Assembly (NCBI RefSeq): GCF_017052465.1
Contig: NZ_JAFHKT010000151.1
Location: 310,001 to 374,000, forward strand
Direction: 5' to 3'
Source: Arthrobacter pascens
Lineage (GTDB): Bacteria; Actinomycetota; Actinomycetes; Actinomycetales; Micrococcaceae
Length of the DNA: 64,000 bases
Below the pieces are notes generated by a model. That model searched no databases. It saw only the letters and a list, made by a program, of their open reading frames with translations, and had not been told where the DNA came from. Every line of letters begins with the position of its first letter. Position 1 is the stretch's first letter. Both the position numbers and the translations under genes were made by a program. Shown here piece after piece: positions 1 through 64,000 of this stretch.

Positions 1-84
1 GCGCGCAATCTGGATCGAGACTGTAAGAGGAGCGGTGGGAACGGCGTGGCCTGACCGAACGGCAGGAGGCGCGCGAGTGGGCGT

Positions 85-690
85 GAGCCTGCTTGACCGT
101 GGCGAGCTCCCGGACGGCCTCACAAAAACGTGCTGGAAGCGGAGAGCGCCTTGGCCACGAGAGGCCTGGGCCGGCCGAGAGCGGGAACGCCCGCAACGGG
201 ACCCGGTCCAAAACCGTATTCACGGAAGTCGGCCCGGTGGAGATCGTGGTCCCAGGGACCGGGAGGGCAGCTTCGAGCCGCAGATTGTCAAGACAATCCA
301 GCGCCGCCTGGTTTCGGAGGAGATGGCCGTGAGTCAACAGACCCTTGTCCGCGTCTACCCGGTGGTTTTATTGACGCGATCAATGTCAAGGTCCTTGAGG
401 GGCAGGTCCGCCGCAACAAACCCTTCTAGATCGTCCTTGGCGTCACCGTGAACGGCTAACGCGACATCCTCGGGATCTGGGCCGGAGGCCGCGGCGAGGG
501 AGCGAAGTACTGGCTCGGGCGCTCACGGCGTTCAAGAACCGCGGCGGAGGACGTGTCCATCTCGGTCTGCGCCGGGCTCAAAGGCCAGCCCGACGCGAGC
601 ACTACGGTCTGGGAGCAGGCCACCGTCAAGACGTGCATGATGCACCTGATCCACGGTGACCCCAACTCCGGCCGCCGGCCTCCACCGGCA
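85..690 (+). pseudogene. IS256-family (mutator) transposase remnant
   Basis: Pieces of one IS256-type transposase can be read in order but only by switching frames. They are LLDRGELPDGLTKT near 90-130, NARNGTRSKTVFTEVGPVEI near 190-250, DREGSFEPQIVK near 260-295, VYPVV..FIDAINVKVLEGQV near 350-410, and RDILGIWAGGRGEGAKYWL then GLKGQPDA near 460-600. Stops follow NKPF and VTVNG. The stretch normally lying between the QRRL segment and the VYPVVFIDAI segment is missing, so there is an internal deletion as well as several frameshifts. No terminal inverted repeat or target duplication could be identified. It is a dead insertion sequence. Confidence 0.8.
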
Positions 691-1104
691 ATATCAATGG
701 CCCTCGAAAGGCATTAGCGGGCGGCTTCCAAAACTTCAAATACCTGACCACCGGTGTCGAAATGGACGGCTATCCGGCGTGATCCATAACCGCGAACCCG
801 AAACGGGCTCTACGCGGGTAAGCCGCTGGCCGCTCGGATGGCCACCCGTCCAGGTGCTCGTCATAGCTATCTGTAATGCCACGCACGACAGGCCTCTATT
901 CACAAGTCCGGAGGAATTAACTCGAATAGCCGGCATCACCCCGGCCGAATTCAACGCGCCGGGCGGGCTGCGCGGTCCAATACGGACGGGAATGATGCTA
1001 ACAGGACGTAGACACTATAAATCTGTAGGCGGATTCTGGCTCTTGCCTAGCGGACGCCGCTTAGTCTTCCTCGCGATAACAAAAAAGGAACCAGACGAGG
1101 CCGC
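691..1104. other. Gap with no confident gene
   Basis: An open frame on the plus strand spans 656-1108 (150 codons), but its first part overlaps the transposase remnant. I recognise no domain and see no convincing ribosome binding site. Its last third (FTSPEELTRIAGITPAEF... to KEPDEAA) looks more protein-like than the first part and could be the tail of a lost gene. I do not call it. Confidence 0.3.
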
Positions 1105-1758
1105 TTAAGCGGCAATAATGTCATTGACCTTCAAGACTTGTGCGTACTTGGCGTTCATCTCGAAGAGGCTGACATCATGGCTTAGCTTTGCGCGATCGAA
1201 GGACGCATCTTCCGCGACGACGACCGGCCACCCGAGAGAGTGTCCGTCCACTACCGTGGCACGTACGCAACCGGACGTCGTGCACCCCACGACGATAAGA
1301 GAGTCGACCTTTTGCTTAATTAGCAGACCTGTCAATGGCGTCCCGAAGAAGGCGCTGGCTCGCGCCTTAGGGATGACAGCTTCCCCGGGAAGGGGGGTGA
1401 TCGCGTCCGGAATTTCGGACATCGCCGATCGGCTGGCCGGCCTGTCATCGACCACGTTTTTCAAGGCCCCACCGAGGATACCTGAATCTCCCACTGTGTA
1501 AATGACGGGAAAGGCCCGGTTTCGCGCCCACTCCAGGAGAGCCTGAACCCGCGGCAGTGCCAGCCATCCAGCCGGTCCGCAACTCAAAGGTCGATCGGCA
1601 AGCGAGGCTGCCAGCGAGAGGCCCTCTTCACCCAGGAAAGCGGTGACAACATCGATAACTAAAAGCGCCGGTCGCTGCCCCACTACGGGGGTGCGATCTC
1701 GGACGGCGTCGAAATTTTCGTAAGCTTCGTCCGACATAACGTCTCGCCAAGAATTCAC
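1105..1758 (-). CDS. Isochorismatase-family cysteine hydrolase (N-carbamoylsarcosine amidase type)
   Basis: This 217-residue protein has the full isochorismatase-fold triad: Asp36 in LLVIDVV, Lys131 in VIPKARASAF and the nucleophile Cys164 in CTTSGCVRAT. Family members hydrolyse C-N bonds of N-carbamoyl or amide compounds (N-carbamoylsarcosine, ureidoacrylate, biuret, maleamate). The substrate here is not known. The start is GTG at 1758, preceded by GAGG seven bases upstream; an in-frame ATG eight codons in is weaker. It lies downstream of the ABC transporter and exporter genes on the same strand but behind a 252-bp AT-rich gap, so it may have its own promoter. A second enzyme of this family starts at 7318. 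Confidence 0.88.
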   Translation of the reverse strand: MNSWRDVMSDEAYENFDAVRDRTPVVGQRPALLVIDVVTAFLGEEGLSLAASLADRPLSCGPAGWLALPRVQALLEWARNRAFPVIYTVGDSGILGGALKNVVDDRPASRSAMSEIPDAITPLPGEAVIPKARASAFFGTPLTGLLIKQKVDSLIVVGCTTSGCVRATVVDGHSLGWPVVVAEDASFDRAKLSHDVSLFEMNAKYAQVLKVNDIIAA

Positions 1759-2010
1759 GGTTATTCCTCGTTAGTTAGGTAGCTGCGTGTCGTCCGCGCC
1801 ACTGCGGGCGCTAGAAACGACACTTTGCGTACTGTCTTACAATTTCATGGCACATAATCCCCGCATCAGGCAGGGGTATCAAAAAAATAGAAAACGCCTT
1901 GTACTATTTTCGGCGAAACGATTGGCTGATAAAACATGTGGAAAGCGACAGGTCGATCCGGATACTTGGCAACGCGTGACATCTGTATATGGAGCTTTCT
2001 AGCTGAATCG

Positions 2011-3471
2011 TCAGTCCAAGAATGGCCGCAAGTTAGGCTTTGGAGTGGGGCTGCCCGTCCGGTACATGAACACGACCGCTAGAAAGGCAATTGCAGCTAG
2101 CGACGCGCCGATCAATAGGACACCTTGAAAGCCTGCCAGGAAGCGGTCGGCAGGGATCTCGGCTGTTGCGGGAGAGCCAGCAAACAGCTGGTAAAGCAAC
2201 ACGGTGAGCGCCACTCCTATGGACCTACCCAGGTTCCGGAGAGTTGCGATTGTGCCGTTGGCGACTCCCGCCTGGTCCTGCCCTAAATCGCCCATCACGG
2301 CCGAGCTGTTCGGCGAGCTGAAGAGCCCGACGCCGACACCCAAGAGCGCCAGAAGAACAGCAACCAACCATGGCGAGGAATCCGCCTCGAGGAACGACGC
2401 GGCTAGGAACGTGAGGACCATGACAACCAAGGCCACCAAGGCCGGCCGTCGGGAACCGACGCGATCACTCCACCAGCCCGAAACGGGCGACACCAGGAGC
2501 ATCGCGAAGGCTTGACACGTCATCACCAATCCGGTTAAGCCAATCGACCAACCCAAAACCTCGTGCAGGTAAAGAGGAAAAAGAAACGCAGGAAACAACA
2601 TAAGGATGTACGAGAGGAACGCCGCCAGCATTCCCCAGCCGTAGACACGTCTGCGGAAGAACCGGAGGTTAATAAGGGGGCCAGTGGTGGTTAGCTCGCG
2701 CAAAATGAAGAGCACGCAAGCGATCACAGCCGCTGCCAGCAGAGCGACGACCATCTCGCTCGACCACCCGAGGCTCGGCGCGAAACCTAGTCCAAGCAGC
2801 AGAGTGGACGAAAATGCAATGAATAAAGTCAGGCCGAGCACATCCAGCTGGAGCGCCCCGCGCACCTTGCTTGAGTCCTTCGGGAGCAAGACCAGGGTGC
2901 CGATTGCACCTACCAGCCCGACCGGGACATTTATCAGGAAAATTGCGCGCCAGCCGAACGCTCCCGTAAGGACTCCACCCAAGGCTGGCCCTAGCAACGT
3001 CCCGGCGGCCACCATACTGCCGATGATTCCGAGAATCCGCCCCCTTTGGTCCACCGGGAAGATCGCCAGGGCCATTGGAGTGATAGTCGCCATGAACATG
3101 CCGGCTCCAATTCCTTGGAATACTCGGAACAGAATCATGACCCCCAGAGCCGGCGCCATGGCCACACAGAGTGAAGCGACGACGAATATAAGCAGGCCTA
3201 GGCTCAGGATTCTCTTTCGGCCGACGGCATCCGAGAGCTGGCCAAAGAAAGGCAGCACCGCCGTGATGGCTAGGAGGTAGGCTGACAGCACCCATTGCAG
3301 AGCGTCAATTCCAACGCCGAACTCCCTGGCCATCGTGGGCAATGCCACAACCACCGCTGTGGCATCGACATTGGCCATGAACGTTCCTGTCGTGATGGAG
3401 AAAAGAATTATCCATCTTGGCAGTACCCCCAAGGACCGGCGCCCGGTCGGTTGCACTTCGGTTTCGGACAT
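2011..3471 (-). CDS. MFS exporter, DHA2 (EmrB/QacA) family
   Basis: A 486-residue hydrophobic protein with about 14 predicted membrane spans, as expected for the DHA2 drug:proton antiporters. TM1 carries the family signature NVDATAVVVALPTMA (residues 34-48), and loop 2-3 has motif A, GQLSDAVGRKR (77-87). The C-terminal tail is short and basic. I chose ATG 3471 because AGG sits nine bases upstream. A reading from 3567 would add an unlikely Pro/Arg-rich leader. It follows the permease gene (end 3612) by 140 bp and probably belongs to the same transcription unit, where it could export a product or toxic intermediate. The substrate cannot be told from sequence. Confidence 0.88.
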   Translation of the reverse strand: MSETEVQPTGRRSLGVLPRWIILFSITTGTFMANVDATAVVVALPTMAREFGVGIDALQWVLSAYLLAITAVLPFFGQLSDAVGRKRILSLGLLIFVVASLCVAMAPALGVMILFRVFQGIGAGMFMATITPMALAIFPVDQRGRILGIIGSMVAAGTLLGPALGGVLTGAFGWRAIFLINVPVGLVGAIGTLVLLPKDSSKVRGALQLDVLGLTLFIAFSSTLLLGLGFAPSLGWSSEMVVALLAAAVIACVLFILRELTTTGPLINLRFFRRRVYGWGMLAAFLSYILMLFPAFLFPLYLHEVLGWSIGLTGLVMTCQAFAMLLVSPVSGWWSDRVGSRRPALVALVVMVLTFLAASFLEADSSPWLVAVLLALLGVGVGLFSSPNSSAVMGDLGQDQAGVANGTIATLRNLGRSIGVALTVLLYQLFAGSPATAEIPADRFLAGFQGVLLIGASLAAIAFLAVVFMYRTGSPTPKPNLRPFLD

Positions 3472-3611
3472 GCTCCACAGCCTTCCAGTCATTGCGTTTT
3501 TGGACATCGGTCCGAATCCACCAGGTCTAGGGTGGCTTCGGCCAAAGCTCGGCGATCTCGGCTGCAAGACCGGTCATCACTCGCTCCTAAACCTGGACGG
3601 GCCCTCTCTAG

Positions 3612-4394
3612 TTAGTGGGCGACATTGATAATTTTTCCTCGATCGCGCCTAGGCGTGAGCAAGAGGTTGACCAATCCTTGAAGCACCCCGACTAGGGCCA
3701 TGAGCAGAATGATCATGGCAAAGGCCTGGGGAGCAGCGAAGGTTTGACTGTTCAGCGCCAGTTGGTAACCGAGTCCCGCCGTCGAGGCAAGCATCTCGGC
3801 GAAAATGACCGTAATCATTGAGGCGCCGGCACCGATGCGTACTCCGGAACTGATAAGCGGCAATGCACTCGGCAACTTGATTAGGAAGTCGGTCTGGAAT
3901 GAGCTGGCGCCGAACGCCTTTGCCACCTTCAGCATCGTGGGCTGCACCGTAGCAAAGGCTCGCAACGAGTTATAGGCGATTGGGAAGAAGGCGCTGACTG
4001 CCCCGTAGCCAATTTTCGACCCCACTCCCGTGCCGAAGGACAGAATAAAGATCGGGTAGAAGAGGATTAATGGTGCGAGGTAACCCCAGACAAAGATTGA
4101 TTGGAAAACCTGCAGCCGCAAAGGTGTCCTCGCAGCCCAGAAGCCCGCGGCAAGGCCGAACACCGATGCGATGATGAATGCGGCGAGGATTTCCCCGAAA
4201 GTGATCGCGGCCGCTTCATAGGTCGAGAACTGCGACAGTGCTTCCCCGAGCGCTTCCAACACCCTGGGGATAGTAGGCAAAACCAGCGGCGAGATCCCTC
4301 CAGGACCATTCCCGAAAGCCCAAACGCCAATCAACGCGCCGAGCCCAAGCGCCCGCAGCGGCCATACAAGCGGGGAGGTTTTGTGTTCTTTCAT
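3612..4394 (-). CDS. ABC transporter permease, NitT/TauT (SsuC/TauC) family
   Basis: A 260-residue inner-membrane permease with about six spans and the BPD_transp_1 domain. The EAA-loop region is AFGASSFQTDFLIKLPSALPLISSGVRIG. It belongs to the family importing taurine, sulfonates, nitrate, pyrimidine precursors and other small compounds. It is the second permease of the operon and differs clearly from the one at 5215-6078, so the importer may use a heterodimeric membrane channel. It begins 9 bp after the ATPase gene ends. Confidence 0.88.
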   Translation of the reverse strand: MKEHKTSPLVWPLRALGLGALIGVWAFGNGPGGISPLVLPTIPRVLEALGEALSQFSTYEAAAITFGEILAAFIIASVFGLAAGFWAARTPLRLQVFQSIFVWGYLAPLILFYPIFILSFGTGVGSKIGYGAVSAFFPIAYNSLRAFATVQPTMLKVAKAFGASSFQTDFLIKLPSALPLISSGVRIGAGASMITVIFAEMLASTAGLGYQLALNSQTFAAPQAFAMIILLMALVGVLQGLVNLLLTPRRDRGKIINVAH

Positions 4395-4403
4395 CGATCT
4401 TCC

Positions 4404-5204
4404 CTACGCTCTCTGCGGTTCTAGCGGATTCGCCTGCTGGTCGTGGCCCATGGCCTCGTTCAGCATTAAGAAGAGCTGGGAACGCAATTGGGCGAAATCT
4501 TCTTGGGCGATAAATTCGAGTGGGCGTGGCCGCGGCTGCCGGATCTGGACTTCGGCCATGACTCGGCCAGGGCGCGCCGACATGACTATGACGCGATCCG
4601 CCCAGTAGATGGCCTCGTCTAGGCTGTGTGTGACTAGGACCACCGTCTGCTTGTTCTGCGTAAGAACTGTCGAGATACTTTCGCCTAGCGAACGCCGAGT
4701 TTGTTCGTCCAATGCACCGAACGGCTCGTCCATGAGCAGGATTGACGGATCCATCGCCAAAGCTCTGGCCACCGCTACGCGCTGCTGCATGCCGCCTGAC
4801 AACTGTCCCGGATGAGATTCACCCCACTGGGACAAACCCATCATCTCGAGCAGCTCCTGACTTCGCTGGCGTCGTTCCTGTTTTCCGACTCCGGCGAACC
4901 GCAGACCAACGCCAACATTGTCCAGAATGTTTTTCCAGGGCAACAGAGAATAGTCTTGAAAGACGAAGGCGGCCCTCCGCGGATCCGGATTTTCTACAAC
5001 TGAATCGCCGACGACGATCTCGCCCTTTGTGGGCGTCATCAACCCTCCCAAACAAGTCAACAGCGTGGACTTGCCGCAGCCGCTTGGACCAAGAAGGGCT
5101 ACGAATTCTCCTTCGTGCAGCGACAGGTTGATATCTTTGAGTGCTTCGACCGTCGATCCGGCACGCGTGAACGTGACTGAAACATCGTTGATGGACATTC
5201 GCAT
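4404..5204 (-). CDS. ABC transporter ATPase, NitT/TauT (SsuB/TauB) family
   Basis: A 266-residue nucleotide-binding subunit. Walker A is GPSGCGKST (39-47), the Q-loop is VFQDYSLLPW, the signature is LSGGMQQRV (from 135), and Walker B is ILLMDEP (155-161) followed by the D-loop ALDEQTR. LPW after the Q-loop glutamine and the length are typical of SsuB/TauB/ThiZ-type ATPases. It lies between the two permease genes with gaps of 9 and 10 bp and should energise both. Confidence 0.93.
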   Translation of the reverse strand: MRMSINDVSVTFTRAGSTVEALKDINLSLHEGEFVALLGPSGCGKSTLLTCLGGLMTPTKGEIVVGDSVVENPDPRRAAFVFQDYSLLPWKNILDNVGVGLRFAGVGKQERRQRSQELLEMMGLSQWGESHPGQLSGGMQQRVAVARALAMDPSILLMDEPFGALDEQTRRSLGESISTVLTQNKQTVVLVTHSLDEAIYWADRVIVMSARPGRVMAEVQIRQPRPRPLEFIAQEDFAQLRSQLFLMLNEAMGHDQQANPLEPQRA

Positions 5205-5214
5205 TGCTGTTTAC

Positions 5215-6078
5215 CTAACTTGTCGCGGTTGTTGTTGCGGCTCCGGCGGCGGAGCTTTGCCGCCATCGCGTCAGCCGTGTTTCTAAGTGATTCCAGATAG
5301 TGCCCGCAATAATGGCGAGAAAGGTGACTGCCAACATTAGGGCGAGGGTCTTGTCTGTGTGGAGTTGTTCCGCGTAGACCCGGATCAGTCCACCTACCCC
5401 ATCCGAAGAAGCCCAAAGTTCCGCGATCAAAACCCCGATGAAGGCATGTCGGATCCCGAACCACAGGGCCGTAAAGATCCCAGGCAGCGCAGAAGGGAGC
5501 ACCACGGCAAGGATGGTCTGTGCCCAGGACGCTTTGAATGCGCGTGCCACCTTCATGTGGCGATCTTCGACGAGCGCCATGCCTGCGGCCACGTTAATAG
5601 TTACGAACACCGCCGCTTCGAACGCGCCGAAGACAACGGCAGACGTGGAACCGATGCCGCATAAAAGGATGAAAATCGGCAGGAATATCGACTTCGGCGT
5701 GGACATCAGGAACAACAATGGAGCCGAGTATGCCTGCCACAGCGTTTTGGACAGGCCCATCACAGTCCCGGCGATAACGCCAATGACCGTACCGATGATG
5801 AATGCCAAGAGGATATTTCCTCCTGTGCTGGCCAACGCTGACAATACTTCTGAGTTGCGCAGCATCTCTGTGAACGCAACGCCTACGGCGATTGGAGTGG
5901 AAACGAAATCGCTGTCGATTAGGTCGAACCGGGTTAGGAGTTCCCAGACGAGCAGGCCCGCCACGACGACCGCGACCCGGCCGATTCGTGCTTGGGTTTT
6001 CACATCGGCAGTCCGCAACGACTTAGGAGTGGAAAGTCGTGGTTGTGTGCGAGGTGGTGCTGAAAGATTGGTTTGCAT
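5215..6078 (-). CDS. ABC transporter permease, NitT/TauT (SsuC/TauC) family
   Basis: A 287-residue permease with a cytoplasmic N-terminal extension of about 35 residues and six spans. The EAA-like loop is ARAFKASWAQTILAVVLPSALPGIFTALWFGIRHAFIGVLIAEL, characteristic of SsuC/TauC relatives. It lies directly after the substrate-binding protein gene (34-bp gap). Its presence beside the unlike permease at 3612-4394 is the unusual feature of the operon, because most NitT/TauT systems have one permease gene. Confidence 0.9.
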   Translation of the reverse strand: MQTNLSAPPRTQPRLSTPKSLRTADVKTQARIGRVAVVVAGLLVWELLTRFDLIDSDFVSTPIAVGVAFTEMLRNSEVLSALASTGGNILLAFIIGTVIGVIAGTVMGLSKTLWQAYSAPLLFLMSTPKSIFLPIFILLCGIGSTSAVVFGAFEAAVFVTINVAAGMALVEDRHMKVARAFKASWAQTILAVVLPSALPGIFTALWFGIRHAFIGVLIAELWASSDGVGGLIRVYAEQLHTDKTLALMLAVTFLAIIAGTIWNHLETRLTRWRQSSAAGAATTTATS

Positions 6079-6111
6079 CGGTTCAGCTTCCTGTGCCCTG
6101 GCGAGTCATCA

Positions 6112-7137
6112 TCACAGGCTCTTCCAATGCTTGTACATGCCCTTGACGTCGTCGATGGTGAGCGACTTAGCGGATTTGATCGTAAACTGCGTAGCTTCAA
6201 GGAGTCCTTCCAACTGGTCCGGGCTCAATTCACCGTCCCGCGAGCTCAGGGGAATCTCTTCTGCGACAATCTTCGACGCAAGTGCCGGCTCCATTCCCCA
6301 GCTTTCGACCAGCATCTTCGTGGCCAGGCTAGAGTCGTCCATAATTGCCTCGGTGGCCTTGTAGTAGCACTCGGCGAAGGCCTTGACTGCCGCTGGGTTC
6401 TTCTGGAGGATCTCGTCGCTGGCGAAAACTACTGTCATGGCGTTTGGTCCAACAAGATCCTTCACACTGCCGAGAACCCTCGCGGATCCTTCCAGTTCCA
6501 GACCAAAAGCCGCCTGGGCGCTCCAGAGGAAGGCGTCTGCTGTGCCGCTTTTGAGCCCCGCCATGATTCCATCAAGGCTGCCCATAGTGACAGTCTTGAA
6601 ATCGTCAGGACCCCAGCCCTCCTCACGGGCGATCTTCTGAGTGGCGTAATCTCCCGCAGAGCCGAAGCTGCTGATGGCAAAGGTGGAGCCCTTCAAATCG
6701 CTAAACGACTTGGCCCCGCTGTCCTTCCTAACAACCACGTACTGATCCCAAACCGGCATGGATGATCCTATGATCTTTCCCTTGAGTCCCTGGGACATCG
6801 CACCGATAACGCGGTTCGGGGATGTAATTCCGATGTCAGCGCTGTTGGCCGCCAACGCCTCAGCCACCTTCTCGCCGGCAGTTAGGTCGACCTTCACCTC
6901 TGGGGAGCATTTCGACCAAATATTGATGTAGTTGCCAGCTTCCGCTCCGAGCTCGGTCGGATCCTGCTTGTTGGACTCGATGACCCGAAGCTGAATCGGC
7001 GCGCCGTCAGAGTTGGATGCGCTGCCACTACCGCCGCAGGCGGTTAGCGCCAGCGCCGCCACTGCTGCCATTGAGGCCAAGGCGGGGAGACGCGCGGGGC
7101 GGTACTTCTTTCTGGCCAGTATCCAAGCAAACATCAA
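6112..7137 (-). CDS. ABC transporter substrate-binding lipoprotein, NitT/TauT family
   Basis: A 341-residue binding protein of the SsuA/THI5-like (NMT1) fold. It starts with a basic segment, a hydrophobic helix and a lipobox ALTAC with the lipidated Cys at residue 34, followed by a Gly/Ser-rich linker. The segments NSADIGITSPNRVIG and DSGAKSFSDLKGSTFAIS are typical of this fold. It is the first gene of the minus-strand transport operon. Two adjacent start codons are possible (7137, 7134). The divergent promoter region upstream holds a GntR/FadR-like palindrome. The ligand is unknown. The neighbouring amide hydrolases suggest an N-containing small molecule, which is inference. Confidence 0.9.
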   Translation of the reverse strand: MMFAWILARKKYRPARLPALASMAAVAALALTACGGSGSASNSDGAPIQLRVIESNKQDPTELGAEAGNYINIWSKCSPEVKVDLTAGEKVAEALAANSADIGITSPNRVIGAMSQGLKGKIIGSSMPVWDQYVVVRKDSGAKSFSDLKGSTFAISSFGSAGDYATQKIAREEGWGPDDFKTVTMGSLDGIMAGLKSGTADAFLWSAQAAFGLELEGSARVLGSVKDLVGPNAMTVVFASDEILQKNPAAVKAFAECYYKATEAIMDDSSLATKMLVESWGMEPALASKIVAEEIPLSSRDGELSPDQLEGLLEATQFTIKSAKSLTIDDVKGMYKHWKSL

Positions 7138-7281
7138 AGCTCCTCTTTAGGTTCAAACAGCTGTGAAATGGGTTCGACGCATTGCAACCGGGAGTGGAGC
7201 AGGCGAACCACGCTGTTCAGGCAGCGAAGTTTGCTGCCTCTTGAAGGAGAGTAATTTACATCACGAAGGCATGTCAATAGT

Positions 7282-7294
7282 ATGGTCAAACCAT
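7282..7294. promoter_or_regulatory. FadR-type GntR operator candidate
   Basis: ATGGTCAAACCAT is a perfect 5+3+5 palindrome and fits TNGTNNNACNA, the consensus of FadR/FCD-subfamily GntR repressors. It lies in the divergent region between the binding-protein gene (start 7137) and the hydrolase (start 7318), where a repressor would control both. The binding protein is not known. An FCD-type GntR regulator is encoded at 22255. Confidence 0.45.
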
Positions 7295-7317
7295 TGGCCC
7301 AAAGTGGAGGATATTAC

Positions 7318-7932
7318 GTGAAACGGCTTGATACTACGAAGGCGGCAATCGTCGTCATCGACATTCAGAACGACTTTTGCCACACCCGCGGCTACCAAGG
7401 GCTACGTGGCCGGGACGTCGGGCGCGTGCAATCCGTCGTTCGCCGTATTGAAGAATTCACGCAGGAAGCCAGGCAGCTCGGAGTGCCTGTCGTCTTCATG
7501 CACAACCTGCATGATCCCGATACTGATACAGACGAGTGGCGCGCTCGTCATCTAGAGCCCCGCGATTCACAGTCCTGCCGGCCCGGAACGTGGGGGGCGG
7601 AGTTCTTCACACTAGTACCGCAGCCACAGGACCACGTGCTGCCCAAAGCACGCTACAGCGCCTTCACGAACACGGGGTTGGAAGAGCTCTTACGATCTCT
7701 CAATCGCACGTCTTTGTTCTTCTGCGGGACAGCAACGAGCATCTGCGTAGAAACCTCGCTACGTGATGCAACTTGTCGCGACTTCCTGGTCACTCTCGTC
7801 GACGACTGCTGTGGAGACTACTCGGAAATAGCCCACAACAACACTGTCAGGTCTGTCGCGAGCGGCTTCGGCGCCGTTACGCAGAGCAAGCACGTTATTG
7901 AGGGGCTCCGGATCTCCGCCGAACGCGGGTGA
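7318..7932 (+). CDS. Isochorismatase-family cysteine hydrolase
   Basis: This 204-residue protein has a complete triad: Asp15 in VVIDIQNDF, Lys110 in LPKARYSAF and Cys143 in TATSICVETS. The start is GTG 7318 because GGAGG lies exactly seven bases upstream at 7306-7310. The ATG at 7282 is in frame but sits inside the operator-like palindrome and has no ribosome site. It diverges from the ABC operon. The next intact genes encode a carboxylate carrier and a maleate isomerase-like enzyme, so a maleamate amidohydrolase (NicF-like) role is an attractive but unproven idea. Ureidoacrylate or N-carbamoyl substrates are alternatives. Confidence 0.88.
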   Translation: MKRLDTTKAAIVVIDIQNDFCHTRGYQGLRGRDVGRVQSVVRRIEEFTQEARQLGVPVVFMHNLHDPDTDTDEWRARHLEPRDSQSCRPGTWGAEFFTLVPQPQDHVLPKARYSAFTNTGLEELLRSLNRTSLFFCGTATSICVETSLRDATCRDFLVTLVDDCCGDYSEIAHNNTVRSVASGFGAVTQSKHVIEGLRISAERG

Positions 7933-7984
7933 CCTTAGTCCCAGGGGCTGCGATCCGAGGCCCTCGGAAGCGGTCACTTCATGG

Positions 7985-8325
7985 GAGAAATACTCCTTCT
8001 CGAGCACGTCCCCCGAGGGCGTGGACAATCTTGCCCCGCATTCGGTCTTTACTGTTGCATCAGTACATCCGCCGATCGTCCAGTTCACGTCTGTGGGGAA
8101 GAAGGATTCGCTGCGCAATATCCGCGCCCGCGGGGAGTTCCTAGTCATGCCGTGGTTGATCCGGACATTCTGGATGGCAGCCACCCACGCATCGACCTGC
8201 TGGAACGGCCGGCACGGTTGGGGCTAGATGAATGGGGCACAACGGGTTCGGTCAGGGAACTGAAGCGGATCCGCAGGGCAGACTGGCCTGGCGAATTCCG
8301 CCGGAAGAACCGCTCCGAGGGCTAG
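7985..8325 (+). pseudogene. Flavin reductase-like (NtaB/DIM6) gene remnant
   Basis: One frame encodes STSPEGVDNLAPHSVFTVAS and then PPIVQFTSVGKKDSLRNI, the classic core of flavin reductase-like proteins. After GEFLV (about 8145) the family sequence jumps to another frame, which carries the C-terminal part: VDPDILDGSHPRI, LLERPARLGLDEW, then ELKRIRRADWPGEF. The N-terminal segment and a central block are missing. This is a deleted and frameshifted gene. An intact flavin reductase is present at 18931-19422 but is of a different subtype. Confidence 0.75.
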
Positions 8326-8367
8326 CCGTTGCGGGGTACCCGGATGGTCCCGGACGCCCCGCAACGG
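8326..8367. terminator. Bidirectional terminator hairpin
   Basis: CCGTTGCGGGG (8326-8336) pairs perfectly with CCCCGCAACGG (8357-8367), an 11-bp stem with a 20-nt loop that can itself fold. It separates the flavin reductase remnant on the plus strand from the carrier gene ending at 8378 on the minus strand. There is no long T tract. Confidence 0.6.
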
Positions 8368-8377
8368 GGCTTGTTGG

Positions 8378-9757
8378 TTAGCCGAGGCCGAGCTGGACGA
8401 AGATAAGCCAGACGAGGAGCGGCACTACACCGATCATCGCGATCGCCCAGAGCAGCAAAGCCCTGAAGAACATCCGCTCATCCTTCGGTTGGGCGCTGGC
8501 CATGAGAAGTGCCCCGCTGGTGGACATCGGACTGACATCCACCACGGAGGAACTGATGGCGATGGCTGTGATCACGCCGATGGGGGAGAGCAACGGGTCC
8601 ATAGCGATGGGGGTGACGATCGGGCTGACCACGCCGAGAGTGCCGGTTGTAGAGGCAAAGGCGGAGACGACCGCCACCACGTAGCTGGCGATCAGGGCGG
8701 CGAGGGAACTGTCGCCCAAGCCGGCGATACCTGCCTCCAGTTCCTTCAGGGCGCCCATTTCTTCAAGCATGCCCACGTAGGTGACGATGCCGGTGACCAG
8801 GATGATGGCGGACCAGGGCATGCTCTCAACAGCAGGCTTCTGTACGCCGGGGTTCACGCAGATCAGCACCAGGGCGACGACGAGGGACGCCACTCCGACG
8901 TCGATGCCCAGAACTGTCGTCAATGCCAGCAGCGCTCCCAGGCCGATAAGGGTCAGGATCCGCATCGGAGTTGCCGCCACCTTGACCGCGCCCTGACGCA
9001 AGGCGGGGTCCGTGGCGACCCGCGCAGGAGCTGCAACGGTGAGCACCGAGGCCCCCGACTCGCCGGCCACGCCCCCGGCCCCGGGATGTACGGGGTCCCC
9101 GCTGTCATCGGCTCCGGCGAGACCCGTTTCACTGCCGCTCTCACGTGTAACGCGGCGTTTCATGATCCACTGCACGAGGACGTAGGCGATGACTGCCAGG
9201 ACGGCGTTGAAGACGAAGCAGTAGACATACAGCTTCAAGGAATCGGCGGACGCTCCTGCCTCATCGAGCATGACGTTGGCGAGCACGCCGAAGGGGTTGA
9301 CCGGAGAGAATGCTCCGGCGTTTGCGCCCTGGACGATGACCAGGCCCATGGCCAGGGTGCTGATTCCGAACCGCAAACCAAGCGCCAGGGCCACCGGGGC
9401 GACGATCGCGATGGCGGCCGGCGTGAATGCCCCCGCCGACGCGAGAGCAGCGGTCAGGAGGAACATCAGGACGGGAACGAGCACCTTGCGATCACCGGCG
9501 AGACGTTCGGCCCAGTAGGCGAGCAGGTCAATGGTGCCATTGATCCTCACGATGGCGAAGAGCAAGGTGGCGCCGACGAGAATGAAGAACAGGCCCGCCG
9601 GGAACTGGCCGATGACGTCCTTGATGGGCATGCCCACCAGAAGCGTGCCTACGCCGAAGGCGGCGACGAGGGCGAGGAGTCCGGCGTTGATCCTGGTGAA
9701 CGAACCGATGGCAAAGGCGGCTACAAGGGTGAAGAACGCTATGAGGGATAGGGACAT
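8378..9757 (-). CDS. MatC-type dicarboxylate carrier (SLC13-like/IT superfamily permease)
   Basis: A 459-residue membrane protein with about 12 spans. Its N-terminal half (residues 1-150, with FPAGLFFILVGATLLFAIVRINGTID) matches the MatC_N domain of malonate/dicarboxylate carriers. NPFGVLANVML and SSVVDVSPMSTSGALLMASA are conserved re-entrant-type motifs. A polar, probably cytoplasmic loop lies at about 205-260. It is 12 bp downstream of the maleate isomerase-like gene and surely co-transcribed, so maleate or a related C4 acid is the likely substrate. That assignment rests on context. Confidence 0.85.
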   Translation of the reverse strand: MSLSLIAFFTLVAAFAIGSFTRINAGLLALVAAFGVGTLLVGMPIKDVIGQFPAGLFFILVGATLLFAIVRINGTIDLLAYWAERLAGDRKVLVPVLMFLLTAALASAGAFTPAAIAIVAPVALALGLRFGISTLAMGLVIVQGANAGAFSPVNPFGVLANVMLDEAGASADSLKLYVYCFVFNAVLAVIAYVLVQWIMKRRVTRESGSETGLAGADDSGDPVHPGAGGVAGESGASVLTVAAPARVATDPALRQGAVKVAATPMRILTLIGLGALLALTTVLGIDVGVASLVVALVLICVNPGVQKPAVESMPWSAIILVTGIVTYVGMLEEMGALKELEAGIAGLGDSSLAALIASYVVAVVSAFASTTGTLGVVSPIVTPIAMDPLLSPIGVITAIAISSSVVDVSPMSTSGALLMASAQPKDERMFFRALLLWAIAMIGVVPLLVWLIFVQLGLG

Positions 9758-9769
9758 GGCTGTGTCCGT

Positions 9770-10588
9770 TTAGATCGTCGCGCCGGTAAGGGCGCGCGTT
9801 CCCGAAAGTAGACTGCCGGCGCCGGTGATGGCCGGAGTGTGCCCGAGTGCCTTCAGGATTTCGTACGTCGTGGCCGTCGCCGCGGTGATGACGGGCAGGC
9901 CGAGCTCATCTTCAACGGCCTGGACCGCCGGAAGTGAAGGCATCTGGACGCAGGCGGAAAGAACAATGGCTTCGGCGCCTTCGCGCTTGAGGTTACGCGC
10001 AATGCCCGGCAGGTTCTGCGGGTCCAGGCAACCGACCGCCAGGTTGTCGGCAACTTCGAGACTGGTTGCATCCAAGACGGTGATTCCGGCGCCCTCGATG
10101 TACTCGACCACCATCTGGGTCAGCGGCTTCATGTACGGGGTGATCATGGCAACCTTGCGGACGCCCATCTCCTGCAGGGTTCGTACCAGCGCTCCGGCGC
10201 TGCTGGTAACCGGTGCCGGATGCCCGTTTCCGGCGGCGGCAGCGGCGATGACCTCTTCGGATCCGGCATGGGCTCCCGGCCCCTGCGCCATGACAGCGAC
10301 CAGGCAGGCGTAAGCGATGACGTCCACGTCGGCGTCTGACACGGCTTCGGCGCAGCCCGCAGCCTTGCCCACCATCGCCAATAGCTCTTCACGATTGACG
10401 TTTTTCATGCCCGCCCTTGCGGAGTGGAAGGTGTACTTGTGCCCGGTGGCCTCGGACTGGCGGCGGAAGAGCTCGGGAAGCTCGGTTTCCATAGTGGTGT
10501 TCGAACTGGGAACAATCAGGCCGACGCGGGACGCACCAGGGCGCTTGGGTTCGGCGGCAGTTTCACAGGTGACTTCAGGCGTGCTCAT
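9770..10588 (-). CDS. Maleate isomerase-like / Asp-Glu racemase superfamily enzyme
   Basis: A 272-residue enzyme beginning RVGLIVPSSNTTMETELPEL, the family hallmark of maleate cis-trans isomerase and arylmalonate decarboxylase. Both catalytic cysteines are present: Cys95 in AYACLVAVM and Cys213 in LSACVQMPS. Known members convert maleate to fumarate at the end of nicotinate, gentisate or maleimide degradation. I chose ATG 10588 because GGAG precedes it by five bases. A longer frame runs to 10645 but crosses the operator region. With the adjacent carrier it forms an uptake-plus-isomerisation pair, controlled by the divergent IclR regulator. Decarboxylase or racemase activity cannot be excluded. 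Confidence 0.82.
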   Translation of the reverse strand: MSTPEVTCETAAEPKRPGASRVGLIVPSSNTTMETELPELFRRQSEATGHKYTFHSARAGMKNVNREELLAMVGKAAGCAEAVSDADVDVIAYACLVAVMAQGPGAHAGSEEVIAAAAAGNGHPAPVTSSAGALVRTLQEMGVRKVAMITPYMKPLTQMVVEYIEGAGITVLDATSLEVADNLAVGCLDPQNLPGIARNLKREGAEAIVLSACVQMPSLPAVQAVEDELGLPVITAATATTYEILKALGHTPAITGAGSLLSGTRALTGATI

Positions 10589-10618
10589 GGTTTCTCCACG
10601 ACGTTGTGCTGACAGGTA

Positions 10619-10653
10619 AACCCATAATCTGGGTTGCCATCCCATGATGTGGG
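10619..10653. promoter_or_regulatory. Tandem palindromic operators for the IclR regulator
   Basis: Two copies of CCCAnnnnnTGGG stand 20 bp apart centre to centre: CCCATAATCTGGG (10621-10633, extendable to a 17-bp palindrome 10619-10635) and CCCATGATGTGGG (10641-10653). They lie between the divergent maleate isomerase-like gene and the IclR gene. Spacing of about two helical turns suits cooperative binding of an IclR tetramer. Confidence 0.6.
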
Positions 10654-10775
10654 TCTCACTGGTAGAATGTCAAACGGATCACACACCGCTTGCGGGAGGC
10701 TACGGGAAGCCCGCTTCCCGCTTGTCTAGGATGGGATCCGCGCAAGATCGGGAATTACAGCAGAAAGGACCCTCC

Positions 10776-11555
10776 GTGACATCCGAGCAGGGCTCAGGCT
10801 CCTCACCGCTTCTGGTGCTCCACAAGGTCGCCGAGATACTGGACTGTTTCTCCGTCGCCGAACCCGAGCCGACTCTCCAGCAGATCATCCGGCGGACGGG
10901 ACTGCCCTCCAGTACCTGCCAGCGGCTCGTTCAGAACATGGTCCGGGAAGGATTTCTGGACCGGGAGGGAGACCAGTACCGGATCGGAATCGGCATGGTC
11001 CGCTGGGCCGCACCCGGAACCCTGGGGCTCGACCTCGTCAAGCTGGTAAAACCCGTGCTGCAGCAGCTCCGCGACGAGACAGGCGAAAGCGCATGTCTTT
11101 ACGTCAGGGACGGAGCGTTCCGTACAGTGGTCGCAGTCGCAGAAACGCGCCACGTGGTGATGCGGCCCTTCATGGTCGGAATGGTGATGCCTCTTCACGC
11201 CGGAGCTCCTGGCAAGATCTTCCTGGCGTATGACCCGGATGCCTGGAGTTCGTTGTCCGAATCGGAGATGAGACGCTATACCCCTGCAACTCCGGACACC
11301 CTCGAGCTTCTCCGGCAGCAGGCGCAAGCGGCCAGAGAGCAGGGTTACTATGCGGCCTTCGGTGAACGGAACGAAGACGTCGGATCGGTCAGCGCACCCG
11401 TTTTTGACCACACCGGCCGGCTCGCAGGCGTTCTGGGCCTCGGATTTCCCACCCAACGCATAGCGCCCGCCGACGTGCCCAGGCTCGGCCCCATCGTGGC
11501 ACGGGCCGCCGCCTCCGCGAGTAGCGCGCTGGCGCATCAGGATATGAACGCATAA
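10776..11555 (+). CDS. IclR-family transcriptional regulator
   Basis: A 259-residue protein with an N-terminal winged helix (VLHKVAEILDCFSV...IIRRTGLPSSTCQRLVQNMVREGFL, about residues 12-65) and a C-terminal IclR effector domain, including MPLHAGAPGKIFLA and GSVSAPVFDHTGRLAGVLGLG. GTG 10776 follows AAAGGA by six bases and gives the normal family length. A start at 10644 would place the protein across the operators. It very likely controls the divergent carrier and isomerase genes and itself, with a C4 acid as plausible effector. Confidence 0.88.
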   Translation: MTSEQGSGSSPLLVLHKVAEILDCFSVAEPEPTLQQIIRRTGLPSSTCQRLVQNMVREGFLDREGDQYRIGIGMVRWAAPGTLGLDLVKLVKPVLQQLRDETGESACLYVRDGAFRTVVAVAETRHVVMRPFMVGMVMPLHAGAPGKIFLAYDPDAWSSLSESEMRRYTPATPDTLELLRQQAQAAREQGYYAAFGERNEDVGSVSAPVFDHTGRLAGVLGLGFPTQRIAPADVPRLGPIVARAAASASSALAHQDMNA

Positions 11556-11835
11556 CGGGGACACTCGACCGCCGATTCGGGTCTTCTCCGGGATGACACT
11601 TGCCGGCTGGTGGCCCCGTGCGCCCATACGCCTTATATACGGCTGGGTCCTTCGCTTACTGGACGGTCTCCTCGGTAAAAGCTCCGTGTCCGACCACGTC
11701 GGTTCAAGAGTTCCTCCTAGTCCACGGGACACAGCAACTTCCACCGTTTGCTTCCATTGGCTCGCTGGAAAGAAGCCTCTATGTCATTTGACTTGAACGG
11801 GCCCGCTTGCTCGCCTCAAGAAACGGAACAGCCGT

Positions 11836-12821
11836 CTAAGTTCGTTCGCGTGCCAGCCGTTTGCGGCGCTCCTCCTCGCGCTTTGAGTACGCGGCCGCTC
11901 GGATCGCTTCGTCCGACTCCAGGCCCGTGCCAAGGGCGCCTCCGACGGTTGCCGCCGACGCGACGAACCACGTCAGCACGAACAGGTCGCCGTAGCCGAC
12001 TGATGCGTGGAGATGGCCGCCCATTACAGCGGGGTCGAGGACAAGCAGCGCCCAGACCAGATTCACGACGTTGAGCGCCAGATAGCATATGAGCACCCCA
12101 ATGGTCAGGGTCACCAGCGTCGAGGTGTTGTAGAGGCGGGACCGCTCCCTTGCCTCGGCAGAGTTTTCGTCGGGCCGGTCCCATAGTTCGCCATCAATCA
12201 CGAGCCACGCGACAACGAGCGCGATGGAGGCGATCGTCGCGATCATCAGGCGCCACCACGGCAAGGAGCCGGCCAGTAACCAAACTGTGGCGACGGCTCC
12301 GGTTGCCAGTGCCGCCACCAGCGCGGATTTGAGCCCGGGCACGAGGAGCCACGGACGGTTGGCGAGCACCATGCCAAGGAGCAACTGCCAGCGGCCTCTG
12401 AGGCGGGGGAGTGGCACGCGGTGCTCGTCCTGCGAGGTTGGCTGGGCCATGCCTCTGACGAGCGCGCCCACCGCTTGACGGGCGCGTGCAGGCGGAGCCC
12501 GCCGAGCGCGGGTAACGACAGCACAGCCGTGCGTCGTTGCGGGTCGGTTTGGGCCAGGAGGTACCGGCGGTTATCGTCGTCGCGGAGCGGAAGCTCGGTC
12601 AGTCCGATGACGAGGTCCCATTCGTGCCGGCGAGCCTGGTCCCGCAGCCGTGCCAACGCGGTGTCGACGTCCTCGGAACCCACGGTGAATGGCTCGCTCA
12701 CGACCTCGAGGTCCCAGGCGTCGCGATCCTCGCGGCCCGGCGGTCCGAGGTCGCTCATCCGGCGCGCGATCGAGCTGGGCGAGGCGGGGTCAGCGACGAG
12801 TCCGACGTGGATCGCTTTCAT
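11836..12821 (-). pseudogene. Frameshifted conserved membrane-protein gene
   Basis: Two overlapping frames look like halves of one protein. The first part (from ATG 12821, MKAIHVGLVADPASPSSIARRM) is soluble and ends in AVLSLPALGGLRLHA. The second part begins RQAVGALVRGMAQ in another frame and continues with about four membrane segments (ALVAALATGAVATVWLLAG; LMIATIASIALVVAWLVI; LVTLTIGVLICYLALNVVNLVWALLVL; LTWFVASAATVGGALG) and a basic tail. The switch falls near 12476-12485, where an extra GC in a GC-repeat context would explain the shift. Similar one-piece proteins of unknown function are my recollection for actinobacteria. A sequencing error or a truly split gene are alternatives. Confidence 0.6.
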
Positions 12822-13281
12822 CCCGGTAGGCTGCGCACAGCGCACGCGGTGTTGGTCAGGTGCGTCTTATGCATGTGCATGGAGTTCCACCTTGCTGTTA
12901 CCGAATTTCGATCGATGTAGAGCGAGGGCACTCTGGGAGGTGTGTCTCTTGATTTCCATCGCCACCTAGCCAGTCAGCGCATGGGCCAAGTGACGCTGCG
13001 GGGATGTCGACTGATGGCTTAGGTCGCCGCGCTTCTTACCGAAGCGGGAGGAGATCCCGCGGGCGGAATCTCGCTGAGCATCGCCGTCTCGGATTGTCCG
13101 CGCCCAACGTCCCGAACGAGGGCATATGGCTCTCCGACGTATCCAGGTCTGCGGCGATCAGAACCAGCCCATGGGCTGCGTCCGTTGTAATTCCGGTAGG
13201 CGTACCTGCGCATGGTCCACGACGGATTGGCCGCATCAGGCCCACCTACCGGAAATTGCTCGTTCCGATATCGAGATTCTC
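12822..13281. other. Gap with no recognisable gene
   Basis: 460 bp between the broken membrane-protein gene and the formaldehyde dehydrogenase-like gene. Several short open frames exist on both strands, but none has a ribosome site or a recognisable motif. The promoter for the membrane-protein gene should lie at its left end. Confidence 0.4.
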
Positions 13282-14430
13282 TTAGGCTCCGGCCGGGTGG
13301 AGGACGACCTTGGTCCAGCCGTCTTCGCGGCTGTCGAAGTTCTTGTAGGCCTCGGGGGCCTGATCCAGCGGCAGTTCGTGGCTGACGAGGAAGGAGGGGC
13401 TGGCTTTCCCGCCGGCGATGAGGTCGCGCAGGGCCCGATTGTATTTCTTAACCGGACACTGGCCCGAGCCCATCGTTTGTCCCTTGAACCAGTAGTTTCC
13501 GTAGTCGAAGGCCACCTGGCCCTTTTGGGCGAGTTTGTCGGGTGCACCGGGGTCTTGGGGTAGGAACACACCTACCACGCCCAGACCACCGACGAACCGG
13601 ACGGAGTCCACGAGCCGGTTCAGGGTCAGGTTGGGCTGTTCGTTTCCGCCCGGGTCGTGCGCCTGGTAGCCGACGCATTCGCATCCGCGGTCCGCCCCGA
13701 ATCCCATGGTCTGGTCCTTGACGAACTCGACAGGGTCCACTTCGGAATCGTCCACGGGGATGGCACCGATCTGTTCCGCCAGCTTCAGCCGGTCACTTTG
13801 GCGGTCCACGACCATGACTTTTCCGGCGCCTTTGATAATGGCTGAGTAGGCTGCCATGAGTCCGACGGGTCCTGCACCGTAAATAACTACCGAGTCGCCC
13901 GGGTATACCCCGGCGAGCTCGGTGGCATGCCATCCGGTGGGGAAAATGTCGGCGACCATGACGTAGTCGAGCTCTTTCTCCACGGAGTCCTCGCCCAGGC
14001 GCAGGCAGTTGAAATCCCCGTACGGCACGCGCAGGCATTCGGCCTGTCCGCCCTGGTACGGGCCCATGTCCGCGAACCCGTAGGCCGCACCGGCGAGCTG
14101 GGGTTCGGGCTGCATGGTCAGGCAGTAATTGGTGAAACCACGTTCGCAGTTCTTGCAGAATCCGCAGGCGATGTTGAACGGCAGCACGACACGTTCGCCC
14201 ACCTTGACTTTGCTGACCGCCGGGCCGGTCTCGATCACTTCGCCGAGGTTCTCGTGCCCGAAAGTGCGTCCGGGCTCAAAGCTGGTGCGGCCCTCGTACA
14301 TGTGCAGGTCCGAGCCGCAAATATTCGTCGAGGTAATCCGCACCAGCACATCCGCGGGGTGCTCAATCTTGGCATCCGGTACGTCCTCGACGCTAACGTC
14401 GTTCGGTCCTTTGTAAACTACTGCCTTCAC
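13282..14430 (-). CDS. Zinc-dependent alcohol dehydrogenase, glutathione-independent formaldehyde dehydrogenase type
   Basis: A 382-residue medium-chain dehydrogenase. Catalytic zinc ligands are in NICGSDLHMYEGR (Cys38 region) and FGHENLGEV. The structural-zinc lobe is CGFCKNCERGFTNYC. The Rossmann fold begins VVIYGAGPVGLMAAY. The insertion around GYQAHDPGGNEQPNLTLNRLVDSVRFVGG and the sequence GQCPVKKYNRALRDLI are typical of glutathione-independent formaldehyde dehydrogenases and their dismutase relatives. It would oxidise formaldehyde or another small aldehyde/alcohol with NAD. It diverges from a second, related dehydrogenase at 15226, about 0.8 kb away. The exact substrate is open. Confidence 0.85.
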   Translation of the reverse strand: MKAVVYKGPNDVSVEDVPDAKIEHPADVLVRITSTNICGSDLHMYEGRTSFEPGRTFGHENLGEVIETGPAVSKVKVGERVVLPFNIACGFCKNCERGFTNYCLTMQPEPQLAGAAYGFADMGPYQGGQAECLRVPYGDFNCLRLGEDSVEKELDYVMVADIFPTGWHATELAGVYPGDSVVIYGAGPVGLMAAYSAIIKGAGKVMVVDRQSDRLKLAEQIGAIPVDDSEVDPVEFVKDQTMGFGADRGCECVGYQAHDPGGNEQPNLTLNRLVDSVRFVGGLGVVGVFLPQDPGAPDKLAQKGQVAFDYGNYWFKGQTMGSGQCPVKKYNRALRDLIAGGKASPSFLVSHELPLDQAPEAYKNFDSREDGWTKVVLHPAGA

Positions 14431-15225
14431 TTTTCCGCTCTTTTCTTTTATCCCATCCCGAGCAGGCCAAGCAGTTGTAGCTTCCGGGGCGTTGCAAACT
14501 CAGAAAGCTGAAGGGCCGGGCCCGAAAGGCGGCGCGGACGTCACCCAATAGGCCTATTTCAGTCGGGAAGGGGGATGGGGGAATTGGGATTGTGGCCTGT
14601 GAGTCCACCCGAAGAGGTTGGGAGGCCAGAAGCTTTCAGACGGCAGGCTGTGGGAAAATCCACCAGACCGGGTCTGTACGCAATAAGAGGAACTCGTCGA
14701 GGCTCAATACTAAGCACACTTAGCAAAGGTGTCGAGGGGCGCGTTTACGCAGCCAGGATACCCGGCTGTCGGCACCGCCGGGCCGCCGCCACCGCAGTAG
14801 CGCGCTGACCTAGCGAGATGTGTCACGTGAGGGCTCGAGCAGAGTGCCGCCGGCACCCCTAAGTTCTGTCTGCGCCGACCCTAAGGAGGCGAAGCTGCCC
14901 AAGAACGATTCGTGCCGCCAGCGGCCACGCGTTCAGTTCCGTGTGCTTCGCGTGGGGTTTCCTGGATCGTCTTGTAGGCCGAGCGCCTCGTTCCACATCA
15001 CCTTGGTGAGGGGGATTGCATCGAGCACCGCAGCTCTCGGCAGGGCGGGCTGATGCCATTTTGCCATTGACGGCGGAGTATGGCGGGGTGGCTCTGTGAC
15101 TACCCGCAAGTGGGGGACTGCCACTTGGCCGAAGAAACGGGAAGCTTACTTATTAAAAGTCCTTGACCTCTCCCGCTGACTGGTGGAAGCCTGAGACCCT
15201 CTAACGGCCAGCTTCTGAGGCGGCA
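14431..15225. other. Long divergent intergenic region
   Basis: 795 bp between two divergent dehydrogenase genes. It must hold both promoters. I find no convincing gene: short frames at 14575-14808 and 14820-15124 lack ribosome sites and motifs. A small inverted repeat, CTAAG-CACA-CTTAG, lies at 14710-14723. The length suggests lost sequence or an unannotated RNA, but nothing specific can be supported. Confidence 0.35.
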
Positions 15226-16377
15226 ATGATGAAGGCAATGGTTTATCGCGGACCGTATAAGGTCCGGGTGGAAGAAAAAGACATTCCGAAGCTTGAACAT
15301 CCCAACGATGCCATCGTGCGTGTTTCCCTGGCTGCGATCTGCGGTTCGGACCTGCATCTCTATCACGGCATGATGCCCGATACTCGCATCGGGATGACGT
15401 TCGGGCACGAGTTCGTGGGCGTTGTCCATGAGGTGGGCAGCTCGGTGCAGAACCTGAAGCCCGGGGATCGGGTGATGGTGCCGTTCAACATCTATTGTGG
15501 CTCGTGCTATTTCTGCTCGCGTGGGCTGTATTCGAACTGCCACAACGTGAACCCGAACGCCACGGCGGTGGGCGGGATCTATGGATACTCCCACACCTGC
15601 GGCGGTTATGACGGCGGGCAGGCGGAGTACGTTCGCGTCCCCTTCGCGGACGTGGGGCCTTCCCTCGTCCCGGAGTGGATGGAGGAGGAGGACGCGGTAC
15701 TGCTCACGGACGCCGTCGCCACGGGCTACTTCGGCGCCCAGCTCGGTGACATCAGCGAAGGTGACACCGTGGTGGTCTTTGGTGCCGGCCCGGTCGGGCT
15801 GGTCGCCGCCAAGTCGTCCTGGCTGATGGGCGCCGGGAGGGTGATCGTAATAGACCACCTCGAGTACCGCCTCGAGAAGGCCAGGGCCTTCGCCCACGCC
15901 GAGACGTACAACTTCGTGGAATACGGCGACATTGTCCTGCACATGAAGAAAATCACGGATTACCTCGGCGCAGATGTAGCGATCGACGCCGTAGGGGCCG
16001 AAGCGGACGGCAACCTCACCCAGCACGTCACGTCCTCGCAGCTGAAGCTGCAGGGCGGGTCCCCCGTAGCGCTGAACTGGGCCATCGACTCCGTCCGCAA
16101 GGGCGGAACTGTGTCCGTCATGGGGGCTTATGGTCCAATGTTCAGTGCCGTCAAATTTGGCGACGCCATGAACAAAGGCCTGACGCTGCGGATGAACCAG
16201 TGCCCGGTCAAGCGCCAATGGCCGCGGCTCTTCGAGCACGTCCGCAACGGCTACCTCAAACCCAACGACATCGTCACGCACCGAATCCCGCTGGAACACA
16301 TCGCCGAGGGCTATCACATGTTCTCAGCCAAGCTCGATAACATCATCAAGCCACTCATCGTCCCGAGTGCCAGCTGA
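15226..16377 (+). CDS. Zinc-dependent alcohol dehydrogenase (medium-chain)
   Basis: A 383-residue dehydrogenase related to the one at 13282. Motifs are AICGSDLHLYHGMM (catalytic Cys), FGHEFVGVVHEVG, the structural zinc lobe CGSCYFCSRGLYSNC, and VVFGAGPVGLVAAKSSWLMGAG for NAD binding. The tail NQCPVKRQWPRLFEHVRNGYLKPNDIVTHRIPLEHIAEGYHMF matches alcohol/formaldehyde dehydrogenase-like proteins found in genomic islands of actinobacteria and proteobacteria. The start is ATG 15226 with only a weak GAGG-like site; the next ATG is one codon on. It is followed 13 bp later by a small unknown gene, probably in one operon. Confidence 0.85.
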   Translation: MMKAMVYRGPYKVRVEEKDIPKLEHPNDAIVRVSLAAICGSDLHLYHGMMPDTRIGMTFGHEFVGVVHEVGSSVQNLKPGDRVMVPFNIYCGSCYFCSRGLYSNCHNVNPNATAVGGIYGYSHTCGGYDGGQAEYVRVPFADVGPSLVPEWMEEEDAVLLTDAVATGYFGAQLGDISEGDTVVVFGAGPVGLVAAKSSWLMGAGRVIVIDHLEYRLEKARAFAHAETYNFVEYGDIVLHMKKITDYLGADVAIDAVGAEADGNLTQHVTSSQLKLQGGSPVALNWAIDSVRKGGTVSVMGAYGPMFSAVKFGDAMNKGLTLRMNQCPVKRQWPRLFEHVRNGYLKPNDIVTHRIPLEHIAEGYHMFSAKLDNIIKPLIVPSAS

Positions 16378-16390
16378 AGGAGCGGACGCC

Positions 16391-16957
16391 ATGCCCTACA
16401 CAGCAGATAAGCCCAAGCCCAAGGAAAGCAGCGCGCAGCTACGGGCCCGCATCCCGGGATGGGGCGTCGACCTGGATCCGAAGGACCGGCCCTCCGTGCC
16501 GCGGGAACGCACCGACCTCGTCACGGGCGCCCACTGGGAGTTCCCCGAGCGGCAGGAAGAGAAGTGGCCGCGGGAACGGTCCGTCGAGCACAGATTCCTG
16601 ACCCCCGTCTTCGGTACGTCCACTCCGCCCGCAGGCCTCTCCGGAATGATGCGGAAGGTCGCCTACCGGTACAGCGAGGGCCGGGCGGCCCACTGGCTGA
16701 TCCTGCTCGCCGCGGACCGGGTAAACGCGTGGGAGAGCCACCTCAAATCCTTCATCTCGCTGCACCCGGACAACCCGATCACCGAAACCGGGATCCTCAG
16801 CGAATTCTCCCGGCATGGCCTCCGTTCGAGATTCGGCAGGAAACGCGCCGACCTCGCCCACCAATGGATCGACCCGGCCATAGCCGCAGGCCCCTGGATC
16901 CTCGTCGGCGGAGGCGTGTACGCCATCGCCCGAACCTTGGCCCGGCGCAAGACCTAG
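16391..16957 (+). CDS. Conserved protein of unknown function beside the alcohol dehydrogenase
   Basis: A 188-residue protein with strong ribosome site AAGGAG eight bases before ATG 16391. The N-terminal half is hydrophilic and Pro/Arg/Glu-rich (GWGVDLDPKDRPSVPRERTD, HWEFPERQEEKWPRE). The C-terminal half has two hydrophobic stretches (AAHWLILLAADRVNAWESHL and AAGPWILVGGGVYAIARTLARR), so it may be a membrane-associated partner. I do not recognise a named domain. The 13-bp spacing shows co-expression with the dehydrogenase. Confidence 0.75.
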   Translation: MPYTADKPKPKESSAQLRARIPGWGVDLDPKDRPSVPRERTDLVTGAHWEFPERQEEKWPRERSVEHRFLTPVFGTSTPPAGLSGMMRKVAYRYSEGRAAHWLILLAADRVNAWESHLKSFISLHPDNPITETGILSEFSRHGLRSRFGRKRADLAHQWIDPAIAAGPWILVGGGVYAIARTLARRKT

Positions 16958-17304
16958 TTCCCGCCCCCGTCCGGGACGACCACGAGCATTCCCGTCAGGT
17001 CTGGTAAGAACGGGCGGGAACGACCGCCCCTCGATCCGGGCATTGAAGACACCCCGGCATCCTGCCCGCCCGTAATCAGCGCAGGCCGCAAACGGCGCTT
17101 ACACATCTTGCCTGGGGGCTCAGGGACGGCACGCGGAACGAAGGCGTTCTGAACGCTTGCTCAGATTGGTCATGCAGCACCTTCAGGATAGAAGCACATA
17201 GTTCACCGGACTGATTCAGAGCCGATGTAGTGGCCACACGCAGCTGACATCCGGCCTGCCGGCCTCTTCTCTGCAGCTAGCGGTCCTTGAGTACGTTGAC
17301 TGGT
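16958..17304. other. Convergent intergenic gap
   Basis: 347 bp between convergent genes. GC-rich inverted stretches near the left end (around 16960-17030) could terminate the upstream operon, but there is no clean stem with a T tract. No gene is seen. Confidence 0.35.
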
Positions 17305-18555
17305 TCATCCGGCCGGTGCCGGCGAAGTGGCCACGGCGGTAAGGCTGTGTTTCGGTATTCGGACAGCCACAACGGAGCCGATCAGGAAGAGGATGCCCGT
17401 TCCGAGCCAGCCCAGTTCATAGGAGCCGGTAGTGTCCACAACAGCCCCGAAGGCAATTGGGGTGGCCATCAGGCCGAAGTAGAAAGCCGACTGTATCTGA
17501 CCGGAAATCCTTCCGACGTCTTTACCGGCAAGGATCACGAACAGGTACACCAGGCTATTCCACGCGGCCGCGCTCAGGCCTAGTATGAGCGCGGCGACCC
17601 ATAAAAGGGATGATCCCCAGGGGACAGACATGACCAGCAGGCCGGCGCTGGCAGCTGCTAATGCTGCCTGTCCGCACAGGAGCAGGTTCATTCTTTTCAT
17701 GCCGAGACGTTCGGCTACTGCGCTCCACGCTATCCGGGCGATCATGCCCCCCACGCCGACCACCCCGACCGCCATACCGGCGACAGCCGGCGGGAAGCCG
17801 AGTTGCTCAAAACTGAATAGCGGCAGGTAAGTATTCACCGTGGAAAGCCCGCCGCCCATCAGACCCGCATAGCCCAGCGTCGCCCAATGAGCCCTACCAG
17901 GTTTCGGATTGCCGATGCCGGCGTCAAGGGTAGTCGACACTCGTGATCTCAGCGTGAACGCAGCCACGATGGCGAGTAGATAGCACCCGGCTCCACACAC
18001 CGCCGCGGAGACTCGCCAGCCAAAAATTCCGGCCAGCGGGCCGACAACCATTCCCACGGCCAGAGCGCCGACCTGCACCCCGGACTGCTTCGCTCCCACG
18101 AGGATCGCCAGTGGGGGCTTCATGCCCGTCAGGAACTCGTTCGTTGCAGGGTTACTCAGCGCGGCAGCTATCCCCCCAACGCAGCAGGCAACCAACAGTA
18201 AAAGGACAGATGTCGACGCGGAGACCAGCAGACAACCTGTGCCGCTGGATAAAAACAGGAACACCAGCGCCTTGGCAGGGCCTGCCCGTCGAACGATGAG
18301 GTGAGTCACCGCTGACAGCACAGCCGCGGTCAAATAGAAGGCTGTGCTCAGGCTTCCGAGTTGAACTCGGTTCATTCCCAACTCTGCATCCAGGTGTGGA
18401 GCGAGGACGCCGAGCAGATAGACCAGAATGAGCCCAGCCGCCATCGCGCTGAGAAGCATGGAGCCGGCGTGCTGTCGTGCCAGCACTCCTCCCGCTCTCC
18501 CCCATGAGATCACCCGCGGCACGTGCGGCGGCCTGTCGCAAAGCCAAGGGCACAA
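17305..18555 (-). CDS. MFS transporter, CynX/NimT-like
   Basis: A hydrophobic protein of up to 416 residues with about 12 spans. LPLFSFEQLGFPPAVAGMAVGVVGVGGMIARIAWSAVAERLG is a typical second-half MFS segment. The first true helix starts around MLLSAMAAGLILVYLLG, so the real start is uncertain: ATG 18555, or internal GTG codons at 18513 or 18486, the latter with GGAGGA immediately before it. It is the last of four minus-strand genes (LysR, LLM monooxygenase, flavin reductase, MFS) and probably imports the compound attacked by the monooxygenase. Confidence 0.82.
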   Translation of the reverse strand: MCPWLCDRPPHVPRVISWGRAGGVLARQHAGSMLLSAMAAGLILVYLLGVLAPHLDAELGMNRVQLGSLSTAFYLTAAVLSAVTHLIVRRAGPAKALVFLFLSSGTGCLLVSASTSVLLLLVACCVGGIAAALSNPATNEFLTGMKPPLAILVGAKQSGVQVGALAVGMVVGPLAGIFGWRVSAAVCGAGCYLLAIVAAFTLRSRVSTTLDAGIGNPKPGRAHWATLGYAGLMGGGLSTVNTYLPLFSFEQLGFPPAVAGMAVGVVGVGGMIARIAWSAVAERLGMKRMNLLLCGQAALAAASAGLLVMSVPWGSSLLWVAALILGLSAAAWNSLVYLFVILAGKDVGRISGQIQSAFYFGLMATPIAFGAVVDTTGSYELGWLGTGILFLIGSVVAVRIPKHSLTAVATSPAPAG

Positions 18556-18930
18556 CCCGACGCCGGCGCACCGCGTCCTGCCCAGGGCTTTCGTCCTTGA
18601 GTGGTCACGTCCTGAAAGGAGGCGGCGTTCATAGCCGGAACTTGGCTCATTATCAGCGTCCTGTCTGTTCTGGTGCTGTTCCGCTTGCTGAAAGCGGGGT
18701 CGTCATCGGGCAGTGTGTTCAGTTGGCCAGCGCCGTTCGGCAAGCGCCAATGCCTTGGCGAGCAGGGTGCAGTCGATTCCTGCCACCAGCGCGGGACCCC
18801 GGCGCCGGCCAGGATTTTCGAACCGATCGGACCGAGAACACCGAGAGGACGCACAGCTGAAAGGGAGAGGAGGGCGGCCGTGAACGTCCTGCGGCTCTAT
18901 CCCCTGCAGTGGACTGGGATGGACCGGCAG
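18556..18930. other. Intergenic gap
   Basis: 375 bp between the flavin reductase and MFS genes on the same strand. No gene or clear regulatory structure could be supported. The gap is long for a simple operon and may hold a separate promoter for the transporter. Confidence 0.35.
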
Positions 18931-19422
18931 TCAGGAAACCAACCTGCGGAATGTTGACCCGTGGAAGACGAGTGGCTCGGTCTCGGGGTAGTCCTCGACG
19001 GACTTGACCTCTAGAACGACGACTAAGTGGTCGCCGGCTTCACTTTCAGAGACGATCTCGCATTCCATCCAAAGCGCGGAGCCAGGTATTAGGATGGCGC
19101 CTCCCTCGCTCTTGTGGAAGTTGATTCCAGCAAAGCGATCCCCGCTTTTCGAGGCAATCTGCCGGCAGACCTGTCCGTGGTTCTGGGAAAGGACTGAGAT
19201 TCCGAGTCGACTGGCCTGCCTCAGGACGGGCCAGGTTTCAGAGCTCTTCTGCACGGCGAAGAGCACCAACGGAGGCTCTAAGGAGACTCCCACGGTAAAT
19301 GACGAAGCAACCAGGCCTCGGGGAACGTCCTGGACCTCTGCGCTTATGGCGGCGACGCCGGACGGAAATCTGGAAAACGCAGGCCGGAGTACCGACGGAT
19401 CGAGACCAACAAGTGTCTGCAT
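18931..19422 (-). CDS. Flavin reductase (HpaC/NtaB-like, flavin reductase-like domain)
   Basis: A 163-residue single-domain protein: FSRFPSGVAAISA...GLVASSFTVGVSLEPPLVLFAVQKSSETWPVL, then RLGISVLSQNHGQVCRQIASKSGDRFAGINF. This is the standard short-chain flavin reductase fold that supplies FMNH2 to a partner monooxygenase. The GDRFAG segment is the usual conserved site. Its partner is almost surely the LLM monooxygenase encoded 219 bp upstream on the same strand. Confidence 0.92.
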   Translation of the reverse strand: MQTLVGLDPSVLRPAFSRFPSGVAAISAEVQDVPRGLVASSFTVGVSLEPPLVLFAVQKSSETWPVLRQASRLGISVLSQNHGQVCRQIASKSGDRFAGINFHKSEGGAILIPGSALWMECEIVSESEAGDHLVVVLEVKSVEDYPETEPLVFHGSTFRRLVS

Positions 19423-19508
19423 GAGGTGTCCTTCCTAATTCTTTCGTTTGGTAGCTGCGCGCGTATTCTGGGCAGCAATAAATGAGACTGCCGGCATGGC
19501 AGAGGATG

Positions 19509-19539
19509 CTCTTGCCCTCCGCGCAGGGGAGGGCAAGAG
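19509..19539. terminator. Perfect 12-bp hairpin between monooxygenase and flavin reductase genes
   Basis: CTCTTGCCCTCC (19509-19520) pairs perfectly with GGAGGGCAAGAG (19528-19539) around a 7-nt loop. There is no T-rich tail on either strand. It could be an mRNA processing or stability element setting different levels of the two enzyme subunits rather than a full terminator. Confidence 0.5.
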
Positions 19540-19640
19540 CCGGCACCCTGTATACGTGGGGTGCCGCACGTGGCGGGCGCCGGCAATCGCCCGCCTAAGT
19601 GGCCACGATTCAGAAAACGTGGAGGTATGCAGGGAGGAGG

Positions 19641-20966
19641 CTAGACGGTGACCAAATCCGGGAGCTGGAGTCCCAGGCTCCCGCGAAGAGTGTCGTGTTC
19701 GTACTCATGGTGGAAGAGGCCCCGTTCCTGTAGCTCGGGTACGAGCATCTCGACTACCGCGTCCAGGCCCTCTGGCAGGATAGGGACCATCAGCGTGAAC
19801 CCGTCGGCCGCGCCGGCGTCAAGCCGTTCCTCCATGGCGTCCGCTACCTGTGCCGCCGTTCCTACAACCTGGAAGTGGGCCGTAGGTGCCTTCTCGATGA
19901 GCTCGCGAACGGTGAGGTTGTCCTTCAGAGCAAGGTTGACGATGCTGCGTCGCCATCCAACGCCACCCTTGAAATCCTCGTCGGAGCTGAGCAGATCGAC
20001 GCGTAGGGGTTTGTCCAGTTCCAGTGCGTCCACGGGCAGTCCGGTCCAGCGGGACAAACCGCTCAAATGCTTTGACATCGGTACGGTCTCGTGCAGGATC
20101 TTCTTACGGTCCCAAGCCTCCTGCTCCGTTGCACCGAGGATGACCGACATGCCAGGGAGAACCTTGATTGAGTTGGGGCTGCGCCCGTAAGCTTCAGCGC
20201 GCCGCCGGATGTCGGCGCGGAATTCCCGCGCCCCCTCTGTTGTGTGCTGTGCCGTGAATACGACATCGGCGACCCTCGCGGCCTGGTCGCGGCCGCGTTC
20301 CGAGGAGCCGGCCTGGAAGATCACCGGGCGACCTTGGGGCGTGCGGGCGAAGGGGAGTGGGCCCTTGACAGAGAAGTGCGCACCGGCGTGGTTGATGTCG
20401 TGGACCTTGGCCGGGTCGGCGAAGATGCCGTTTACCTTATCGCCGACGAGGGCACCTTCTTCCCAGCTGTCCCAGAGCTTGATGACAATGTCCATGAACT
20501 CATCGGCCCTTGAATAGCGGGCTTCGGCATCGGGCAGTTCGGTGTCGCCGAACTGGAGGGCTGTTCCCGCGTGCGCAGTGGTGACTGAATTCCACCCGGC
20601 TCGTCCACGGCTCAGGTGGTCCAGTGTTCCGAATCGGCGCGCGATCTCGAAGGGTTCGTTGTACGTCGTGGAGGCCGTGCCGACCAGGCCGATGCGGTCG
20701 GTGACGGCGGCCATGTAGGAAAGCACGGTCGCGGTGTCCAAGGTGCCCGAGGGGCGGTCGGTTCCGGAGTCGGCATTGGTGATTTGTTCGGCGAGGAAGA
20801 GAGCGTGCAGTTTGCCGGCTTCGGCAGTGCGCGCCAGGTTGGCGTAGTAGTCGGGTGACATGTAGTCGGAGGCTTCACCGGCCCGGACCTTCCATGCGTC
20901 GTGCAGGCCGCCGAGCCCATACATCACTGCCGCAGTCATGATCATTGGTTCTCTGTTCTTACTCAT
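19641..20966 (-). CDS. LLM-class flavin-dependent monooxygenase (NtaA/SnaA/DszA type)
   Basis: A 441-residue TIM-barrel monooxygenase of the bacterial luciferase-like group C. Signatures include YYANLARTAEAGKLHALFLAEQ, SRGRAGWNSVTTAHAGTALQFG, YSRADEFMDIVIKLWDSWEEGA and HFSVKGPLPFARTPQGRPVIFQAGSSERGRDQAA, all diagnostic of the nitrilotriacetate monooxygenase A / DszA / SnaA subfamily. It uses FMNH2 from the neighbouring reductase. Members cleave C-N or C-S bonds or oxidise N-heterocycles (pyridine and pyrimidine systems). AGGGAG lies nine bases before the start. The substrate is unknown. Confidence 0.9.
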   Translation of the reverse strand: MSKNREPMIMTAAVMYGLGGLHDAWKVRAGEASDYMSPDYYANLARTAEAGKLHALFLAEQITNADSGTDRPSGTLDTATVLSYMAAVTDRIGLVGTASTTYNEPFEIARRFGTLDHLSRGRAGWNSVTTAHAGTALQFGDTELPDAEARYSRADEFMDIVIKLWDSWEEGALVGDKVNGIFADPAKVHDINHAGAHFSVKGPLPFARTPQGRPVIFQAGSSERGRDQAARVADVVFTAQHTTEGAREFRADIRRRAEAYGRSPNSIKVLPGMSVILGATEQEAWDRKKILHETVPMSKHLSGLSRWTGLPVDALELDKPLRVDLLSSDEDFKGGVGWRRSIVNLALKDNLTVRELIEKAPTAHFQVVGTAAQVADAMEERLDAGAADGFTLMVPILPEGLDAVVEMLVPELQERGLFHHEYEHDTLRGSLGLQLPDLVTV

Positions 20967-21117
20967 GCAAAATCACTCCCTGAACGTTTACCGGTTGGCG
21001 GTGGCCGCAGTCCGTAGCCCTGTCTCGGGCTGCTTTTCTGAAGCCTAGCTTCACCACCTAAGGGCAACAATCAAGGGTTTCTAAGGGAATTCATTAGCTG
21101 GACTAATAGCCCGGAAC

Positions 21118-22041
21118 CTATCTGACTTCAGGCGTGAAGGCCGAGGCCTCGGCCGCCGTGCGCTGCAAGGCTTTCACCAAGTCACCCAGCGGCCCCGACC
21201 TGTAAGCCTCGGGAAGGGTCTGGATCATTATTTTCCTGTTGAACGTGCGGGGCGTCGTGGGACGCACCACGATGTCGTCACGCCGGGGCGTCAGCGACAG
21301 GCGCGGGACCAGGCTTACCCCTACGCCAGCAGCGACGAGTCCCAACAAAGACTGGTAATCGTCACTGCGAAATACGATGTCCGGTTCGAATCCTGCGATC
21401 CGGAAAACGGTATCGTGCGGGTCTTCATGGGGAGGGCGATGGGCGCGTATGACCCAGGGTTCACCAGCCAGTGCCGCTAGTTCGACCCGTTCCGCGCCTG
21501 CAAGAGGATGATCCTTCGGGAGGACAACCATCAGCGGGTCGTCGGTCAGATGGATGTTCATCAGCGCGGGATCGACCGGGCGGGGGTCAAAGTCGTACTC
21601 AAACATCAACAGGAGGTGGATGCTTCCGTCGCGGAGCAAACCGACGGGGTCGGAACCACTTAGTGAACTCGGCAACACACGAACGTTGGGGTGGAGCGCC
21701 ATGAAGGACCTCAGTGCCTGGGGGAGAAGATCCGTGCCCGCCGACGGGAAAGTGCCCAACCGGATCTCCTGGGGCCCGTTGGCGAAACCGCGCATTTCTT
21801 GTTCTATTGACGAGATCTCGACAAAGAGACGGTGGGCGTGAGCGGCCAAGGTCTGGCCGGCCTCCGTCAGTCTGATGCCCCGGGGCATGCGCAAAAACAG
21901 TGCAACGCCGACCTCGCGTTCCAGGATGGACATCTGCTGCGACACGGCCGACTGGGTCATGTACATGCGCTGGGCCGCTGCGGTGAACGAGCCCACCTCC
22001 GACACCGCCGCGAAGATCCGCAAGCGCCTCAAGTCAAGCAT
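21118..22041 (-). CDS. LysR-family transcriptional regulator
   Basis: A 307-residue LysR protein: MLDLRRLRIFAAVSEVGSFTAAAQRMYMTQSAVSQQMSILEREVGVALF is the N-terminal helix-turn-helix, followed by a periplasmic-binding-like effector domain from about residue 90. It lies upstream of the monooxygenase gene on the same strand and is divergent from the GntR gene at 22255, so it could regulate either side. The monooxygenase module is the more natural target. Confidence 0.9.
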   Translation of the reverse strand: MLDLRRLRIFAAVSEVGSFTAAAQRMYMTQSAVSQQMSILEREVGVALFLRMPRGIRLTEAGQTLAAHAHRLFVEISSIEQEMRGFANGPQEIRLGTFPSAGTDLLPQALRSFMALHPNVRVLPSSLSGSDPVGLLRDGSIHLLLMFEYDFDPRPVDPALMNIHLTDDPLMVVLPKDHPLAGAERVELAALAGEPWVIRAHRPPHEDPHDTVFRIAGFEPDIVFRSDDYQSLLGLVAAGVGVSLVPRLSLTPRRDDIVVRPTTPRTFNRKIMIQTLPEAYRSGPLGDLVKALQRTAAEASAFTPEVR

Positions 22042-22140
22042 GCGATCCGCGCTGACTCACGTTGCTGCCACGCAGCGGTACCTGTATAGCAAATTGGTCC
22101 TCCCTGTGAATCACGAACCCGGCAAGGCAACTCTAGGGGA

Positions 22141-22197
22141 GGACAAGGGCTTGTCCAAACAAATTGTCACAATTTCTTATAACATTTCATTGACAAG
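22141..22197. promoter_or_regulatory. Operator array of TTGTC/GACAA half-sites
   Basis: GGACAAG-GG-CTTGTCC (22141-22156) is a 16-bp inverted repeat. AAATTGTCACAATTT (22161-22175) is a perfect 15-bp palindrome. TGACAAG (22191-22197) adds a fourth half-site. All lie in the 213-bp divergent region between the LysR and GntR genes, next to AT-rich promoter-like sequence. A repressor binding several sites, probably the GntR protein, is the likeliest reading. Confidence 0.5.
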
Positions 22198-22254
22198 ATG
22201 TTCGGCCGCTGGGAGGGTTGGTTAATCCGCTCCAGGCGGGGAAGGAGAGACACC

Positions 22255-22905
22255 ATGAATGACACACCTGTCGGGAACGCCGCTTACCAGCGACTCCGCG
22301 AAGCCCTGGTGGCAGGGCGCTTCCAACCGGAGCAGCGCCTGGTAGAAACTGACATGGCCGAATGGCTGCAGGTCAGGCGGGTAGAAGTTCGAGAGGCATT
22401 CACCTGGCTTGAGAAAGACCGGCTCATTGAACGCCGGGCACACCGCGGCGTCATCGTGAAATTGCTGTCGCAGGACGAAGCCCGCGACATTCTTCGGGTG
22501 CGGCGGCATGTGGAGGGCCTTGTGGTCCGTTGGGCGGCCCAGAACCGCACTGATGATGACTGCCATCGCCTGGCCGCCAAGCTCGCAGAACTTGTCCAAT
22601 GCCATGACGAGACTGATCTGACAGGATACTCCGCAGCCCAGGCTGCGCTGCACCACGAACTGGTCGACTTGGCCGGCTCCCCGACACTCGCCCGAATGGT
22701 TGAGAGCCTCAGCGCACAGACCGCGCAGACCCGGCTCCGAAGCCTCATGTCCGGCGGCCGGTTCAAGGCGTCCTTGAGCGAGCACTCAGCAATTGTCGAA
22801 GCGGTGGTAGCCGGCGACGCCGATCGCGCCGAGCAGGCGATGCACTCGCATATCGACAACGTTCTCGCAGCAGTTCTGGGCGAACACCAGCAGCACGACG
22901 TGTAG
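22255..22905 (+). CDS. GntR-family transcriptional regulator (FCD subfamily)
   Basis: A 216-residue protein. The winged helix is NAAYQRLREALVAGRFQPEQRLVETDMAEWLQVRRVEVREAFTWLEKDRLIERRAHRGVIV (residues 6-65). The all-helical FCD effector domain follows with ILRVRRHVEGLVVRWAA and later metal-binding-type histidines (FKASLSEHSAIVEAVVAGDADRAEQAMHSHI). ATG 22255 has GGAAGGAG seven bases upstream. It is the first gene of the coupled uptake/catabolism operon, 51 bp before the binding protein, and is probably its repressor. Confidence 0.9.
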   Translation: MNDTPVGNAAYQRLREALVAGRFQPEQRLVETDMAEWLQVRRVEVREAFTWLEKDRLIERRAHRGVIVKLLSQDEARDILRVRRHVEGLVVRWAAQNRTDDDCHRLAAKLAELVQCHDETDLTGYSAAQAALHHELVDLAGSPTLARMVESLSAQTAQTRLRSLMSGGRFKASLSEHSAIVEAVVAGDADRAEQAMHSHIDNVLAAVLGEHQQHDV

Positions 22906-22956
22906 CCAGGACGGCCATCATCCTTCCGCTTGTCAATGACGATAGAGGAACCACAG

Positions 22957-23967
22957 ATGCAACTCTCCATACGAAAATCACTCGCCGCAGTTTCAGTGCT
23001 TGCGGCGCTCTCCCTTACGGCATGTGCAGGAGCCAGCTCCGGGGCGGCCTCAAAGCGGGAGGGGGGACTGGCGCAGATCGACGTCGCAGTACTTGAAGCT
23101 CCGTCGCTGACGTCGTTCTACGCCCCCGTCATCAAGTCCCAAGAGTTCGACCGCAAGAACGGACTGGACCTGAAGTTCACGCCGAAATCCGCAACAACCC
23201 TACGCACCGAGGTCGCAAACGGGTCGGTACAGGTTTCAGCCGGGGCCACCGTACTGACGGACGTCGCACTCCTGAACCAGCAGGGCAGCAATGTCCGGTA
23301 CCTGTTCAATGCCTTCGACTGGTGGGGTACCGTTGTTACCCCGACCGGCAGCGACATCAACTCGCTCAAAGACTTCGATGGCAAAAAAATCGTCGGTGCC
23401 CTGTCAACAACGAACTACGCGATGTTCAAAATCACCGCCGGGCTGGCCGGCAACGACGTGGGAAGCTTCCAGGAAAACAGCGCAGAACCGGCCGGTTTGG
23501 TGGCAGCGGCGAAATCCGGACGAGAAAAGGCGGTCCAGCTATGGGAACCGGCGCACACGGTCCTGACTAGCGGCAACTCCAACTTCCGTTCAATAGACCT
23601 CGTCAAAGAGTTCAAGGCTGCCACCGACACCCACGTGATCCCCTATGTAGGCGTGGCTGTCCAGGCGAAGTGGCTGGAGAACAACGGCGATCTCGTGCAG
23701 CCGCTGTACGACACCTTCAAGGACGCCGCCGCTTACGTGGCGGAGCATCCTGACGAGGCTGCGAAACTCATAGCGGAAGACACGGGCATCGGCGTCGACG
23801 TCCTGAAGTCGCTGTTGACGTCAGACCGGTTCGGTATGTCGGTGTATCCGGCGAAGGATGCCGCTAACGAACTGAACATCATCCTTAATGCGGCCGCCAA
23901 ATACGGCGTGCTGAAGTCCGCGCCGGACCTGGACGGTCTTCTCGCGGAGCAGGAGATCACCAAATAA
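22957..23967 (+). CDS. ABC transporter substrate-binding lipoprotein, NitT/TauT family
   Basis: A 336-residue binding protein. The signal sequence ends in LSLTAC with the lipidated Cys at 23. Later segments (FYAPVIKSQEFDRKNGLDLKFTPKSATTLRTEVANGSVQVSAGATV) show the NMT1/THI5-like fold of SsuA and ThiY relatives. The start ATG 22957 has GAGGA seven bases before it; an ATG 27 bases earlier would put nine extra residues before the signal peptide. Its stop overlaps the permease start (TAATG). The ligand is unknown. Confidence 0.9.
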   Translation: MQLSIRKSLAAVSVLAALSLTACAGASSGAASKREGGLAQIDVAVLEAPSLTSFYAPVIKSQEFDRKNGLDLKFTPKSATTLRTEVANGSVQVSAGATVLTDVALLNQQGSNVRYLFNAFDWWGTVVTPTGSDINSLKDFDGKKIVGALSTTNYAMFKITAGLAGNDVGSFQENSAEPAGLVAAAKSGREKAVQLWEPAHTVLTSGNSNFRSIDLVKEFKAATDTHVIPYVGVAVQAKWLENNGDLVQPLYDTFKDAAAYVAEHPDEAAKLIAEDTGIGVDVLKSLLTSDRFGMSVYPAKDAANELNIILNAAAKYGVLKSAPDLDGLLAEQEITK

Positions 23968-24809
23968 TGAGCCTCCCTACGAAAGAACTGGCAGAACCAG
24001 CTCCAGCAGATCCCGGCACACCGCGGGGCCCGGTTCAGAATTCCTACATGGAGAAGATGCGGCGGCCTCTGCCCGCCATCATCTCCCTAGGCACCCTGGC
24101 ACTGCTCTGGCAGCTCTCAGCGGTGTTCCTGAACCCGCTCGCCACCCCGCCACTGGCCACCATCGGCGAATCCATCTGGTCAATCGTCACCGACTGGGAT
24201 CGCATGCAGCACCTGCTTCGCACGGGCGTCCGCATTCTGGGCGGCCTTGGTCTCGCCTTCATGATCGGGGCCACGATCGGCATCATCACAGGATTCAGCA
24301 ACCGCATACGCACCTATGCCGGTCCCATCCTGTACTTCATCCAGGGAATCCCGGCGCTCTCCTGGGTCGTCTTCGCCGTCCTGTGGTTTCAGGACTCCGA
24401 GATCCGCATCGCCTTCATCATGGTGATGGTCACGTTCCCGAGCTTTGCGTTGTTCATCCAGGGCGCTGTCCGCGGCGTTCCTCAGGATTTCATACAGCTC
24501 GGACAGGCGTTCAGGTCCTCGGGATGGCAGCAGTTCAGGTACGTCGTCCTCCCTTCCATCGTTCCAACGATCATGAGTGCCTGGTCGGTCAACCTCGGCA
24601 ACGGCGTCCGGGCCGTCGTCGTCGCAGAGCTGGTGGGCGCAACCATCGGAGTCGGAAACCAGTTGTTGCTGGCGCAGTCCCTTTTCAACATGGCCGATGC
24701 CATGGCATGGACTCTTCTGCTCGTCGGATTGCTCCTGATCTTCCAACAGGTACTCACCGTCATTGAGAGCCGGCTGCTGTCCTGGCGACCGATCGGCGAA
24801 CGAGCATGA
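23967..24809 (+). CDS. ABC transporter permease, NitT/TauT family
   Basis: A 280-residue permease with a cytoplasmic N-terminal tail of about 30 residues and six spans. The coupling loop is LGQAFRSSGWQQFRYVVLPSIVPTIMSAWSVNLGNGVRAVVVAELVGATIGVGNQLLLAQ. It is translationally coupled to the binding-protein gene (TAATG) and to the ATPase gene (ATGA). Confidence 0.92.
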   Translation: MSLPTKELAEPAPADPGTPRGPVQNSYMEKMRRPLPAIISLGTLALLWQLSAVFLNPLATPPLATIGESIWSIVTDWDRMQHLLRTGVRILGGLGLAFMIGATIGIITGFSNRIRTYAGPILYFIQGIPALSWVVFAVLWFQDSEIRIAFIMVMVTFPSFALFIQGAVRGVPQDFIQLGQAFRSSGWQQFRYVVLPSIVPTIMSAWSVNLGNGVRAVVVAELVGATIGVGNQLLLAQSLFNMADAMAWTLLLVGLLLIFQQVLTVIESRLLSWRPIGERA

Positions 24810-25687
24810 TCAACACTGCAACAGGAAGCGAAAGCGACGTGACCATGAATCAGGCAGAGGCAACAGCGAAGGAAACCCTGGTCGAATTCGACAACGTTGT
24901 TAAGGAGTTCACGAAAACGGGGTCGGTCTTCCGGGCCATTGACGGTCTCTCTATCTCCATCCAGCGCGGGGAACGCGTGGCAATCGTAGGCGAAACAGGC
25001 TCGGGTAAATCAACCGCCCTTGCCCTCCTGCTTGGACTCCAACGCCCGACGTCCGGAAACGTGAGAGTACTCGGAATAGACCCGTTCGCCGAGTTCGGTG
25101 CGCTGTCAGGACGGCTTGGAATCATCTTCCAGTCCGACCGGCTGCTGCCATGGCGCACCGCACTGCAGAACGCCGCGTACGGCCTGCAGGTATTGAAGAA
25201 ACCGCGTCCGGAACGCGAGGAAATTGCACGGCAATGGCTGGATCGCCTCGGCCTTGCCGCATTCGTCGATGCGTATCCGCACGAGTTGTCCGGTGGCATG
25301 AAGCAGCGCGTCGCGATCGCACGCACGATGGCGATATCCCCGCAGGTGCTGGTCGCGGACGAGGCTTTCAGCGCACTCGACGAAATGACTGCGTCGTCGG
25401 TGAGGGCCGACCTGCTGGCCGTCTTGGCCAATGTCGAGACGACGACCATCTTTGTCACCCATTCCGTCGCGGAATCCGTTGAACTGGCCGACCGGGTTCT
25501 TGTTTTCGCCCGTCCGGGCCTTATCGTCGACGAAGTCAGGGTGACGGACATGCGGTCACGGGGCATCCCGGCCTCGGAGATCCAGGAACGTGTCCGACAC
25601 GGCCTGCGCACAAGTCAGCCGACAGCAGCATTTCCCGCTGCCACGCCCAGCGACCTTGAAGAGCCGTTGAGGGAGCCGGCCTCGTGA
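24806..25687 (+). CDS. ABC transporter ATPase, NitT/TauT family
   Basis: A 293-residue ATPase: Walker A GETGSGKST (62-70), Q-loop IIFQSDRLLPW, signature LSGGMKQRV (161-169), Walker B VLVADEA (181-187) and SALDE D-loop. The C-terminal extension of about 35 residues after the core is low-complexity. Starts may be ATG 24806 (overlapping the permease stop) or the second ATG at residue 14. Its last codons overlap GTG 25684 of the amidohydrolase, so transport and catabolism are coupled at translation. Confidence 0.93.
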   Translation: MINTATGSESDVTMNQAEATAKETLVEFDNVVKEFTKTGSVFRAIDGLSISIQRGERVAIVGETGSGKSTALALLLGLQRPTSGNVRVLGIDPFAEFGALSGRLGIIFQSDRLLPWRTALQNAAYGLQVLKKPRPEREEIARQWLDRLGLAAFVDAYPHELSGGMKQRVAIARTMAISPQVLVADEAFSALDEMTASSVRADLLAVLANVETTTIFVTHSVAESVELADRVLVFARPGLIVDEVRVTDMRSRGIPASEIQERVRHGLRTSQPTAAFPAATPSDLEEPLREPAS

Positions 25688-26733
25688 CCGGTTCGCCCAT
25701 AGCAAACCGATCTCCGGTCATCGATGCACACGGACACCTCGTGCCCCCGTCACTGCTCAGCCGCATCGGCGCGGCACGCCGGTTCCTTCCCGATGTCGAG
25801 GTCGTCCGTCATGGAGACCGGCTTTCAGCGCTGTCCATGCCCGGCCTGGATGTCATCCGACCGGTCGTCGAGGGCCTGACAGATCCCTCCTTTGCAGAAC
25901 AGTGGATGAACGAACACGGCATTGATGGTCAGGTCGTCGCGACCTGGGCGGACTGGTTCGGCTACGAACTGGGCGCCGCGCAGGGCGCCTACTGGACCCG
26001 CCTCGTCAACGACCTGCAAATGGAAGAACTTCGGTCGAAACGGTTTCTGCCGCTGGCAATCTTGCCGCTGCAAGACACGGCGGCGTCCATTGCTGAAGCG
26101 GCCAGGGCGCACGACTTGGGATACAGGGCCGTGACGATAGGCTGTTCGGCTGCCGGTGACGAGCTGGACAATGTGCGTCTGGAACCGGTCTGGGAGGCCC
26201 TTGCCGGTCTGGGGCTCGGCGTGGTTATGCACCCGAGCTACCACGCTACCGACCAACGCACCAGCGGACTGGGCCTGCCCAACACGGTCGGCCGTCCGCA
26301 CGACACGGATATCGCCGTGGCGAGATTGCTCTTCTCAGGCGTACTCAAACGGAACCCGGGTACGAAACTGCTCCTGATGCATGGCGGAGGTTCGATTCCT
26401 CTTCTCTGGGGACGGCTACAGCGCAATGCTGCGATCGCGGGTGTGGAGGATCCGGATTCCGGGCGGCAGTCATTGTGGCTCGACACCGTTGTGTACCGTC
26501 CGGACGCCCTTCGCTTTCTCGTAAACGAATTCGGATCCGACCGTGTCCTCCTGGGCTCTGACCATCCCTTTCCTATCCGCGATCCCGAGCCGCTCGCCAT
26601 CGTCAAGAACGCGAATCTCGGTCAGCGCGCAGAGGCACAAATTCTATCGACCAATGCACAGGAGTTCTTCCAATGGCACGACGTCCGTGCGCGGGAGCCT
26701 CAACTACCAGCAACACATAAGGAGATCGCATGA
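25684..26733 (+). CDS. Amidohydrolase 2-family enzyme (ACMSD-like decarboxylase/hydrolase)
   Basis: A 349-residue metal-dependent TIM-barrel enzyme. VIDAHGHLVPPSLL (residues 12-25) is the HxH motif, VVMHPS and LLMHGGG supply further histidines, and GSDHPFP supplies the late Asp. This arrangement is that of amino-carboxymuconate-semialdehyde decarboxylase and related gamma-resorcylate or 5-carboxyvanillate decarboxylases, which also include hydrolases. It starts at GTG 25684 overlapping the ATPase stop. Family members often act on aromatic or ring-opened carboxylates, so a decarboxylation or ring-product step is plausible. The substrate is unknown. Confidence 0.82.
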   Translation: MTGSPIANRSPVIDAHGHLVPPSLLSRIGAARRFLPDVEVVRHGDRLSALSMPGLDVIRPVVEGLTDPSFAEQWMNEHGIDGQVVATWADWFGYELGAAQGAYWTRLVNDLQMEELRSKRFLPLAILPLQDTAASIAEAARAHDLGYRAVTIGCSAAGDELDNVRLEPVWEALAGLGLGVVMHPSYHATDQRTSGLGLPNTVGRPHDTDIAVARLLFSGVLKRNPGTKLLLMHGGGSIPLLWGRLQRNAAIAGVEDPDSGRQSLWLDTVVYRPDALRFLVNEFGSDRVLLGSDHPFPIRDPEPLAIVKNANLGQRAEAQILSTNAQEFFQWHDVRAREPQLPATHKEIA

Positions 26734-27239
26734 CCATCGAACAAACCGCCACATTGAGCGCGGAACCAAGCGTGCTTCCAACGAAGGAAGTCATCACGGC
26801 AGGGGAGCGGCGAATCGAGTTTCACCGCGTCGAGGGGCTCGAAAACATTGCCTCGGTGATCGGCGGCACCGAACACCTCGTATGCTTCGACGTCAACGAC
26901 AATCGAATCCAGCCCAGCAACTACAACAAGGCAGACGGAGCCCCCCTCCGGATGCTGGACTCACCGGCCGCTAAGGTTGACGTTTCCAAACGCAGCGTCG
27001 AGGACATGGGATTTTGGCACCGAAGTGCCGATTTCAGCGAAGTCATCATCTGCATCAAAGGCGCACTGCGCTGGGAAACCGAACTGGGAACGCACGTACT
27101 GACCGCCGGCAAGGTTCTATCCATCCCACGCGGTGTCGCCCACCGCAGCGCGCTGTGCGAAGAATCCGGCGATGAGAATATCCTGATCGAGGTGAAAATC
27201 TCGGGCGATCTCACCTATACCGGCCCGGAACAGCCATGA
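26730..27239 (+). CDS. Cupin-domain protein
   Basis: A 169-residue single cupin. The core (residues about 88-155: MGFWHRSADFSEVIICIKGALRWETELGTHVLTAGKVLSIPRGVAHRSAL) has the first motif with His/Glu-like positions and the second motif PRGVAHR. An N-terminal half without clear homology precedes it. It is coupled by ATGA overlaps on both sides, so its product is needed with the two amidohydrolases. It could be a metal-dependent dioxygenase or isomerase acting on the same substrate, or a non-catalytic sensor. Nothing in the sequence decides this. Confidence 0.75.
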   Translation: MTIEQTATLSAEPSVLPTKEVITAGERRIEFHRVEGLENIASVIGGTEHLVCFDVNDNRIQPSNYNKADGAPLRMLDSPAAKVDVSKRSVEDMGFWHRSADFSEVIICIKGALRWETELGTHVLTAGKVLSIPRGVAHRSALCEESGDENILIEVKISGDLTYTGPEQP

Positions 27240-28651
27240 CCGCGGCTAACGACGGGGTCGACGTAGACCTGGTGATCAGGAACATCGAGTTCCTTATTAC
27301 CGTCGACCCGGAACGGCGGATCCTCAGGAACGCCACCGTTGTCGTTGACGGCGGCCGTTTCGTGTGGATAGGCAGGGACAATGAGATGCCCCCGACCTAC
27401 CGGGCGCGGCGGATCTTGGACGGGTCCAGATTCGTGGGAACCCCCGGCATGATCGATTGCCATCAACATTCCTCGTTCCAGCTCGCCCGTGGCCTCGCGG
27501 ACGAGGCAAACGCCCGCGAATTCCTCATCGACAGAATGTACCCCTACGAGGCCGTGCTGGACGACAACGATGTGAGGGTAAGCGCCACTCTGGCCTCGAG
27601 GGAAATGTTGTTGCACGGCACGACATGTTTCGCAGACCCAGGGAACAACCACCCCTCAGCAACCGTAGAGGCCGTGACAAAGACAGGGCAGCGAATGGTC
27701 CTGGCCAGAAGCGCTTTCGACCTTCGCGGTTCGGACTTTGGGGTGGTGCCCGAATCCATGGTTTCCACGCCCGAACAGGCGCAGAGACAGGCACAGGAAC
27801 TCATCGACGAATTCGATGGCTCTCTGGGCGGACGGATCCGGACGTCCGTGAGTTTCCGTGGCCTGAACAACAGCAGCGATGACCTCATCAAAGGGCTATC
27901 CGAAGTGGCCACTGCTGCTGGCGCGGTCTTACAAACCCATGCAGCGTTCAGTTACTCAACTCACGACGCCTCCGTAGCCAAGTACGGAATGAGCGAAATC
28001 TCACGGCTGGCCAGTCTCGGCGTACTGAACGAACGGACGATGCTCGTCCACTGCGGCTGGCTGGAACCCGGGGAACTGCGTTTACTCCAGGAGACCGGTG
28101 CCGGCGTCGTGGCGGCACCTTCGTCGAGCATGCACAACGGGTACGGAAATCTTTCCAGAGGATTCGCGCCTGAGCTCCGCGCCCTTGGCGTGCCGGTCGG
28201 ATTGGGCAGCGATCATGCATGCTCCGGACCGGTCGACCTCGTCCGGGAAATGTTCCTCGTGACCTGCGGCTACAAGGAAGCGCGCGCGAACCCGCGCGTC
28301 ATGCCCCCTGAAGCGGCCGTCGAGATGGCTACCATCGACGCGGCTAGGATCTTGGGCCTAGAGGATGAGATCGGTTCCATCGAAGTTGGAAAGCGGGCCG
28401 ATCTCGTACTCTTTGACACTGACGATCCGTCTTGGCAGCCCCTGTACAACCCGGTATCGAACCTCGTTTACTCCGCCACGGGGTCAACAGCTGACACCGT
28501 TCTCGTTGACGGCCAGGTCGTAGCACTGGGCGGTCGCTTGGTTTCATGCAACGAGGCCGATCTCGTTGCGGAGGGCCGCGAAACAGCGTCTAAGCTCTAC
28601 GGGAAACTGGACGGCGACCGGCTTGTGACCTCCCGCTGGAGCTATTCATGA
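27236..28651 (+). CDS. Amidohydrolase, ATZ/TRZ - guanine/cytosine deaminase superfamily
   Basis: A 471-residue amidohydrolase with an N-terminal composite beta domain (DLVIRNIEFLITVDPERRILRNATVVVDGGRFVWIG). The metal site is HQHSSF (near 78-83), with His of LVHCGWLEPGEL and Asp of LGSDHACSG, and the C-terminal IEVGKRADLVLFD. HQH replaces the commoner HxH context NxHTH, and GSDHACSG replaces GTDG, so it is an outlying member. The superfamily deaminates or dechlorinates N-heterocycles such as s-triazines, guanine and cytosine. It is the last gene of the operon and its start overlaps the cupin stop. Confidence 0.85.
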   Translation: MTAANDGVDVDLVIRNIEFLITVDPERRILRNATVVVDGGRFVWIGRDNEMPPTYRARRILDGSRFVGTPGMIDCHQHSSFQLARGLADEANAREFLIDRMYPYEAVLDDNDVRVSATLASREMLLHGTTCFADPGNNHPSATVEAVTKTGQRMVLARSAFDLRGSDFGVVPESMVSTPEQAQRQAQELIDEFDGSLGGRIRTSVSFRGLNNSSDDLIKGLSEVATAAGAVLQTHAAFSYSTHDASVAKYGMSEISRLASLGVLNERTMLVHCGWLEPGELRLLQETGAGVVAAPSSSMHNGYGNLSRGFAPELRALGVPVGLGSDHACSGPVDLVREMFLVTCGYKEARANPRVMPPEAAVEMATIDAARILGLEDEIGSIEVGKRADLVLFDTDDPSWQPLYNPVSNLVYSATGSTADTVLVDGQVVALGGRLVSCNEADLVAEGRETASKLYGKLDGDRLVTSRWSYS

Positions 28652-28879
28652 CTCTGGAAGGCCCTGAAGATCCAACCAGTGCGTGAACGCCGCGGCGGCC
28701 GTGGCCGACGGCGACCCTGATGTGGACGTCGTCGGCCATGGGACCTGGACCTTCCGAACATGAATCGCGGTCACCGGCATCAACAAAATCCAAGGTCTGA
28801 TACCGGACCATGCTCCGCTCGCCCGACTTCAGCAATACAACAGTCGCTCTAGCGCGCACGACTCGAAACAGGAGGAAAC

Positions 28880-29383
28880 ATGGTGGTGCAGACCCTAGGG
28901 AATCTGGATACGGGCGTCGGGCTCGCGTCACCGGGTCAAGCCAAGGGCCCTACCAGAGTCACGGTCGCGGGTCCGGTTGCACAGCGCGATGCTCTGGGAC
29001 GCCTGATCGGGTTATCCACGGCTCACTTGTCCCTGTCGGGCGTCGAGGCGGCCGACAGTGTTTGGGCGGCAATTGCCGAACTGGAGAAGGAACGTCTTCA
29101 TGTAGCCGCGGTGTCGACCGGGCGGCGTATGACCCTCTACGCCCGGAAGGGCAGTCGACTGCTGGAGGCTCATCTACTCAATTTCCGCGAGGATGTATAT
29201 GAGAGCAGGCTAAGAATAAGACTTCACAAGCAGCTGCAGAATCAGCGCCGTTCCGCCACGGCTGATGCGCTTCTCGAGCAGCTTCACCGGGATGTAGCAG
29301 CCACGGGAGAATCGGCCGAGCTTCATTACCCGGCGTCGTTGGCACCCCAAGCGCCGCCTCAAGAAGCCGGAATCAATTCATGA
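28880..29383 (+). CDS. Unrecognised 167-residue protein
   Basis: The gene has a near-perfect ribosome site, AGGAGG four bases before ATG 28880, and overlaps the next gene by ATGA, so I take it as real. It has a short beta-rich N-terminal part (PTRVTVAGPVAQRDALGRLIGLSTAHLSLSGVEAADSVWAAIAELEKERL). A helical, basic part follows (EDVYESRLRIRLHKQLQNQRRSATADALLEQLHRDV). I recognise no domain. The basic helical part could bind nucleic acid. It lies between a catabolic operon and a recombinase remnant. Confidence 0.65.
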   Translation: MVVQTLGNLDTGVGLASPGQAKGPTRVTVAGPVAQRDALGRLIGLSTAHLSLSGVEAADSVWAAIAELEKERLHVAAVSTGRRMTLYARKGSRLLEAHLLNFREDVYESRLRIRLHKQLQNQRRSATADALLEQLHRDVAATGESAELHYPASLAPQAPPQEAGINS

Positions 29384-29571
29384 GTGCCCAACGAATCCCG
29401 GTTTGGGCGGTACAACGCGTAGCTGCAGTCATCACCGTGGAAAACCGCGCGGGGCGCCCTACGCCCGACGTGGCCGCACTGGCACGCCTAGCAGGCCTAA
29501 GCAGGAGTCTCGTTCGGCGTTGCCTTGCCGCCCGTCAAAACAATCAGGTGAGATCAACGGCTGCTCCCTAG
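29380..29571 (+). CDS. Small protein with a possible helix-turn-helix
   Basis: A 63-residue basic protein starting in the stop codon of the previous gene (ATGA). PTPDVAALARLAGLSRSLVRRCLAARQ (about residues 27-53) resembles a helix-turn-helix with the turn at LAGLS. It could act with the preceding protein. Function unknown. Confidence 0.5.
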   Translation: MSAQRIPVWAVQRVAAVITVENRAGRPTPDVAALARLAGLSRSLVRRCLAARQNNQVRSTAAP

Positions 29572-29579
29572 CGTGTTCC

Positions 29580-29790
29580 CGTATGTCGGTCACTGCCGAA
29601 GGCTGGACATCACCATTTTGGACCGGCTTGGGCGGTCCACCGTGCTCGGGCTTATCGATGAGTTGCGTAGCCGGGCGTCAACCTCCGCGTCCTGGACCTC
29701 GGTGGCCGAAACGTCGAACCGGCAGGCCATGGGAACGATGGTCTTTACCGTGATGGCGCAGGTGGCCTGTTTGAACCCTGAATTTTGTTG
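29580..29790 (+). pseudogene. Serine recombinase (resolvase/invertase) fragment
   Basis: RLDITILDRLGRSTVLGLIDELRSR and, after a frame change through RGVNLRVLDLGGRN, AMGTMVFTVMAQVA are the conserved DRLGRS and MGTMVFTVMAQVAQ blocks of the resolvase catalytic domain. The N-terminal serine motif and the C-terminal DNA-binding domain are absent. It is a truncated, frameshifted remnant marking past mobile DNA. Confidence 0.72.
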
Positions 29791-29907
29791 ATGAAAGCCT
29801 GTCTCCATGCACTAGGGGAGGACGCAGAGTTGTTCAGACCGGCATGGGTGCTCCACTTTGTAAACCCTGTCCGTCCTGCGATTGGAAAATGATGGAGTGC
29901 CTGCGGT

Positions 29908-30996
29908 TCACGGAAACATGGCGAGGAAGATGAAGGCCGCGAAGAGTACGAGGTGAATGCTTCCCTGCAGCCGTGTTGCCCGGCCCGGAACAACTGTCAG
30001 CGTGCCTACCGCCACGGTCAGGGCGAGCAGGACAATTTGAGTGCCATCCAGGCCCAGGGTCAATGGTCCTTCAATCCAGACGGATGCGATGGCGATCGCC
30101 GGGACCGTGAGTCCGATGCTGGCGATCGCTGAGCCGTAACCCAGATTCAGGCTCGTCTGGAGCCGACCCAACCTGGCGGCGCGCGTCGCAGCCAGGCCCT
30201 CAGGTAACAACACGAGCAGCGCTATGACGACTCCGACGAAGGACTCGGGAATTCCTGCCCGGGTCACGGCAGTCTCGATGACCGGCGACACTGTTTTGGC
30301 CAAGCCGACGACCGATACTAGTGCAGCCCCTAGCAGGCCGAGGCTGACCAGGGCGGCCCGCCGTGTGGGCGGAGGCGCGTGAGCATCTCTTACTGCATCA
30401 CCATGAGTGGCGACCGGCAGAAAAAAATCACGGTGGCGCACGGTCTGGGTCAGGACGAACAGCGCGTACAGGAGCAGGGACGCGGCCGCAGCGAAACCGA
30501 GCTGCAGTGGTGAGAATTCGGGCCCGGGCCGGGAAGACGTGAAGGTGGGTAACACCAGAGTCAGGGTGGCGAGCGTGGCGATGACGGCCAAAGCCGCGCC
30601 GCTTCCCTCAGGATTGAAGCGGGTAATGCCGTGACGGATGGCACCCACGAGCAGCGCCAGCCCTACAATTCCATTGGCGGTGATCATCACAGCCGCGAAA
30701 ACAGTGTCCCGTGCCAGTGAGTGGCTGCCGGGACCCCCAGCCGCTATCAGCGTGACGATCAGCGCGACCTCGATGACGGTGACGGCTACAGCCAGGACGA
30801 GGGAGCCGAACGGCTCGCCCACGCGGTGGGCAATTATTTCGGCGTGATGAACAGCTGCGAGGACGGCAGCCACCAGAACGGCTCCGATAAAAACAGCGAG
30901 GAGGGGTTCGGGGGAGATCTGCCACGTCAGCGCGAGGGCCACGAGAGCCGCAATCGGAACCACCGCGGTCCACTTGGAGCGAAGCGTGCCGGTCAC
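29908..30996 (-). CDS. Calcium/proton antiporter family (ChaA-like) ionic transporter
   Basis: A 362-residue membrane protein with about 11 spans and two internal repeats. AEIIAHRVGEPFGSLVLAVAVTVIEVALIVTLI and the later VGVVIALLVLLPEGLAATRAARLGRLQTSLNLGYGSAIASIGLTVPAIAIASVWI contain the conserved acidic GEPFGSLVLAxAVTxIE and LLPEG motifs of the CaCA superfamily, closest to ChaA. GTG 30996 begins at VTGTLRSKWTAVVPIAALV, the usual N-terminus. Earlier in-frame starts up to 31191 would run into the terC promoter. It should extrude Ca2+, Na+ or K+ in exchange for protons. Confidence 0.82.
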   Translation of the reverse strand: MTGTLRSKWTAVVPIAALVALALTWQISPEPLLAVFIGAVLVAAVLAAVHHAEIIAHRVGEPFGSLVLAVAVTVIEVALIVTLIAAGGPGSHSLARDTVFAAVMITANGIVGLALLVGAIRHGITRFNPEGSGAALAVIATLATLTLVLPTFTSSRPGPEFSPLQLGFAAAASLLLYALFVLTQTVRHRDFFLPVATHGDAVRDAHAPPPTRRAALVSLGLLGAALVSVVGLAKTVSPVIETAVTRAGIPESFVGVVIALLVLLPEGLAATRAARLGRLQTSLNLGYGSAIASIGLTVPAIAIASVWIEGPLTLGLDGTQIVLLALTVAVGTLTVVPGRATRLQGSIHLVLFAAFIFLAMFP

Positions 30997-31153
30997 GGTC
31001 TCAGCCCCGCTCCGGAACCGGACCCGGCCGGCATTGGCGGCGACATCATGCAAGGTCCTGTCATGACCACCACTATGGCCGCAGACGGCCCTAGTGACAA
31101 TGAGCATCCCGGGAAGCGGAATTTGCCGTTCCGGTTCCAAGAAACAACGTCGG

Positions 31154-31169
31154 TTACACTTCGTAAGTG
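31154..31169 (+). promoter_or_regulatory. -10 element and leaderless start of terC
   Basis: TACACT (31155-31160) is a good -10 hexamer ending six bases before the GTG start at 31167. No ribosome site precedes that GTG. Transcription would begin at or next to the start codon, giving a leaderless mRNA, which is common in actinobacteria. No clear -35 is seen at the right distance. Confidence 0.4.
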
Positions 31170-32069
31170 GACTTAGCATTTGAACTGACACCGGACCTTG
31201 CCGTTGCCTTCGTTACGCTTTTCGTGCTCGAGATCGTCCTGGGCGTGGATAACGTCATCTTCATCTCGATCCTGGCCAGCAAGCTGCCCGTGGAGCAGCA
31301 GGCCAAGGCCCGCAACCTCGGTCTCACCCTGGGGATGCTGATGCGGATCGTGCTGCTGTTCGCCGCGTCCTGGATCATCAGCCTGACGAACGAACTGTTT
31401 GAGCTCTTCGGTAAGGGCTTTTCGGGCAGGGACCTGATCCTGATTTTCGGCGGTCTGTTCCTGGTCTACAAGGCAGTCACCGAGATCCACGAAAAACTCG
31501 AAGGACGCGAGTCACACGGCCCGGGCCGGGTCACCAGCGTGACGTTTGGTGCCGTCCTGACCCAGATCATCCTGCTGGACATGGTGTTTTCCTTCGATTC
31601 GGTGATCACCGCCGTCGGCATGGTGGATAATCTCCTGGTCATAGTCACCGCGGTCCTGCTCTCGTTCAGCGTCATGCTCTTCTCCTCGAAGTTCATTTTC
31701 TCCTTCGTGAACCGGCACCCCACCGTGAAGATGCTGGCCCTGGCCTTCCTGGTGCTGATCGGAACGTTCCTCATCGCCGACGGATTCGAGGTCAAGATCG
31801 ACAAGGCCCTGATCTACGGCCCGATGGCCTTCGCCATCGTCGTCGAGGCCCTGAACCTGACCTACAAACGACGCCAGGAAAAACTCGCAGGTGAAATCAT
31901 CGAACCGGTCCATCTCCGCCACGCGTACTCCAAGGCCGATGACCGCGACGCCGTCGCCGCCGCCACGTCAACCGGTCCGGAAGCCGGGCAAGTCTGCCTT
32001 TCCCGCAAACCCGTGACCGGCCGAATCGTCGACGGAGATGGTCACCAGGAACCCGCCGGCCTGGGATAA
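31167..32069 (+). CDS. TerC/Alx family integral membrane protein
   Basis: A 300-residue protein with about seven to nine spans. Both family motifs are present: VLEIVLGVDNVIFISILASKLP (near residue 20) and QIILLDMVFSFDSVITAVGMVDN (near 130-152), with conserved acidic residues in membrane helices. TerC proteins export manganese or other metals and assist metallation of exoenzymes; the family name comes from tellurite resistance. The C-terminal tail of about 60 residues is polar and variable. It diverges from the cation antiporter gene. Confidence 0.9.
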   Translation: MDLAFELTPDLAVAFVTLFVLEIVLGVDNVIFISILASKLPVEQQAKARNLGLTLGMLMRIVLLFAASWIISLTNELFELFGKGFSGRDLILIFGGLFLVYKAVTEIHEKLEGRESHGPGRVTSVTFGAVLTQIILLDMVFSFDSVITAVGMVDNLLVIVTAVLLSFSVMLFSSKFIFSFVNRHPTVKMLALAFLVLIGTFLIADGFEVKIDKALIYGPMAFAIVVEALNLTYKRRQEKLAGEIIEPVHLRHAYSKADDRDAVAAATSTGPEAGQVCLSRKPVTGRIVDGDGHQEPAGLG

Positions 32070-32473
32070 GCCGAACTTGGGGATCCCCTCTTCCTGCCGC
32101 CAGGGCTGACACGGCGCGTCTAGAGCTGGACATGAGCTGCCGCCACTGGGCTCGTCACTCCTCGGAACCGCCCGTTCCAGCGTTCGGGGGTTCTTCGGGA
32201 GGCCGAAACGCGTGCCACTCGGCCCGAGGGTCGTAAAGCGAGCTCGTCGCCTCCACGTGCGCCGCGCAAGCCAGCAGGCCACGGATCACTTAGTGCACGA
32301 ATTGTTCATGGACGAAACTCTCTGGTAGCTTTTCTATCGTCCTCTCGGCAGGTATGCCCCCAAATGCCTGCCGGGAGGAAGCGCCGAATCGGAGAACCCT
32401 GGGTGAAGTAATAGGGGACAGGCCGCCCATGCAGATTGAAGCTAGGTTTTCCTCTTAACAGCGAGAAGGTTCC
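32070..32473. other. Intergenic region with a promoter-hairpin element
   Basis: 404 bp between terC and the AraC gene. The left 200 bp hold nothing I can support. The right part contains the first copy of the repeated promoter plus hairpin (32293-32378), then a leader of about 95 bases to the AraC start. Confidence 0.5.
32293..32378 (+). promoter_or_regulatory. Repeated promoter plus 5' hairpin element, copy A
   Basis: GTGCACGAATTGTTC opens the element. -35 TTGTTC (32302-32307) and -10 TAGCTT (32326-32331) are 18 bp apart. The transcript would begin near 32338 and at once form a 12-bp stem: CCTCTCGGCAGG (32341-32352) with CCTGCCGGGAGG (32367-32378). The loop is TATGCCCCCAAATG. A second copy with the same layout stands at 36856. 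Here the AraC-type gene follows. Confidence 0.6.
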
Positions 32474-33529
32474 ATGGAACACATCCCTGCCTCCTGCGAT
32501 GACGCTGGCGGGTTGGGTGCGGGGGAACCGCAGAGTGGGCTGATCCGGCGCTACGGCGTTCCGGCCGGGCTGAATCCGGAGGAAAGATTTGAACACTGGC
32601 GCACTTGGTACGGCAGTGCAGTTGATACTCCCATGCGGCTGGAAAAAGTCGAAAATTCAGTGCATCGCAATTTTAGTCCAACCGCTTCAAGCTTGGGTGG
32701 TCCCGGTTTCAGCATTGTTGAGCTTGTAAATGAGCCAGTGGCTGGCTACTGGAACCGGGATTCATGTTCTGGGGAAATCAGGCTTGTACATTTCAAAACT
32801 TCATCGGCCGAATTCAACTTCTCAGGACGTTCAGAAGTGATCTCTCCTGGCACAGTGAGGTTTCTGGATCTTTCTTCCGGTGGCGGCTTCAATGCGCCCG
32901 CCGGATTGGCCACGGTGCAGATCAACATCGACCGTAGCCTGCTTGGCCTGGACGAAAAGTCGGTGAAGCGACTACAGAGAATCGCCGATATCAGGGAGAA
33001 CCCGCTGGTCCGGGGATTGCTTCTTCCCGGGTTGTCGGACTGGCAGCGGACGGGTCTCGATCGGGAGATGCACCGGCTCGGGCCGGTAGTCCGGTCCCTG
33101 ATGGCGGCCCTGATCAGTTCCGTCCTGGAGGCCCCCGCCGAGGCCAGCGACCTCAAACCGGTTCGCCTCGCGGCGGTCAAGAAGTTCATACATAGGAACT
33201 TCAGAAACCAAGACCTTGATGTGGACGCCGTAGTGGCATACTCGTTCCTTTCCCGCCGCGCGCTCTACTACCTCTTTGAAGATGAAGGTCTGCCCGTGAA
33301 CGGGTACATCCGCGCCCTCAGGACACTGGAGGCAGTCGATCTCCTCACGGACCCCAACTCCAGGAGACGTTCCCTGGCAGGCATAGCAGACGCCAGCGGC
33401 TTCAAGACCCTGCAAGCCATGCGGCGTGCCGTAAAAGAGTCAACTGGCTCCTCTCTTAAGGAATTGCAGGAGAACCCCGAAGTGCTGCGAAGTCGCGCGC
33501 ATGAACTCAGGAAACTGATCGGGACTTAG
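32474..33529 (+). CDS. AraC-family transcriptional regulator
   Basis: A 351-residue protein. The N-terminal half resembles the AraC-binding-like (AraC_binding_2) domain, with FDLS-type strands (EVISPGTVRFLDLSSGGGF). The C-terminal AraC DNA-binding domain (about 235-345) contains VKKFIHRNFRNQDLDVDAVVAYSFLSRRALYYLFEDEGLPVNGYIRALRTLEAVDLL and a second helix-turn-helix, SLAGIADASGFKTLQAMRRAVKESTGSSLKEL. ATG 32474 has GAGAAGG four bases upstream. The promoter-hairpin element in its leader suggests a structured 5' UTR. The inducer is unknown. Confidence 0.88.
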   Translation: MEHIPASCDDAGGLGAGEPQSGLIRRYGVPAGLNPEERFEHWRTWYGSAVDTPMRLEKVENSVHRNFSPTASSLGGPGFSIVELVNEPVAGYWNRDSCSGEIRLVHFKTSSAEFNFSGRSEVISPGTVRFLDLSSGGGFNAPAGLATVQINIDRSLLGLDEKSVKRLQRIADIRENPLVRGLLLPGLSDWQRTGLDREMHRLGPVVRSLMAALISSVLEAPAEASDLKPVRLAAVKKFIHRNFRNQDLDVDAVVAYSFLSRRALYYLFEDEGLPVNGYIRALRTLEAVDLLTDPNSRRRSLAGIADASGFKTLQAMRRAVKESTGSSLKELQENPEVLRSRAHELRKLIGT

Positions 33530-34060
33530 CGTGGATGCCGGGCATGCTAAGCGGCGAAGTGCTGCCCGCGACTGCTGCGCGAAGTCCCCCCACGAAACCG
33601 GGGCCCGACAAGTAGTCGCCAGCCAATGTCCTGCCCCTGAAATCTCGCTTCAGACGTCGCCGGATTGTTTCAAGGATCTGCTCTGCGGTCTTGCTCCAGA
33701 TGAAGGTTTGGGTTCTCGCTCCATGCTTTGACCCGGTTGTCGATGTCTGCCGCCAATGCATTGCACGGGAGGCCTCATTGAGCTTCAAAGATTGCACGCA
33801 CTGAAAGCTGTCGCCAGTTGCTCCCGGCGTCACCAGCCGTAGGATTTTTACAGAACCGCAGATGGTGGAAGCCGGAACGGGAACCACAGCACTTTCCGAG
33901 CGTCTGCCCGATGTAAGGAGGCCTTCGGCCGGAAAGCACATCCGGCTCACAGGTTCTTCGAAAGCACGCGGAGCAGTGTTGACCCGCGGTTCGATAAGGG
34001 GATCGCATTGAGGCGCATCATGGCGACAAGTCCCCAGCACGACAGTGAGCGGAAGGCAGA
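33530..34060. other. Gap containing an IS630-type remnant
   Basis: 531 bp between the AraC gene and a small gene. The only recognisable content is the transposase tail described at 33620-33775. The rest shows no gene. The promoter for 34061 must lie near the right end. Confidence 0.5.
33620..33775 (-). pseudogene. IS630-family transposase C-terminal remnant
   Basis: Read on the minus strand, LAADIDNRVKAWSENPN is followed in the next frame by TFIWSKTAEQILETIRRRLKR. Together these match the C-terminus of IS630-type DDE transposases (LxxDIxxWIxxWNENPxPFxWTKTADEIL). A one-base frameshift falls between the two parts and the rest of the gene is missing. Confidence 0.7.
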
Positions 34061-34297
34061 ATGATCACGGCCACGGAGACTGAACATATCTATCACGTCA
34101 CGGGCGACAAGCCGCGGTTGATCGACGAGGACCTGAGCAAGGCCGTCGAGTTAGCCCAACGACGGGCCATGAAAGAGGGGAGGGGTGGCATCCTCGTAAC
34201 GCGGTGTGCACCCGGGTCCTTCAGCGTGGAAGTGAGCGCCGACGTCCCCTACGGAGTGACGCGGGAATCGTGCGAGATGGGGATCCCTCACCCATGA
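34061..34297 (+). CDS. Small conserved protein of unknown function
   Basis: A 78-residue protein with GGAAGG a few bases before ATG 34061. Codon use matches the neighbours, and the sequence (EHIYHVTGDKPRLIDEDLSKAVELAQRRAMKEGRGGILVTRCAPGSFSVEVSADVPYGVTRE) looks like a compact alpha/beta domain. I do not recognise a named family, though small proteins of this style are common in Arthrobacter. Its stop overlaps the start of the next gene (ATGA). Confidence 0.7.
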   Translation: MITATETEHIYHVTGDKPRLIDEDLSKAVELAQRRAMKEGRGGILVTRCAPGSFSVEVSADVPYGVTRESCEMGIPHP

Positions 34298-34542
34298 CTG
34301 GAAGCCAAGATCCTGTATCAATAAAAGCTGCATTTGAGTTCATTCCGGAGGGAAGCCACGTCGAGCTGATCAGCCACGGCCACCACATTGGGAGTGGCGT
34401 CATTGATGAGTGGATGCCAGATGGTTCATCTTTCTGGATCTGGCTCGATAATGGAGCGGGCAGACGCCTTGTACATGAGAGTGACGTCGTAAATATAGTC
34501 GCCTCCGCCCCGATCCGCGACAGCTGGTCTGGGCATGTGTGA
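34294..34542 (+). CDS. Small protein of unknown function, coupled to 34061
   Basis: An 82-residue protein starting at ATG 34294 in the stop of the preceding gene. FIPEGSHVELISHGHHIGSGVIDEWMPDGSSFWIWLDNGAGRRLVHESDVVNIV suggests an all-beta barrel (SH3 or Tudor-like), with strands separated by glycines. No named domain is recognised. Translational coupling suggests a joint role with the 78-residue protein. Confidence 0.62.
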   Translation: MTGSQDPVSIKAAFEFIPEGSHVELISHGHHIGSGVIDEWMPDGSSFWIWLDNGAGRRLVHESDVVNIVASAPIRDSWSGHV

Positions 34543-34719
34543 CAACCAATCTGCGTGGCCAAAACTCTTCGCCAGCTGCCACCACCTGCAGGCACCCCCC
34601 ATTCTGGATCCCGTCGCCGGGCAGATTGTGGCCTGCGCGGGCCGAAGTCCGGGATTCGAGAGAGCGGGCCGTTTGTTGTCTCGGTGGTCAACAGTTTGGG
34701 CGCGCATGGTTTCGGTGCC

Positions 34720-35268
34720 ATGACTGCGATAAATACCCCTACGGGCGATGATGATGTGCCGGACGAAGATCTTCTGCTTGAACGCCAGCTCTTCTTCGCC
34801 TTATCCGTTGCGTCCCGCACTGCCGTCAGTGCCTGCAAGCGAGTTCTTCAGGAATTGAATCTGACTCATCCGCAATACCTGGTGATGCTCACTCTTTGGG
34901 AGGCGAGTCCGCGGTCGGTCAACGAGATCAGTGAGGCTCTCCTCCTCGGACCGGCCACCGTATCCCCGCTGCTCAAGCGTCTGGAGGCGTCCGGGTATGT
35001 CACGCGGCGGCGGGTGCAGGGAGACGAGCGTTCTCTTGCCGTAGGCCTGACCCCGGAGGGCGCCGCGCTGCGGGACAGGGCACGCGCCGTTCCCGGCACC
35101 ATGCTCGGAAGACTCGGTCTCAGCCGTACCGAAGCCGAGGAACTCCACGGGTACATGACCCGACTTCTCCGCTCCGCCAAGACGGACCGCGCGGAATCGG
35201 ACAATGCTCCGGGCGCCAGCCAGGAGATCGCAGCCAGCGGCAACACATCCACTACGATTGGCCGTTGA
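34720..35268 (+). CDS. MarR-family regulator, OhrR-like but lacking the sensing cysteine
   Basis: A 182-residue MarR protein aligned with OhrR: DLLLERQLFFALSVASRTAVSACKRVLQELNLTHPQYLVMLTLWEASPRSVNEISEALLLGPATVSPLLKRLEASGYV. In OhrR the residue after RQL is the peroxide-reactive Cys; here it is Phe25. The tyrosine 14 residues later that hydrogen-bonds this Cys in the Bacillus protein is Cys39 here. The other tyrosine (PQYL) is kept. It may sense another signal or be a silent paralogue. ATG 34720 gives the normal length. Residues about 44-129 are nearly identical in DNA to the regulator at 36142. Confidence 0.85.
   Translation: MTAINTPTGDDDVPDEDLLLERQLFFALSVASRTAVSACKRVLQELNLTHPQYLVMLTLWEASPRSVNEISEALLLGPATVSPLLKRLEASGYVTRRRVQGDERSLAVGLTPEGAALRDRARAVPGTMLGRLGLSRTEAEELHGYMTRLLRSAKTDRAESDNAPGASQEIAASGNTSTTIGR
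34849..35106 (+). repeat. 258-bp inverted repeat arm, regulator core (copy 1)
   Basis: This stretch matches the reverse complement of 36301-36558 over the full 258 bp with four mismatches by my count, while the flanking parts of the two regulator genes differ much more. The abrupt borders suggest gene conversion or recombination between paralogues. Confidence 0.85.
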
Positions 35269-35404
35269 CACGGAAGGCCTTGACCCAATCCGATGCACGG
35301 GCGACCAACCGGCCGGAGACAAGCGAAGGGGTGCGACGCCGCCCGCCGAAGCACGAGGTTCCCTGACAGCAGGCCGGGGGATGCGTCGTTCACGTCTCAG
35401 CAAC

Positions 35405-36013
35405 TCAGAGCGTGAAACTGGGGCATGGGCCGGAACTATCACGTGCCGGAACAATGATGCCCGGGAACGGTTCGACGGCAAGTTCTCGCGCCCGGAGCAT
35501 CGCCTGCCCTGACGCTTCGATCAAGTTTCGTCCGCTAGCTGAGGATCGGAAGAGGTCACGTGCCCATTCGAACTCGGCTGCGGCATCCCGGTACCTCGCC
35601 TCCTCAAAAAGGCGCCGGCCGATCTGATGCCGTGCATAAGCTTCCCTTTCTAGCGTTCCGGCCAGCCGGAGGGCCTCCTCCTGAAGCCGAGCGGCCTCCT
35701 GCCACCGGTACTGGCCCTGGTAAACGCGTGCCAGAACGAGCAAGGGGTGAAACTTGTTGACGGCGCGCTCCAGCAACACTTGCCCGCGCTCCGCGGCTTC
35801 ATCGCCTCGCCCCAAGAGACCAAGGAGCCAAACCCGTTCCAGAGCAGAACACACCTGGAGCCTCCTGACGATGGCATCACGATCCAGCACAGTGTCCCGC
35901 AGTGTCGTCGGATCAGTAGCCCAAAGCTCACCTCCCAATGCCGTAAGTTCCCTTCTGCCATGCCCCGCCAGCGAAGTGGTACTTCTTACTCTTCCGCTGG
36001 AGAGCACCAGCAC
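35405..36013 (-). CDS. Tetratricopeptide-repeat-like helical protein
   Basis: A protein of up to 202 residues. The body (about residues 45-175) is a run of helical pairs: LERVWLLGLLGRGDEAAERGQVLLERA, HPLLVLARVYQGQYRWQEAARLQEEALRLA, EREAYARHQIGRRLFEEARYRDAAAEFEWARDLF. These fit TPR repeats. The start is unclear; the frame opens at GTG 36013 and has no good ribosome site, so the first 30 residues may be untranslated. It lies on the minus strand 128 bp after the OhrR-like gene and inside the segment flanked by the inverted repeats. Role unknown; probably a protein-protein adaptor. Confidence 0.65.
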   Translation of the reverse strand: MLVLSSGRVRSTTSLAGHGRRELTALGGELWATDPTTLRDTVLDRDAIVRRLQVCSALERVWLLGLLGRGDEAAERGQVLLERAVNKFHPLLVLARVYQGQYRWQEAARLQEEALRLAGTLEREAYARHQIGRRLFEEARYRDAAAEFEWARDLFRSSASGRNLIEASGQAMLRARELAVEPFPGIIVPARDSSGPCPSFTL

Positions 36014-36141
36014 GAAAACCCGAACTGCAGGACAACGTTTTCAAGCTCCGATCCGTCCGACCATGGGTCGTGCTGGAACAGATGCATCGACCGCGCCGAG
36101 ATGAGGGACGGGGCGGGCTGCCCCGACACCAACCGGCCGGA

Positions 36142-36666
36142 TCACCGGCCACTCGTACTGCGCGGATCAATGGTGCCAGATCCCATCTGCACGGCAGCGC
36201 CAAGACCAGGCCGGTTGTCTGCCTGGGAAACCTTGAGGAGACGAGCCATTCTTCCCCGAAGAAGTTCCTCGTCGTCCGTGCGATTGAGACCGAGTTTTCG
36301 GAGCATGGTGCCGGGAACGGCGCGTGCCCTGTCCCGCAGCGCGGCGCCCTCCGGGGTCAGGCCTACGGCAAGAGAATGCTCGTCTCCCTGCACCCGCCGC
36401 CGCGTGACGTACCCGGACGCCTCCAGACGCTTGAGCAGCGGGGATACGGTGGCCGGTCCGAGCAGGAGAGCCTCACTGATCTCGTTGACCGACCGCGGAC
36501 TCGCCTCCCAAAGAGTGAGCATCACCAGGTATTGCGGATGAGTGAGATTCAATTCCTGGAGAACGGGCTTGTAGGCACTGATGACGGCACGTGAGGCAGC
36601 AGCCAGAGCGAAACAGAGCTGGCGTTCGAGCAGAAGTTCGTCCTCGCTCCCTGAAAGGGAAGTCAT
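36142..36666 (-). CDS. ohrR: OhrR-like MarR-family organic peroxide sensor
   Basis: A 174-residue MarR protein with the full OhrR signature: LLLERQLCFALAAASRAVISAYKPVLQELNLTHPQYLVMLTLWE. Cys18 matches the single reactive Cys of OhrR, Tyr32 and the PQY tyrosine match its hydrogen-bond partners. The winged helix follows (SVNEISEALLLGPATVSPLLKRLEASGYVTRRRVQGDEHSLAVGLTPEGAAL). OhrR represses an organic hydroperoxide reductase gene (ohr), but none is visible here. The C-terminal 25 residues are variable. It lies in opposite orientation to its paralogue at 34720. Confidence 0.85.
   Translation of the reverse strand: MTSLSGSEDELLLERQLCFALAAASRAVISAYKPVLQELNLTHPQYLVMLTLWEASPRSVNEISEALLLGPATVSPLLKRLEASGYVTRRRVQGDEHSLAVGLTPEGAALRDRARAVPGTMLRKLGLNRTDDEELLRGRMARLLKVSQADNRPGLGAAVQMGSGTIDPRSTSGR
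36301..36558 (-). repeat. 258-bp inverted repeat arm, regulator core (copy 2)
   Basis: Partner of 34849-35106 in opposite orientation, four mismatches in 258 bp. The arms enclose about 1.2 kb including the TPR gene, so the segment could invert by homologous recombination. Confidence 0.85.
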
Positions 36667-37183
36667 GACAGCAATGGTATCGAAAGGACGACGCGGCCCG
36701 GACCACGGGGGTCACCCGCAGAGAGCTGACCCCCACAGGTGGAAACCACACGTCTGGTGTTCGGCAGTGAAGAAGGTCGGCAGCCATCGGCCAGCTTTTT
36801 GAGGCCCGGGAGTTTCAGCAGATGCGCGGATTCAGTGCAAGTCTGGCGTAAGTTCGTGCACGAATTGTTCGTGTCCGAATTATCGGGTAGATTCTTCGTA
36901 GTTCCATCCCGCTATGCCGCCCCCAATGCTGGCGGGATGGAACCCTCATGGCCAGAATCGTAGTGCTTGCGGTGATCCCTCTGCAGCCTGCTGACAGCGC
37001 ATTGCATCGACCGGAAAAGGCACATGCGAACGGAGCAGCTGGCCCACGCCGCAGTCCTAAGCGCAAGTAGCCTGGCGTGTTCTGGCTGCGCCCTTCCTGG
37101 CTCCCTTGGCATCAACTTATTAAGCGTTGCGGATGCCAAATATCGGGGGGAGACTGGGAAAAAGTGCGAGAGGAGCATTTGTC
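36667..37183. other. Intergenic region with the second promoter-hairpin element
   Basis: 517 bp. The left half holds the promoter side of the OhrR-like gene. The element at 36856-36942 follows. After it, a 40-codon frame begins at ATG 36948 (MARIVVLAVIPLQPADS...) and ends at 37070. Its ribosome site is poor and it may be untranslated leader of the PepSY-like gene at 37184. Confidence 0.45.
36856..36942 (+). promoter_or_regulatory. Repeated promoter plus 5' hairpin element, copy B
   Basis: The opening 15 bases GTGCACGAATTGTTC are identical to copy A. -35 TTGTTC (36865-36870) and -10 TAGATT (36888-36893) are 17 bp apart. The predicted transcript opens with an 11-bp perfect stem: TTCCATCCCGC (36902-36912) with GCGGGATGGAA (36932-36942). 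The loop again begins TATGCC and contains CCCCCAATG. The stem bases differ from copy A while pairing is kept. The next gene downstream is at 37184, 240 bases on. Confidence 0.6.
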
Positions 37184-37507
37184 ATGCGCAAGAGAACCTG
37201 GGTTATCGGAGCCGCAGTGGCAGGGCTTGCGCTCGGCGGCGCAACCGTTGCAGCCGCATCCGTGAACCCCTTCGACAACGAGGGAACCGCAGACGGCGGA
37301 ACGCAGAGCCCGTTGAGCCAGACTGACCGTGACAAGGCAGTGCAGGCCGCCATGGCCAAGGTGGGCCAGGGAACGGTGACGGAAGTGGAGCGGGACGAGA
37401 ACCCGAACTCCGCCTATGAAGTCGAGCTGCGGCTTGCCAACGGTTCAGAAGTCGAAGTCGCAGTCGGCAAGGACTTCCAGGTCCTGAGCCAGAGCCCCGA
37501 CGACTGA
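37184..37507 (+). CDS. Secreted or membrane-anchored PepSY-like protein
   Basis: A 107-residue protein with GAGAGGAG eight bases before ATG 37184. The N-terminus (MRKRTWVIGAAVAGLALGGATVAAASV) is a signal sequence or single anchor without a lipobox. The rest (LSQTDRDKAVQAAMAKVGQGTVTEVERDENPNSAYEVELRLANGSEVEVAVGKDFQVL) has the PepSY pattern: a helix followed by strands with YEVE. Such domains often inhibit peptidases or sense envelope state. The promoter-hairpin copy B lies upstream and may drive it. Confidence 0.75.
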   Translation: MRKRTWVIGAAVAGLALGGATVAAASVNPFDNEGTADGGTQSPLSQTDRDKAVQAAMAKVGQGTVTEVERDENPNSAYEVELRLANGSEVEVAVGKDFQVLSQSPDD

Positions 37508-37520
37508 CGGGCGCTGGCCG

Positions 37521-37545
37521 CCGGTCGGGTGAAGAGCCTGACCGG
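37521..37545. terminator. Hairpin between convergent genes
   Basis: CCGGTCGGG (37521-37529) pairs with CCTGACCGG (37537-37545), with one G-U pair and a 7-nt loop. It sits between the convergent PepSY-like and nagA genes. No T tract. Confidence 0.45.
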
Positions 37546-37546
37546 G

Positions 37547-38695
37547 CTAGCCGGCGTTGACCGGCTCAGCCAGCCATTTTCCCGATTTCATCGTCGCTAC
37601 GACGTCCAAATCCTCATCGAGCACCACCAGATCCGCGCGCCGGCCAGGCTCGAGGCGGCCGACGTCCGCCAGCCCCAGCATGTCCGCCGGATTCTGGGTG
37701 GCCGCCCGGACCGCGTCCGCCAGCGGAATGCCTGCCTGCCTGACCGCGTGCCGCACGGCCGCGTCCAGGGTCAGGACGCTGCCGGCGATGGCGCCGTTGC
37801 TGGCCAGGCGCGCCTCGCCGCCGGACACCCGGACTTCCAGGCCGCCGAGCTGATACGTTCCCTCGCTGGCGCACGCGGCAGCCATCGCATCGGTCACGAA
37901 GACGGCCCGGGCGGGGCTCCCCGCGATGAAGCGCACCAGCGACGGGTGCAGGTGCACGCCGTCGGCGATCACCTCGGCGAAAACGTCCGGGTCCTCCAGC
38001 AGCGCCAGCGCGGGCCCGGGTTCCCGGTGGTGCAGCGGACGCATGGCGTTGAACACGTGCGTCCCCACGGTGGCGCCCGCGGCAATCGCCTCGCGGGCCA
38101 GGTCGTAGCCGGCGCCGGTATGGCCGATGGCGGCGACGGCGCCGTAGCCGGTGATCTGCCGGATGGCAGCGAGCCCGCCCTCAAGCTCCGGGGCGATCGT
38201 GACCATTTTTACCGCCCCCCGGCCCGCCAGCATCAGCCAGTCGATGCTGGCAGGATCGGGCAGCCGCAGCAGCTCCTTGGTATGCGCGCCGCGGTGGGAC
38301 GGGCTGAGCCAGGGTCCTTCCAGGTGGATCCCGGCCAGCACCCCGGCTTCGACCAGGCCGGCCAACGCCGACACCGCTGCCTCAAGATCGTCCAGAGGCG
38401 CCGTGACCAGACTGGCCATGAGCGTGGTGGTGCCGTGCTCCAGATGCACGCCGGCGATCCTGGCGGCAGCCCCGGCCGTATCCGCGTCGTTGAAGCTGAA
38501 GCCTCCGCCCCCGTGGATGTGGGCGTCGATGAAACCCGGGGCCAACGTCCCCTCCGGGAAGCTGACGTCAGGGTCCCGCGGAGGGGCCCCGGCACCCACG
38601 GCGCTGACCCGGGAGGACCGGGTCTCCACCCAGCCAGGCTCCAGGACAGCGCCGGGCGTGATGACGCGGGCGGCGGAAATGAGCGTCGTACTCAC
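37547..38695 (-). CDS. nagA: N-acetylglucosamine-6-phosphate deacetylase
   Basis: A 382-residue amidohydrolase that removes acetate from GlcNAc-6-phosphate. The metal/catalytic motifs are in order: GFIDAHIHGGGG (His59, His61), GIHLEGPWLS (metal Glu), AAIGHTGA, GTHVFNAMRPL and FVTDAMAAA (catalytic Asp). The C-terminal GRLEPGRRADLVVLDEDL is the usual amidohydrolase tail. It is the last gene of the aminosugar operon and its start overlaps the SIS gene stop (ATGA). Confidence 0.95.
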   Translation of the reverse strand: MSTTLISAARVITPGAVLEPGWVETRSSRVSAVGAGAPPRDPDVSFPEGTLAPGFIDAHIHGGGGFSFNDADTAGAAARIAGVHLEHGTTTLMASLVTAPLDDLEAAVSALAGLVEAGVLAGIHLEGPWLSPSHRGAHTKELLRLPDPASIDWLMLAGRGAVKMVTIAPELEGGLAAIRQITGYGAVAAIGHTGAGYDLAREAIAAGATVGTHVFNAMRPLHHREPGPALALLEDPDVFAEVIADGVHLHPSLVRFIAGSPARAVFVTDAMAAACASEGTYQLGGLEVRVSGGEARLASNGAIAGSVLTLDAAVRHAVRQAGIPLADAVRAATQNPADMLGLADVGRLEPGRRADLVVLDEDLDVVATMKSGKWLAEPVNAG

Positions 38696-39768
38696 CAGGT
38701 TTCCGTGATCTTGCGCAGGCCCCGGGGCGCATCGGGATCGCGGTGGCGGGCGGCTGCCATGGCGTGGGCCAGACGCTGCAGGGGAAGAATCTCAAGGATC
38801 GGCGCGAGCTGCTCAGGAACCTGCGGCAGGGGCACCGCATGGTTCAGCGGCCGGGCTGAGGCGGGGTCGCCCACCAGGCAAACGTCCGCGCCGCGCTCCG
38901 CCAGCCTTTCCAGCACGGGCTGCAGCGCCCGGCCGCCGGCACCCTGCGACGCGATGGCGATGACGGGCCGGTCTTCGTCAATCATGGCGAACGGTCCGTG
39001 CAGCAGGTCTGCCCCCGAGAAGGCATGGGCCGCCAGGTAGGACGTCTCCATCAGTTTCAAAGCAGCCTCTCGCGCCGTGGGGTAGGAAAATCCGCGCCCG
39101 GTGGTGATGATGTGGTTCACGAAGCGGTAGCGGTTCGCAACCTCCAGTATCTCCGGCCGGGCCAGGGCATCCGCGGCGTGACGCGGCAGGACCGAGGCGT
39201 CGGTGCCGTCCCCGCAGGCCCAGGCGTCGATGAGCAGCCACAGCGCGAGCAACTGGGACGTGTAGCTCTTCGTGGCGGCCACGGCGCGTTCCGGTCCCGC
39301 CAGGATGTCCACATGGTGCCGGGCGGCTGCGGCCAGCGGCGACGACGGCGCATTGGTCACCGCAACGGTGACCGCGCCGGCCCGGGCTGCCGCCGCAGTG
39401 GAGTCCACCAGGTCCGGGGATCCGCCCGACTGGCTGACCGCCAGCCAGAGGACACCGTTCATCCGAGGTTCCGCACCGTAGACGGTAAGGCTCGACGGCG
39501 ACGCCAGCCCCGCGGGCAGCCCGAGGACCGTCTCGATGAGGTACTTCGCGTACAGGGCGGCGTGGTCGCTGGTGCCACGGGCCGCCAGCAGGACATAGCG
39601 GATGTCCGAGTCGCGGAGCTCGGCGGCCAGCCGCCGGATTGCGGCCTGCCCCTGGTCCAGCTGCCGGGCGAGCGCCTCGGGCTGCTCGAGGATTTCGGCG
39701 GCCATCAGCGATCCCGGCAGCTCGGTGGCACTGGCGAGGGGTGTGGGGGTGTTCAGCGGGGTGGTCAT
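38692..39768 (-). CDS. SIS-domain aminosugar-phosphate isomerase/deaminase (GlmS/NagB-II-like)
   Basis: A 358-residue protein with two SIS domains and no glutamine amidotransferase domain. SDIRYVLLAARGTSDHAALYAKYLIE and WLAVSQSGGSPDLVDSTAAAARAGAVTVAVTN form the first, the second begins at FVNHIITTGRGFSYPTAREAALKLMETSYLAAHAFSGADLLHGP. In nag operons without classical NagB such proteins deaminate glucosamine-6-phosphate to fructose-6-phosphate. Position between the kinase and nagA fits that role. Aldose-ketose isomerase activity on other amino sugars is possible. Confidence 0.85.
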   Translation of the reverse strand: MTTPLNTPTPLASATELPGSLMAAEILEQPEALARQLDQGQAAIRRLAAELRDSDIRYVLLAARGTSDHAALYAKYLIETVLGLPAGLASPSSLTVYGAEPRMNGVLWLAVSQSGGSPDLVDSTAAAARAGAVTVAVTNAPSSPLAAAARHHVDILAGPERAVAATKSYTSQLLALWLLIDAWACGDGTDASVLPRHAADALARPEILEVANRYRFVNHIITTGRGFSYPTAREAALKLMETSYLAAHAFSGADLLHGPFAMIDEDRPVIAIASQGAGGRALQPVLERLAERGADVCLVGDPASARPLNHAVPLPQVPEQLAPILEILPLQRLAHAMAAARHRDPDAPRGLRKITETW

Positions 39769-39826
39769 GTGTCTCCTTGGGACGTGATGCTTGGCGGAAT
39801 GAGAGGAATGAGGCCGGAAAGCTGAT

Positions 39827-40879
39827 TCAGGCAGGGGACGGAACGGGCCGCTGCGGGTGGTGCGATGCTGGCTGGGCGGCGGAAGCGGCCAGGCCGCAGG
39901 CCAGCTTCACCGCGCCCCAGGCGGGATCCCGGTCCAGCACCCGGACGTCCGTCAGGGCGCGTGCGGCCAACAGTTCGCTGACGCGCCCAGCCAGGGAGGG
40001 TTGGTTGACCAGCATCCCGCCGGCCAGCAGGACCGGGGAGCCGGAGGTTCCCGAAGCAGAGGTCCCCGGAGCAGCCCCCTTGGGAAGCGTGCCCAACCGG
40101 TGGTTGACCGCGGTGGCCAGGGATGCCAGCTGCTGCGCGGCGTCCTCGGCGATCGTGCGGCTGGCGGCGTCTCCCCGGGCTGCGTGGCCGAACACCGTGC
40201 CGGCAAGGCTGGCCCAGTAGCGCCGTTCCGGGTTGCTGTAGAAGAGGTCCAGGAGTGCCGGCGGTCCGGAGACGCCGGTCCGTTCCAGGATGCCCGCCGA
40301 CAACGGCCCGGGGTCCTCGCCGCGGTCGTATTCGGCGAGGGCGTTGCACACTGCACTGCGGGTGATGGCGTAGCCGCTGCCTTCGTCACCCAGCAGGTAG
40401 CCCCAGCCGCCGGCCCTGGCTTCGCGGCCGTCCGGTCCCAGTGCCCAGGCCACGGAGCCGGTGCCCGAGATGAGGACGGTGCCGGTCTCCAGGCCGCCGG
40501 CGGCGAGGATGATGCGCGTGTCATGGACTACCTGGATCAGGGCTCCGGGGAAGGTCCGTGACAGCAGGGCGGCGAGCCGTGCCCTGCTGTCCGGGGTGTC
40601 TGCCCCTGCCGCCCCGGCGCAGATCGCCTGGATCCCGTGGCCTGCCCCGTCGCGCGTGCCCAGCTGCGCGGCGAGGTCGGCCAGGGCGGCAGCCGCCGCC
40701 TCCTCGCCGACTGAGGCGATGTTCGCACTGCCGACGGTGCACTCGGAGGCCCGCTGCGCGCCGTCGTCGGCCTTTTGATTCCCAAGGGTTGCCGCCAGGA
40801 TGGCGTGGGTCTTGGACCCGCCGATGTCGAGGCCGAGGACCCGGTCCATGCCGGTAGCGCGGCCCGCAACCGGCGGCAT
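39827..40879 (-). CDS. N-acetylglucosamine kinase-like (BadF/BadG/BcrA/BcrD ATPase family)
   Basis: A 350-residue sugar kinase of the ASKHA fold. Phosphate-1 motif VLGLDIGGSKTHAIL is near residue 13, phosphate-2 motif LISGTGSVAWAL near 140, and GYLLGDEGSGYAI is the adenosine-side/metal motif of eukaryotic-type GlcNAc kinases. The C-terminus VLLAGGMLVNQP is typical. It would phosphorylate GlcNAc taken up by the neighbouring MFS carrier. It starts at ATG 40879, overlapping the transporter stop by one base (TAATG). Confidence 0.85.
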   Translation of the reverse strand: MPPVAGRATGMDRVLGLDIGGSKTHAILAATLGNQKADDGAQRASECTVGSANIASVGEEAAAAALADLAAQLGTRDGAGHGIQAICAGAAGADTPDSRARLAALLSRTFPGALIQVVHDTRIILAAGGLETGTVLISGTGSVAWALGPDGREARAGGWGYLLGDEGSGYAITRSAVCNALAEYDRGEDPGPLSAGILERTGVSGPPALLDLFYSNPERRYWASLAGTVFGHAARGDAASRTIAEDAAQQLASLATAVNHRLGTLPKGAAPGTSASGTSGSPVLLAGGMLVNQPSLAGRVSELLAARALTDVRVLDRDPAWGAVKLACGLAASAAQPASHHPQRPVPSPA

Positions 40880-42285
40880 TACTTGGCCGCCGGCGTGCTG
40901 CCGGTCTGTTCGGGCCAGCGGGCGCCGTTTTCCCAGTAGTGGCGGATTTCTTCGAGGTTCCGGCCCTTGGTCTCCGGGGCCAGGCGGTGTACGAAGATGA
41001 ACCCGGCGACGGCAAGGAGGCCGAAGACCGCGAACGTGCCCGCACCGCCGAGCCGCTGCAGCATGGTCAGGAAGAACGCCGCGACGATGACGTTGGCCAC
41101 GAGGTCCGAAGTCAGCATCGCGCTGGCTCCCAGGGAGCGCAGGCGTGCGGGGAACGACTCGCCGGCGTAGACCCAGACGAGTGCGCCGAAGCCGAAGGTG
41201 AAGCCGACTGTGAACAGCAGGACCCCGAGGAACCCGACGACTGTCAGCGCGCCGCCGAAGTCGCGGCCGACCATGAAGACTGCCACGAGGATGATGTTGG
41301 CAACGATCATCATGCCGATGCCGCCAAGCAGGATGGGGCGCCGTCCGACCTTGTCCACGAGGGAGAGCGACACGAAGACGGCAACCAGTGCGGCGGCCTG
41401 GACCAGGGCGGGCAGCAGGAGCAGTGCGGCGTTGCCGGTGAAGCCCATCGCCTCGAAGATCCGCGGGCTGTAGTAGACCACGGCGTTGATGCCGGTGATC
41501 TGGATGAAGAACCCGAGACCCACCACGAAGACGGTTGCCTTCAGGTACGGGGAGCGGAGCATTTCGCGCAGGCCGCCGCCGCGTTCCTCGCTGATCGCCC
41601 GCTGCATGTCTGCCAGTTCGGCGTCCACGTCGGCATGGGGTTCGATCGAGGCAAGGGTGCGGCGGGCGTCCTCGGTGCGGCCCCGCATCATGTACCAGCG
41701 GGCGGTGTCGGGGAGCCGGAGCGTGACGGCGAGGACCAGCACGGCGGGGACGGCGGCCAGGCCCAGCATCAGGCGCCAGTTCTCGGTGGCTGAGAGGGCG
41801 TAGGCGGCCAGGTAGCCGACGATGATGCCGATGACGGTGGCCACCTGGTAGGCGACGAGCAGGGCGCCGCGGACCTTCGGGGGCGCGGATTCGGCCACGA
41901 AGACGGGCACCACCACCACCGAAATGCCGATGGTCAGGCCCAGCAGCAGTCGGGCGATGAGCAGCATCGGGACGTCCGCGGCCAGGGCGCTCAGCGCCGC
42001 GAATGCCGCGTAGGCGCCGGCGACACCCACCATGCAGGCCTTGCGGCCGAGGAGGTTTGCGAGCCAGCCGCCCAGCACGGCACCGAGGACTTCACCGACG
42101 ACGACGGCGGTGGTCACCAGTTCCTGTTGGCTCGTGGAGAGCTGGAACTCCTTGGTGATGAAGAGGAGGGCGCCGGCGATATTGGAAAGATCGTAGCCGT
42201 AGATTATGCCGATGGTGGCGGCAGTGCCGCCGACGAGCAGGCCCAGGCGGGGCGTCTGGCGTAGGTCTTGCAGGAACGACATCAT
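40879..42285 (-). CDS. MFS sugar porter, probable N-acetylglucosamine importer
   Basis: A 468-residue sugar:proton symporter with 12 spans. Motifs are GIIYGYDLSNIAGALLFI in TM1, GWLANLLGRKACM (motif A), RLLLGLTIGISVVVVPVFVAESAPPKVRG (the sugar porter R-G-x-G and PVYxxE-like segments), ITGINAVVYYSPRIFEAMG (the QQxTG..Y-like site), VDKVGRRPILL, and a PETKGR C-terminal signature. AAGGA precedes the double ATG at 42285/42282. It heads the operon and lies beside DasR-type operators, which argues for GlcNAc. Confidence 0.88.
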   Translation of the reverse strand: MMSFLQDLRQTPRLGLLVGGTAATIGIIYGYDLSNIAGALLFITKEFQLSTSQQELVTTAVVVGEVLGAVLGGWLANLLGRKACMVGVAGAYAAFAALSALAADVPMLLIARLLLGLTIGISVVVVPVFVAESAPPKVRGALLVAYQVATVIGIIVGYLAAYALSATENWRLMLGLAAVPAVLVLAVTLRLPDTARWYMMRGRTEDARRTLASIEPHADVDAELADMQRAISEERGGGLREMLRSPYLKATVFVVGLGFFIQITGINAVVYYSPRIFEAMGFTGNAALLLLPALVQAAALVAVFVSLSLVDKVGRRPILLGGIGMMIVANIILVAVFMVGRDFGGALTVVGFLGVLLFTVGFTFGFGALVWVYAGESFPARLRSLGASAMLTSDLVANVIVAAFFLTMLQRLGGAGTFAVFGLLAVAGFIFVHRLAPETKGRNLEEIRHYWENGARWPEQTGSTPAAK

Positions 42286-42341
42286 TGGGTCCTTGTCTGC
42301 CTGTGGTGAGGAGATTGGGTGGGGTTCCAGCGGGTGCCGGA

Positions 42342-42381
42342 ATTGGTATAAACCAATTTCCTCCATTTTGGCGTAGACCAA
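42342..42381. promoter_or_regulatory. Two DasR/NagR-type operators
   Basis: ATTGGTATAAACCAAT (42342-42357) and TTGGCGTAGACCAA (42368-42381) both match the DasR/NagR dre consensus TGGTCTAGACCA. Their centres are 25 bp apart. They lie between the divergent regulator gene (42411) and the aminosugar operon (start 42285), so one protein can control both. Confidence 0.75.
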
Positions 42382-42410
42382 TTTTCCTGTCAATAGGTAA
42401 TATCGCAGTC

Positions 42411-43124
42411 ATGGAGACCCGCCCCGCCGCGCTGCCGAAGTACTACGTGCTCAAGGAGCAGATCCTTGCCCTCATCGAGGACGCGGCCCCTGGCACCCTC
42501 ATTCCCACCGAGCGGGCGCTCGCGGAGCAGTACTCCACCTCGCGCACCACGGTCCGGCAGGCCATCGGGGAACTGGTGTCCGAAGGGCGCCTGGACCGCA
42601 CCCAGGGGAGGGGCACCTTCGTCGCGCCGCCGAAGGTGACGCATGTCCGCCAGCTCACGTCGTTCTCGGACGACGCCGCGAGCCAGGGCCTGACGGCGTC
42701 GGCCAGGATTTTGGACATCGGCTCGGTGCCGGCCGATCCCGTGACTGCCCGGCGGCTGGGGCTGGCTCCCGGGGCGCCGGTCCACCGCGTCGAACGGATC
42801 AGGCTGGTCAACGGCGAACCGCTGGCCCACGAGACAGCGTTCCTGGCCGGCGACCTGCCGGATCTGGCGCACAACGTGGAGGTCCGCGGGTCCCTGTATT
42901 CGGCCCTGGGCGAGGACTACGGCATCCGCATCAGCGAAGTGGAGGACACCGTGGAGACCAAGCTTGCCGGCCCTGATGAAGTCCGGCTGCTGGATGTTGA
43001 AATGGGCGCCCCGATGCTGCTCGTGCACCGGCAGGGCTTCACCTTGGACGGAGGGCCTGTGGAATGGACCCGGTCAGTCTTCAGGGGCGACAGGTTCCGC
43101 TTCGTGGCCAGGATGCACGTCTAG
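42411..43124 (+). CDS. GntR/HutC-family regulator, DasR/NagR-like
   Basis: A 237-residue protein: winged helix PKYYVLKEQILALIEDAAPGTLIPTERALAEQYSTSRTTVRQAIGELVSEGRLDRTQGRGTFVAPP (about 9-73), then a UTRA effector domain with VHRVERIRLVNGEPLAHETAFL and VEDTVETKLAGPDEVRLLDVEMGAPMLLVHRQGFTLDGGPVEWTRSVFRGDRFRFVARM. This is the architecture of NagR and DasR, which respond to aminosugar phosphates. The divergent operon and matching operators support that. The ribosome site is weak. Confidence 0.9.
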   Translation: METRPAALPKYYVLKEQILALIEDAAPGTLIPTERALAEQYSTSRTTVRQAIGELVSEGRLDRTQGRGTFVAPPKVTHVRQLTSFSDDAASQGLTASARILDIGSVPADPVTARRLGLAPGAPVHRVERIRLVNGEPLAHETAFLAGDLPDLAHNVEVRGSLYSALGEDYGIRISEVEDTVETKLAGPDEVRLLDVEMGAPMLLVHRQGFTLDGGPVEWTRSVFRGDRFRFVARMHV

Positions 43125-43259
43125 CCCGCCCAGCCTTACGCCGTACTGCGGTGTGTTAACCCGTATTGCGTCCGGAGTCCGTGCATGTCCAAAAGCATTG
43201 TGGACCAACCGTTCGGGTGGTTGGTTTGGTGCACAGGCATCGACAGAATGGGGACCCCG

Positions 43260-43697
43260 ATGATCACCGCTTTGGCTCAGCGCATCCGCACACAGTGCAG
43301 CGGAGAACTGAGCGTGTTCAGGGACCAGGTATCGGCTCTTGTTTGGCAGGACATCGGAACCGGGGGCCTGGAAGGGGCCGCGACGGCCATGGCCAGCCGG
43401 CCTTCGCTGGCCTCGCCCGGCGTCACTGTGGACATCGTGGGATTTACGGAATGGCAACCCGCCGACGGAATGGCTTCGGTGGGCGTCACGGTGGCGCTCC
43501 GTCTTGACGCCGGGCGCTCGGCGGCAGGCGTCCACTGGGAAGAGGCGCACGCCTGGGCCTGCGCCGTGGCCGACGGGCCATGGACGCTCGCGGAGTTCAT
43601 CGGCTCCGAGGAGGCGCCCGGCGGCGTGGTGTTCCACTATCTCCTGAAGGACCCGGTGACGTTTTACCCCCTCGATGAACTGCAGGGCGCGCTGTAA
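43260..43697 (+). CDS. Protein of unknown function
   Basis: A 145-residue protein from ATG 43260 (GGGGA five bases before); an upstream ATG at 43185 would add 25 residues without a ribosome site. It contains an N-terminal helix (MITALAQRIRTQCSGELSVFRDQVSALVWQDI) and a mixed region ending HYLLKDPVTFYPLDELQGAL. No named domain recognised. It ends just before a strong terminator. Confidence 0.65.
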   Translation: MITALAQRIRTQCSGELSVFRDQVSALVWQDIGTGGLEGAATAMASRPSLASPGVTVDIVGFTEWQPADGMASVGVTVALRLDAGRSAAGVHWEEAHAWACAVADGPWTLAEFIGSEEAPGGVVFHYLLKDPVTFYPLDELQGAL

Positions 43698-43710
43698 GGC
43701 ACAGGAGCGC

Positions 43711-43754
43711 AAAAAGGAGATCCGGCGGGAATGTTCCCGCCGGATCTCCTTTTT
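43711..43754. terminator. Strong bidirectional rho-independent terminator
   Basis: A perfect 21-bp inverted repeat (43711-43731 with 43734-43754): stem GGAGATCCGGCGGGAA flanked by AAAAA on the left and TTTTT on the right. It works in both directions for the convergent genes ending at 43697 and 43781. Confidence 0.93.
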
Positions 43755-43780
43755 GTCGTGGATTCTTGCCTTCGTCCCTG

Positions 43781-44947
43781 TCAGTCCTTGCCCAGCCCGG
43801 CGGCGGACGTCTTCTCGCCGGCGACGCCGTTCAGCACCGTGAGGTCGAAGATGCCGTTGATGTCGGCCTGCTTGGTGGTCCCGGCGTCCACGCCGTCCTG
43901 CAGCAGCTTGGGGAAGGCACCCGCGAGCGGGTCCACGGTGAAGGTGATGTTCTGCAGCGAGCGGTCAATGACGTCCTGCGGCAGCGCCTTGCCTGCGGCC
44001 TCTTTCAGGGCTGCATTCACCTGGGTGGCCTTCTCGGCGGCCGGGGTGTCGTTGAGCCACTTCACCGCAGCCACGTGGCCCCTGAGCAGGCCTTCCACGG
44101 TCTGCGGGTGCTCAGCGGCGAACTTCTTGTTCACGATCAGGATGGTGGTGGGGAACTCGCCGGGCTTGCCGGTCTGGGAGCCGTCCCAGAGGTCCTTCTC
44201 GTCCACCAGCACCTTCGCACCGGCCTGGAGCACCAGGCGGGACGCCCACGGCTCCGGCAGCCACGCGCCGTCGAGCTTTCCGTTTTGGAACAGTTTCAAC
44301 GTCTGGGCGTTCTCTGTCGGGTTGATGGCGACGTCGCCGCTGCCGTCGGTGTTGGTCTTGTAGCCCTGCTTGCCGAGCCAGGCGCGCAGTGCCACGTCCT
44401 GGGTGCCGCCGAGCTGCGGAGACGCGAGGGTCTTGCCCTTCAGATCCGCGGCGGTTTTGATGTCCGGTTTCACGACGAGCTGGGCGCCGCCGGAGGCTGC
44501 GCCGGCGATGATGCTGATGGACTCGCCCTTGCTCTTGACGAACGAGTTGATGGCCGGGTTCGGGCCGATGTAGGTCGCGTCGATGGCCCCGGCGTTCAGT
44601 GCTTCGATGGCGGCGGGGCCGGCGTTGAAGACCTGAGTAGTGAGCTTGGTGCTTCCCAGGTTCTCCTTGATGTAGCCCTGGTTGACGCCCACCAGGGCGG
44701 GTGCGTGCGTGATGTTTCCGAAGTAGCCCAGCTTCAGCTCCGCGGCGGGGCTGGTGGTGGCAGCGGCAGTGTCCGTTGACGTGTTGGTGTTGCTGTTGCC
44801 GGCCGTGGTTGCCACCGCGGCGCCGGCGCCGAGGAGGGCGAGCACGCCGACGGCGATGCCGATTTGAAGCCGCCGGGGGCGCTTCGGGTTGGAGGTCTCT
44901 CCCGCCGTGATGCGGGTGGACCCGGGGTTGTCCTGGGAGTTCGACAT
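43781..44947 (-). CDS. ABC substrate-binding protein, aliphatic sulfonate (SsuA-like) family
   Basis: A 388-residue binding protein. After a polar cytoplasmic stretch, a hydrophobic segment (LQIGIAVGVLALLGAGAAVATT, about 27-48) acts as signal or anchor without a lipobox Cys, followed by a Thr/Ala linker. The binding fold has LKLGYFGNITHAPALVGVNQGYIKENLG and AAIEALNAGAIDATYIGPNPAINSFVKSKGE, typical of SsuA-like proteins. No permease or ATPase gene lies next to it, so it is an orphan that must use a transporter encoded elsewhere. The organosulfur-like cluster at 45.9 kb makes a sulfonate ligand plausible. Confidence 0.88.
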   Translation of the reverse strand: MSNSQDNPGSTRITAGETSNPKRPRRLQIGIAVGVLALLGAGAAVATTAGNSNTNTSTDTAAATTSPAAELKLGYFGNITHAPALVGVNQGYIKENLGSTKLTTQVFNAGPAAIEALNAGAIDATYIGPNPAINSFVKSKGESISIIAGAASGGAQLVVKPDIKTAADLKGKTLASPQLGGTQDVALRAWLGKQGYKTNTDGSGDVAINPTENAQTLKLFQNGKLDGAWLPEPWASRLVLQAGAKVLVDEKDLWDGSQTGKPGEFPTTILIVNKKFAAEHPQTVEGLLRGHVAAVKWLNDTPAAEKATQVNAALKEAAGKALPQDVIDRSLQNITFTVDPLAGAFPKLLQDGVDAGTTKQADINGIFDLTVLNGVAGEKTSAAGLGKD

Positions 44948-45091
44948 GGTGTTCCTTCGTGACTGGTCGGGCTGTTGGACCGAGGTTACGTAGGCCCGCC
45001 GGGCCGAAACAACGCCCGCCGTCGCGGAGGTTCACCGGGGTTCTTCGGAGTTAATCGAACGTCGTGTTAGTTCACCGAAGGCCACACTGCG

Positions 45092-45706
45092 TCAAAAACC
45101 GTCCGGCACCGACCTCAAGGCCTCCAGGATGGCAGGCAGGAGGCGCTGGTTCCGCCCCCACACCGGGTCGAGGACTTCGATGTACCAGGAGTCAGCAAGG
45201 AGGAGCGCCAGGGTTTCGTTGCTCTCCTCCGCCCAGTCCCTGATCTGGTCGGACTCGATGGGCGTCTCACTGGTCCCCAGCACGGTGACCACCCCGTCGC
45301 CGTCGAGCGTCACCGGAATGGACGCACTGCTCATTTCCCCCGGCGCGTGGGCGACGGCCACGAACTCCGTCTGGGACGAAAGCTGCAGAAGCCGCCTCGC
45401 CGACTCGGCGGAGCAGAATCCCGTCACGTACTCCCGCTGGGCGTTGCCGGTGTCCGGCGCGCGTCCCGGCTGGGATTCCTTCGTGAAGAGCCCGCTGCGG
45501 TTGATGTCGGCGAGTTGGCCGGCGATGGAGCGGGTCTCGTCGTCAAACGTGGGGGCCAGCGTCCCTGCCTGGTACTCGCTCTTTCCTTCCAGCCACCGCG
45601 CAGTCAGTTCTCCGGCAGCCGCCAGGGTGCTGGCCTGCCGCCACACCTCCCTGTCCACCAAGAGCCGCCCGTAGCTGTCCCGTTCGTCCGTGAAGTGATC
45701 ATTCAT
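45092..45706 (-). CDS. Conserved soluble protein, DUF6919-like
   Basis: A 204-residue protein from ATG 45706 (an earlier ATG at 45751 would add 15 residues). VWRQASTLAAAGELTARWLEGKSEYQAGTLAPTFDDETRSIAGQLADINRSGLFTKESQPG and REYVTGFCSAESARRLLQL resemble the actinobacterial DUF6919 family, which I recall only from general pattern. No catalytic motif is evident. Function unknown. Confidence 0.65.
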   Translation of the reverse strand: MNDHFTDERDSYGRLLVDREVWRQASTLAAAGELTARWLEGKSEYQAGTLAPTFDDETRSIAGQLADINRSGLFTKESQPGRAPDTGNAQREYVTGFCSAESARRLLQLSSQTEFVAVAHAPGEMSSASIPVTLDGDGVVTVLGTSETPIESDQIRDWAEESNETLALLLADSWYIEVLDPVWGRNQRLLPAILEALRSVPDGF

Positions 45707-45885
45707 AGGTTCGAGCCTAGACGCGGCAGGTGCCGGCCGGACAGGGGACATGACGGCTGCGGACGCAGGATGAACCGCCGTGACGCCGTGTCTCCCACGG
45801 TTTCGGGGCTCTTTGACCCGGCTATTTCGCTACCGGATAGTTGCTGCCACAACCACCGCAACCGCGACCTGCAAAGGGGAAATTC

Positions 45886-46869
45886 ATGGACCGTTTCTCT
45901 CTCAAACCCGGCGTTGGCGTGGCCCTCGCCGCGACGACCCTCCTGGGGCTTTCCGCCTGCTCTGACCCGGGGGCATCGGCCGCCGCGAACACCCCGGCTT
46001 CCTCCTCAGCCCCTTCAGAGTCCAAGACCTTCAATCTCTCCCCGCAGCAGGACCGCTTCCCCGTCACCGTTGACCCGGCGGCCGCCGCCCTCGTCCCCGA
46101 GGCCATCAAGAAGGACGGCAAACTGACCGTGGCCGTCAGCCCCTTCGCGCCGCCCCTGGCGGTCTACGCCACCGACAACAAGACGCCGGTGGGCAACGAG
46201 GTGGACATCGCCGTCGCGCTGGCCCAGACGCTGGGGCTGGACGCTGACATCGTTCCCACTGCCTGGGCCGACTGGCCGCTCGGCGTTGAGTCCGGCAAGT
46301 ACGAGGCTGTCCTCTCCAACGTCACCGTGACCGAGGAGCGCAAGCTCAAATTCGACTTCGCGAGCTACCGGGACGACAAACTGGGCTTCTACGCCAAGAG
46401 CGGCAGCGACATCGCCAAGGTGGAATCCGCGGCGGACGTGGCCGGAAAGCGCATCATCGTGGGCTCGGGCACCAACCAGGAAGCCATCCTGCTGCGTTGG
46501 GACGAGGAGAACAAGGCCAAGGGTCTCAAGCCGGTCGAGTTCCAGTATTACGACGACGACTCCGCCTCAAACCTGGCCCTTCAGTCAGGACGTGCGGACC
46601 TGACATTTGGACCGAACGCCACCGCCGCCTACAAGGCAGCCAGCGATTCCAAGACGAAGCTGGTGGGCCTGGTCGACGGCGGCTGGCCGCTGAAGGCCAG
46701 CATCGCCGCCACCACCAAGAAGGGCAACGGCTTCGCGGCCGCCGCCCAGGCGGGACTGAACCACCTGATCGAGGACGGCACCTATGCCAAGATCCTGGAC
46801 CGCTGGGACCTCTCCACGGAGGCCGTCGCGAAGTCCGAACTGAACCCGGCGGGCCTGCCCTCGAAGTAG
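45886..46869 (+). CDS. ABC substrate-binding lipoprotein, polar amino acid (family 3) type
   Basis: A 327-residue family 3 binding protein. Signal ends LGLSAC with the lipidated Cys at 25. DGKLTVAVSPFAPPLAVYATDNKTPVGNEVDIAVALAQTLGLDADIVPTAWADWPLGVESGKYEAVLSNVTVTEERKLKFDF is the classic amino-acid binding fold. AAGGGG lies a few bases before ATG 45886. It is a clear paralogue of the binding protein at 51727, sharing the FDFASYR and VGSGTNQE segments. It is transcribed opposite to the rest of the cluster and ends in its own terminator. Confidence 0.9.
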   Translation: MDRFSLKPGVGVALAATTLLGLSACSDPGASAAANTPASSSAPSESKTFNLSPQQDRFPVTVDPAAAALVPEAIKKDGKLTVAVSPFAPPLAVYATDNKTPVGNEVDIAVALAQTLGLDADIVPTAWADWPLGVESGKYEAVLSNVTVTEERKLKFDFASYRDDKLGFYAKSGSDIAKVESAADVAGKRIIVGSGTNQEAILLRWDEENKAKGLKPVEFQYYDDDSASNLALQSGRADLTFGPNATAAYKAASDSKTKLVGLVDGGWPLKASIAATTKKGNGFAAAAQAGLNHLIEDGTYAKILDRWDLSTEAVAKSELNPAGLPSK

Positions 46870-46882
46870 CCCGGCGGACGAC

Positions 46883-46918
46883 GAATCCCCGCCGGGAGCC
46901 CTCCGGCGGGGATTCTTT
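46883..46918 (+). terminator. Rho-independent terminator
   Basis: GAATCCCCGCCGG (46883-46895) pairs perfectly with CCGGCGGGGATTC (46903-46915), loop of 7, followed by TTT. It lies 14 bp after the binding-protein stop. Confidence 0.85.
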
Positions 46919-47106
46919 CCGTGTGTTTCGGTGTCACCCCTTCTGGGGGCTTTGGGCTGGGGCTTTGAGGTCAGAGCAGCTGCTCCCAGACCGTCAGCTG
47001 GAGCCTGATGGTGCTGGCTGCCGATCCGGCGCGAGGGTCCTGGCCGTCCGTGTCCTCCGCGCCGCCGGACTCCGATTCGGCGTGCGGCGCAACCTGGCGC
47101 ACCGGA

Positions 47107-48519
47107 CTACCCTTTCAGGACGACGGCGGCGCCCCGGCGCACAGGCGTCTCCAGCCCGAGATTCTCCCGCAGTGTGCGTCCGGCGTATTCCGTGGGGTAG
47201 ATGCCCCGCTCCTGCAGTTCGGGTACCAGGTGGTTGACGATGTCGTCCAGGCCCGTGGGGACGAGCCACGGCGAGATGTTGAATCCGTCCACCGCTCCGG
47301 TCCGGGCATAGTCCACCAGCCGGTCAGCCACCTCGGTGTAGGAGCCGGTGAACGTGGAGTCCCCGCGGCTGGTTCTGGCCGAGACGAACTGCCGGATGCT
47401 GAGGCCCTTTTCCTTCGCCTCGGCCCGCCACTGGTCCGCCAGCTGCTTGGCCTTGGCGCCATGGAAGCCGCTGCCACGGGTCTCGGACGTTTCCTCGACC
47501 ACGGGGTCGATGTCCGGCAGCGGCCCGTCCGGGTCGAAGTCCTGCAGCTCGCGGCCCCAGAACTGTTCGAGGTAGGCGAGTGCCTGTTCGGGGCCTATCT
47601 GCAGGCTGCGCACCCATTCCTTCTTGTCCCATGCGTCCTGGGGCGTGGCAGCCAGGATGAATTCGCTGGCCGGCATGATCTTGACGTCGTTCGCGCCGCG
47701 TCCCGCCTGAAGCGTGCGCCGGACGATGTCGCGGCGGAAGTCGAGGGCGTCGTCGAGCTTCGGGTGCGCCGAGAAGATCACGTCCGCCTGGCGGGCGGCG
47801 AAGTCCCGGCCGTCGGGGGAGTCGCCCGCCTGGAACAGCACCGGCCGGTACTGGGCGCTCCGCGGCAGCCTGGGCAGGTAGTCCACGGAGTAATGCCGGC
47901 CTTCGTGCCGCACGCGCCGGGCCGAACCGGGGGCGGCCCAGGCACCGGCAGCCTGCGAGCCGGCGACGGCGCCGTCCTCCCAGGAGTCCCAGGTCTGCTT
48001 GGCGGTTTCGACGAATGCCTCCGCGTGGACATAGCGGTCCGCATGGTCCAGGTAGCCACCGCGGCGGAAGTTGGCCCCGGTCCAGGCATTGTCCGTGGTC
48101 ACGACGTTCCAGGCCGCGCGCCCGCCGGACAGCAGGTCCAGGGTGGACAGCCGGTGGGCCAGGTCCGCGGGATCGTTGTAGGTGGTGTTCTGCGTGGCCA
48201 CGAGTCCGATGTGCGACGTCACCGACGCGAGGGCCGCCAGCATGGTCTGGGCATCGGGCCGGCCCGCCACGTCCAGGGCATGGGGGCGGCCGAGGTGCTC
48301 ACGCAGCCGCAGGCCTTCGCCCAGGAAGAAGGCGGCGAAGAGCCCGCGCTCGGCGGTCTGGGCGATGCGGCGGAACGATTCGAAGTCCGTCTGTGATCCC
48401 GAGTCGGGTGATTTCCAGATGGTCCCCGAATTCACGCCCTGGAAGAAGACGCCAAGCTGCAGCTGCCCGGACGGCACAAAGCCGCCGCCGATGGAGCGGC
48501 CGGTGGATGATTCAGTCAT
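47107..48519 (-). CDS. LLM-class flavin-dependent monooxygenase (NtaA/SnaA/DszA type)
   Basis: A 470-residue group C monooxygenase: FESFRRIAQTAERGLFAAFFLGEGLRLREHLG, LLSGGRAAWNVVTTDNAWTGANFRRGG, AEAFVETAKQTWDSWEDGAV, HYSVDYLPRLPRSAQYRPVLFQAGDSPDGRDFAARQADVIFS. It is similar in type to the enzyme at 19641 but not its copy. ATG 48519 is preceded by GGGAGAG and overlaps the upstream gene stop by eight bases. With the next two LLM genes and an amino acid-type ABC system it suggests oxidation of an imported N- or S-containing compound. Confidence 0.9.
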   Translation of the reverse strand: MTESSTGRSIGGGFVPSGQLQLGVFFQGVNSGTIWKSPDSGSQTDFESFRRIAQTAERGLFAAFFLGEGLRLREHLGRPHALDVAGRPDAQTMLAALASVTSHIGLVATQNTTYNDPADLAHRLSTLDLLSGGRAAWNVVTTDNAWTGANFRRGGYLDHADRYVHAEAFVETAKQTWDSWEDGAVAGSQAAGAWAAPGSARRVRHEGRHYSVDYLPRLPRSAQYRPVLFQAGDSPDGRDFAARQADVIFSAHPKLDDALDFRRDIVRRTLQAGRGANDVKIMPASEFILAATPQDAWDKKEWVRSLQIGPEQALAYLEQFWGRELQDFDPDGPLPDIDPVVEETSETRGSGFHGAKAKQLADQWRAEAKEKGLSIRQFVSARTSRGDSTFTGSYTEVADRLVDYARTGAVDGFNISPWLVPTGLDDIVNHLVPELQERGIYPTEYAGRTLRENLGLETPVRRGAAVVLKG

Positions 48520-49717
48520 TGTTCTCTCCCTGGCGTGCAGCAGGATGGGCGGCGGGATGGACAGCGGAAGGGGCGCCAGCGGGCGGGGCGGCGTAGCGGC
48601 TGGCGGGGCGGGGCAGGCCCAGCAGCTCCCGGAACGTGGTGTCCGGCTGAACCGGTGCCAGCCGGCCGCGGCGGCGCAGCGCGGGCAGGACCAGCCGGGC
48701 CAGTTCCTCAAGCTCCACGTCGAGCACCGCCGGGTGCAGCCGGACGCCGTCGACGGTTTCCAGCAGGTCGGCCAGCAGTTCCGTCAGCCCGGCGGCGCTG
48801 CCGACGAAGCGGGCACGGGGGCTCTCCCACCGGCTGTGCGCGTCCAGCTCCGCGAGGCGCGCAGCGGCGTCCTGGCCGCGGGCGTCGAGGACGACGTCGA
48901 GCTCGGCAATGATGGCAGCCGAGGGCGTGGCGGCGCGGGCGTCGGCGACCTCGGCGGACAGCAGTTCCGGCGTCGGTGCGGAGACGAGCAGCGCGTCGGC
49001 CGATCCGGCGGACAGCGGTTCGGCGCTCAGCAGGCCCGCCGGAGCGAGCACCGGCACCTGGCCCTGAAGAGGGCGCGGGATGATCGAGGGGCCCTTGATG
49101 GAATAGCTGTCCCCAGCGAAATCGGCATAGTGCAGTTTGTCGACGTCGAGGTAGCGGCCGGTGGCGACGTCGCGGATCACGGCGTCGTCTTCCCACGAAT
49201 CCCAGAGCCTGCGGCTGACTTCGACGGAGTCGACGGCCTCACGCGCCAGCCCCGCCCCGCCGACAAGCTCGCGCCCCACGGCGGCGGCGTCGGCCGCGTT
49301 ATCCGACGCTGCGACCAGCCACCCCGCGCGCCCGCCGGACACGTAGTCCAGGCTGGCCAGCTGGGTGGAGACGTGGAACGGCTCGGTGTAGACGGTGTCC
49401 ACCTCCGGCACCAGGACAAGTGAACTCGTGACGGGGCCGGCGAATGCCGCGCGCTGCAGGGCGTTTAGCCTGCCGGTGATGCCGGCACCGCCAGCGGGCA
49501 AGGCTCCGTCCGCGAACGTTGCCACGTGGAAGCCGGCGGACTCGGCGGCCAGCACCGTGGCCCGGATCCGGGCGCCGTCCAGCAGCCCGGTGGGAGCGTG
49601 CCGGGCCTTGCGCCACGCCGCGGGGTGAGCGCCGTCGCCGTCGAGTTCGAGCGCCAGGAAGCCCTGCGGTGCACTGACCCGTGTGGGGGCTTGGGCTGCA
49701 TCGGGAGAAGTGCTCAT
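48512..49717 (-). CDS. LLM-class flavin-dependent oxidoreductase, divergent
   Basis: A 401-residue luciferase-like protein: RIRATVLAAESAGFHVATFADG, SLVLVPEVDTVYTEPFHVSTQLASLDYVSGGRAGWLVAASDNAADAAAVG, VDSVEVSRRLWDSWEDDAVIRDV, HYADFAGDSYSIKGPSIIPRPLQGQVPVLAP. The middle of the barrel keeps the DszA-type order but the C-terminal half is shorter and Ala-rich. It might be a second monooxygenase or a partner subunit of the 470-residue enzyme. ATG 49717 lies in the DUF1684 stop (ATGA). Confidence 0.85.
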   Translation of the reverse strand: MSTSPDAAQAPTRVSAPQGFLALELDGDGAHPAAWRKARHAPTGLLDGARIRATVLAAESAGFHVATFADGALPAGGAGITGRLNALQRAAFAGPVTSSLVLVPEVDTVYTEPFHVSTQLASLDYVSGGRAGWLVAASDNAADAAAVGRELVGGAGLAREAVDSVEVSRRLWDSWEDDAVIRDVATGRYLDVDKLHYADFAGDSYSIKGPSIIPRPLQGQVPVLAPAGLLSAEPLSAGSADALLVSAPTPELLSAEVADARAATPSAAIIAELDVVLDARGQDAAARLAELDAHSRWESPRARFVGSAAGLTELLADLLETVDGVRLHPAVLDVELEELARLVLPALRRRGRLAPVQPDTTFRELLGLPRPASRYAAPPAGAPSAVHPAAHPAARQGENND

Positions 49718-50571
49718 AGTGAGGCCTGCCTCTCGTAGGGGAGCTGTTCGCCGGCCTCGATGTCCACGGGCAGCCGGTTTTCGGCCGGCGGCAGCGGGCA
49801 CGTGGCGAGGTCGGTGTAGGCGCACGGCAGGTTCACCGCGCGGTTGAAGTCCAGGACCACCGTGCCATCCGTGTCCGGAGCGCCGACCGTCAGGGAACGG
49901 TTCGCCGCATACGTGGTCCGGCCGGAGGTGCCGTCCGTGAACAGCACGGAGAACGTCCCGGGGGAATGGCCGTTGAACGCCGTGAGGCTCAGGTCCTGGC
50001 CGTCCAGGCGGAACCGGATCTCGCCGGGGGCGTTGTACACGTGCCGGATGCCCGCGACGGCGGCCCCCACCGTGGTGGGCCTCTCCCGGTCGAACGGCAC
50101 GTAGGTGCCCTCGACGGCGTAGCGCGGGTCCGGGGCGTAGGCCGGCGTGCCGCGGTACTCGTTGAGCAGCGGGTTCTCCGGGTGCCGGGGCCGGACGATG
50201 TATTCACCGCCGCGCTTGGCGAGTTCAACGACGGCGGCGCCGGCCGTGAGGTTGATGCCGTCCCGTTCGGCGATCGGACCGAACGCAACGGTGACGGTGC
50301 CGCCGTCGGGGTTCAGCTCCCTGCCGTCGCGTATGAGACTTTCGCCGGGCTCAAGAACGACGGTGACGGCGTCGTCCTTCACGCTCCAGATGCCGGGAAC
50401 GCCGTCCAGGCGGGCGGGTTTGGCTCCCAGCCAATGCAGGTGCGTGACCGCGAGGAAGCCGTGGGGGTCGGCGCGGTGGCGCTCGTGCGCGGCGTGCCAA
50501 TCGTTCCAGTTGGCGGCGAAGGCGGCGGTTTGGCGGTCGTCGTTGCTTTCAGTGCGCGTAGACGTGGGCAT
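49714..50571 (-). CDS. DUF1684-domain protein
   Basis: A 285-residue protein with the diagnostic DUF1684 C-terminus DGTVVLDFNRAVNLPCAYTDLATCPLPPAENRLPVDIEAGEQLPY. The N-terminus (FAANWNDWHAAHERHRADPHGFLAVTHLHWLG) and the central beta-rich part also fit. The biochemical role of DUF1684 is not established to my knowledge. Here it sits between LLM monooxygenases, overlapping both neighbours, so it takes part in the same pathway. The start is ATG 50571; the upstream enzyme's stop at 50549 lies inside it. Confidence 0.88.
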   Translation of the reverse strand: MPTSTRTESNDDRQTAAFAANWNDWHAAHERHRADPHGFLAVTHLHWLGAKPARLDGVPGIWSVKDDAVTVVLEPGESLIRDGRELNPDGGTVTVAFGPIAERDGINLTAGAAVVELAKRGGEYIVRPRHPENPLLNEYRGTPAYAPDPRYAVEGTYVPFDRERPTTVGAAVAGIRHVYNAPGEIRFRLDGQDLSLTAFNGHSPGTFSVLFTDGTSGRTTYAANRSLTVGAPDTDGTVVLDFNRAVNLPCAYTDLATCPLPPAENRLPVDIEAGEQLPYERQASL

Positions 50572-51730
50572 GGTCGCTCCTGTGGTTGTCGTGGTCGGTG
50601 CTGACGGCGGAGGCCGCATCCGGTTCGGTGGCTCCCGCTGACTCGGGACGGCCGCCGAAGGGATCCGCGGACTCCCAGAGGGTGGTGGGTGCTGCGGTGC
50701 GCACGGCAGGGATGACCTCGAGCGCGAACCGCTCCAGAATGTCCAGCTGCCGTTCGAAGGGAAGGGTGGTGGGAAGGGAAATGGACTGCAGGTCGTGCCC
50801 GTACAGGGCGTGGTAGCTCAGGATCTTGTCGATCACCTGCTCCGGGCTGCCCACGAGGGACGGACCTTCCGCGACGGCGTGGTCGATGTCCCGGAAGGGT
50901 GAGTTGTTGCCAGGGACATTGCGCGCAGCCGTGAGGGCCTCGTACACGGGGCCGTACTGGCGCTTGGCCTCCTGCGTGGTGTCCGCGATGAACACTCCGC
51001 CGGCTCCGCTGCCGGACCCTAGGTACCGGTGCAGCGGGTCGTGGCCGTGGCGCTCGTACTCATCCGTGTAGTGGTCGATCAGCACCTTGTAGTTTTCCCG
51101 CGGCTGGATGGCGTTCGCGGTAAACAGGGGATCGCCCCAGCGGGCCGCCAGCGCCGCGGAGGTCAGGGTTGTAGCAGACCCGTGCCAAATCCGGGGAGAG
51201 CCCGCGTACGGCCGCGGCGTGGTGGTGGTCCCGTTGGAGAGGGCCGGGCGGAAACGGCCCGACCAGGTCACGTCCTCCTCGCGCCAGAGCCGGCGCAGCA
51301 GCCCGTAGTTCTCCTCCAGCAGGTCCCACTGGTCCGCGAGATCCAGGCCGAAGAGCGGGTACTGCAGAACCTCGTTGCCCTTGCCGATCACCAGTTCCAG
51401 CCGGCCCCGGCTGAGCTGGTCGATCGTGGCGTAGTCCTCGGCCACCCGCACCGGGTCCAGGACGGACAGGACGGTGACGCCGCTCTGCAGCCGGATCCTG
51501 TCCGTGACAGCGGCGATGGCGGCCAGCACGGTGGTGGGTGAGGACGAGATGAATTCACCGGCGTGCCGTTCACCCACCGAGAAGCTGTCATAGCCAAGCT
51601 CCTCCGCCCGCTGCGCCGTCTGCACCACCTGGTTCAGCCGGTCCGCGGTGGAGACGACCGCCCCCGTGAGGGTCTTCCCCAACAGGGGGGTCTTCAGGTG
51701 CGGGATGATGTCGAGGACCTGGAATTTCAT
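50549..51730 (-). CDS. LLM-class flavin-dependent oxidoreductase
   Basis: A 393-residue luciferase-like enzyme of the alkanal-monooxygenase-like group: LNQVVQTAQRAEELGYDSFSVGERHAGEFISSSPTTVLAAIAAVTDRIRLQSGVTVLSVLDPVRVAEDYATIDQLSRGRLELVIGKG. The last 40 residues after TTLWESAD are His/Asp/Ser-rich and probably disordered. It is the first LLM gene after the binding protein, whose stop at 51727 overlaps its start (ATGA). Confidence 0.9.
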   Translation of the reverse strand: MKFQVLDIIPHLKTPLLGKTLTGAVVSTADRLNQVVQTAQRAEELGYDSFSVGERHAGEFISSSPTTVLAAIAAVTDRIRLQSGVTVLSVLDPVRVAEDYATIDQLSRGRLELVIGKGNEVLQYPLFGLDLADQWDLLEENYGLLRRLWREEDVTWSGRFRPALSNGTTTTPRPYAGSPRIWHGSATTLTSAALAARWGDPLFTANAIQPRENYKVLIDHYTDEYERHGHDPLHRYLGSGSGAGGVFIADTTQEAKRQYGPVYEALTAARNVPGNNSPFRDIDHAVAEGPSLVGSPEQVIDKILSYHALYGHDLQSISLPTTLPFERQLDILERFALEVIPAVRTAAPTTLWESADPFGGRPESAGATEPDAASAVSTDHDNHRSDHAHVYAH

Positions 51731-52737
51731 TGTGTCTTCCCTGCAGGAGCAGTCCCGAAGTTGGCCTCTGTGACGGTGGTGGACTCCGGCAGGGCTTCCT
51801 CGGACAGGCCCCAGCGTTCCAGCACCTTGGCATAGGAGCCGTCCTTGATGGCGGAGTTCAGCGCGTCCGTGATGGCCGGGGCCAGGCCGTTGCCCTTCAG
51901 CGTGGTGGCCGCCACCAGGGTCTCGGACGGCCAGCCGGCATTGACCTTGCCGACGATTTTGAGGTCGTCGCGGGTGTTTTCGCGGTAGGTGGTGGAGGGG
52001 TACGGCGCAATATTCAGGTCGGTGCGGCCGGAGGACAGCGCCAGGATGGTGTCCGCGTCGGAGGAGTAGTACTGCAGCGTGGCCGGTGCCTTGCCCTTGG
52101 CCTCGAGCTCCTTGTTCCAGGCCAGCAGGATCTTCTCCTGGTTGGTGCCCGAGCCCACGGAGACCTTCAGCCCGGAGATGTCGTCGGCGCCCTTGATGTT
52201 GTAGCTGGAGCTCTTCTTCGCCTCGAATCCCATGAAGGCGGCCCGGTAGCTGGCAAAGTCGAACAGCTTGACCCGGTCCTTGTTGATGCCCACGTTGGAG
52301 AACACGGCTTCGAAGTCGCCGGACTGGGTTTTCAGCGGCCAGTTTTCCCAGGAGGTGACCTGGACGTCGAGCTCCAGGCCCAGCTTGTCCGCCACGAGCT
52401 GGGCGATGTCCAGCTCGGAGCCGATGGGTGTCTTGTCGTCCGTGGCGTGGAAGGACAGCGGGATCGCACCTGCAGTGGTGGCAACGGTCAGCTTGCCGTC
52501 GTTGCTGATCAGCGCCGGGACCTTCGCTGCCAGGCCGGCGTCCTTTTCGGCGCGGATCCGCTGCTGTTCGGGCGAGGTGTTGTAGACGACGCCGTTGCGT
52601 GCCGCCGTCGTGCCCGTGGAGCCCGAGGCGCCGGCGGTCGCCGCCCCGGGATCGGAGCAGCCGGCGAGTGCTGCAGTGCCAAGGAGTGCCACCGCACCGA
52701 AAAGTACGACGGCGGACGGGCGGGGAAAGAGTGCCAT
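51727..52737 (-). CDS. ABC substrate-binding lipoprotein, polar amino acid (family 3) type
   Basis: A 336-residue binding protein: signal ending ALAGC with Cys27 lipidated, then NDGKLTVATTAGAIPLSFHATDDKTPIGSELDIAQLVADKLGLELDVQVTSWENWPLKTQSGDFEAVFSNVGINKDRVKLFDFASYRAAFMGFEAK. It is co-transcribed with the ATPase, permease and LLM genes and is therefore the main receptor. Its paralogue at 45886 may give a second specificity. Confidence 0.92.
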   Translation of the reverse strand: MALFPRPSAVVLFGAVALLGTAALAGCSDPGAATAGASGSTGTTAARNGVVYNTSPEQQRIRAEKDAGLAAKVPALISNDGKLTVATTAGAIPLSFHATDDKTPIGSELDIAQLVADKLGLELDVQVTSWENWPLKTQSGDFEAVFSNVGINKDRVKLFDFASYRAAFMGFEAKKSSSYNIKGADDISGLKVSVGSGTNQEKILLAWNKELEAKGKAPATLQYYSSDADTILALSSGRTDLNIAPYPSTTYRENTRDDLKIVGKVNAGWPSETLVAATTLKGNGLAPAITDALNSAIKDGSYAKVLERWGLSEEALPESTTVTEANFGTAPAGKTQ

Positions 52738-52746
52738 GGAGCTTCC

Positions 52747-53556
52747 TTAGATGTTGAAGGCGGGTTCGATCACCTTGGAGAAGAAACTCCGGGTGCGTTC
52801 TTCCTGCGGGTTGCTGAAAATGTCCTGCGGAGGGCCCTGTTCCACGATCCGGCCCTGGTCCATGAACACCACCGTGTCCGCCACGTCCCGGGCGAAGCCC
52901 ATCTCGTGCGTGACGATGATGAGGGTGGTCCCTGATTTTGCAAGTTCGCGGATCACGTCCAGCACTTCGTTGACCAGTTCGGGGTCGAGGGCGGAGGTGG
53001 GCTCGTCAAACAGCAGGATCTTGGGGTCCAGCGCCAGCGCCCGGGCAATGGCCACGCGCTGCTGCTGGCCGCCGGACAGCTGGCGGGGGTACGCGTCGGC
53101 CCGGTCGCGGAGGCCAACCCGGTCCAGGAGCTCAAGGCCGCGCTCGCGGGCCTCGGCCTTGGAGCGGCCCTGCGCGACGACCGGAGCCTCAGTGACGTTC
53201 TCCAGGGCCGTGAGGTGCGGGAACAGGTTGAAGTTCTGGAACACCATGCCGATTTCCCTGCGCTGCTTCAGGATCTCCTTTTCGCGGAGTTCGTGCAGCC
53301 TGCTGCCGCGAACCCGGTAGCCCACCAGTTCGCCGTCGATGGCGATGAAACCGCCGTCCACCTTTTCCAGGTGGTTGATGGTTCGCAGCAGGGTGGACTT
53401 TCCGGAACCGGACGGGCCCACGATCACGGTCACGCCGCCGGGTTGCACGGTGAGGGTGATGCCCTTCAAAACCTCGGCGGCGCCGAAAGACTTGCGGACT
53501 TTCGTGATTTCCACGAGCCCGCGGGTGGCGGGCGGTGCAAGGGTGGCCGTGCTCAT
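52747..53556 (-). CDS. ABC transporter ATPase, polar amino acid (GlnQ/TcyN) type
   Basis: A 269-residue ATPase: Walker A GPSGSGKST (47-55), Q-loop MVFQNFNLFPHLTALENV, signature LSGGQQQRV (160-168), Walker B ILLFDEP (180-186), H-loop VTHEMGFA. FQxFNLFPHxT is typical of amino acid uptake ATPases. The insertion VGYRVRGSRLHELREKEILKQRREIG is slightly longer than in GlnQ, as in TcyN/YtmN-like proteins. ATG 53556 overlaps the permease stop. The open frame extends much further upstream, but that part is antisense-phase noise over the permease gene. Confidence 0.93.
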   Translation of the reverse strand: MSTATLAPPATRGLVEITKVRKSFGAAEVLKGITLTVQPGGVTVIVGPSGSGKSTLLRTINHLEKVDGGFIAIDGELVGYRVRGSRLHELREKEILKQRREIGMVFQNFNLFPHLTALENVTEAPVVAQGRSKAEARERGLELLDRVGLRDRADAYPRQLSGGQQQRVAIARALALDPKILLFDEPTSALDPELVNEVLDVIRELAKSGTTLIIVTHEMGFARDVADTVVFMDQGRIVEQGPPQDIFSNPQEERTRSFFSKVIEPAFNI

Positions 53557-54542
53557 CGGAGGCTCCTGACGGGGGCGTGGGTGGCGAAGAATTTCCGTGC
53601 CTTCTGCAGCGGGGTGAGCGGCAGGGTGCGCACCGCGCCCTTGGAGTAGTGCCGCTCGATGTAGTACTGGAAGACGCTGAGCACCGACGTGATCACGACG
53701 TACCAGAGCGTGGCCACGAGGAGCAGGGGCAGGACCTGCTGCGTGCGGTTGTAGATGACCTGCACCGTGTAGAAGAGCTCCGAGTAGGCAAGGACGTAGA
53801 CGATGGAGGTGCCCTTGACCAGCCCGATGATCTCGTTGAAGGCATTGGGAAGGATGGCGCGCATGGCCTGCGGCAGGACGATCCGGGTTGATCTGCGCCA
53901 TGCCGGGATGCCGAGGGCTGCCGCTGCCTCGAGCTGGCCCTGATCCACAGACAGGATGCCGCCGCGGATGATCTCCGCCGAGTAGGCCGCCTGGTTCAGG
54001 GTCAGGCCGAGCACTGCTGCCGCAAACTGGCTGATCAGTGTGGTGGTCTGGACCTCGAAGAACCGGACGTCCGTGAAGGGGATGCCCAGGCTGATCTTCT
54101 CGTAGAGATAGCCCAGGTTGTACCAAAGCAGCATCTGGACCAGGAGCGGCGTGGACCGGAAGATCCACGAGAACGTCCAGGACACCGAGAGCAGCAGAGG
54201 CGAGGAGGAGAGCCGCATCAGGGCGAGGATGAAGCCCAGAACGAACCCGAGCACGCCTGAGATGGCCGTGAGCTTGAGCGTCTCCGCGAGACCGTTGATC
54301 ACGGACCGGGCGGTGAACCACTGCGCCACCACGCCCCATTCCCAGCGCGGGTTCGTCGCCAGCGACCACGCCACAGCGGCCACGCCCAGCGCCACCACGG
54401 CGGTGCCCACCCAGCGCCAGGGCCGGGGAGCCGGGACGAGGGGATAGTCCGCGTAGTCGACGGCAGCGCGGGTTGTCCTGTCGGCGACGACGGCTGCCGG
54501 CTCAGGGGCGGACTGCGACACGCTGGTTACTGCTGAACTCAT
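53553..54542 (-). CDS. ABC transporter permease, polar amino acid (HisM/GlnP) type
   Basis: A 329-residue permease with a long cytoplasmic N-terminus (about 45 residues), an extra first span, and the five-span core. NGLAETLKLTAISGVLGFVLGFILALMRLS is the family start and EAAAALGIPAWRRSTRIVLPQAMRAILPNAFNEIIGLVKGTSIVYVL the EAA loop. Only one permease is present, so it acts as a homodimer. GAGG lies six bases before ATG 54542. It is the first gene of the minus-strand operon. Confidence 0.92.
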   Translation of the reverse strand: MSSAVTSVSQSAPEPAAVVADRTTRAAVDYADYPLVPAPRPWRWVGTAVVALGVAAVAWSLATNPRWEWGVVAQWFTARSVINGLAETLKLTAISGVLGFVLGFILALMRLSSSPLLLSVSWTFSWIFRSTPLLVQMLLWYNLGYLYEKISLGIPFTDVRFFEVQTTTLISQFAAAVLGLTLNQAAYSAEIIRGGILSVDQGQLEAAAALGIPAWRRSTRIVLPQAMRAILPNAFNEIIGLVKGTSIVYVLAYSELFYTVQVIYNRTQQVLPLLLVATLWYVVITSVLSVFQYYIERHYSKGAVRTLPLTPLQKARKFFATHAPVRSLR

Positions 54543-54795
54543 GCGCCACCTCGCTTCTTTCGGTTGAACTTTCCGGTCGTTTGGCTGCCAATCTAGGGGC
54601 GCCGGAAAGCCGCGGCAAAGCGTCAAGTTGCATTGGTTCACGGGGCTTAGCGGGGCGTCATGAGTCGAATTCTTGCGCGCATTTACGCGCCATGACGCGG
54701 AGTGAACGGCCGTTACCGGCCCCTCGACGGAGGCCGGTTTCGGACCCTAGCCTGAGGGCTTCCACCCCGTCCCGTTGACCCGTTCAGGAGAGCCG

Positions 54796-56757
54796 ATGCC
54801 TTCGCAGAACCCGTCCGTTGTTTTCCTCGGCGGCGGTCCGCGGACCGCGGGAATTCTGGAGCGGCTCGCCGCGAACCGGCCGGAGCTGGCCGACGGCCCG
54901 TTCCACATCCACGTTGTGGAGCCGTACGAGCCCGGGTCCGGCAGGATCTGGCGCTTCGGCCAGCACCCCGGGCTCATGCTGAATTCCGCGGCCGCGGACG
55001 TCACCATGTTCACCGACCAGTCAGTGCAGTGTGAAGGGCCGGCTGCCGATGGTCCGGCCCTCGCGGCCTGGGCGGCGGGAGTGCTGGATGGCACCATTTC
55101 GGACGTCCCGGAGTTGCCGGCTGCCCTGTGGGAGCAGCTCCGTTCGCTCCGGGGGAGCACCTTCCCGACGAGGCAGTTGCAGAGCAAGTACCTCGAGTGG
55201 TTCTTCCGCCGGGCCGTGCGGGCTTTGGGCACTGATGTCAGCGTCACCGTCCACCGGGACACCGCGGTCGGCATCGAACCCGGGCCCGACGGCGCCGGGT
55301 ACAGCGTGCGGCTGGCCGGCGGCGGCGCGTTACGCGCCGACGTCGTGGTCACCGCGCTGGGTCACACCGATTCCCAGCCGGATCCCGCCTCTGAACGCTG
55401 GTCCCGTTTTGCATCCCGGCACGGCGGGTTCCATGCAGCACCCAGCTACACCACCGACGTCGACTATTCGCCGATTGCGCCGGGACAGGACGTCATCGTC
55501 TCGGGCATGGGCCTGGCGTTCATTGATCTGCTGGTGCTCCTGATGGAGGGCCGGGGCGGCCGGTTCGAGGAGACTTCCGGCTCCGGCCTGCGTTACGTTC
55601 CGTCCGGCTCAGAGCCCCGGCTGTGGGCAGGATCCCGGCGCGGCGTGCCCTACCATTCCAAGATTTCGTCGACCCTCCGCGGCGAGCCCGCCGGAGACCC
55701 GCGGTTCTTCACCGCCGAGGCCGTCCGCGGCCTGCTGTCACGCCACAGCGAGCTGGATTTCCGCAGGCAGCTGTGGCCGCTCATTGCCAAGGATGCGGCG
55801 TACGGCTACTACCGTGAGCTGTTCACCGGCAGCCCGGAACGGGTCACCATGGGCTGGGCAGAATTCTCCACCCGGTTTCCCGCCCTCGACTGGTACAGCA
55901 GCGCGCGCCGGGAGCTCGTGGCCACGGCCGTCCCCGATGCCGCGCTGCACTTGGACCTGGAGCGGCTGGACCGGCCCTTCGGCGGGCGGCGGTTCGCCGG
56001 CCACCACGACGTCCAGGAGGCAGTCCGCGGGTACATCGAACATGACCTGGAGCTGCGGACCGGCCCCGACCATCCGGAAACGCTCGCGCTGTTCACCGCC
56101 CTGCTGAGGGTCTATATGGAGCTGGGCCGGATCGTCCCGCTGGAACGGCTGAACGCGCGGTCCCAGCAGGACGTCCAGGGCTGGTGGCACGGTTTCTTCA
56201 GCTTTGTGGATTCCGGGCCCCCGCCCCGGCGGCTGCGGGAGATGCTGGCGCTGCACAGGGCAGGGCTGTTGCAGTTCCTCGGGCCCGGGCTGACGGTTGC
56301 CGCGGATGAGCTGACCGGGCATTTCGTGGCGACATCGCCGCAGTCGGATGTGACGGTCCGGGCGAAGGCCTTCATTGAGGCCAGGCTCCCCGGACCGGCG
56401 GTGGCGCGGTCCGCCAACCCGCTGCTTCGGTCACTGCACTCCGCCGGGATCGGCACTGAGCAGCAGCTCCTGACCTCCGAGGGCGCACAGTCCACCGGAC
56501 GGCTCCTCGTCTCGTCCGGGCACGAGCTGGTGGGCCGCGGAGGGAAGATCCGGGGCAGGCTGTTCGGCGTGGGACCCGGGACGTCCGGCTGGGGCGCGGG
56601 CGCGTTCGCCCGCCCGGGAACCAACGCCGCTCCGTTCCGGGAAAATGATGCCCTCGCCAGGAAGATCCTCACTGCCGTCGCCGAGCTCACCCAGCCCTCT
56701 TACCCCTGTGCGTACCCTTGTGCCCGTCCCGTTGCCGCCGCCGTCGGAAAGGCGTGA
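54796..56757 (+). CDS. FAD/NAD(P)-binding protein (NAD_binding_9 type)
   Basis: A 653-residue protein starting SVVFLGGGPRTAGILERLAANRPE, a dinucleotide-binding fold with GGGPRT. HIHVVEPYEPGSGRIWRFGQHPGLMLNSAAADVTMFTD and DVVVTALGHTDSQP are hallmarks of the PF13454 family of FAD-NAD(P)-binding proteins. AGGAG is five bases before ATG 54796. It diverges from the ABC operon and overlaps the GNAT gene. A flavin-dependent N- or S-oxidation role with the LLM enzymes is plausible. Family members include ornithine-hydroxylase-like proteins but most are uncharacterised. Confidence 0.85.
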   Translation: MPSQNPSVVFLGGGPRTAGILERLAANRPELADGPFHIHVVEPYEPGSGRIWRFGQHPGLMLNSAAADVTMFTDQSVQCEGPAADGPALAAWAAGVLDGTISDVPELPAALWEQLRSLRGSTFPTRQLQSKYLEWFFRRAVRALGTDVSVTVHRDTAVGIEPGPDGAGYSVRLAGGGALRADVVVTALGHTDSQPDPASERWSRFASRHGGFHAAPSYTTDVDYSPIAPGQDVIVSGMGLAFIDLLVLLMEGRGGRFEETSGSGLRYVPSGSEPRLWAGSRRGVPYHSKISSTLRGEPAGDPRFFTAEAVRGLLSRHSELDFRRQLWPLIAKDAAYGYYRELFTGSPERVTMGWAEFSTRFPALDWYSSARRELVATAVPDAALHLDLERLDRPFGGRRFAGHHDVQEAVRGYIEHDLELRTGPDHPETLALFTALLRVYMELGRIVPLERLNARSQQDVQGWWHGFFSFVDSGPPPRRLREMLALHRAGLLQFLGPGLTVAADELTGHFVATSPQSDVTVRAKAFIEARLPGPAVARSANPLLRSLHSAGIGTEQQLLTSEGAQSTGRLLVSSGHELVGRGGKIRGRLFGVGPGTSGWGAGAFARPGTNAAPFRENDALARKILTAVAELTQPSYPCAYPCARPVAAAVGKA

Positions 56758-56759
56758 TC

Positions 56760-57302
56760 ATGGAAACCGTGCCACCAACCGCCCTGCCGCGGTCCACGCC
56801 TGACACGACGGACGTCGCCGTGCTGGAACTGCACATGGACGACGTCCGCGTCCGGCCCCTCCTGGACGAGCTCGCCGTCGAATACGACGCCCGCTACGGG
56901 GACCTGTTCGGCAGGGGCTCGGCCGCGGAGGAACTCAGCAAATATCCGGCCACCGAGTTCCAGGCGCCAGGCGGCGCCCTGCTGATTCTCCAGGAAAAGG
57001 GCGAGTCCGTGGCGGGCGGAGCCTTCCGGCGCTACGACGCGCAGACGGCGGAGTTCAAGCGGATCTGGACGCACTCGGCGCACCGCCGCCGCGGGCTGGC
57101 CCGGCGGGTCCTGGAGGAGCTGGAACAGCTCGCCGCCGCGAGGGGGTACAGCAGGATCTACCTCACCACCGGTCCGCGCCAGCCGGAAGCCAAGCACCTG
57201 TACCTGAACGCCGGGTACACCCCGCACTTTGACCTCTCCGCCGATCCGGAGACCATCGGACGGCTGGCGTTCGCCAAGGATCTCAGGCCGCGAAGCGGCT
57301 GA
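56760..57302 (+). CDS. GNAT-family N-acetyltransferase
   Basis: A 180-residue acetyltransferase: VAGGAFRRYDAQTAEFKRIWTHSAHRRRGLARRVLEELEQLAAARGYSRIYLTTGPRQPEAKHLYLNAGYTP. RRRGLA is the acetyl-CoA pyrophosphate loop and AKHLYLNAGY the typical last helix. It could begin at ATG 56760 or GTG 56754, which overlaps the stop of the FAD protein gene. In the Bacillus S-alkylcysteine loci a GNAT acetylates the imported amino acid before the monooxygenase acts, which matches this neighbourhood. Confidence 0.88.
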   Translation: METVPPTALPRSTPDTTDVAVLELHMDDVRVRPLLDELAVEYDARYGDLFGRGSAAEELSKYPATEFQAPGGALLILQEKGESVAGGAFRRYDAQTAEFKRIWTHSAHRRRGLARRVLEELEQLAAARGYSRIYLTTGPRQPEAKHLYLNAGYTPHFDLSADPETIGRLAFAKDLRPRSG

Positions 57303-57639
57303 CTAAGGGGCTGACGAACGGGCGGGTCCCGGCCCCGGCTGCAGGAAACGTCATGGCCCGCGCCCGTTGCCTGCTTCTCCGCATGCGAATAGCCTGTGTC
57401 TCGGCAGTGTTCTTCAAACCTTGTTGGGGGGAGGCTTGAACGGCCTCATCTCTGAGGGCACTCGCCGGAAAAGGCTGGCTCCATGGTCTCAGCACGCCTG
57501 GAGCCAGCTTTCGGCACTTCAGCGCGCTGCTACCCGGACGATGGCCTGCTGGGTATATTGACATCAATGGGTAGGTTCCGGTCAGCCCCCTGGGGCTGAA
57601 CTTTTCTCCGCATGTGGAAGTCCGGGAAGTGAGGATCGG
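57303..57639. other. Intergenic region and leader of the NCS1 permease gene
   Basis: 337 bp. A hairpin, GCTGGCTCCA (57474-57483) with TGGAGCCAGC (57499-57508) followed by TTTC, probably ends the GNAT operon. TATATT near 57553 is a candidate -10. A second compact hairpin, TCAGCCCC (57582-57589) with GGGGCTGA (57592-57599) then ACTTTT, lies in the leader 40 bases before the permease start and looks like a terminator or attenuator. No known riboswitch consensus is seen. Confidence 0.5.
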
Positions 57640-59127
57640 GTGTCTCACGCAATTCCACCGGGGGCCAGCCGGCGGCTTTACAACGAAGACCTCGCACCGG
57701 CCGAACATCGTACGTGGGGTTTCTATTCGCTGTTTGCGATGTGGATGTCCGATATCCATTCGCTCGGCGGATACACCTTTGCGGCCGGCCTTTTCGCGTT
57801 GGGCCTGGGTGCGTGGCAGGTGTTCCTTGCGCTGGTGGCGGGGATTGTCATCGTTTTCTTCCTGATGAACTGCTCCGGATACGCCGGCCAGAAGACCGGT
57901 GTTCCCTATCCCGTGCTCGCCCGGATCTCCTTTGGAACGTTTGGCGCCAATCTGCCCGCCCTTCTCCGTGCGCTCGTGGCCATCGCCTGGTACGGCATCC
58001 AGACGTGGCTCGCCTCTCGGGCCGTCATCATCATCGCGCTGAAGATCTGGCCCGAACTGGCGGTCCTGACGGAGAACAATTTCCTGGGCGAATCGACGCT
58101 GGGCTGGCTGGCTTTCGTGTTGATGTGGGCGCTCCAGCTTCTTCTCCTGCGGAACGGCATGGAGACGATCCGCAGGTTCCAGGACTGGGCCGGTCCCGCC
58201 GTGTGGGCGGTGATGGGAGTCCTGGTTGTTTACATCCTGATCCATGCCGGATGGAAGATTTCCGTCGAACTGCCGGGCGGACAGGCGCAATGGGGGGTGG
58301 CACATGCCTTCTTTGCCGCCGTAGCGCTGACAGTGACCTATTTCTCCACCTTGATGCTCAACTTCTGCGACTTCTCCCGGTTCGCGCCATCCCGGAAGGC
58401 GGTGCGCACGGCGAACCTGTGGGGGCTGCCGGTGAACTTCATCGCCTTCTCCGTGGTCTCCGTCGTGGTCACTGCCGGAACGTTCCAGGTGTACGGGGAG
58501 CACATCTATGACCCGGTTGAGATTGTCGGGCGGATCGACAACATCTGGGCGCTTCTGCTCGGCGCCGTCACCTTCGCGGTCGCAACGCTGGGCATCAACG
58601 TTGTGGCGAACTTTGTCTCGCCGGCGTACGACCTCGCGAACGCCTGGCCCTCGCGGATCGATTTCAAGCGCGGCGGCCTGATCTCGGCAATGATCGCGCT
58701 GGTCATTACGCCCTGGAACCTCTTCAACAGCCCCGTGGTGATCAACCTTTTCCTCGGAGGACTCGGCGCGCTGCTCGGGCCGCTGTTCGGGATCATCATG
58801 GTTGACTACTACGTGCTCCGCAAGCAGCACGTGCTGGTTCGAGACCTCTTCCGGGAAGAGGGGTACTACACGTATACGGGCGGCTGGAACCAGAAGGCGG
58901 TCATTTCGTTCCTCGTCTCGGCTGTCCCGGCCGTGGTCTTTGCGCTCGTTCCCGTATTCGGCGCCATATCGGCGTTCTCCTGGTTCATCGGATCAATCCT
59001 GGCGGCCGTGGTCCATTACTTCATCTCGCGCCATGACCGGAGCCTGGCCGAGTCGATCACGGCCGCCGTCGCCGACGATACAGCTGAGCCGGGTGGGACA
59101 GAGACGCACATTCCGCAGGCCCGCTGA
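57640..59127 (+). CDS. NCS1-family nucleobase permease
   Basis: A 495-residue transporter with 12 spans. YNEDLAPAEHRTWGFYSLFAMWMSDIHSLGGYTFAAGLFALGLG is the NCS1 N-terminal signature (NxDLxP...W), and VPYPVLARISFGTFGANLPALLRALVAIAWYGIQTW is the conserved second block. The family carries cytosine, uracil, allantoin, hydantoins, purines or thiamine precursors. The start is GTG 57640 with GAGG five bases before it. It converges on the uridine operon but its own cargo cannot be settled. Confidence 0.9.
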   Translation: MSHAIPPGASRRLYNEDLAPAEHRTWGFYSLFAMWMSDIHSLGGYTFAAGLFALGLGAWQVFLALVAGIVIVFFLMNCSGYAGQKTGVPYPVLARISFGTFGANLPALLRALVAIAWYGIQTWLASRAVIIIALKIWPELAVLTENNFLGESTLGWLAFVLMWALQLLLLRNGMETIRRFQDWAGPAVWAVMGVLVVYILIHAGWKISVELPGGQAQWGVAHAFFAAVALTVTYFSTLMLNFCDFSRFAPSRKAVRTANLWGLPVNFIAFSVVSVVVTAGTFQVYGEHIYDPVEIVGRIDNIWALLLGAVTFAVATLGINVVANFVSPAYDLANAWPSRIDFKRGGLISAMIALVITPWNLFNSPVVINLFLGGLGALLGPLFGIIMVDYYVLRKQHVLVRDLFREEGYYTYTGGWNQKAVISFLVSAVPAVVFALVPVFGAISAFSWFIGSILAAVVHYFISRHDRSLAESITAAVADDTAEPGGTETHIPQAR

Positions 59128-59157
59128 GCGCCCTGGCCGGGGGCAGTGGTCTGAGCA

Positions 59158-60153
59158 TCAGCTCCTGCGGGCGCGGCTGCCACGCAGGCGCTGTACCTCG
59201 GCGGTGTCCGCGTATGCGGCCTGGGTGCCCTTCCTGGTGGCGGCCAGAGCCGCAGCCACGGAGGCAAACGCGGCCGCCTCTGCCAGCGATTCCCCGGCAG
59301 CCAGCCGCGCGGCCACCGCGCCCGTGAAAGCGTCGCCGGCCCCGGTGGTGTCCACCGCGGCGACCTTGGTGGGTGGAATCCGGGTGATTTGTTGTGTGCC
59401 GGCGGCCTGGGAATCCAACACCACGGAACCGTGGGCACCCAGCGTCACCAGCACCCGCTGCAGGCCGCGGCCTGCAAACTGACTGCGCACCGGCTCCCAT
59501 TCGGCGGCGTCCGCATCCGCGGCGGGCATGGCGTCCTTCCCCAGGAACAGGGAGGCCTCATGCGCGTTCACCAGCAGCACGTCGCTCAGTCCGGCAAGGG
59601 CCTGGGGCACCTCGGCGTAGGGCGAGAGGTTCAGCAGGACCGTTGCGCCGGCGTCGTGCCCTGCCTGGGCGGCGGCAGCAACCGTGTCGAGGCCGACCTC
59701 CAGGCAGAGACAGACCACTGCGGCGTCGTCGAAAACTTCCCCGGCGGCCTTGACGTCCGCCGGGGACAGGCTGCCGTTGGCGCCGGCCGAGATGATGATG
59801 CTGTTCTCGCCGGCAGCGTCGACCGAGATGATGGCGACGCCGGTGGCGGCATCGGCGGCGCGGCGCACGCGCGAGACGTCCACCCCGGCGCGTGCCGTCG
59901 ACTCGAGGAGCATGGCGCCGTTCGGGTCGTCGCCGATGGCGCCCACCAGGCTGACCTGGCCGCCGAGTTTGCTGGCAGCCACCGCCTGATTGGCGCTCTT
60001 GCCGCCCGGGTTGACGGCGAAGCCGTCGCCGTGGACCGTCTCGCCCGGCTGGGGGAGCCGGTCGCAGTAGATGGTGAGGTCGGCGTTGAGCGAACCAACG
60101 ACGACGATCCTCGACAACGGAGCGCTGGCGCCGGCGCTGGGTTCGGTGCTCAT
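59158..60153 (-). CDS. rbsK: Ribokinase (PfkB family)
   Basis: A 331-residue sugar kinase: RIVVVGSLNADLTIYCDRLPQPGETVHGDGFAVNPGGKSANQAVAASKLGG, GDDPNGAMLLE, and the catalytic DTTGAGDAFTGAVAARLAAGE. These are the ribokinase PfkB signatures 1 and 2. It phosphorylates ribose released by the nucleoside hydrolase of the same operon. Start ATG 60153 overlaps the transporter stop (ATGA). The order matches the uridine operon described in Corynebacterium glutamicum. Confidence 0.93.
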   Translation of the reverse strand: MSTEPSAGASAPLSRIVVVGSLNADLTIYCDRLPQPGETVHGDGFAVNPGGKSANQAVAASKLGGQVSLVGAIGDDPNGAMLLESTARAGVDVSRVRRAADAATGVAIISVDAAGENSIIISAGANGSLSPADVKAAGEVFDDAAVVCLCLEVGLDTVAAAAQAGHDAGATVLLNLSPYAEVPQALAGLSDVLLVNAHEASLFLGKDAMPAADADAAEWEPVRSQFAGRGLQRVLVTLGAHGSVVLDSQAAGTQQITRIPPTKVAAVDTTGAGDAFTGAVAARLAAGESLAEAAAFASVAAALAATRKGTQAAYADTAEVQRLRGSRARRS

Positions 60154-61577
60154 GCGGTGACCTCGGCGTGGATGGGCTTGGGGATCAGGAGTGACGCGGC
60201 GAAGGCTGCCGTGGTGATGGCGAGGCCCACGACCACGACGGTCAGGTAAGACGCCCTCGCATCCGCCAGGGACGACGTCGCGACGAGGGCGGCCGGGAGG
60301 ACCAGGAAGCTCAGCCCAGCGCCGAGGTTGAAGGCGCCGGCATTCATGCCCGGAAGGAAGCCGGGGTTGCCGGGCGGCGAGAGAACCACACCGAGCCCGT
60401 TCAGCATGATGTTGACCGTACCGGCGTACGTGATCCCCAGCAGTGCCGTGCCGGCCATCATCATCGGCAGGTTGTTGAGGCCGAGGAACGCGATGATCGC
60501 CAAGGCCGCCAGGCTGCCCAGCAGGCCGATGCGCAGGACCTTTGTGTAGCCCAGGACCGGGGCCAGCCGGCCACTGATCGGCCCGAAGAGCCAGCCCAGC
60601 AGGGCGTACGGCGTGAGGATGAGCAGGGACATCTCGGTGGGGCCGACGCCGAAGCCCGGGTCGGCCGCCTGGACGTACGCCGGGACGATGCCGTTGATGA
60701 CGGCGAAAATGCCGGTCATGGTGAGCGTGGTGGTAAGCAGCGGCGCCCAGGTGGAGCGCTGGCGAAGGTGCACGGTTTCCACCATGGGCGACTTTGCCCG
60801 CTTCTCCACCCACCAGAACGCGCAGAACGCGGCGGCCGCCAGCACGGTCAGGCCGACAGCGAGCGTCAGGGTGCCGGCAGAGAAGGCCGTGGCGAGCTTG
60901 GAGCCTTCGTTCAGTGCGGTCAGGAGTGCCCCCACCGCGATCACGATGAAGAACACGCCCCGCCAGTCCATGCTGGTGCCTGCGGCCGGCTTGCTCTCTC
61001 CGGCCAGGACGGCAATCAGGACCGTTGCCGCCAGGGCCAGGACGACCATGAGCCAGAAGATGCTGCGGAATCCAAAGTTCTCGGCAAAGTAGCCGCCAAC
61101 GAACGAGTCGACGCCGGCCACCCCGCCGTTGACCGCCGTGATGAGTCCCATGAGGGCACCGTACTGCCGCGGGTTGCTGACCGCGGAGCGGAGCATGATG
61201 AGGCACAGGGGTACGGTCGGGCCGCTGACTCCCTGGATGATGCGGCCCACGAAGAGCCAGGTGACGTCGGGCGCGAGGGCAGCGATGACCGAACCGACGG
61301 CCATCAGCAGCATCATGCCCAGCAGGATCTTCTTGCGGCCCACGATGTCACTGAGGCGCGGGAGGAATAGCGAGAACAAGGCCGCGGCTGTGAAGAACCA
61401 CGTTTGGGACAGGCCGATGACGGCCTGGTCCGTGTGAAGCTCGTTGCCCATGGTGACAAGGGCCGGGCTGAGCATGGAGGCATTGAGCTGGAACGCCACG
61501 CAGGCGGCCAGCAGTGCGACGACGAGCGCCGTGACGTTGGCGCGGGTGGACTTGGTGTCGGCGATCAGGGTGGTCAT
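60150..61577 (-). CDS. MFS transporter, probable uridine/nucleoside importer
   Basis: A 475-residue protein with about 14 spans: LLAACVAFQLNASMLSPALVTMGNELHTDQAVIGLSQTWFFTAAALFSLFLPRLSDIVGRKKILLGMMLL (with motif A LSDIVGRKK). RIIQGVSGPTVPLCLIMLRSAV is motif C-like region. It looks like a drug:proton antiporter-type MFS member, as does the UriT uridine transporter. Position between nucleoside hydrolase and ribokinase supports nucleoside uptake. It starts directly after the hydrolase stop. Confidence 0.87.
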   Translation of the reverse strand: MTTLIADTKSTRANVTALVVALLAACVAFQLNASMLSPALVTMGNELHTDQAVIGLSQTWFFTAAALFSLFLPRLSDIVGRKKILLGMMLLMAVGSVIAALAPDVTWLFVGRIIQGVSGPTVPLCLIMLRSAVSNPRQYGALMGLITAVNGGVAGVDSFVGGYFAENFGFRSIFWLMVVLALAATVLIAVLAGESKPAAGTSMDWRGVFFIVIAVGALLTALNEGSKLATAFSAGTLTLAVGLTVLAAAAFCAFWWVEKRAKSPMVETVHLRQRSTWAPLLTTTLTMTGIFAVINGIVPAYVQAADPGFGVGPTEMSLLILTPYALLGWLFGPISGRLAPVLGYTKVLRIGLLGSLAALAIIAFLGLNNLPMMMAGTALLGITYAGTVNIMLNGLGVVLSPPGNPGFLPGMNAGAFNLGAGLSFLVLPAALVATSSLADARASYLTVVVVGLAITTAAFAASLLIPKPIHAEVTA

Positions 61578-62630
61578 TTACTTGGCCCCTCCTGCAACGG
61601 CGCCTGCGGTAACGGCCCCGGCCACAGCGGTGACCTCCGCTGCCATGGCGGCGGGAGCGCCGCCGTCGGGCTCTCCGATCCGGATAATCGCGTCGGTGAC
61701 GAGGTCCCAGAACTTCCGATGGTCAAGGTCCACCGCGACGGACGTGTGGCAGTCGTCCGGGGCCGGCGCGCGGAAGTCGGCCACGGTCATGCCGAGCGTC
61801 AGTTTCCCCTGCAGCTCAATGTCCACCGGGACTTTGCGGGTGGTCATCACGGTGGGGTCGATGACGTAGGCAACTGCGCACGGATCGTGGACCGGCGGGT
61901 AGTCGAAGCCCTGTGCGTCCTTGTAGGTCTTGGTGAAGAACTCCATCAGTTCCAGGACGAACGTGGCCGGTTTGGTGCCGATGGCCGCGATCCGGTCAAC
62001 AATCTCCGGCGTGGCCAGTGCCTGGTGCGTGAGGTCGAGGCCCACCATCACCACCGGCCACTTTTCGTTGAACACGATGTGCGCGGCTTCGGGGTCGATG
62101 ATGATGTTGAATTCGGCCACGGCGCTCCAGTTGCCCACGTGGTAGCCGCCACCCATGAGGACGACTTCCTTGACGCGTTCCACGATGCGCGGTTCCTTGC
62201 GCGCCGCCATGGCGATGTTGGTCAGGCCCCCGGTGGGGACCAGGGTGACCGTGCCGGGTTCATGCGCCATCACAGTTTCGATGATCAGGTCGACGGCGTG
62301 GCGGGGGTCCAGCTCGATGGTGGACTCGGGCTGGTCGGGGCCGTCCATGCCGGTCTCGCCGTGGATGCTGGGGGCCGTTTCGATGGTGCGGACCAAGGGG
62401 CGGTCGCAGCCTGCGGCGAACGGGACGCCTGTAATGCCCGCAATCGTGGCGACCGAGAGTGCGTTGCGGGTGACCTTTTCGAGGGTTTGGTTGCCCACGA
62501 CGGTTGTGACGGCGAGCAGTTCGACATCCGGGCTGCCGTGAGCCAGCAGCAATGCCACTGCGTCGTCATGTCCGGGGTCGCAGTCAAGAATGATCTTCTT
62601 GGGTGCCAGGGCAGGGGGCTGGGATTCCAT
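61578..62630 (-). CDS. Inosine/uridine-preferring nucleoside hydrolase
   Basis: A 350-residue hydrolase with the metal-binding signature DCDPGHDDAVALLLA (Asp16, Asp18, Asp22, Asp23), then LLAVTTVVGNQTLEKVTRNALSVATIAGI, GPLxHGETGMDGP-type loop (SIHGETGMDGPDQP) and VFNEKWPVVMVGLDLTHQAL. It splits ribonucleosides, probably uridine, into base and ribose. The start is ATG 62630 with GGAG six bases upstream; the GTG 62642 is part of that ribosome site. The C-terminal 30 residues are Ala/Gly-rich. Confidence 0.92.
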   Translation of the reverse strand: MESQPPALAPKKIILDCDPGHDDAVALLLAHGSPDVELLAVTTVVGNQTLEKVTRNALSVATIAGITGVPFAAGCDRPLVRTIETAPSIHGETGMDGPDQPESTIELDPRHAVDLIIETVMAHEPGTVTLVPTGGLTNIAMAARKEPRIVERVKEVVLMGGGYHVGNWSAVAEFNIIIDPEAAHIVFNEKWPVVMVGLDLTHQALATPEIVDRIAAIGTKPATFVLELMEFFTKTYKDAQGFDYPPVHDPCAVAYVIDPTVMTTRKVPVDIELQGKLTLGMTVADFRAPAPDDCHTSVAVDLDHRKFWDLVTDAIIRIGEPDGGAPAAMAAEVTAVAGAVTAGAVAGGAK

Positions 62631-62691
62631 GGTTGTCTCCACGTCATTGGGGTAAAGCGTTCACGGGAATTCTGGCATCCCTCCGCGGCGT

Positions 62692-62732
62692 ACGTCAAGC
62701 GCTTAACGTGAAGTGCGTCAAGCGCTTGATGC
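62692..62732. promoter_or_regulatory. Tandem LacI-family operators
   Basis: ACGTCAAGCGCTTAACGT (62692-62709) and GCGTCAAGCGCTTGATGC (62715-62732) share the core TCAAGCGCTT with the central CG typical of LacI-family sites. Centres are 23 bp apart. They lie between the nucleoside hydrolase operon and the divergent LacI gene (62776), where the regulator would repress the operon and itself. Confidence 0.85.
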
Positions 62733-62775
62733 CATGTGATGCCTGAAAGCGCGAAACCTTGGCTACGATCGATAC

Positions 62776-63804
62776 ATGGACACCCTCGATCGGCCCAACG
62801 CCCGGGCGCCCCGTGTCACGGCCGCGATGGTGGCCGAACGCGCCGGCGTTTCCACCGCCACGGTGTCGTTGGTGGCCAACGGAAAAACCCGAGGGCGCGT
62901 GTCTGAGGACAACATTTCGCGTGTGCGGCAGGCCATCTCCGAGCTGGGCTACGTGGTGGACGGCATCGGAAGCTCGCTGGCCAAGGGCGTGAGTTCGATC
63001 GTCATCCTGGTGGCCCCGGATATCTCCAACCCGTTTTTCGCCAAGGTGATCGCCGGAGTGCGGGAGTCGCTCGGCGCCTCCTATCAGCTGCTGCTGTCCG
63101 TCACGGACGCCGGGGAATTTCCGCAGGCTGAGGACGTCCGGAAGCTCATGGCGCTCCGGCCCGCCGGCCTCCTGGTGGATGCCCCCAACGCCGGCTTCCT
63201 CGACGAACTCTCCGTAGCCGGGCCCCTGGTGCTGCTTGATGCACCCGGCCTGGAGGGCTACGCCGCCTCCGTAAACCTGGACGTCGCGCACGGCGCACGT
63301 GAACTGGCGGCGCACCTGGCCGATTCAGGGCACACGCGTGCGGCCTACATCGACAGCGTGACCGGTACGGCCACCTTCGACGTGCGGCGCAACGCGTTCC
63401 TGGAGGAGGCCCGGGCACGCGGGATCTCGGTCCCGCCGGACTGCACCATGAGCACCACGATCGACGTCGGGGCGGCCGCCGAGGCGTTCGCCCGGGCCTG
63501 GCCGGAGTGGCAGCGTTCGGGGGTCACCGCCGTCGTGTGTGGTACCGACACACACGCCTACGGTGTGCTGCAGGAGGCGCGTGTGGCCGGTGTCCGCATT
63601 CCGCAGGAACTGGCCGTGGCGGGCTTCGACGATCTGCCCTACTCGGCAACGAGTAACCCCGGCCTGACCAGCGTGCATCTGCCGGGGATGCCGCTGGGAC
63701 GCAAGGCCGGCCAACAGCTCCGGGCGCTCATGGAGGGACTGGAACTCGAGGAACCGCACGTGACGCTCGACAGCTCGCTGGTGGTCAGGGGTTCGACGGG
63801 CTAG
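62776..63804 (+). CDS. LacI-family transcriptional regulator (UriR-like)
   Basis: A 342-residue regulator: helix-turn-helix VTAAMVAERAGVSTATVSLVANGKTRGRVSEDNISRVRQAISELGYV (about 14-60), the hinge, then the ribose-binding-like effector domain beginning SSIVILVAPDISNPFFAKVIAGVRESL. The C-terminal GFDDLPYSATSNPGLTSVHLPGMPLGRKAGQQL is typical. It diverges from the uridine operon and is its likely repressor. Its stop codon overlaps that of the convergent IclR-type gene (CTAG). Confidence 0.92.
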   Translation: MDTLDRPNARAPRVTAAMVAERAGVSTATVSLVANGKTRGRVSEDNISRVRQAISELGYVVDGIGSSLAKGVSSIVILVAPDISNPFFAKVIAGVRESLGASYQLLLSVTDAGEFPQAEDVRKLMALRPAGLLVDAPNAGFLDELSVAGPLVLLDAPGLEGYAASVNLDVAHGARELAAHLADSGHTRAAYIDSVTGTATFDVRRNAFLEEARARGISVPPDCTMSTTIDVGAAAEAFARAWPEWQRSGVTAVVCGTDTHAYGVLQEARVAGVRIPQELAVAGFDDLPYSATSNPGLTSVHLPGMPLGRKAGQQLRALMEGLELEEPHVTLDSSLVVRGSTG

Positions 63805-64000
63805 TTGCGTCGCTCCACGGCCTCGGCAATCCGCTGCGCTGCCCGGACCACGAGGCTGCCATGGTCCTGGCCGGGAGATTCGGATACCCGGGCCAGGGGC
63901 ATGGCCAGGCAGACCGCGGCGATGATTCCTTCGTCGGCGCGCACGGGGGCGCTGACGGAGCCCAGTCCGGGCGTGCGGGAACCCACCGACTCGATCCAGC
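63801..64000 (-). CDS. IclR-family regulator, C-terminal part (runs off the window)
   Basis: About 65 residues of a minus-strand gene whose beginning lies beyond the window. WIESVGSRTPGLGSVSAPVRADEGIIAAVCLAMPLARV matches the end of the IclR effector domain (GVxSVAAPVRDxxGxVVAAxxVSGP). The tail RAAQRIAEAVERRN is the usual last helix. The regulated genes cannot be seen. Confidence 0.75.
   Translation of the reverse strand, partial: WIESVGSRTPGLGSVSAPVRADEGIIAAVCLAMPLARVSESPGQDHGSLVVRAAQRIAEAVERRN

Follow-up and report, generated by a model that had tools for sequence, protein, structure and literature searches.

Hairpins at the 5' terminus stabilise some bacterial mRNAs, as does the leader of E. 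coli ompA, and autoregulated promoters of the AraC family use direct-repeat operators. To our knowledge, few leader RNAs have been characterised in soil actinobacteria. Two elements of Arthrobacter pascens, hereafter copies A and B, recall both systems; they were found in the window, i.e. the whole stretch of 64,000 nucleotides that was analysed. As in ompA-type hairpins, a stable stem is predicted at the extreme 5' end of an mRNA leader; the present elements differ in their conserved loop sequence and in their recurrence within the putative regulon of the regulator itself. As in autoregulated promoters of the AraC family, direct-repeat half-sites occur near or upstream of the regulator gene with a fixed geometry relative to the -10 box, whereas the repeat spacing is 31 bp, copies A and B carry a single half-site lying on the -35 box, and the sites are predicted ones.

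A third system, 6C RNA (Rfam RF01066), shares with copies A and B the C-rich hairpin loop and the actinobacterial host. It consists of two stem-loops with typically six Cs each (PMC4046766), in contrast to the one 5'-end hairpin with five Cs, mostly located before genes, encountered here. It is reported to be present in Corynebacterium glutamicum and to pair, by its C-rich loop, with G-rich stretches of target mRNAs. The earlier note had evoked 6C RNA while pointing to a different layout (one hairpin, five Cs); the difference in layout was borne out, but the link itself was not, since Rfam provided no match. This was the case for copies A and B at gathering scores, for region 32100-37300 at E values up to 5, and for the loci of copy B and of two Paenarthrobacter elements (G034 and G096, see below) at E values up to 1. 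A search of the A. pascens genome with RF01066 (E up to 10) also remained without match, which is a weak test since the C. glutamicum 6C control matched only below the cut-off. In titles and abstract openings of the literature on 6C RNA and C-rich loops, Arthrobacter small RNAs, ABC-F leaders, and AraC, EAL or c-di-GMP in Arthrobacter, the element was undescribed.

Predicted promoters and hairpins of copies A and B

Both copies were recovered where the earlier note had placed them, each with a common block, a TAGNTT -10 hexamer and, where the transcript is predicted to begin, a strong hairpin. In copy A, the promoter block TTAGTGCACGAATTGTTC (32290-32307, forward strand, as for all features of both copies) contains a candidate AraC half-site, TGCACGAATTG (32294-32304), overlapping a -35-like TTGTTC (32302-32307). 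An 18-nt spacer separates the latter from a -10-like TAGCTT (32326-32331), which lies 32 bp from the half-site start and is followed, at the predicted transcript start, by a 16-bp hairpin with loop GCCCCCAA (32340-32379) that was also matched by a covariance model (see below). Copy B is composed of block TTCGTGCACGAATTGTTC (36853-36870) with the same half-site (36857-36867) and TTGTTC (36865-36870), a 17-nt spacer, a -10-like TAGATT (36888-36893, 31 bp from the half-site start) and a 14-bp hairpin (36901-36943), whose loop is TGCCGCCCCCAATGC by continuous pairing and includes the five Cs.

The two copies displayed 85% identity over a 27-nt block. Sequence GTGCACGAATTGTTC occurred exactly twice in the window (32293-32307 in copy A and 36856-36870 in copy B), and the pattern TGCACGAATTGTTC-N15-21-TAG had two matches in the 4.8-Mb assembly of A. 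pascens and none in the 120 other genomes of the genus (121 searched). The exact 11-mer TGCACGAATTG was present at three sites of this assembly, i.e. copy A, copy B and a position inside a 771-aa ORF. TANNNT is the actinobacterial -10 motif, and the hexamers of both copies fit it. The well-spaced -35 and -10 hexamers announced by the earlier note are present, with spacers of 18 and 17 nt, but their agreement with the E. coli consensus is low (three of six positions each, by eye) and a promoter scan listed neither. Likewise, the C-run of the described loop (TATGCC, C-run, AATG) was found again, except that in copy A the TAT and ATG pair with each other and the minimum-free-energy loop is GCCCCCAA. 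Hairpins A and B folded at -31.3 and -26.9 kcal/mol, respectively, with z values of -6.9 and -5.6 against dinucleotide shuffles; in neither case did any of 200 shuffles equal the native fold.

A transposon or large duplication linking A and B was considered and rejected, only the promoter with its hairpin and an inverted pair of MarR-family genes being repeated.

Related elements in other genomes

The element was initially described as occurring twice, and the lack of further copies in any genome was named among the observations that would speak against it; related elements were, on the contrary, found in other genomes as well. At least eight are recognised, including copies A and B: two in Arthrobacter sp. 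AFG20 and one each in Arthrobacter sp. 9AX, Paenarthrobacter nicotinovorans SSBW5 (G096), Paenarthrobacter sp. AR 02 (G034) and genome G296. The last has almost the same sequence as the G096 element and the two are hardly independent.

Relatives of the AraC protein encoded next to copy A occurred in 20 of the 121 genomes of the genus, eleven of which (A. pascens included) displayed at least 58% identity. Sixty loci retrieved with AraC and EAL (about 230 kb in all) were scanned for hairpins with a CCCC loop preceded by TANNNT, which yielded four distinct elements, i.e. A, B and those of G096 and G034; without the loop condition, the same four appeared together with B read in antisense and three hairpins lacking C runs. 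Among the scanned loci of the eleven genomes, the hairpin was restricted to A. pascens, G096 and G034; that most AraC relatives lack it in their vicinity speaks against the leader reading proposed below. A search of named genomes provided 18 AraC loci, all named relatives being from Arthrobacter and Paenarthrobacter; the closest, Arthrobacter sp. AFG20 (AraC protein 88% identical), contributed an orthologue of copy A, termed A', and a second hairpin.

Copies A and B and the elements of G096 and G034 served as training set for a covariance model, R2. Its out-of-sample matches were A' (E 6e-4), the second AFG20 copy (E 3e-4) and the 9AX hairpin (E 0.028), the latter being counted because the operator is present and the -10 nearly identical. 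The G296 element was found in a family-level R2 search (E 3.3e-4, for that genome). In each genome, RNA-model searches scored the best 43 or the best 26 of up to several thousand candidates, and they missed an ABC-F leader hairpin of A. pascens itself that was recovered by DNA similarity, so that counts obtained in this way are lower bounds.

Some candidates were left out: a TANNNT-preceded CCCC hairpin with one mismatch and no R2 match (L120), the second AFG20 hairpin as read in antisense (E 0.031), and six model matches read, by sequence appearance, as terminator-like intergenic hairpins (L077, L078, L083, L094, L100 and L102). Gene mapping among such terminator-like matches covers the example from A. 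pascens, L005. For the five matches listed outside the genus, the 95 bases read on the upstream side lacked the tandem operator; match L162 combined a TANNNT-like stretch upstream with a CCCCCAAT loop. As for plasmid relatives, distant blastn searches were negative for B and, for A, yielded a single short match that was unrelated.

Conservation of the hairpin structure

Compensatory changes between A and B, on which the earlier note had insisted, were confirmed. In a structure-fitted alignment of 13 pairs, five differed on both sides with pairing kept, one on a single side, six were unchanged and one was unpaired in one copy. A six-sequence alignment, also fitted to the structure and composed without 9AX and G296, displayed pairing in 94.9% of its 78 cells and two-sided changes in eight of 13 pairs (16 cells). 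This number of pairs was reached by two of 500 shuffles, slid versions of the alignment gave zero to two, and the covariation score was 0.738 versus 0.275 in shuffles; since the alignment was fitted to the structure, these values lean towards it. The least biased comparison is that of A with its orthologue A', where the 13 aligned pairs included no two-sided change, a single one-sided change and two pairs unpaired in one sequence, the A' stem being longer at its base. All of the seven elements that were folded surpassed their shuffles in stability (z -3.9 to -5.6). Because relatives retained the hairpin despite changed letters, the RNA shape seems to matter. The idea that the transcripts begin with a conserved RNA structure gained support from both covariation and the additional copies.

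Two further candidate functions were rejected. A conserved leader peptide is contradicted by the C-run, whose length (five in A, six in A') shifts the ATGCCCCC frame between the two orthologues. A pseudoknot between the C loop and a GGGG of the A leader was also considered; A' retains this GGGG, but inspection by eye revealed none in the G034 leader before the nearest ATG.

Genes downstream of the hairpins

Copy A precedes a gene for an AraC-family regulator of 351 aa (32474-33529, forward strand; Pfam HTH_18 42 bits, cut-off 33.6), for which the nearest NCBIfam model was FeaR (53.9 bits, under its cut-off of 199). The remainder of the predicted araC leader (94 nt, 32380-32473, forward strand) was mostly conserved in AFG20, where the corresponding distance is 90 nt. 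In G034, the hairpin is followed by a FliG gene with all three FliG domains, the nearest ATG being at 67 nt. The second AFG20 copy precedes, by about 325 nt, a gene for an OmpR-type response regulator; what appears by eye to be the same response regulator gene lies about 150-200 nt downstream of the 9AX hairpin. After copy B, the nearest clearly recognised gene on the same strand encodes a small secreted-type protein with a PepSY domain (37184-37507, forward strand; NCBIfam PepSY_MTB 76.3 bits, cut-off 60), 240 nt past the hairpin. In G096, no sense gene was found in the stretch read and the next ORF is antisense and without Pfam match. Given this diversity among the seven elements covered (araC, fliG and response regulator genes on one side, G096 and copy B on the other), most copies look like leaders, though not all.

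The fliG gene of G034 (L039, 2565-3641) lies amid non-flagellar neighbours (DUF1345, dioxygenase, LysR-type fragment), beside EAL and AraC genes.

In our proposal, copies A and B represent promoters belonging to the regulon of an AraC-family protein, each followed immediately by a 5'-terminal hairpin, and would form leaders stabilising the mRNA or docking a factor, a reading that we believe and doubt in about equal measure. What the DNA itself displays are the hairpins, base changes that keep the pairing, the recurrent operator and the constant distance separating it from the -10. Judging from the operator described below, the nearby AraC-type regulator probably controls the two transcripts: it would bind TGCACGAATTG and thereby regulate its own mRNA at copy A and a second transcript at copy B. 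With a predicted transcription start only a few bases away from the hairpin, near 32338 in A and 36899 in B, roughly the first 45 nt of each RNA would form a long GC-rich stem closed by a CCCCCAA loop. In most copies, this would be the 5' leader of a gene involved in regulation or motility, i.e. araC, an OmpR-type response regulator gene or fliG. Such a stem would protect the mRNA 5' end against decay, and the C-rich loop may additionally dock a trans-acting protein or a G-rich RNA. If this is true, one local transcription factor is tied to one RNA element, its transcripts, including its own, sharing a single 5' fold; this would be a compact and testable case of combined transcriptional and post-transcriptional control in soil actinobacteria.

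The main and serious rival is that the elements produce independent small RNAs, a possibility that we consider less likely than not. The transcript would end shortly after the hairpin, the C-rich loop would pair with G-rich mRNA stretches, and read-through would occur in some genomes. It is the G096 copy that makes this proposal serious: it displays (like the near-identical G296 element) the full operator, the -10 and the hairpin, yet in G096 lacks a downstream sense gene, the next one being antisense. Variation of the downstream genes among genomes goes in the same direction, as does 6C RNA, a known actinobacterial small RNA with C-rich loops. However, no T-rich tail was seen after the seven hairpins inspected (at most four Ts in the next 12 bases), a terminator scan listed nothing after A or B, and conservation between AFG20 and the window spans the whole leader up to the araC start.

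Candidate half-site and tandem operator

The earlier suggestion that the AraC protein binds the shared block is supported by the fact that TGCACGAATTG, the candidate half-site, corresponds to the first 11 letters of the consensus of a tandem operator adjoining genes of AraC relatives. This operator is a direct repeat of TGCAC units 31 bp apart, with a TANNNT 77-78 bp from the first TGCAC. When spacings of 18 to 39 bp were allowed in AraC loci, 20 of the 22 TGCAC pairs were 31 bp apart, the two others being at 21 and 32 bp. Among distinct 31-bp pairs from AraC- or EAL-linked loci, 21 of 23 displayed TANNNT at 77 or 78 bp, versus 162 of 34,200 random offsets. Loci from a pattern search provided 14 pairs. 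Six were repeats belonging to genomes that carry AraC, and five of these displayed the -10; the other eight came from genomes without a linked AraC gene, where TANNNT never occurred at that distance (0/8). A looser operator pattern is weak by itself since it matched in 66 of 121 genomes and its reversed control often matched too; 15 of its matches, in 11 genomes, were located within 8 kb of an AraC relative.

The tandem operator precedes five of the eight elements, i.e. the second AFG20 copy and those of 9AX, G096 and G034 (31 bp), and that of G296 (32 bp, -10 at 79). In the first four, the tandem promoter lies directly before the hairpin and has no evident -35. A, A' and B instead display a single half-site that overlaps TTGTTC 31-32 bp before the -10, hence 15-16 bp closer to it than in tandem promoters. 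Because of this single half-site and its shifted distance, the three are perhaps regulated differently; the position on the -35 is compatible with AraC repression at A and B, and activation could take place at tandem sites. A tandem promoter also occurs in the window itself (TGCACGGGAGGC and TGCACGCACTGA 31 bp apart, followed by TAGGAT at 33840-33845; 33762-33845, forward strand) before an unclassified ORF of 78 aa without NCBIfam match (34061-34297), and again in AFG20 (L113, 11391). On the opposite strand, G096 carries a further, distinct tandem promoter serving its EAL gene.

AFG20 is homologous to the window from 32290 onwards, where TTAGTGCACGAATTGTT begins; the block and the -10 (as TAGCTTTTCT) are retained, while the stretch between them is poorly conserved. 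Just upstream of this conserved block, AFG20 harbours a mutator-type transposase gene (L113, 8274-9524; Pfam Transposase_mut) between a terC-like gene and araC.

The shared block could alternatively be the operator of a MarR-family protein rather than of AraC, which we regard as unlikely. The candidate regulators would be the MarR-family gene divergent from copy B (36142-36666, reverse strand; Pfam MarR, OhrR model under its cut-off) or its near-copy at 34723-35268. Copy B displays a perfect palindrome, TTCGTGCACGAA, and an imperfect second one 15 bp further on, copy A carries versions with one and two mismatches, and the window holds eight matches at two mismatches or fewer, a number reached by none of 100 shuffles. 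Yet AFG20 has lost the second palindrome while keeping TTAGTGCACGAATTGTT, no MarR match was found in the 21 kb of AFG20 that were compared, and the TGCACGAATTG unit builds the tandem operator beside AraC relatives.

The two MarR-family genes of the window contain a 383-nt inverted repeat (34762-35144 versus 36263-36645, 91% complementary).

C-loop hairpins elsewhere in the genus

Strong hairpins with C-rich loops are not confined to the AraC-linked elements. The window and 726 kb of retrieved loci contained 107 perfect hairpins of at least 10 bp, whose commonest loop hexamers were CCCCCA and CCCCAA (five each). CCCCCAA-loop hairpins also occurred between convergent genes (e.g. L005 in A. pascens), where they were matched by the covariance model as well. 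This leaves room for hairpins acting at the DNA level or as terminators (mobile repeat, bidirectional terminator) that follow a promoter by chance, which for copies A and B appears most improbable: the B, G034 and 9AX copies lie between divergent genes, the hairpin has a fixed position after the -10, an operator is located upstream and the T tail is absent. That A and B are divergent members of the 6C RNA family is scarcely credible, for beyond a C-rich hairpin loop in an actinobacterium they display a single strong hairpin after each promoter and five Cs (six in A').

No general excess of C loops at 5' ends could be shown, the p value of 0.014 resting wholly on three known AraC-linked elements; after their removal, CCCC occurred in none of seven TANNNT-preceded hairpins versus six of 143 others. 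Given this outcome, the frequency of C loops among hairpins and their presence between convergent genes, the C loop may be widespread among strong hairpins of the genus rather than act as a signal.

At 14 or more loci (L076, L080, L082, L084-L093 and L101), the leader preceding an ABC-F gene (MTATLVAKDLSGGHDH...) contained a second class of hairpin, with a nearly fixed sequence (core GTCCGTACACCCCCCAAGTCCGGAC) and a CCCCCCAA loop, downstream of TANNNT. The A. pascens genome carries this form too (L172, found by DNA similarity). The encoded protein scored under the cut-offs of ABC-F models, and Rfam gave no match at E values up to 1 in the five loci tested. As in copies A and B, TANNNT is followed within about 8-9 nt by the hairpin with its CCCCCCAA loop; in contrast to them, the stem is nearly invariant, the gene is a different one and the aligned upstream sequence displays no AraC operator. 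The C-run numbers five in L076 and six in the 13 other loci, and a leader peptide was rejected on account of this variable length.

The occurrence of a C-loop 5' hairpin on the ABC-F gene of A. pascens itself suggests a wider rule. Speculatively, a trans-acting factor (protein or RNA) of Arthrobacter and its relatives might recognise 5'-terminal CCCCC(C)AA-loop hairpins installed independently on unrelated transcripts, which would amount to a post-transcriptional regulon not yet described. Its supposed members would be the AraC regulon (A, B, fliG and response regulator), the ribosome-protection-like gene of ABC-F type and a small gene coding for some 100 aa; we consider this factor and its membership, taken together, as rather doubtful. 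The small gene, preceded by a similar hairpin whose loop is of the TTTCCCCCAATC or TTACCCCCAATC type at no fewer than four loci (L079, L095, L097 and L099), has a GTG start and an AAGGA-type ribosome site, its frame being broken in L097.
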